Below, piece after piece: positions 1-20,760 of a DNA stretch of 20,760 bases. The position numbers and the translations under genes were made by a program. Numbering within the stretch: the first letter of the stretch is position 1; each line of letters begins with the position of its first letter. Source of the stretch: a virus; the IMG/VR virus record IMGVR_UViG_3300032294_000077, positions 1 through 20,760 of that record; one strand, given 5' to 3'. The notes under the pieces are model-generated. The model was not told the origin of the DNA and ran no database searches. It saw nothing but the letters and a program-made list of their open reading frames with translations.

Positions 1-246
1 ATATCCGACGGTACCGTGGTTGCAGCGCATAGTAATCAGCTTAGAGATGGTAAGGGTAGAGGAATTAAATGCAGTGATGCCCTTATTGCGGCCCTGTGTT
101 ATCGGTGCCATGCGGAAGTCGATCAGTCAAGCACACTTACGAAAGTCGCAAGGATCGAGATGTGGGAAGAAGCCCATAGATCCACAATTAGACAACTTTT
201 TGAACAGGGATATCTTACTGTAAATAGATATCCAAAACTAACATAA
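1..246 (+). CDS. HNH/DUF1364-like phage nuclease, C-terminal part (5' truncated by window edge)
   Basis: The reading frame is open from the first base (I-S-D-G-T before the GTG at 16), so the gene starts upstream of the window and the GTG is not its real start. The visible part has the pattern AHSNQ, then GKGRGIK-C-SD, then LCYRCHAEVD, then a helix with W-EEAH-TI. This matches small phage HNH-type nucleases of the DUF1364 / RecA-dependent-nuclease kind, which sit in replication-recombination regions and have a Cys/His zinc site. The AxHxN part gives the first strand of the beta-beta-alpha metal fold and C-x2-CH-x3-D the second. Any upstream CxxC knuckle would be outside the window. The stop at 244-246 is 5 bases before the next gene, suggesting co-transcription. 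The role in DNA processing is inferred from family resemblance only. Confidence 0.6.
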   Translation: MSDGTVVAAHSNQLRDGKGRGIKCSDALIAALCYRCHAEVDQSSTLTKVARIEMWEEAHRSTIRQLFEQGYLTVNRYPKLT

Positions 247-251
247 ATATT

Positions 252-1082
252 ATGAATGATCCTTTTAAAATTATTGAACAAACAGCTATAAGTTTTAGTG
301 GAGGGCGTACGTCTGCTTATCTTTTGTGGAGGGTTTTACAAGCTCACAATGGAAAACTTCCAGAAGAAGCAAAGGTTTTATTTGCAAATACTGGTAAAGA
401 AGATGAAAAAACACTTGAGTTTGTAAAACAATGTTCTGAAAAATGGAATGTAGAAATAACATGGGTTGAATACATTGCCGAAGAACCATGGTTTAGAGTT
501 GTAAATTTTGATACAGCTAGTAGAAACGGTGAACCATTTGAAGCAGCAATTAGAAAATATAAAAAATTACCTAATCCTGCTCAAAGATGGTGTACTGGTA
601 TATTAAAAATTAGAACAATGAGCAAGTATTTAAAAAGCCTTGGATGGAAACATCACGAAACAGAAAATTCTGATTTTGTAGGAATTAGATATGATGAACA
701 AAGAAGGGCTGCAAAAATGCCAAGGGAAAAAACCCCATTGGTTGCTGCTAAAGTAACCAAGCAAATTGTTTGGGATTTTTGGAAAAACAATGATTTTGAT
801 TTAGAGTTGCCAATAGTTGATGGTGAAACAGTAGGCGGTAACTGTGATTTATGTTTTTTAAAATCTTTGCCAAAAATTGTTACTTTGGTTAATCAAAATC
901 CTAAAAGAGCTGTTTGGTGGGCAAATATGGAATCTTTGGTTCCTAATTTAGAGGGAGTTAAACCTGGCAATGGGAACACATTTAGATCGGATAGACCGTC
1001 CTATCAGCAAATAGCTAACAATCAAATCAATCAATTAAAATTATTTGATGAGGAAACGATACCTTGCTTTTGTGGGGATTAA
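252..1082 (+). CDS. PAPS-reductase / PP-loop ATP-pyrophosphatase family protein
   Basis: A 276-aa protein with the PP-loop nucleotide-binding motif SGGRTS at residues 16-21, FANTGKED at 44-51, WCTGILKI at 113-120 and GIRYDEQRR at 144-152. All are typical of phosphoadenosine-phosphosulfate reductase-like proteins, many of which are phage-encoded. Five cysteines stand out: C114, C198 and C201 (C-x2-C), and C272 and C274 (C-x-C at the C-terminus). They could bind an Fe-S cluster or zinc, which is inference. The family adenylates or reduces sulfur compounds, and related enzymes act in sulfate assimilation, tRNA thiolation and DNA phosphorothioation; the substrate here is unknown. No clear Shine-Dalgarno precedes ATG 252, which follows the upstream stop by 5 bases, so coupling is likely. 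The gene is strikingly AT-rich: two 60-base lines counted by hand gave 28% and 32% GC, against about 53% in the late genes. This suggests separate acquisition. Confidence 0.85.
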   Translation: MNDPFKIIEQTAISFSGGRTSAYLLWRVLQAHNGKLPEEAKVLFANTGKEDEKTLEFVKQCSEKWNVEITWVEYIAEEPWFRVVNFDTASRNGEPFEAAIRKYKKLPNPAQRWCTGILKIRTMSKYLKSLGWKHHETENSDFVGIRYDEQRRAAKMPREKTPLVAAKVTKQIVWDFWKNNDFDLELPIVDGETVGGNCDLCFLKSLPKIVTLVNQNPKRAVWWANMESLVPNLEGVKPGNGNTFRSDRPSYQQIANNQINQLKLFDEETIPCFCGD

Positions 1083-1084
1083 AG

Positions 1085-1157
1085 TGAGAGGCGCTGTGGA
1101 CAGATCTAGCTTACTTACTGTTCAAAGGTGTTCTGATTGTTTCCAGCTCACCTCTCA
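1085..1157. repeat. Imperfect inverted repeat between convergent genes (possible bidirectional terminator or structured RNA)
   Basis: TGAGAGG at 1085-1091 is a perfect reverse complement of CCTCTCA at 1151-1157. After a small asymmetric internal loop, GCTG at 1093-1096 pairs with CAGC at 1144-1147, and a few further bases (GG, ACA) can pair with gaps. The 73-base unit fills most of the only real intergenic gap in the window, where plus- and minus-strand genes converge. That position suits a transcription terminator for both directions, but neither side has a T-tract and the loop is long. The overall size and 7-bp closing stem recall a tRNA, but no acceptable D or T arm was found. The function is open. 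Confidence 0.4.
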
Positions 1158-1173
1158 TAATTAGTGTACTACT

Positions 1174-1857
1174 CTAGATCCGAATATTGTAGGAATGATG
1201 CAAAATTAAATCCTTGACTTTTTTAGGTAGACGGGTGTAGTCATTATCAAAGTCTGTAGGCATCTTAGTCCATACTTCTGGTAGTGTAAAAGGCGCCCTG
1301 CCAGGCTGGTACCATCTACGGGTATATTGCATTGCAAGGTAAAAATAGACATAAGCATTAGCCTTTTGGACATACTCTTTTAAATTGATTGGTAGATAAA
1401 ACTGGTCAATCTTTTTAGCTGCCCGGCGCTCACAATCCAGCTCTAGGCTCATTGCACCTCTTAGGACTTCCCGTAGCTTACGCTCTCCCAGATCTCGTTC
1501 ACCATCCAGCCATTCATGCATCAATGTCAACGGGTCATGCTCCTCCCCATTAATATTGATAGTGGCATTCCAAATCTTGATCTGTTCAGTATATTGATCT
1601 CGGTGGCAGGTTTCATGCACCATAATAGGAATCCAGTCTGGGGATAGCCCAGCCACGAATAGGCGGTCTGTATGGCTACAAAAGAATCCAGATACCCTTA
1701 CCCTATCCATGAGGACTTGGCGCTTTCTGAGGATGTTTACGCGGATGTCATGGGCATTGCTAGCCATTACCTCAAACTCTACCCATGCCCGTACATCAGG
1801 AGGCAGAACCTTTAGGTCTACCTCAATGCGATTCTTTACTTCGTCCAGCTGACCCAT
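1174..1857 (-). CDS. Predicted zincin-type metallopeptidase (HExxH protein), last gene of the late operon
   Basis: A 227-aa protein. Residues 79-85 read M-V-H-E-T-C-H, a zinc-peptidase HExxH motif (H81, E82, H85) placed in a predicted helix. About 55 residues later comes ELDCERRA (E139, E143), the kind of Glu-bearing helix that supplies the third zinc ligand in gluzincin-type peptidases. Between them lies MHEWLDGERD (113-122). The rest is mixed alpha/beta with no signal peptide or membrane segment. The start at 1857 overlaps the end of the phosphoesterase gene by 22 bases and has only a weak purine-rich site (GGCGGACAGA) before it. As the last gene before a convergent junction it is probably expressed late. 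Its target could be a virion precursor or a host protein, but nothing here decides. The motif is clearly visible; peptidase activity is inference. Confidence 0.75.
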   Translation of the reverse strand: MGQLDEVKNRIEVDLKVLPPDVRAWVEFEVMASNAHDIRVNILRKRQVLMDRVRVSGFFCSHTDRLFVAGLSPDWIPIMVHETCHRDQYTEQIKIWNATININGEEHDPLTLMHEWLDGERDLGERKLREVLRGAMSLELDCERRAAKKIDQFYLPINLKEYVQKANAYVYFYLAMQYTRRWYQPGRAPFTLPEVWTKMPTDFDNDYTRLPKKVKDLILHHSYNIRI

Positions 1858-3071
1858 TCTGTCCGCCCAACTACACGCTTACGCTCAACGTTAACTGGTG
1901 CGCTGAATGTAATCCCATGCTGTGGATGGGTAATCCATAGGGCTTGCCTAGGCGGTTCATACGGGAAATTGTTCTGATTCGCATATTCATCGTAACCCTT
2001 GAGAGACCCATTGACTATGAGGCGCTGGAGCTGGATTAGCTGGTGCCAATGCCCCAAGAGCATTGTATCGTAGTCTTGGTCTATCTGAGCGTTCCTAGAG
2101 CGTTTACGGTGGTCTCCACGGATAATCGGGCCTAGGGCTCCAATCATGCCGTCACCGCCCCTAAACTGGTCTCCGTGAGTTAGTAGATACTTATGTCCAA
2201 AAATAGAATAGTAGGCATCTGGGCCATCAGGAATTAGGAACTTGATCCTATCATCGGCTTCAAATCGCTTTGCTAGGAAGCTGTATAGTAACCAGTCAAA
2301 GGATGTAAAATTGCGTCCCTTAGCCCGTATTTTGTGGGTATTACGACCATGATTGCCGGTAACACAGGGCACGAATACCTTGCCGAACTGATCTGCTAAG
2401 GTGGTTATGCACCAAGTTAGGACGCCAAATAGGTCTAAGACTGTAGGCATGATCTCCACTTCATTGGTAGCCATTAGCTCTTCATGGATATCTCCTGACA
2501 CCATGTCACCGCCTAGAGCGAAAACAATACCAGGATACTCAGGATTCTTTAGGTGATTATTTAGTAGGTCTATAGCCGTCTCAATGAGTGCTCTAGCCCG
2601 TTGCTGGGAAATGGTAATGTTGTACTGATTAACCCCGCCAATCTGCTTAGGATCTACGATCTCTGCCCAATGCCAATCGGATGCGAACAGGGTTGGAACA
2701 CCAGAGACGTCCTCTTTAGGCGTTCGTATTAACCAGTCTGGGACATCAACATTCTCGTCCTTGAGCTGAATAATTTTCTTTTTAATGAATTCTGCGGTTA
2801 ACTGCTCTTTGGCTTGAGCATCTGCTGCGGTCTCTAAGGTTCTGATCTTGGCTTTAGCTTCTTGCAACTCTGCCATAAAATCAACGCCATCTTGTATCTT
2901 GAGCTCTGGTACTGTGGGCTTAATACCTTTACCAGCTGCTACACGATATCGACCGTCATATGTTCTAGGGTTTAACCCTAATAACTTTGCTGCTTCGGTT
3001 TTACTGCCCGCCGTATGAAAGGCGTCTACTGCTTCTTGTAACTGCTTCTGCGACAACTTTGGCTGTGGCAT
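1836..3071 (-). CDS. Calcineurin-like metallophosphoesterase with N-terminal helix-turn-helix
   Basis: A 411-aa protein with three parts. Residues about 7-45 form a Fis-like helix-turn-helix (KTEAAKLLGLNPRTYDGR). Residues about 66-105 are a charged helix, likely coiled coil. From about 125 to the end is a metallophosphoesterase domain with the full metal-ligand set: D132-W-H134, G188-D189, G239-N240-H241, T298-H299-G300-D301 and G340-H341-W-H343. The family hydrolyses phosphodiesters or phosphomonoesters with a two-metal centre and includes SbcD/Mre11-like nucleases. The added HTH suggests it acts on or near DNA. ATG 3071 is preceded by a strong AGGAGA site that overlaps the TAG stop of the giant upstream gene, so translation is probably coupled. 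Its place at the end of the virion operon is unusual for a repair enzyme; genome processing or packaging is possible but unproven. Confidence 0.85.
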   Translation of the reverse strand: MPQPKLSQKQLQEAVDAFHTAGSKTEAAKLLGLNPRTYDGRYRVAAGKGIKPTVPELKIQDGVDFMAELQEAKAKIRTLETAADAQAKEQLTAEFIKKKIIQLKDENVDVPDWLIRTPKEDVSGVPTLFASDWHWAEIVDPKQIGGVNQYNITISQQRARALIETAIDLLNNHLKNPEYPGIVFALGGDMVSGDIHEELMATNEVEIMPTVLDLFGVLTWCITTLADQFGKVFVPCVTGNHGRNTHKIRAKGRNFTSFDWLLYSFLAKRFEADDRIKFLIPDGPDAYYSIFGHKYLLTHGDQFRGGDGMIGALGPIIRGDHRKRSRNAQIDQDYDTMLLGHWHQLIQLQRLIVNGSLKGYDEYANQNNFPYEPPRQALWITHPQHGITFSAPVNVERKRVVGRTEWVSWTK

Positions 3072-3075
3072 GATC

Positions 3076-3081
3076 TCTCCT
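3076..3081 (-). promoter_or_regulatory. Strong Shine-Dalgarno site for the phosphoesterase gene, overlapping the upstream stop codon
   Basis: On the minus strand the sequence reads TAGGAGAGATC then ATG. AGGAGA lies 4 bases before the start at 3071, and the TAG (3082-3080) that ends the 1996-aa gene shares bases with it. This supports the chosen start and suggests termination-reinitiation coupling. Confidence 0.75.
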
Positions 3082-6000
3082 ATTGTTTCAGTGACTTCCT
3101 CATTCCTTCTACGTTTTCCGTCATTTTGGACATTAGAATTCTTAAGCGATTCATCTCTGCCCGTTTGTATTCCGTATCAATATCCTTGCTTTGTTCAATT
3201 AAACGCATTTGTTTACGAATTTCAGCAAGTTGTTTTGACGTCTTATCATACAACTTTGCAAGCGCAATGTCATCCCCTTGATCTCTAAGGATTTTCCCTA
3301 CCTTTTCGGAATCTCCTAATTCGGCGTAATGGCGCATGTCTGCCAAGGCGGATTGAACGCGGGCATTTGTCTCATAAAACTCTGTCATAAACTTAGAGGC
3401 GGTCTCTGGCTCTGTCTTAATAAAGCCCATAGCTACCGTGTCAATCACGGGCTTGCGTACCCGTGTGCCTTCTGTAAAGGGCTCTACGGCTAGGTCTGCT
3501 GTAGCTACGGCTGTAGATCCTGCCCAGCCTAGATAAGCCTTGATAGCGTAGTCAATCTGTACTGGAGACATACCTTGAGCGTCTGGATTAAATGTCAGTA
3601 CTTTGTGCATGCCAGCAGATATGCCTCCTAAAGCCTGAGCAATGCCACTAGTATTGTTAGTAATCCGTTCTTGGGCGGATAGACGTTCCATGCCAGCAGA
3701 CACAATTGGAGCCCCTGTAAAGCTGTCCTTATTGGAATACAGGTCAATCATTGGCTTAACCATCTGTGGGATTGGGTTAAGTGCAAATGTATCCATAAGG
3801 ATATGGTTAAGGCGGTTAAAGAATACTTTGCCTTCTACCTTGTCATCGCTAATCTGTTCCAAGGTACGCTCTGCCATCGTGCCAAGGGCGCCAATCTCAA
3901 ATGGCTTAGGAATGCGGAACTTAGTATCACCAACCTTAAACCACCAGAAGTTATCACGATCCCAATCTTCCCGCTTCTTAAACTCTTCGTCGTCCTTATA
4001 CATGCCATATAGAGCCATAGACGCCAGCATAACTGCGCCGGAGATTGTCATAAAGCGTTGTGCCTTTTGCTTATCGGATGCGGTAACTTCCTTGCCAGTT
4101 GTCGTGTTGTAGATCAGGCGGTATGTAGGGGTGATACCATCACGTCCGAGCTTATAGAGACCCTGTAAGCGAGCGTTAAAGAATGGCACAACAGAGCTAA
4201 GAACTTTGACTGCGCGGAACTGCCCTTGCATGGAGAAGTCCATTAAATCTCTAGCCTGGAAAGAAGCCTCAAGGTGGGTCTTGCCTTCCTTCATTAACTT
4301 ATCGTATAGGGCTAGACGGTTAGCGTTCTCAAATCGATTGCCTTGGGTGTTATACCAATCCAATGCAGACTGTAGTACGCCTTTTACTTTCTCAGGGCTA
4401 TCTAGGATAGTGCCGTAGTCAACGCCCTTATCTATGAGACGTTTGATTAACTTAGCTTGATTGCCTTCGTGTGCCACGCCCATCTCAAAGATACCGCCAG
4501 ATGCTAATGCAGACATATAGGTTGGATTACCTTTGTCTGACATTTTCAATCCGTTGTAAACGTTCTGGTACAGATTCTTAGACAATGGCGACACAGCTGC
4601 TGAGGAAATGGAATCACGGATTAAGTTGCGTAGCTTATAGGCTGGAGACAATGTGACACCATAGCGCAGGGCGTTAGTGAAATGCTTGGCAACATCCAAG
4701 AACATGGACTTAGGCCCAAGATAACTGATCGTAGAAATAGCATCCACTAGACCTACATCCTCAATCTCAATACGAACTGGCTGACCATCCCTCATAACCT
4801 TAACGGTATTTGGAGGATATTTACCATTAACTGGTTTAGCGATCTTGGCAACGCCCATGTCTTCGGCGGCTTCTAAAGTCTTATTGGCGGCTTGGTTTTT
4901 CATGGCAGCAGAAAGGATATGCGACCAATTCATTAGGACGTTTTCCATCAAGTCGTTGACTTTTTTCTCTCCGCCTTTTAATGACTTACTAAACTCTTGC
5001 CCAGTCAACTTAGACGATGCACTGATGGACTGCACATCACCGTCTTCCATTGCCTTATAGAAAGGAATGTAATAGATATCGCTAGCAAAACGGTCATAGC
5101 CAGCTTTATCAATAATGCCAGCATCTAAAGCAACCTTTAATACGGAACGGTTAAGCGCCTGTTCTTCTTTCAACGCCTTCTCATAAATGTCTTTACGGGA
5201 TTTGCCGTTTAGCTGACCTTTGGATAACTGATCTCTACCAGCTAATAACTCTGGGTCAAAAGACCGCTTATCTGCTGGCAGGTTGGCATCACGATTTAAT
5301 GCCTTCCACATCTGGTATTGGTCTACCTCAGTGCCCAATGGCTCTAGGATCTTGAGAAGACCTTTGGTGCCTGGGCGAATGTTAAGAGCACCGCCATCGT
5401 TAAATACCTCACCATGCTCCAATAGACCCTGCAATCCACCGTCAATAGACTTAGACATACGAGCCATCATGTAGGCTTCATCGCTGTATTTCTTAATGGT
5501 ACGGAACTCATCAAATACGCCGATAACCATACGCTCAAAGAAGTTTTCTTTTAGGTTCTCAAAGCGCTGTTTAACAGTAGCTTTCTCTGCGGTAAACTGT
5601 TTGAGCAGTTTGTCTGCGTAGGCTGGATCTACACCAGTTAACGGGGCTCGTACTTTTGCACGGGATGGAACTTCAAATAATTCTTTTTGTTCTTTTTTAG
5701 CAGGTATTTCCCCACGCTTTACTTTAGTTTCAGATAAAGGAATTCCATCAAAGTTAGCTGCCGTAGGCAAATCGTCCAGAGGTTGTGGCATATTTTCTGG
5801 AGTATAGTATTCAACATTCCCTCTTACAAATACATCAGTGTCAGACATGGTAAGTTCGTCTGCATATTTAACAGGTCTGCCGTCATCAACACGAACAAAT
5901 AAATGCTCTCGAGCTGGATTAAATGTAATTCTAGTTCCCTCTAGATCTCTAACGCCTTGGACAATTTCTCCTTGTGCGCCACCCATAGGCAACTTACTTT

Positions 6001-9000
6001 CTCCCTTGAAAATATCTGCTCTAGCTTTTTGATTAATAATAAAATTAACATTACGGATGGTTACAACTCCGTCATATCCAATGGCATTTTTAACACTAAT
6101 AGAAAATGATCCATCTCGTTTTTGGGAGAATGGTTCATGGATAGTTGTGAGATGCATTTTCTGATCTCCACGCTTAACCACACCATTCAAATTAAGTCTA
6201 ACCATAACATTGGTGCCATCTGGTAATTCCCGATTAGCAAACAGTTTGTTAGCAATTTGATCTGACCAAGACGTGTTTGTTATCTCTTGATCTGTAAGTG
6301 GGTCTTTAGGTGGTTTAATTTCATACAGCTCTTCCCATTGACGTAAAGTACCTTGACCGTCTAATCCGCCAGTCTCAGCTTTTTGAAATACATCATCTAC
6401 CGTTCTGAATCCACGACCAGCAAAGTAGTTACGGATCATATCCATTAGGTCAATGATCTTGTCAAAGATAGTCTTAATGTTTGCTGGCTGAGTTCTGTAA
6501 TCCGCAAAGGCGTCGGCAATAGCTTCTTCAATACGGACTTCCATTGACTCGCTACCATAACGGCTACCATCTGGATCGTATTTCTTAATCCATTGGTTCT
6601 TTGCTTTATTAGATAAAATCTTCCACTCAGCATCAGAAAATAATCCAATATCTCTCATTGCATGAAGAGCTTCGTGATTTAATGTGCGCTTAACATTTGT
6701 GCTGGCTAAAGATACTTTAATTAAATTTTCAAAATAAGATCCTGTAACTTCTGTTAATTCACCATTGATATAACGTGACATATAGTCTTCAAATTGAAGA
6801 CCTACATTTTTTAGTCCCATCTTATCTAAGGCATCACGCATCTCTATTGCTAAATCCAAACCCTCTTGAATAAATTTATCTGACGGCAATGGCTTTTCAT
6901 AACGAGTAGACGCTTCTGCAATACGAGCTGCTTCTGCTTCTTGCTCTTCTGGAGTTAGCTCGCCAACAACTGCTGGAGACTCTTGCTCCAAAGTTGATTT
7001 ACGGCGCTCAATCTCATCTTCCAGTTCTCGGAGCTGTTGATTGACTGTCTCATAATCGGAATATAGATCTGCTGATCTAGGTGTTACTACTGGCTCATTG
7101 TCGTAAGCGGCTTTTAATTTCTCAGAAAATGCTTCTCTACCGTCTGGATCGTCTGGGTTATAAAACTCATCTGCGGATAGGAAGCCAGCATCAAATGCCA
7201 TCTCAGCTGCCATGTCTAATTCAAGACCCTCGCCTGGTTTCTTAGCAAAGAATCCTTTGCTGACCTTGGGTGATAGAGCTTTGAATTGATCGTCTTTGGT
7301 ACGTTTGCGTGGTGCAATGGTATCAGAGAATACTTCTTGCTTGAGCTGGTGTTTAGGATCCCGTAACCACTGCTTGAACTCAAGTGCGGATTTGTTAAAT
7401 TTAATCTTAGCCTCTTCTACCTTGCCACTTAGAGCCCGCGCTTCGTCTGCCATTGAATCGGTCTCAAAACGATAGATATCCTTTTCAGTAGGATCAATCA
7501 CAACATTTGGATTGTTTGGATTAAAGGTGAGCTTTTTGCCGTTCTCTATGACATTGACCGCAGTGCCAGTCTTATTCATAGTGCCTTCGTAGACCTTAAT
7601 GCCTTCAGGGGTCTTACGCATAACTGTGCGGGTATTGGTAAACTGTTTTGCCTTTTCTTCTTCAATGGCAATTTCTTCTGCTGTTGGTGGACGATATAAG
7701 CCAGCAACTGGTTCTGCTGTACTAAATGCCGACTGTGCGGCTTTCATCTCATCAATCTTGGCTATCTGCGCCTGCTCTCTAGCCTTGCGATCTTCCACCA
7801 ATTTATCCAAGGCTTGCATGGTTGGCGAGTATTTACGGGCTCGATCATATGCGGCTTTCTCGGCGGCAATACGATCTTCTTCGCTAGCATATGACTCAGT
7901 AACTGTGCGTTGCTGTGGCATACCTTGTTGCTGTTTAATTTTATTGATTTCATCAAGCTGCTCAAGGGACTGCGCAACATCTCCAGATGGAGAGACAAAC
8001 AATACAGTTGGCTCTTCTTTCTCTTCCGTTTGAATTTCAACTTGCTGTAATTCGTTTGTATCTATGGCTTTTTGTTGTGCCTCAGCAAGCCTGCGTCCTG
8101 CTTCTGCTTTATTTGATACCCGTCCAATAATACCGATTGGGCCTAGCAGGGATGTTGCAAACGCTACCTCACCGTATTCTCTGAGGGCGTCATCAGTAAG
8201 CACTGGCAAATCTGCTTGTGCCCGCTCTAGCATAGTCTGCACAACCTCAGTAGGAACTTCAGCCGCAACACCAACAGCAGTACCTTTAAGGACTGTGGAT
8301 AGTAGCGACTCTTTAAATAGCTTCTCTCTGCCCTCTGCACTAGATTGCATCAACATCTGACCAACCTTTGGGCCAAATACTGAAGACGCTAGCCTACCAC
8401 CCAATGGAATAAATGTGGCGGCTACATCTAATGCTGCTTGAGGAACTGCGGTGGCAGCGGCTGTGCCACGCTCAATCTGTAAGGGTTTACCCGTAGCTGC
8501 TTGTGCCTCTGCTTGGCGTTGAATGTTACCGCCATACTGTTGAATCAATGATGGGGCTACTGCACCAGCTAAACCACCTATTACTGTACCAACACCAGGC
8601 ACAACGGATCCAGCGGCGGCACCAGCTCCAGCGCCCGCTAATGTTGTTGCAATGCCAGGCACTTGCTCTGCAATAGCACTAGGAATTTGACCTGCTAATT
8701 CTTTACCAGCAGCTAAGAGACCTTGTTGACGATATGTTTCTAGTAATCGCTCTAAACTCGCACCTTCTCCCAATCGAGCTTGGATGTCTGCTTGGCGTTC
8801 ACGACCACGAATAGCGGCTTCTTCACCGCCTTTGGTGATGGATTCTAGGGCTGTTTGACCTGTAGATACTAGCTGTTCTGCACCACGGCGTAGTGCTGTA
8901 CCGATGCCTTCTTCTTTCTTTTTAGGGCTTAAAAAGTCTAAAATCTCTTGATCTGAGTATCCCTCACTGCGAGCACCTGCAACGTCAAACTTTTTTTGAC

Positions 9001-9070
9001 CGCCAAGATAATCAACAATCTCTGGTAACGAGTAGCCCTCTTTCAGAGCACCCTGTATATCAAATGCCAT
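3080..9070 (-). CDS. Giant polyvalent internal virion / DNA-ejection protein with HExxH peptidase motif (gp16-like position)
   Basis: 1996 aa, the largest gene here. The N-terminus carries two tandem copies of a motif, FDIQGALKEGYS (3-14) and FDVAGARSEGYS (28-39), each continuing to E-I-x-D-[YF]-L. Ala/Gly-rich hydrophobic stretches at about 133-173 and 212-232 could insert in a membrane. Residues 799-803 read H-E-A-L-H, followed by E848-E849-A-I-A-D, a plausible zinc-peptidase site. About 950-1090 resembles a beta-rich module known from large polyvalent phage proteins. The region around 1470-1800, including RIPKPFEIGALG near 1718 and a hydrophobic segment near 1670-1690, resembles the large polyvalent protein associated domain 38. 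A charged helical tail ends the protein. The start at 9070 has TAGGAACTGTTT before it. Position and size suggest the role of T7 gp16, injected into the envelope during DNA entry; this is inference. Confidence 0.8.
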   Translation of the reverse strand: MAFDIQGALKEGYSLPEIVDYLGGQKKFDVAGARSEGYSDQEILDFLSPKKKEEGIGTALRRGAEQLVSTGQTALESITKGGEEAAIRGRERQADIQARLGEGASLERLLETYRQQGLLAAGKELAGQIPSAIAEQVPGIATTLAGAGAGAAAGSVVPGVGTVIGGLAGAVAPSLIQQYGGNIQRQAEAQAATGKPLQIERGTAAATAVPQAALDVAATFIPLGGRLASSVFGPKVGQMLMQSSAEGREKLFKESLLSTVLKGTAVGVAAEVPTEVVQTMLERAQADLPVLTDDALREYGEVAFATSLLGPIGIIGRVSNKAEAGRRLAEAQQKAIDTNELQQVEIQTEEKEEPTVLFVSPSGDVAQSLEQLDEINKIKQQQGMPQQRTVTESYASEEDRIAAEKAAYDRARKYSPTMQALDKLVEDRKAREQAQIAKIDEMKAAQSAFSTAEPVAGLYRPPTAEEIAIEEEKAKQFTNTRTVMRKTPEGIKVYEGTMNKTGTAVNVIENGKKLTFNPNNPNVVIDPTEKDIYRFETDSMADEARALSGKVEEAKIKFNKSALEFKQWLRDPKHQLKQEVFSDTIAPRKRTKDDQFKALSPKVSKGFFAKKPGEGLELDMAAEMAFDAGFLSADEFYNPDDPDGREAFSEKLKAAYDNEPVVTPRSADLYSDYETVNQQLRELEDEIERRKSTLEQESPAVVGELTPEEQEAEAARIAEASTRYEKPLPSDKFIQEGLDLAIEMRDALDKMGLKNVGLQFEDYMSRYINGELTEVTGSYFENLIKVSLASTNVKRTLNHEALHAMRDIGLFSDAEWKILSNKAKNQWIKKYDPDGSRYGSESMEVRIEEAIADAFADYRTQPANIKTIFDKIIDLMDMIRNYFAGRGFRTVDDVFQKAETGGLDGQGTLRQWEELYEIKPPKDPLTDQEITNTSWSDQIANKLFANRELPDGTNVMVRLNLNGVVKRGDQKMHLTTIHEPFSQKRDGSFSISVKNAIGYDGVVTIRNVNFIINQKARADIFKGESKLPMGGAQGEIVQGVRDLEGTRITFNPAREHLFVRVDDGRPVKYADELTMSDTDVFVRGNVEYYTPENMPQPLDDLPTAANFDGIPLSETKVKRGEIPAKKEQKELFEVPSRAKVRAPLTGVDPAYADKLLKQFTAEKATVKQRFENLKENFFERMVIGVFDEFRTIKKYSDEAYMMARMSKSIDGGLQGLLEHGEVFNDGGALNIRPGTKGLLKILEPLGTEVDQYQMWKALNRDANLPADKRSFDPELLAGRDQLSKGQLNGKSRKDIYEKALKEEQALNRSVLKVALDAGIIDKAGYDRFASDIYYIPFYKAMEDGDVQSISASSKLTGQEFSKSLKGGEKKVNDLMENVLMNWSHILSAAMKNQAANKTLEAAEDMGVAKIAKPVNGKYPPNTVKVMRDGQPVRIEIEDVGLVDAISTISYLGPKSMFLDVAKHFTNALRYGVTLSPAYKLRNLIRDSISSAAVSPLSKNLYQNVYNGLKMSDKGNPTYMSALASGGIFEMGVAHEGNQAKLIKRLIDKGVDYGTILDSPEKVKGVLQSALDWYNTQGNRFENANRLALYDKLMKEGKTHLEASFQARDLMDFSMQGQFRAVKVLSSVVPFFNARLQGLYKLGRDGITPTYRLIYNTTTGKEVTASDKQKAQRFMTISGAVMLASMALYGMYKDDEEFKKREDWDRDNFWWFKVGDTKFRIPKPFEIGALGTMAERTLEQISDDKVEGKVFFNRLNHILMDTFALNPIPQMVKPMIDLYSNKDSFTGAPIVSAGMERLSAQERITNNTSGIAQALGGISAGMHKVLTFNPDAQGMSPVQIDYAIKAYLGWAGSTAVATADLAVEPFTEGTRVRKPVIDTVAMGFIKTEPETASKFMTEFYETNARVQSALADMRHYAELGDSEKVGKILRDQGDDIALAKLYDKTSKQLAEIRKQMRLIEQSKDIDTEYKRAEMNRLRILMSKMTENVEGMRKSLKQ

Positions 9071-9082
9071 AAACAGTTCCTA

Positions 9083-11059
9083 TTAAGAACCAAATGAAGA
9101 CAATGGTTTTTTCTTTTCTCCGCCACCAGTTGGCGACGATTTAGGTAATTCTAACCCAGGATAGGCACGTTTTAACAGAGCCATGTATTGAGCATCGTTT
9201 TGAATAGCGTTTACTTCTTTATTAAACTGCTCTTGTAATTTAGGATCTGTGCCAAATAATGGATTACCCTTATATTTGTTTTCAATCTGTTTGATACGCA
9301 TTTGTTCGTATTGGCGTAAATCATCTCGGAACATAGCAACCTCTTTTGACTTGGCTTCTTCCCCAAGTCTTGCGCCTGTAGCTTTGCGGTATTCAGCCAA
9401 TGCATCACGGGTAGCTTCGTCACCCTCTTGTGTTGATTTAGCTTTAGCCAATCCAAGTCTAGCCGCCATGAGACTGCGCTCTTGAGCTTGTGTTTCTTTC
9501 TGTAGCCCAGCATATGTTCCAACACCAGTCATAGCGCCCTGACCAATTCCAGCCATGGCATATGGCGATGTGCTTGACATCATTCCAAAGCCAGCTTGCA
9601 TGAGCGCTAGATATTTATTCATATCACCAGACTTCTTAGCATCAGCGGCTTGCTCTTCAATATTTTTCATTAAGGCATCAAAGTAAGACTGTGATGTAGC
9701 GCTCTTTGGAGTGGCTGCTGTTTGCTCTCCAACACCTAACTCTGCTAATGTTGGGCCAACTCCTCCTTGTGGAGGATAATTAAATTGTTGCTGTGCAGCG
9801 ATTGCATTATCAACTCTGCGAACTTCTGCTTGATCGCTTTGTTTTGGCATTGCAACATCAGTAGTTTTTACTGGTGCTGAAGTTTGAACTGGTGCACTGT
9901 ATCCAACTTGTGGCGCTGCATTTGGCGTCATTGAATAAGAACGGAATTTTTGTGCTTGTTCTTCAACCGGCATATTGACAAAACGTTTTACGCCACGTTC
10001 AAATGGCAAACCAATATTTCTTTGGTACATCTTATATAGGTCATAGTTTTCAGGATCTGTTAAAGCGGAACCAAGAGACCTAACCCCTTCGTATAAGCCA
10101 CGGCTACGCTCTAAATATGCGTTTTCTTCCTCTTCTTCTTTGACAGACCCTGCTTTTGCATAGTGTTTTACTTCTCCACCACCAGCAAGACCAGCAATAT
10201 ACATACGGGTCTCTCTTGGCAGAGTCTGGATGCCTTGCCCTTTGAGAGCTTTATCTAGGCGTCCTGGGCCAGCATTGTAAGCGGCGGCAGCCAACATTGG
10301 GTCATTGTACTTATCGTACATCTGCTTGAGATATGTAACGCCACCACGAATATTCTGCTCAGGATCAAATGGATCAACGCCTAACATCTTGGCGGTCTTA
10401 GGCATTAACTGCATTACACCGATAGCGCCAGCCCTAGACTTAGCGGACTCTGGGTTAGATAGATTACCTGTTTCTTTATACAGTACATGGCGGGCTAGGT
10501 TTGGATCTAAGCCTTGGCGTTGAGCTTCTGCTAGTACGAGATCTTCATATTTATGGCTACCCTTTTTGGTGGGTGTGATATCCGATGCGGTCTCTGCAAT
10601 TGCCATTCTTTGTGCCGGCGCTTGCTTGCCTTCTAGTTTGGCTAATGGGTTCTTAACAAATGAACCAGCCTCAGCTAACGCTTCTTGTATACCTTGTAAA
10701 CGGCTACGGCGGGATTTAGCCAATGCCTCTTCGTATTCTTCCTCAGCCTCTCCTCCGTCTGCAAAAGCAACAATGCCACCACCAGCCAATGATTCAGGAG
10801 CGGTATACATACCACGGGTCGGTAATCCAGAAACACCAGCAGGGGATTGCATAGCCATTACAGGAGCTTCTTGAGCCATGATATCTTCTGCAACGCTAGA
10901 CTGTGGTGCAGGCCCAGATGTGCGCTGTAAGGACTGGCGACGCTGGATCTCAGCAAGTGCTAAGAACTGTGGGACTACGCTATTGGGATTCTTGGCATAG
11001 TCAATTAACTTAGCCTGTGGCACATCCTTTAGTTGTTCGGAGAGCTGGGCGATATTCAT
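9083..11059 (-). CDS. Virion protein with soluble lytic transglycosylase domain (gp15-like position)
   Basis: 658 aa. The SLT (lysozyme-like) fold spans about residues 168-290. The catalytic Glu is E196 in YKETGN, followed by GAIGVMQLMPKTA (211-223), NIRGGVTYL (236-244) and AAAAYNAGPG (257-266), all hallmarks of family 1 lytic transglycosylases that cut peptidoglycan. Residues 91-104 (LAGGGIVAFADGGE) and 291-298 (LAGGGEVK) carry a Gly-Gly motif also present in two neighbouring virion proteins. The C-terminal half is Gln/Ala/Lys-rich and helical. The start overlaps the preceding stop (ATGA, 11059-11056). Because it lies among ejection-protein genes and away from the lysis cassette, it is best read as a virion-borne enzyme that opens the cell wall locally during DNA entry. 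In T7 that domain is in gp16; here it is in the preceding protein. Confidence 0.85.
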   Translation of the reverse strand: MNIAQLSEQLKDVPQAKLIDYAKNPNSVVPQFLALAEIQRRQSLQRTSGPAPQSSVAEDIMAQEAPVMAMQSPAGVSGLPTRGMYTAPESLAGGGIVAFADGGEAEEEYEEALAKSRRSRLQGIQEALAEAGSFVKNPLAKLEGKQAPAQRMAIAETASDITPTKKGSHKYEDLVLAEAQRQGLDPNLARHVLYKETGNLSNPESAKSRAGAIGVMQLMPKTAKMLGVDPFDPEQNIRGGVTYLKQMYDKYNDPMLAAAAYNAGPGRLDKALKGQGIQTLPRETRMYIAGLAGGGEVKHYAKAGSVKEEEEENAYLERSRGLYEGVRSLGSALTDPENYDLYKMYQRNIGLPFERGVKRFVNMPVEEQAQKFRSYSMTPNAAPQVGYSAPVQTSAPVKTTDVAMPKQSDQAEVRRVDNAIAAQQQFNYPPQGGVGPTLAELGVGEQTAATPKSATSQSYFDALMKNIEEQAADAKKSGDMNKYLALMQAGFGMMSSTSPYAMAGIGQGAMTGVGTYAGLQKETQAQERSLMAARLGLAKAKSTQEGDEATRDALAEYRKATGARLGEEAKSKEVAMFRDDLRQYEQMRIKQIENKYKGNPLFGTDPKLQEQFNKEVNAIQNDAQYMALLKRAYPGLELPKSSPTGGGEKKKPLSSFGS

Positions 11060-12222
11060 GCGTTGCCTACCAATCTGTGTAATTGAAGATCTGCTAAACC
11101 ACTGCTTTTTTGTTTAACTTCACCGCCGTCTTTAAATATTCCAGCGGCTTTGCCCAATCCATAAGCACCTACGCCTGCGGTTCCAAGACCAGCAATCTGG
11201 GACGTCATGCTTGGAGCAGCCTGATATGTTTGGGTAGTTGTTTGCTGTAATGGCAGACCCCGCAACATGGCGTTCATAATGCCAAGTTGCATGTATGGGT
11301 ACTGTTGAGCGGTAGCGTAATCTTGAATAGCTTGATTGATCTTGTTTTGCTCAAGGGCTTGTTGCTGTGCGCCCATCTGAGACTGCAACCCAATAATATT
11401 TTGTTGGGCTCCAAGTTGCTGTGTGCCTAATTGACCTAATGCTGATCCAGCGCCAATGGCTTGACCTAAGCCGCCTAAGCCAGCCTGTATACCTTGAAGT
11501 CCTAAGTTAGCACCAAATTGTTGAGCTTGTTGAGCTTGTTGGAACGCATTTTGTGAACCTTGTGCGGCAATACCTTGCAGTTGACTACCTAAAGCACGTT
11601 CTGCTTCAGCTTCCATAATTGCTTGACGACTACCGCCAAACGCACCAGCACCAACGGCTTGTCTAGCCCGCATTGGAGCAGCCATTTGATAGTCACGTAA
11701 TGCTTGTGATTTTTGATAGTCCACCACGTTTTGCATGTATGGGGACATGTATGCTTGTTGCGCTGCTGGGCTAGTAGCCATTTGAGCATATTGTTGACCA
11801 GCACCAGCCGCTTGACCCGCTAAACCTAAAGAACCTAAACCTCCCAAGCCAGCCAATTCTGTTCCAGCTTGGTATTGTGTAGGTGTTTGTAATCCAGCAG
11901 TAGCTTGTTGAGCCTGCATTTGCATTGGACTAAAGCCAGCAAAGTAATCGTTTACATTAGAACTATATGCTTGGTACGGACGAAATGTCGTCATATCGTC
12001 GTTGTAAATCTGCGCCTGGGCAGACTGAAGCATATTCTCTACATAAGGACGAGCATATTCTGGGACATTGGTATTATAAGAAGTTGATTGAGTTGGGGCT
12101 GGAGATCCTCCGCCTGAGCCACCTCCTCCATAAATGCGACCACCGCCGACTTTATGTACGGTAGCGGATTCACCTAAAAATTCACCAGCGGCGTATAGCT
12201 CGCGTCTAGAATAAGTTTTCAT
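11056..12222 (-). CDS. Ala/Gln/Gly-rich internal virion (DNA-ejection) protein, gp14-like position
   Basis: 388 aa of low-complexity Ala, Gln and Gly composition with predicted long helices and no enzyme motif. Recognisable stretches are RRELYAAGEFLGESAT (6-21), a Gly-rich linker (26-39), MSPYMQNVVDYQKSQALRDY (159-178) and GAFGGSRQAIMEAEAERAL (193-211), a pattern I know from uncharacterised virion proteins of environmental phages. The C-terminus has a hydrophobic Gly-rich segment (about 342-362) and then FKDGGEVK (363-370), a form of the motif shared with neighbouring proteins. The start at 12222 overlaps the upstream stop as ATGA, and its own stop overlaps the next start the same way. By position, size class and composition it corresponds to T7 gp14, which forms the outer-membrane part of the ejection channel. 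No residue-level homology is claimed. Confidence 0.65.
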   Translation of the reverse strand: MKTYSRRELYAAGEFLGESATVHKVGGGRIYGGGGSGGGSPAPTQSTSYNTNVPEYARPYVENMLQSAQAQIYNDDMTTFRPYQAYSSNVNDYFAGFSPMQMQAQQATAGLQTPTQYQAGTELAGLGGLGSLGLAGQAAGAGQQYAQMATSPAAQQAYMSPYMQNVVDYQKSQALRDYQMAAPMRARQAVGAGAFGGSRQAIMEAEAERALGSQLQGIAAQGSQNAFQQAQQAQQFGANLGLQGIQAGLGGLGQAIGAGSALGQLGTQQLGAQQNIIGLQSQMGAQQQALEQNKINQAIQDYATAQQYPYMQLGIMNAMLRGLPLQQTTTQTYQAAPSMTSQIAGLGTAGVGAYGLGKAAGIFKDGGEVKQKSSGLADLQLHRLVGNA

Positions 12223-12632
12223 AATTTAGCTTCCACAATCCTGTATCGTTCTTTATACCCAAATCTAGTCCACAATCGAGCAACTGATTCTCTAGCTGCT
12301 CCCTGTACTTTAGTTGCCCCATATCCTTTTAAGATTTGTGCAAACTGCTCATATGTTGCTTGATTAGAAATTAATTTACCGCCCATCGTAATGACATAAG
12401 CAACGCGATCATTGGGCATGTTAATAAAGTTTACTGCTGTTGCACCATGAACCTTAGTTTGTTCATCTACTGCAACAATTAATAACCAATCGCCTCTTGA
12501 TAAAAACAATCTGGCTTGCTCAAGAGTGTAGTCATCGTCACCCCATTTCAGCCCATTGTCTAAGAAGTCTTTTACCATATCCCATGTCTGTTGAACATAG
12601 GCGGTAAGTACGGGCTTAATCGTTAATGTCAT
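12219..12632 (-). CDS. GNAT-fold-like small protein, gp13-like position
   Basis: 137 aa. The layout resembles a GNAT acetyltransferase: an N-terminal strand and helix, WLLIVAVDEQTKVHGATAVN (residues about 49-68) as adjacent strands, a short YVITMGGK strand, then a helix and ARLWTRFGYKERYRIVEAKL at the C-terminus, where GNATs often read F-Y-x-K-x-G-F. No clear acetyl-CoA pyrophosphate loop (Q/RxxGxG/A) is visible, so catalysis is doubtful. T7 gp13, encoded just before gp14 and needed for virion assembly, is a similar-sized protein of GNAT-like type. The same placement here, directly before the gp14-like gene, supports an assembly role. Both ends overlap neighbours by ATGA (12632-12629 and 12222-12219), so translation is tightly coupled. 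Confidence 0.6.
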   Translation of the reverse strand: MTLTIKPVLTAYVQQTWDMVKDFLDNGLKWGDDDYTLEQARLFLSRGDWLLIVAVDEQTKVHGATAVNFINMPNDRVAYVITMGGKLISNQATYEQFAQILKGYGATKVQGAARESVARLWTRFGYKERYRIVEAKL

Positions 12633-14137
12633 GCTGGCAAAAGTTTTTCGGGGTTAGAGTCAACGGCATGCTTGCCTTTGCCCATTGACTTGCGTCTAGC
12701 TTTTTGAATCCGATCCATCATGCCGTATAATTTTCTTGCGCCAGCATCGGTACTTCCGTTTCCGAGTTCGGACACAATCCGTGCGGGAACGACAAATTCA
12801 CCATCAGCAAGACGGGCTGGCTGGCGCTCACCAATCGTTGCTGGGATGTTGTCTGATACGCCATCGCCTGGGCCTTTTAATAAACGACCGCCATCCGAGT
12901 AGTCTCCTAGTGTTGAAACGCCACCGCTAGCCATTAACATAGGATTAGAACGCTCATAGGCAGGTACTTCAGATACCATTTCAGAACTTACTGGGCGCTG
13001 AATAGGGGTAGCATACTGAGTCTTATCAATCATGCCCTGTGGATATAAACCGCCTTGAGGGTTCATAGCCGTATTAGCCATAGACATGCGTTCTACTGGG
13101 CCACCAGCTTGAAGGGCTACAACGCCACCAGAAGCTGCATAAACGGGGCGATAGTATGGATTTGGTCTAACGGGCTCTTGGGCACGGAAATTAGGCGATA
13201 TGCGTTTTAATGGGCTTGTGTAATCTTCTTGTTCTGGAACGCCAAAACGCTTTTGATCTGCCATCATTGCATTTGCAAGGGTAAGTCCTGTAAGACCTAC
13301 AGCTGCTTGTGTGCCAGTAATTCCAGTCCCAAAAAGACCTGCTTTTGCTGCGGTTCCAGCTGTCGCAGTTGGGACTGTTGAGCCTGGTGCCATTGCTGCT
13401 GGGCTAGCCCCTACACCACCCAAATCTAGTCCAGATTGTAAAGTGCCAGCTTGAGCCATTTGAGCTTGTTGCTGTGCAAGACTTGGTAAGGATGGTGCAA
13501 AAGTTTCTGCGGATGGAACTACTGATGGAACTGGTGGTGCTCCAGAAGCTATTGGTGGCATTGTTCCAGGAGCTACAGTAGGCTGACCAGCCATACCAGA
13601 ATACACATTAGACACATCTGGGGCTGGTGGAGTTACACCTGTAGGTGTCAGCATAGAACTGCCTTCTATTACAGCGCCCGTTGTTGTGTCAATAGCAGGG
13701 GCTGTAGAGCCGAATAAGCCTTCAAAGCCTCCTGAGCCACCATAACCACCAAGCGCACCGCTAAGACCCCCCATAAGGGCTCCACGACCAAAGTTACCGC
13801 CTTGCATGGCTGCCATACCACCGCCTAACAATGCGCCAATACCAGCTCCTGCTATTAATCCTCCAGTTGCTGTACTTGTCCCTAACGCCAATCCTACGGC
13901 TGGAGCGGCGGCACCAGCAGTCATAGCAGTTAAAGCACCAGCGGCTACTACAGGGAGAATGTTTTCTAGAAATCCAGCTTCGGGTAAACCCGTACTAGGG
14001 TTAATACTTAGACTACCACCATGTGCTTTAGCTAATGCCTGAAGCCCGCCAACCTCGCGGGGAGACATATGGACAAGCATGGTATCACTACCACGACCTT
14101 GTGACTGTACATTGTTGGCTAAATTGTGCAGGCTCAT
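12629..14137 (-). CDS. Gly/Ala/Pro-rich virion-associated protein with conserved DGG...GPGDG C-terminus
   Basis: 502 aa from ATG 14137. I chose this start over an upstream TTG at 14194 because TGAGG lies 5 bases before it and the N-terminus MSLHNLANNVQSQGRGSDTM is the form I recognise from related phage proteins; the TTG would overlap the previous gene by 23 bases. Residues about 60-135 are hydrophobic Ala/Gly-rich and could contact a membrane. A Pro/Ala/Ser-rich low-complexity linker spans about 165-265. The C-terminal domain has SGGVVALQAGG (336-346), SGGVSTL (404-410), then DGGRLLKGPGDGVSDNIPA (415-433), ADGEFVVPA (444-452) and GNGSTDAGARKLYGMMDRI (459-477), a strongly conserved phage-protein pattern of unknown function. 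It lies between tail and ejection genes, so it is probably part of the virion. The exact role is unknown. Confidence 0.7.
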   Translation of the reverse strand: MSLHNLANNVQSQGRGSDTMLVHMSPREVGGLQALAKAHGGSLSINPSTGLPEAGFLENILPVVAAGALTAMTAGAAAPAVGLALGTSTATGGLIAGAGIGALLGGGMAAMQGGNFGRGALMGGLSGALGGYGGSGGFEGLFGSTAPAIDTTTGAVIEGSSMLTPTGVTPPAPDVSNVYSGMAGQPTVAPGTMPPIASGAPPVPSVVPSAETFAPSLPSLAQQQAQMAQAGTLQSGLDLGGVGASPAAMAPGSTVPTATAGTAAKAGLFGTGITGTQAAVGLTGLTLANAMMADQKRFGVPEQEDYTSPLKRISPNFRAQEPVRPNPYYRPVYAASGGVVALQAGGPVERMSMANTAMNPQGGLYPQGMIDKTQYATPIQRPVSSEMVSEVPAYERSNPMLMASGGVSTLGDYSDGGRLLKGPGDGVSDNIPATIGERQPARLADGEFVVPARIVSELGNGSTDAGARKLYGMMDRIQKARRKSMGKGKHAVDSNPEKLLPA

Positions 14138-14142
14138 AAACG

Positions 14143-14147
14143 CCTCA
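14143..14147 (-). promoter_or_regulatory. Shine-Dalgarno site fixing the 14137 start
   Basis: The minus strand reads TATGAGGCGTTT then ATG. The TGAGG core is 5 bases from the start codon. No comparable site precedes the in-frame TTG at 14194. Confidence 0.7.
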
Positions 14148-14171
14148 TAGGGTTGTTTGGGGTAAAGTTTA

Positions 14172-15263
14172 TCATGGATATAACGCAGATACAAAGCCTA
14201 CAGTAGCAATCATTGAGGCAGTTGACGGATAAGCTGTAGGTGTACCAGTTACAGCTGGAAAAGATACAAGGGAAACGTCTGTAGATGCTGGCAACCACCA
14301 AAATTCTACATAATCATTGGCGTTTAAATTAATAAAGTAGTTCCAACCCGCAATTACTTTTGTCGGTACCCCAACGCTTTTTCTTGCCTGTAATGACACA
14401 ACCCCGTTTGTACCCGGAAAATCAACACCATTAATCCGAATCCAAACGTTTATGTCTTCTGCTGCATTAGCTAAGTTAGAAAACTGACCACTCCAAGTTA
14501 AACTATATGTTCCAGCAACAAGGGTTTTTATCTTTGATGTGTGCCTAGAAGTCATAGCCCTGCTAGCAAGATTTCCAGATGTGCTGGTTGAGTATGTACC
14601 TGCTCCGCCCAGCGTCCCAGTTAATTGATTTGTAATATAAACACCATATGCAGTAACCGTAGATGACGGCATATTTTCTAATGTAGCGTCTGGGATGTTA
14701 ACCAAATAAGTCCCTACTCCCCCAGTACCTGTAATAAGCGCAGCAATCCTAGCGCCAGCAGCAAGATCAACGCCATTAACTAAATATTGCCCAACGGCTA
14801 AAGTGCCAGAAGTAACCCCAGTCACAGTCATTATATTGTCGGTAATGCTGGCAGTAACCACAGCAGACTCATATCCAGTACCAAAAAGGTGCGAACCAAC
14901 CGTCAGTGTTCCTGTAATAGAAGAAACCGTCAAAGTTGTAGCGGTTCTAGCCCCAGTAAAACTAGCCGTGGTGTCGTCAAGAATAATCTGATTGCTGTAG
15001 TCAATTTGAGTAAACGATATAGGAGATGGGTAAACAGTAGACCCAAATTGGCTAGTATTGTCCTGAAACGACCCGCTAGGAAATTGTAAAAGCCCACCAC
15101 CAGCAGGTGCTAGTAAAGACTGTAAGCTGTTATCAATCTGGTTAAAGTACAGACGTAAGGCGTTATTAAGCTGGTCTACATATTGCTGGCGATAATCTAC
15201 TGGTGCAACCAGCAGGTTAGGTGCTTTTGGTGGGCGAAGCGGTGCTGATCGTGGAAGTGTCAT
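14172..15263 (-). CDS. Beta-rich tail/virion protein with internal repeat module
   Basis: 363 aa. The N-terminal part (1-60) is Pro-rich then helical, with YRQQYVDQLNNALRLYFNQI at 24-43, as in trimeric tail proteins. Residues about 105-232 are Thr/Gly/Ser-rich with repeated units: TLTVSSITGTLTVGSHL (110-126) against IMTVTGVTSGTLAVGQYL (144-161), and ITGTGGVGTYLVN (177-189) against LTGTLGGAGTYSTS (214-227). The C-terminal domain (about 240-363) contains AGTYSLTWSGQF (250-261) and AGWNYFINLNANDYVEFWW (305-323), a jelly-roll-like pattern seen in virion surface proteins. ATG 15263 overlaps the stop of the nozzle-like gene (ATGA). It may be a tail-tip or decoration protein; no specific assignment is possible. 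Confidence 0.65.
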   Translation of the reverse strand: MTLPRSAPLRPPKAPNLLVAPVDYRQQYVDQLNNALRLYFNQIDNSLQSLLAPAGGGLLQFPSGSFQDNTSQFGSTVYPSPISFTQIDYSNQIILDDTTASFTGARTATTLTVSSITGTLTVGSHLFGTGYESAVVTASITDNIMTVTGVTSGTLAVGQYLVNGVDLAAGARIAALITGTGGVGTYLVNIPDATLENMPSSTVTAYGVYITNQLTGTLGGAGTYSTSTSGNLASRAMTSRHTSKIKTLVAGTYSLTWSGQFSNLANAAEDINVWIRINGVDFPGTNGVVSLQARKSVGVPTKVIAGWNYFINLNANDYVEFWWLPASTDVSLVSFPAVTGTPTAYPSTASMIATVGFVSALYP

Positions 15264-17482
15264 CTTCTGCCGTCTGGTCTAATATCAATTCGAGGCGTAC
15301 CTAATTGCCAAGCAACCCCTAGTGTAGTTGACTCAATCCTAAAGCTCATCTGGCGAGCCCGTAAGCGGGTATAGACCTGCCCATCAAACTCTTGCACATC
15401 GTAAGTGCCACGGCTGGTGTAGTTCTGAGTACTGTTTACTGCTGGTCTATCCGCAGTGCCGTAAGGAGCGCCTGAGTTTTGACGAGGCTTAACCGTCATG
15501 GTAACTTTTGGTTGATTTACGTTAGAGCCGTTAAAGGTCAAGTCAGGCAATATGCGCCACACAAACCCGAAGTTATGCCCATCGCCAATGTCAAAATCAG
15601 AAGACTGGATATAGGCTTCAATTGGTACTGGGGTTAACCCTGATACATCATCAACGTTGGCTTCATGGTAAAGAATGCGGTTGTTAACGCCGTCGGCTGC
15701 CATTGGGTATTGGCGTAAACCAGAGTCTAGCCAAGCAGTACGGTTCATTGTGCCGTAAGCCCATGCCCGCTCAAGGTAGTTATAGATAACGTAGCTGTCT
15801 ACTGTATTGCTGTTCTGTGAGCAATAGAACCACCACACTTCGCTGTACGCTTCGTTAGAAGCAGCAAATACTTGGAAAGCTTGGTCTTTATTAATGTCGT
15901 CAAAAATGAACTGCCAGATAGCGCAAGGCAACGTTTCCACACGACCAGAGTACATGAAGAACTTATCCGTACCCATCCAGTAGGTAACGTTATTAATCGT
16001 TATAGCCGAATTAGGCGACATTATTGTGATGTTGTCCTGCAACAACTGGAAGCCCCAGATGTAGGGTGGTCCTAGGTATTGCATAGAATAGATAGCCGCA
16101 TCAGACCAAACCAAGATCTCCTGACGGGTTGACCGAGCGGTAATAATAGCTGAGCCAATATTTAAGCGGTATTCACCAGACTGGTTTGTGGCAGCAGGCA
16201 CCCACTGGTAAGGGTTTTCTTGATCTGACCAGCGTACCAGTAAGGGGTCAAACGTAGTGTTAGCGTTAGTTGGGTCGTATGGGTTAGAGCCAAAGGCAAT
16301 CACAAAGCGCTGGATGGCGGAACCAATAATCTGGTTGGTTCTATTAGGTACAAACTGTCCTGAAAAGCCTGCATTGGTTGATGCTGTATTTAGTAAAAGT
16401 GCTCTAACCGAAGTACCTGTTGTAGCATCCCAGTAATAAATAGCACCGCCACGAGGGGCAATAACTAAATCTTCGCCAAAGTTGTCATTTGTCCATAAGC
16501 GTAACTGTTGACCAATACCTACAGAAGCGGCAGTGCCCCAACCCCGTACAGGAGCCACAGGTGTAGATACCACAACGGTTCCACCAGAAGCCGCAGTTGA
16601 AGTTGTTACGTATGTATTTACTGGACCAGGAGCTTGTCCAATTACCGTAGAGATAGTGTAAGTACTTGAGCTTGTTACGGTTACTACAAATGATTTTTGC
16701 AACACTAGTCGGTTTATACCGCAGGCATCAGCGGAAATACTAGAAAAATATACGTAGTCTCCAGACGCTAGACCATGCGCTGTTTGAGTAACAGTAAGAA
16801 CCGAAACGCCAATACCAGCGGCTGTAAATGGGTTAGTTAGCGTGGTGTTAACAAAAGAAGGCCAAGTGCCAGCGCCCCAGCCATTACCTACCACAAATAC
16901 GTCCAAGCCTGTATTGATTTGAAATGCCATCGTAATAGCAGTGCCACCACCCCCGTTAACTGTAGAAGTAGCAGCCGTAGCTACCGTAAACGTAAAGGTA
17001 TCAAGATCTACATAAGTAATTTGGTGCTCGGCGTTTAGCTCGCTTGCAGGTATTCCGCCTACGGCAGTAGCGCCACTTATTGTGACAAAGTCGTTATTTA
17101 CAGCACCATAGTTAGCGTAATTTACAGTAACTACCCTAGAGCCGTTTGTGGTGTAGATAACGTTGTCTGTTGATGGGGTTGACGCTGTAGTAAACGTAAC
17201 CCGTATTGGGGTAATGTCGTTGTACTCACCACCTTGCTCAATGTAGTATTTAAGATTTGTACCAACACCTAAATAGTTAGCACCGTTTAGGGCAACCCAG
17301 TTCCATAAAGCACGACATACGCCAACAAAGACATCGTTTGATAAACGTATCCAGCCGCCAATCTTCTCAGGAAAGCCAGAACGAAAGCGCACTTTGTCAC
17401 AAGCGTACCAGCCACCCTCGTTGGAGTAATCAGTACCTTCTCGGTTTACGCCTGGTCTAAATTGAAGTTTTTGTAATGGCAT
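15260..17482 (-). CDS. Large tail nozzle / head-tail connector-type structural protein (gp12-like position)
   Basis: 740 aa. The N-terminus has FRPGVNREGTDYSNEGGWY (8-26) and KVRFRSGFPEKIGGWIRL (30-47), a pattern typical of short-tail structural proteins that start by listing 'particles of interest'-like beta segments; related proteins are annotated as tail tubular B or packaged-DNA-stabilisation proteins. Two Thr/Val-rich modules appear inserted at about 100-175 (with DFVTISGATAVGGIP) and 218-285 (with TVTQTAHGLASGDYVYFSS). The rest is beta-propeller-like, with repeated Trp/Tyr segments such as YYWDATTG and WSDAAIYSMQYLGPPYIWGF. The start at 17482 is preceded by TAGGGTAAACC, where the TAG is the lysozyme stop. 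Size and its place before a GNAT-like gene and ejection genes suggest T7 gp12 (nozzle), inferred from context. Confidence 0.65.
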   Translation of the reverse strand: MPLQKLQFRPGVNREGTDYSNEGGWYACDKVRFRSGFPEKIGGWIRLSNDVFVGVCRALWNWVALNGANYLGVGTNLKYYIEQGGEYNDITPIRVTFTTASTPSTDNVIYTTNGSRVVTVNYANYGAVNNDFVTISGATAVGGIPASELNAEHQITYVDLDTFTFTVATAATSTVNGGGGTAITMAFQINTGLDVFVVGNGWGAGTWPSFVNTTLTNPFTAAGIGVSVLTVTQTAHGLASGDYVYFSSISADACGINRLVLQKSFVVTVTSSSTYTISTVIGQAPGPVNTYVTTSTAASGGTVVVSTPVAPVRGWGTAASVGIGQQLRLWTNDNFGEDLVIAPRGGAIYYWDATTGTSVRALLLNTASTNAGFSGQFVPNRTNQIIGSAIQRFVIAFGSNPYDPTNANTTFDPLLVRWSDQENPYQWVPAATNQSGEYRLNIGSAIITARSTRQEILVWSDAAIYSMQYLGPPYIWGFQLLQDNITIMSPNSAITINNVTYWMGTDKFFMYSGRVETLPCAIWQFIFDDINKDQAFQVFAASNEAYSEVWWFYCSQNSNTVDSYVIYNYLERAWAYGTMNRTAWLDSGLRQYPMAADGVNNRILYHEANVDDVSGLTPVPIEAYIQSSDFDIGDGHNFGFVWRILPDLTFNGSNVNQPKVTMTVKPRQNSGAPYGTADRPAVNSTQNYTSRGTYDVQEFDGQVYTRLRARQMSFRIESTTLGVAWQLGTPRIDIRPDGRR

Positions 17483-17490
17483 GGTTTACC

Positions 17491-17967
17491 CTAGGATAAA
17501 AATAAGGCACGTTCATCGTTTCTGCGGGTTACTAAGCCTTTTAATACTTTACCCCCAGCTAGCGTATATTTCAAGAACTCTTCTGCCGCTTCTTCCATAT
17601 CGCCACGAATAACCTTTTGACGGAGGGTTGAGCGCTGTAGTGTTCCAAGCCCAACATTAAAGCTAAAGCTAACAAGAGCATCGAATTGACCTTGAGTGAG
17701 CTTAACGGGACAGTAGCGTTCAACACCTCGTTCAAAGCGGTTAAGATCATCTCGAAGAATGTCATCTACTTCCTCCATCAAAAAGGTACGGTCATCTTTG
17801 TACTCCAGTGGGTAGGCATCCCGCTCATCTATTTTTAACGCACCTTGCCGTGGGTAGAGTACATGCCCGACACCAATCGTCCACAATTTAGCGGGACAGC
17901 GGTACGGCTTCTGGCGAACGCCTTCATGGTGCTTAATCATTTTGATGGCTTTTTCGCTTACTTTCAC
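17491..17967 (-). CDS. Endolysin: GH24 phage-type lysozyme
   Basis: 158 aa. Residues 15-30 show the GH24 catalytic core, E15-G-V, then C24, then T30 within LWTIGVGHV (28-36). The spacing E-x8-C-x5-T equals the T4 lysozyme triad E11/D20/T26 with Cys in place of Asp, a variant known among phage lysozymes. Further support is QGQFDALVSFSFNVGLGTLQ (about 91-110) and the C-terminal GLVTRRNDERALFL (144-157). The enzyme cuts the glycan backbone of murein at lysis. There is no signal peptide or N-terminal membrane anchor, so it should depend on the adjacent holin. The start is GTG (17967), overlapping the holin stop as GTGA; the preceding AAGAA is only a weak ribosome site, so coupling probably drives expression. 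Confidence 0.92.
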   Translation of the reverse strand: MKVSEKAIKMIKHHEGVRQKPYRCPAKLWTIGVGHVLYPRQGALKIDERDAYPLEYKDDRTFLMEEVDDILRDDLNRFERGVERYCPVKLTQGQFDALVSFSFNVGLGTLQRSTLRQKVIRGDMEEAAEEFLKYTLAGGKVLKGLVTRRNDERALFLS

Positions 17968-18446
17968 TTCTTAAACGCCTGTGTGCCAAACCAGAATGCA
18001 ATAATGGAAGCCAGAATCTGCATCTCTTGATCGTCAAAAATCATCGTAACGGATTCGGCAAATGCAGCGCCAGATGACCATGCCCACCAGATTGAGGCAA
18101 TATCAACAATGATTAACAACATCACAAACAGGTAAGTCACCATAGGGCGTACCGAGGCACGAAGGTTAATAACCCATTGGCTAGCGCCTTTGCCAATCTC
18201 AATGTCATGGGAGTACATAGCCGTACGTTCTTGGGCTTGGGTCTCCATAGCTACTTGCTCAGTGCGGATCTCTTCTACACGAGCTTGGGCTGCATAACCA
18301 GCTTCTAGGAGTTTTAGTTCCCGCTCCATCTGCATAGCAGCCATGGCGAGCTCATGCTTTTTATCACCCTTGTCTTGGAAGAAGTCTAGTAGTTTAGGCA
18401 GACCCCCCATGAGGAAGGACAGCGCTGTGGATATTAATGTCAACAT
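17964..18446 (-). CDS. Holin of the 3TM / GTA-holin type
   Basis: 160 aa. A short hydrophobic N-terminus (about 3-16) and a lysine-rich turn lead into a long charged helix (about 28-85). Then come WVINLRASVRPMVTYLFVML (91-110), a membrane segment to about 123, and a last hydrophobic segment (about 143-156) ending FWFGTQAFKK. The order 'helix, RASVRP, TM, IASIIAFWFGTQ' is characteristic of the gene-transfer-agent 3TM holin family, which makes the inner-membrane lesion that lets endolysin out. It sits directly before the lysozyme gene (GTGA overlap) and after a small membrane protein gene (TAATG overlap, 18448-18444), so the three form a lysis cassette. Confidence 0.8.
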   Translation of the reverse strand: MLTLISTALSFLMGGLPKLLDFFQDKGDKKHELAMAAMQMERELKLLEAGYAAQARVEEIRTEQVAMETQAQERTAMYSHDIEIGKGASQWVINLRASVRPMVTYLFVMLLIIVDIASIWWAWSSGAAFAESVTMIFDDQEMQILASIIAFWFGTQAFKK

Positions 18447-18706
18447 TATTTCTTAGCCCTTTCTTCAAGCAGTTTGACCCGCACATGCAGGTCTTGGATT
18501 TCTCTGTGTAGCTCGGCTTTGAGGATATGGCGTTTTTCAGCAGACAATGGGCTATCGGTTGGCACACCCTCGTTAGTAATTAGGGCTGGCATCTTGCCCT
18601 CAATCTTAGTAAGGCGTTCTTGGAATGAAGAAACCTGACCGAGTAGCCACGCTATACAGGCTACCAAAATCGGTATAACCGCCTTCATAATGTCTTGCAT
18701 GTTCAT
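18446..18706 (-). CDS. Small single-TM coiled-coil protein, possible i-spanin-like lysis protein
   Basis: 86 aa. One hydrophobic segment near the N-terminus (about 9-25, IPILVACIAWLLG) is followed by a soluble stretch with SSFQERLTKIEGKMPALI and a C-terminal amphipathic helix, ILKAELHREIQDLHVRVKLLEE. This N-in, C-out topology with a coiled-coil ectodomain is that of inner-membrane spanins, but an outer-membrane partner with a lipobox is not seen embedded or next to it. Similar small proteins occur in lysis regions of many phages without a proven function. The start overlaps the upstream stop (ATGA, 18706-18703) and the stop overlaps the holin start (TAATG). A second Met at residue 3 is a less likely start. 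Confidence 0.7.
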   Translation of the reverse strand: MNMQDIMKAVIPILVACIAWLLGQVSSFQERLTKIEGKMPALITNEGVPTDSPLSAEKRHILKAELHREIQDLHVRVKLLEERAKK

Positions 18707-19155
18707 TTTTTAAACCCCCATACCATATAATAAGCAATCCATGCCGCCACCATAAAGCACCAGAACTGCACCCATTTAACCTTTGCTAACTCTTTATCAA
18801 AATACTTCTTGTCTTCTTTTTCAAGGCGCTCAATCTCCGTCTTGATGTCTAGCACCTTTTGCCACTCTTTGGTGCCGTGCTGCTTTATAAAATCAACCCT
18901 TAATTTATACTCTTCATCCGATATTTTCTTACGGTGTCGGTACTCTTCAAGGGCTTTAAATATCGCCCGCTCTTTCTTTAACTCTGCTTCTCTGCGCTCA
19001 CGAATCTTGGCATTTGCCCGTTCCTTCGCTAAATCTACCGCTTCCTTCTGAACATCCTCGATGTTCTTACCAATCTCTTTACCAGCTTCTCGACCAGTCT
19101 TAAACCCTTCGCTGATCCCCTTGGCACCAGCCGATAACCCCAGTTCGTCTGCCAT
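18703..19155 (-). CDS. Coiled-coil protein with a C-terminal transmembrane anchor, unknown function
   Basis: 150 aa. Residues about 10-35 are Gly/Lys-rich with an amphipathic G-x3-G pattern (SEGFKTGREAGKEIGKNI). Residues about 35-125 are a highly charged Glu/Lys/Arg helix, likely coiled coil. Residues 128-147 (KWVQFWCFMVAAWIAYYMVW) form a single membrane segment with a GFKK tail. No signal peptide or lipobox is present, so it is a tail-anchored type protein with its bulk probably in the cytoplasm. It lies directly upstream of the spanin-shaped gene with an ATGA overlap, which links it to the lysis cassette. A role as an antiholin or lysis accessory factor is possible but not shown. ATG 19155 follows the adhesin gene by 17 bases, with weak GTGGATC ahead of it. 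Confidence 0.7.
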   Translation of the reverse strand: MADELGLSAGAKGISEGFKTGREAGKEIGKNIEDVQKEAVDLAKERANAKIRERREAELKKERAIFKALEEYRHRKKISDEEYKLRVDFIKQHGTKEWQKVLDIKTEIERLEKEDKKYFDKELAKVKWVQFWCFMVAAWIAYYMVWGFKK

Positions 19156-19172
19156 GATCCACTGTTTGCACC

Positions 19173-20099
19173 CTATGCTGTGTATGTACCAGATGAATTG
19201 AAGTAATGGTAGGTGTACCCTCCGCTAGAAACAACAGTTCCTCCAGTGCCTCTTTGAGCGCCAGCGTAACGTAAGACCACAATACCTGAACCCCCAGCAG
19301 CGCCGGGCTGTACACGACCTCCGTTATTCCATACTTGAGCACCACCACCGCCACCACCAGTATTTGCTGCACCTGCAGTTGGGTTAATAGAGCCAGCCCC
19401 AGCACCGCCATCACCGCCACCGCCAGCACCACCAACTCCAGAAAATGCTCCTTGTGGGCCATCCCAACGAGATCCGCCACCACCGCCACCGCCACGAGTT
19501 ACGCCGTCAAACCAAGTTGCACCAGCGCCTCCGTTACCACCTTGACCAGGAACGCCATTATTACCAGCAGCTCCAGCGCCACCACCGCCACCAGCCGGAA
19601 CGCCTGAAGAAATACCTATTCCGTTACCGCCAGCGTTACCTTGACCTGAAGTTGCGGCACCACCACTATAACCGTTACCTGCAGCACCACCGCCTGAGCC
19701 CCCAGAATTACCGTTTGCTGCTTGACCACCGCCACCGCCACCTATGGAAGTTATAGAGTTAAAGCTAGAGTTGTCTCCGTTGCTACCATTACCACCACCA
19801 GAAGACGCTCCTGCACCGCCATTACCAACAACAATAGGGTAGTTTGTACTAAGGGTTACTGTACTAGAACCAGAAAGATAACCTCCCGCACCGCCACCGC
19901 CAGCGCCCCCATTACCACCACCCCCGCCACCGCCACCAATAATTAGGTACTCTACGGCATAGGCAGCTGCATAAGCGAGCTTCCAAGTTCCAGCATCATT
20001 TACAAAGATTTTTTTAACCTGCGTGTTTGATCCAGATTGATTTACATAGGCGTTTGCTAATAACTTCCAAGTCCCGCCATCTTTAATGTAAATAGCCAT
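19173..20099 (-). CDS. Glycine-rich tail-tip adhesin (receptor-binding protein candidate)
   Basis: 308 aa. The N-terminal 47 residues hold two similar units, GGTWKLLANAYVN (8-20) and AGTWKLAYAAAY (36-47). They are followed by VEYLIIGGGGGGGG (49-62) and about 200 residues of glycine runs broken by Ala, Asn, Ser and short variable loops. The end is GSGIVVLRYAGAQ (about 267-279) and a small beta segment with YTYHYFNSSGTYTA. The 'VEYLIIGGGGGGG ... GSGIVVLRY' frame is a recognised glycine-rich phage domain, comparable in style to gp38 adhesins of T4-like phages, where polyglycine-II helices display receptor-binding loops. It lies between a fibre gene and the lysis genes, as expected for a distal receptor-binding protein. 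It could instead be a fibre assembly factor. AGG 9 bases upstream supports the 20099 start. Confidence 0.75.
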   Translation of the reverse strand: MAIYIKDGGTWKLLANAYVNQSGSNTQVKKIFVNDAGTWKLAYAAAYAVEYLIIGGGGGGGGNGGAGGGGAGGYLSGSSTVTLSTNYPIVVGNGGAGASSGGGNGSNGDNSSFNSITSIGGGGGGQAANGNSGGSGGGAAGNGYSGGAATSGQGNAGGNGIGISSGVPAGGGGGAGAAGNNGVPGQGGNGGAGATWFDGVTRGGGGGGGSRWDGPQGAFSGVGGAGGGGDGGAGAGSINPTAGAANTGGGGGGAQVWNNGGRVQPGAAGGSGIVVLRYAGAQRGTGGTVVSSGGYTYHYFNSSGTYTA

Positions 20100-20102
20100 T
20101 AC

Positions 20103-20760
20103 TTAAACCTGATACCAAATATCACCATTTGAACCGCCAACTGGAGCAGAAGTAGATACTGTCCGGGTTCCGTACCCATTAGTGCCTAATGAAGTTACTG
20201 TTAATGCGTTAATAGCTCCGCCAGTAATAGATACGTTGTTAGCGTTTTGTGTTGACATGGTACCAAGAGTCCCTGTGGCATTTTGCACAAAAGCCGTGGT
20301 TGCAATCTGGGTAGTATTAGTTCCTGCTGTAGCTGTCGGCGCTGTGGGTGCCCCTGTAAATGTAGGAGATACCGCTGATATAGACCCAGAAAACACCGCT
20401 GTAGAGCCTGTTAGCGCCCCTGTTAAAGCCGTTGTGCCTGTAACTGCTAGGTTGCCGTTGACTGTAAAGTTACCTACTGAACCAGATAAAGCGCTGTAAA
20501 AATTTGTTCCATCGCAATAGACAAGTGCTGTAATACCGTTAGGAATGGTTACGCCAGTCCCAGAAGCACCGATAATCCGTATGGCAAAACCGCCTGTTGT
20601 GTTGTTATAAACAATGTAGGTCTTCTCAACCAGCGGGGCGATTATGTCCCGTTGGGCGGTATTTGTGCCAGTAACGACTAGTACAGCGTTTCGTGCCTCG
20701 TCTGCTACCCCGTTAAAGTTAGTAAGCGTGTAGTTGGCATTGGTCATAACAATGCTTTGA
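20103..20760 (-). CDS. Tail-fibre-type protein, C-terminal part (5' end beyond the window)
   Basis: The frame is open to the right edge (Q-S-I-V precede the ATG at 20747), and S-I-V-M-T-N-A-N-Y reads like the middle of a beta strand, so I think the gene continues beyond the window. If not, it starts at ATG 20747 (214 aa, with only a distant AAAG as ribosome site). Residues counted from that Met: about 5-80 is a Thr/Gly/Asn-rich beta domain with DEARNAVLVVTGTNTAQRD and a YCDGTNFY motif; about 92-130 has NFTVNGNLAVTGTTALTG-type shaft repeats; 129-154 has PTFTGAPTAPTA then TQIATTAFVQ, a hallmark of phage side-fibre and collar repeats; GDIWYQV closes the protein. It probably forms a trimeric fibre next to the glycine-rich adhesin encoded 3 bases downstream. 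Confidence 0.75.
   Translation of the reverse strand, partial: QSIVMTNANYTLTNFNGVADEARNAVLVVTGTNTAQRDIIAPLVEKTYIVYNNTTGGFAIRIIGASGTGVTIPNGITALVYCDGTNFYSALSGSVGNFTVNGNLAVTGTTALTGALTGSTAVFSGSISAVSPTFTGAPTAPTATAGTNTTQIATTAFVQNATGTLGTMSTQNANNVSITGGAINALTVTSLGTNGYGTRTVSTSAPVGGSNGDIWYQV

What the first reader, a model, noticed from the sequence alone, without database searches (positions are those of the whole stretch)
1174..1857. HExxH zincin motif in the small terminal gene of the late operon
The sequence shows H81-E-T-C-H85 in a helix, then an ELDCERRA helix with E139/E143 at a distance that fits a third zinc ligand. A small stand-alone peptidase of 227 aa at the end of a virion operon is not a standard part of T7-like or P22-like gene sets. 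It could mature virion proteins (for example the giant internal protein) or act on a host factor.
Basis: partly seen in the sequence, partly recalled or inferred. Interest (0 to 1): 0.55.

Follow-up and report, generated by a model that had tools for sequence, protein, structure and literature searches.

The report
Small phage-borne zincin-fold metalloenzyme
A small phage gene at the end of a late gene block encodes what looks like a zinc-dependent protein-cutting enzyme of a family found almost only in viruses of bacteria; its target is unknown, and it is probably not the dedicated processor of the neighbouring giant phage protein.

Summary
ORF 1174-1857(-) encodes 227 aa with H81-E-T-C-H85 and E139/E143 in ELDCERRA. 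Hundreds of IMG/VR relatives exist. In a 55-sequence alignment down to about 20% identity, G57, H81, E82, H85, Q88, E139 and E143 never vary; E139 and E143 are also invariant in the 30 rows not selected on the Glu motif. The model (pLDDT 94) has the zincin order: N-helix, sheet, HExxH helix, Glu helix. The best structural matches are IrrE/PprI, SPRTN, lethal factor and similar enzymes, but only at Z 5.9-7.0, and Foldseek gives nothing significant. No curated family claims the protein; DUF6782 comes nearest, below its cut-off. It is a real, nearly virus-restricted zincin-fold family.

The gene often sits near late or packaging genes. In 8 of 44 family clusters it adjoins a calcineurin-type phosphoesterase, against about 2 expected. 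Most likely it is a cytoplasmic metallopeptidase cutting a specific phage or host protein during infection. Substrate and activity are untested; an iron hydroxylase is not excluded.

The parts
1174..1857 (-). Gene of the 227-aa zincin-fold protein (the finding)
   Evidence: ORF and translation; relatives; purifying selection
1603..1617 (-). Codons of HExxH (H81-E-T-C-H85): proposed metal ligands H81, H85 and general base E82
   Evidence: invariant in 55 of 55 rows
1420..1443 (-). Codons of E139-A146 (ELDCERRA), Glu helix: E139 proposed third ligand, E143 proposed second-shell residue
   Evidence: E139 and E143 invariant in 55 of 55 rows, and in 30 of 30 rows not selected on this motif; helix 125-152
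1836..3071 (-). Upstream gene, HTH plus calcineurin-type phosphoesterase (PHROG 284, 'exonuclease'), overlapping the finding by 22 nt; recurrent neighbour of the family
3080..9070 (-).
   Evidence: comparison with PMC5512222 (passages)

Best explanation
The gene encodes a soluble, stand-alone zincin-fold metalloenzyme, most likely a zinc peptidase of gluzincin type. H81 and H85 (HExxH helix) and E139 (next long helix) would hold the metal, E82 would activate water, and E143, one helix turn after E139, would support the site from the second shell. The strand with G57 and F59 before the HExxH helix would be the substrate-binding edge. It probably works in the cytoplasm during infection, expressed late, and cuts one or a few specific proteins (a host factor or a phage packaging-stage protein) rather than serving as the dedicated processor of the giant internal protein. 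Shown: gene, motif, conservation, predicted fold, neighbourhoods. Inferred: metal, which Glu is the ligand, peptidase activity, timing, substrate.
For: Invariant H81, E82, H85, Q88, E139, E143 in 55 of 55 rows; E139 and E143 in 30 of 30 rows not selected on the Glu motif; HExxH..Q in 23 of 23 rows found through other motifs and in 48 of 48 loci. H85-E139 spacing varies (41-53 residues) while both ends stay fixed. Models with pLDDT 94.3 and 95.5 give N-helix, sheet, HExxH helix, insert, Glu helix, the zincin core described in PMC5512222. VIA: the top 21 rows and the top 20 are, by title or by recalled knowledge (the M. tuberculosis regulator rows), HExxH-type metalloenzymes; IrrE 3dte is first in both (Z 5.9 and 7.0, rmsd 3.4, 100 residues). 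Twelve M78/IrrE proteins share the register E..A...A (invariant E118, near-invariant A121, invariant A125), matching E139, C/A/N142, A/S146. Profile comparison with M78 scores 41 over 113 columns, against 34 over 34 columns for SprT and at most 17 for shuffles. No hydrophobic stretch (0 of 55 with KD19 above 1.6) suggests a soluble protein.
Against: Foldseek finds no PDB or viral match at E <= 0.001, and all VIA Z values are under 8, a level the tool warns may be only a common arrangement. M78 against SprT scores 34 on the motif alone, so 41 is only modestly above that baseline, and hhalign did not align the Glu helices. Non-peptidase metalloenzymes (YfcM, the ChlB HExxH oxygenase domain) also appear in the VIA lists. 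No relative was found that has been tested biochemically. The neighbourhood near late genes could still mean a virion or packaging substrate.
Confidence: 0.6

Rival explanations
1. It is a late head or packaging maturation protease: it cuts a virion or packaging protein, including possibly the giant internal protein, before or during DNA packaging.
For: Last gene of a late block. 26 of 104 loci (some re-fetched) have an HNH gene directly downstream, and 11 of 104 then have a terminase large subunit. In XacN1 and RAS14 it lies a few genes after the portal vertex gene, and in XacN1 after the annotated prohead core protease. In 12 of 104 loci it follows a MoxR-type AAA+ gene that usually accompanies a vWA gene (10 of 104), a pair proposed to act in virion assembly (PMC7824862 passage).
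Against: No single virion partner recurs across the family. The giant protein has its own HExxH and is detectable in 2 of 28 records. Other clades have non-virion neighbours, such as IMPDH-like, PhoH-like and Hsp70-like genes identified by eye. The XacN1 paper passages read do not mention this ORF among virion proteins, but I did not see the figure or supplements.
Confidence: 0.25
2. It is a zincin-fold Fe(II) oxygenase or hydroxylase (as YfcM/EpmC or the alpha-ketoglutarate HExxH enzymes), modifying a protein rather than cutting it.
For: YfcM (4pdn, 3wtr; Z about 5) and the ChlB HExxH domain (8s5f) appear among the VIA matches. YfcM binds metal through His59, His63 and Glu98 with an acidic second-shell residue (PMC4231759 passages), much like H81/H85/E139/E143.
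Against: IrrE, PprI and SPRTN peptidases rank above them. No family library names an oxygenase.
Confidence: 0.12
3. It is an ImmA/IrrE-like regulator that inactivates a repressor.
For: IrrE and PprI are the best structural matches; the upstream gene starts with a weak helix-turn-helix match.
Against: No M78 profile match at E <= 0.05 in any of 55 members. The upstream helix-turn-helix is Fis-type, below cut-off and fused to a phosphoesterase, not an XRE repressor.
Confidence: 0.08

Closest known systems
IrrE/PprI/ImmA (peptidase family M78, COG2856, PF06114)
   Same: Best structural match in both models (3dte Z 5.9 and 7.0); HExxH followed by E..A...A; soluble intracellular proteins
   Different: No M78 profile match; longer H85-Glu insert (41-53 residues); extra conserved Q88, E143, R145, W182 and a long C-terminal helix pair; nearly confined to viruses, whereas M78 was found in 34 of 60 bacterial genomes
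DUF6782 (PF20573, putative metallopeptidase family)
   Same: Most frequent sub-threshold Pfam match: 36 of 50 members at E <= 0.1, 33 of 55 at E <= 0.05, around the HExxH motif
   Different: Window protein 11.7 bits, best relative shown with a score 24.6, cut-off 27; only about 50 residues around the motif match
SprT/SPRTN/Wss1 (DNA-protein crosslink proteases)
   Same: HExxH fold relative; SPRTN 6mdx Z 4.5 and 6.0; jumbo phages were reported to carry SprT-like stand-alone zincins thought to cut host proteins (PMC7824862)
   Different: SprT uses a His as third ligand (recalled); here an invariant Glu; SprT-like profile below cut-off (best score shown 20.5 against 25.6)
MPTase domains of phage polyvalent proteins
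   Same: Zincin core with HExxH helix, variable insert, Glu helix (PMC5512222); the neighbouring giant protein is of this type
   Different: Those are domains of giant multidomain proteins; this family is stand-alone, 190-247 aa in 55 of 55 members
YfcM/EpmC and HExxH oxygenases
   Same: Zincin-like fold, two His and one Glu at the metal
   Different: Not peptidases; lower-ranked matches; no evidence here of iron chemistry

Membership tests
Zincin-like fold (HExxH + Glu) | HExxH on a helix, both His and the Glu invariant | tested here: met
   55 of 55 rows; helix 75-90
Zincin-like fold (HExxH + Glu) | Glu on the following core helix | tested here: met
   E139 and E143 invariant, including 30 of 30 rows not selected on that motif; helix 125-152. 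Geometry not measured
Zincin-like fold (HExxH + Glu) | Core: N-helix, three-stranded sheet, two C-terminal helices | tested here: met
   Secondary-structure order of models against the description in PMC5512222
Zinc metallopeptidase | Zinc binding and peptide-bond hydrolysis | not testable with these tools
   Needs purified protein
M78 / IrrE (PF06114) | Match to the family profile | tested here: not met
   No PF06114 match at E <= 0.05 in 55 members nor at E <= 1 for the window protein
M78 / IrrE (PF06114) | Same peptidase-domain fold | tested here: inconclusive
   Best match in both models but Z 5.9 and 7.0; hhalign probability 73
M78 / IrrE (PF06114) | Paired XRE-type repressor gene | not tested
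   Not searched systematically
DUF6782 (PF20573) | Score at or above the curated cut-off (27 bits) | tested here: not met
   11.7 bits; best relative shown with a score 24.6
SprT-like (PF10263) | Profile match above cut-off | tested here: not met
   5 of 55 members at E <= 0.05; 20.5 against 25.6 bits for L136; no match listed for the window protein
YfcM / HExxH hydroxylases | Fe(II)-dependent hydroxylation | not testable with these tools
   Structural resemblance only
Dedicated processor of the giant internal protein | Occurs together with that protein | tested here: not met
   2 of 28 records; records may be fragments

The most novel reading that the evidence does not exclude
The family and the calcineurin-type phosphoesterases that repeatedly sit next to it (three different PHROG families) form a protease-nuclease pair that strips and trims proteins bound to DNA ends, a phage analogue of SPRTN plus Mre11-type repair, acting on replicated or packaging-ready phage DNA or on host DNA-bound proteins.
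Probability: 0.1. Interest if true: 0.75.

Novelty: new variant of a known kind. Interest (0 to 1): 0.42.

Why it matters
It defines a compact zincin family (signature HExxHxxQ, 41-53 residues, then ExDxExR) that the curated libraries searched here miss, with hundreds of members in environmental phages including jumbo phages, and almost none in the bacterial genomes searched. Stand-alone phage proteases that act during infection are rarely characterised; a small, confidently modelled, apparently soluble one with a recurrent phosphoesterase neighbour is easy to test.

Tried and rejected
Sequence searches of the PDB with the protein and with three alignments gave nothing significant. Foldseek against PDB and BFVD gave nothing at E <= 0.001. 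PHROGs: best E 0.35 for the window protein; phrog_10499 in 7 of 50 members. NCBIfam: 1 member each for 7 unrelated families. DUF6782 members for a profile comparison could not be gathered: 3 of 299 genomes, all below cut-off. No Rfam match in the window. The stretch between the convergent genes folds about as well as its shuffles (z -1.0) and has no terminator-like site.

Considered and rejected: a chance motif (conservation); a pseudogene (dN well below dS); giant-protein processing as its dedicated job. E143 rather than E139 as the ligand is less likely, because the M78 register matches E139, but it is not excluded. One search used an ELDCE pattern, so conservation of the Glu motif in those loci is partly by construction; this is why rows were split. 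In that split, 30 rows were free of Glu-motif selection, 23 of the other 25 were tabulated for HExxH, and L100 and L102 were left out of that second sub-table. All loci also had to pass tblastn against the query. Of 432 relatives only the best 80 were kept and seen.

Phosphoesterase adjacency used profiles built from phosphoesterases in these same loci; L030/L031 and L091/L095 look like related phages; no p-value was computed. The 104 loci include re-fetched copies of the same contigs (for example L076 and L145).

Full report
What is there. The ORF at 1174-1857 on the minus strand starts with ATG and encodes 227 aa. HExxH is H81-E82-T83-C84-H85, and ELDCERRA holds E139, D141, E143 and R145. 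The gene overlaps the stop of the upstream phosphoesterase gene by 22 nt and is the last of an unbroken minus-strand block that runs to at least 20747. The window is a 20,760-base virus record. Most close relatives start at the position of window residue 8; the window and L001 carry a seven-residue extension, whose first five residues have low confidence in the model.

Relatives. tblastn finds 4 of 50,697 phage records: an uncultured 642-kb phage, Xanthomonas phage XacN1, and Stenotrophomonas phages CM1 and RAS14. IMG/VR holds many more: 29 of 30 candidate stretches, 77 of 91 and 432 of 494 (best 80 kept). In GTDB contigs, 1 of 15 candidate stretches was a relative (a Rickettsiaceae MAG contig). 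A profile search of 398 genomes of that MAG's phylum found that same genome plus two weak partial matches. By contrast M78 was found in 34 of 60 genomes of that phylum. The family is thus nearly virus-restricted in what was searched.

Conservation. In A5 (55 rows, table) G57, H81, E82, H85, Q88, E139 and E143 are invariant; D141 is kept in 53, R145 in 54, W182 in 54 and Y162 in 53. Because some loci were found through an ELDCE pattern, I separated the rows: in the 30 found without it, E139 and E143 are 30 of 30, while D141 becomes N or E once each and C142 becomes N (11), A (1) or K (1). In 23 rows found through the Glu or another motif, HExxH..Q is 23 of 23. RAS14 reads EVDAEKR and the Rickettsiaceae contig EHECELM, still with both Glu. 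The spacing between H85 and E139 ranges from 41 to 53. Window against L001 gives dN 0.058 and dS 0.85.

Fold. AlphaFold2 with 50 rows gave pLDDT 94.3 and pTM 0.89 for the window protein. With L122 as the target and 56 rows it gave 95.5 and 0.90. Both show an N-terminal helix, a small sheet, the HExxH helix, an insert, a long helix with the two Glu, and a further long helix. This is the zincin core as described in PMC5512222 (passages read). Foldseek alone finds no significant match. The VIA second look ranks IrrE first in both cases (Z 5.9 and 7.0, rmsd 3.4, 100 residues), with PprI, SPRTN, Mycobacterium regulators, lethal factor, PPEP and BlaR1 among the next rows and HExxH oxygenase and YfcM rows between them. 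Z under 8 is weak by itself; the weight comes from the top rows being HExxH-type enzymes (the Mycobacterium rows by recall) and from the independent sequence evidence.

Which Glu. In 12 M78 proteins the downstream acid that never varies is the E of E..A...A (A121 near-invariant, A125 invariant), which matches E139-C142-A146 here; this makes E139 the likelier ligand and E143, one turn later, a second-shell residue. YfcM shows similar logic: Glu98 binds metal and Asp105 supports a His (PMC4231759 passages). This assignment is an inference.

Family placement. No library searched claims it. DUF6782 comes nearest: 11.7 bits for the window protein and 24.6 for the best relative shown with a score, against a cut-off of 27. 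SprT-like reaches 20.5 against 25.6 for L136. Profile-profile comparison with M78 scores 41 over 113 columns, with SprT 34 over 34 columns; M78 with SprT scores 34; 40 shuffles reached at most 17. M78/IrrE is the nearest relative, but the margin over a motif-only match is modest.

Neighbourhood. In 104 loci (some re-fetched) an HNH gene lies directly downstream in 26, a terminase large subunit three or four genes on in 11, and a MoxR-type AAA+ gene upstream in 12, with a vWA gene in 10. XacN1 and RAS14 have it between the portal region and a phosphoesterase. Calcineurin-type phosphoesterases of PHROGs 284, 221 and 547 are neighbours in different clades. At 60% identity the loci, window included, form 44 clusters; 14 have a phosphoesterase in the fetched flank and 8 have it adjacent in the representative, against 2.06 expected if placed at random within each locus. 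PHROG 284 itself was found in 2 of 28 longer records, so the partner is not fixed.

The 1996-aa protein has LPD38 and HEALH at residue 799, so it looks like a phage polyvalent protein. PMC5512222 describes these as often carrying their own zincin domain, with self-processing as the likely role (passages). Relatives of it were found in 2 of 28 records with the small gene, one of them a partial 37% match. A dedicated maturation role is therefore unlikely, though other late or packaging substrates are possible.

Prior print. Searches for DUF6782, for phage metallopeptidase terms and for SprT-like in phage genomes did not show this family described as such; only titles and abstract openings of the listings were seen, except the papers named here. 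The nearest statement is PMC7824862 (passages): stand-alone SprT-like zincins in some jumbo phages, proposed to cut host proteins, and a MoxR-vWA pair. Whether any of those accessions belong to this family I could not check.

Verdict. A real, apparently uncurated zincin-fold family in phages; enzyme class likely, substrate unknown. Moderate interest.

Noticed in passing
window 3080-9070 (-), HExxH codons 6662-6676: The giant late protein has its own zincin-type motif (HEALH ... EEAIADAFADY) plus LPD38, typical of phage polyvalent proteins; a relative of the same region occurs on the contig of L022.
   Followed up: partly
L119-L148 clade, for example L147 3525-4817 and L148 1054-3348: In 12 of 104 loci a MoxR/CobS-type AAA+ gene precedes the small zincin, usually with a vWA gene that itself contains a HEGSH stretch; a recurrent three-gene arrangement in large phages.
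   Followed up: partly
window 1836-3071 (-); L012 4028-4996; L080 2769-3887; L030 4542-5105: Three PHROG families of calcineurin-type phosphoesterase occupy the slot next to the zincin gene in different phages, as if the partner had been swapped.
   Followed up: partly
L108 971-1564: The only relative in GTDB contigs is on a 5.4-kb contig of a Rickettsiaceae MAG; it may be a virus fragment binned with the bacterium or a true transfer.
   Followed up: no
window 252-1082 (+) and 1-246 (+): A PAPS-reductase-like PP-loop protein (PHROG 424) and an HNH endonuclease sit convergent to the late block; close relatives of the zincin elsewhere also have an HNH gene next to it.
   Followed up: no
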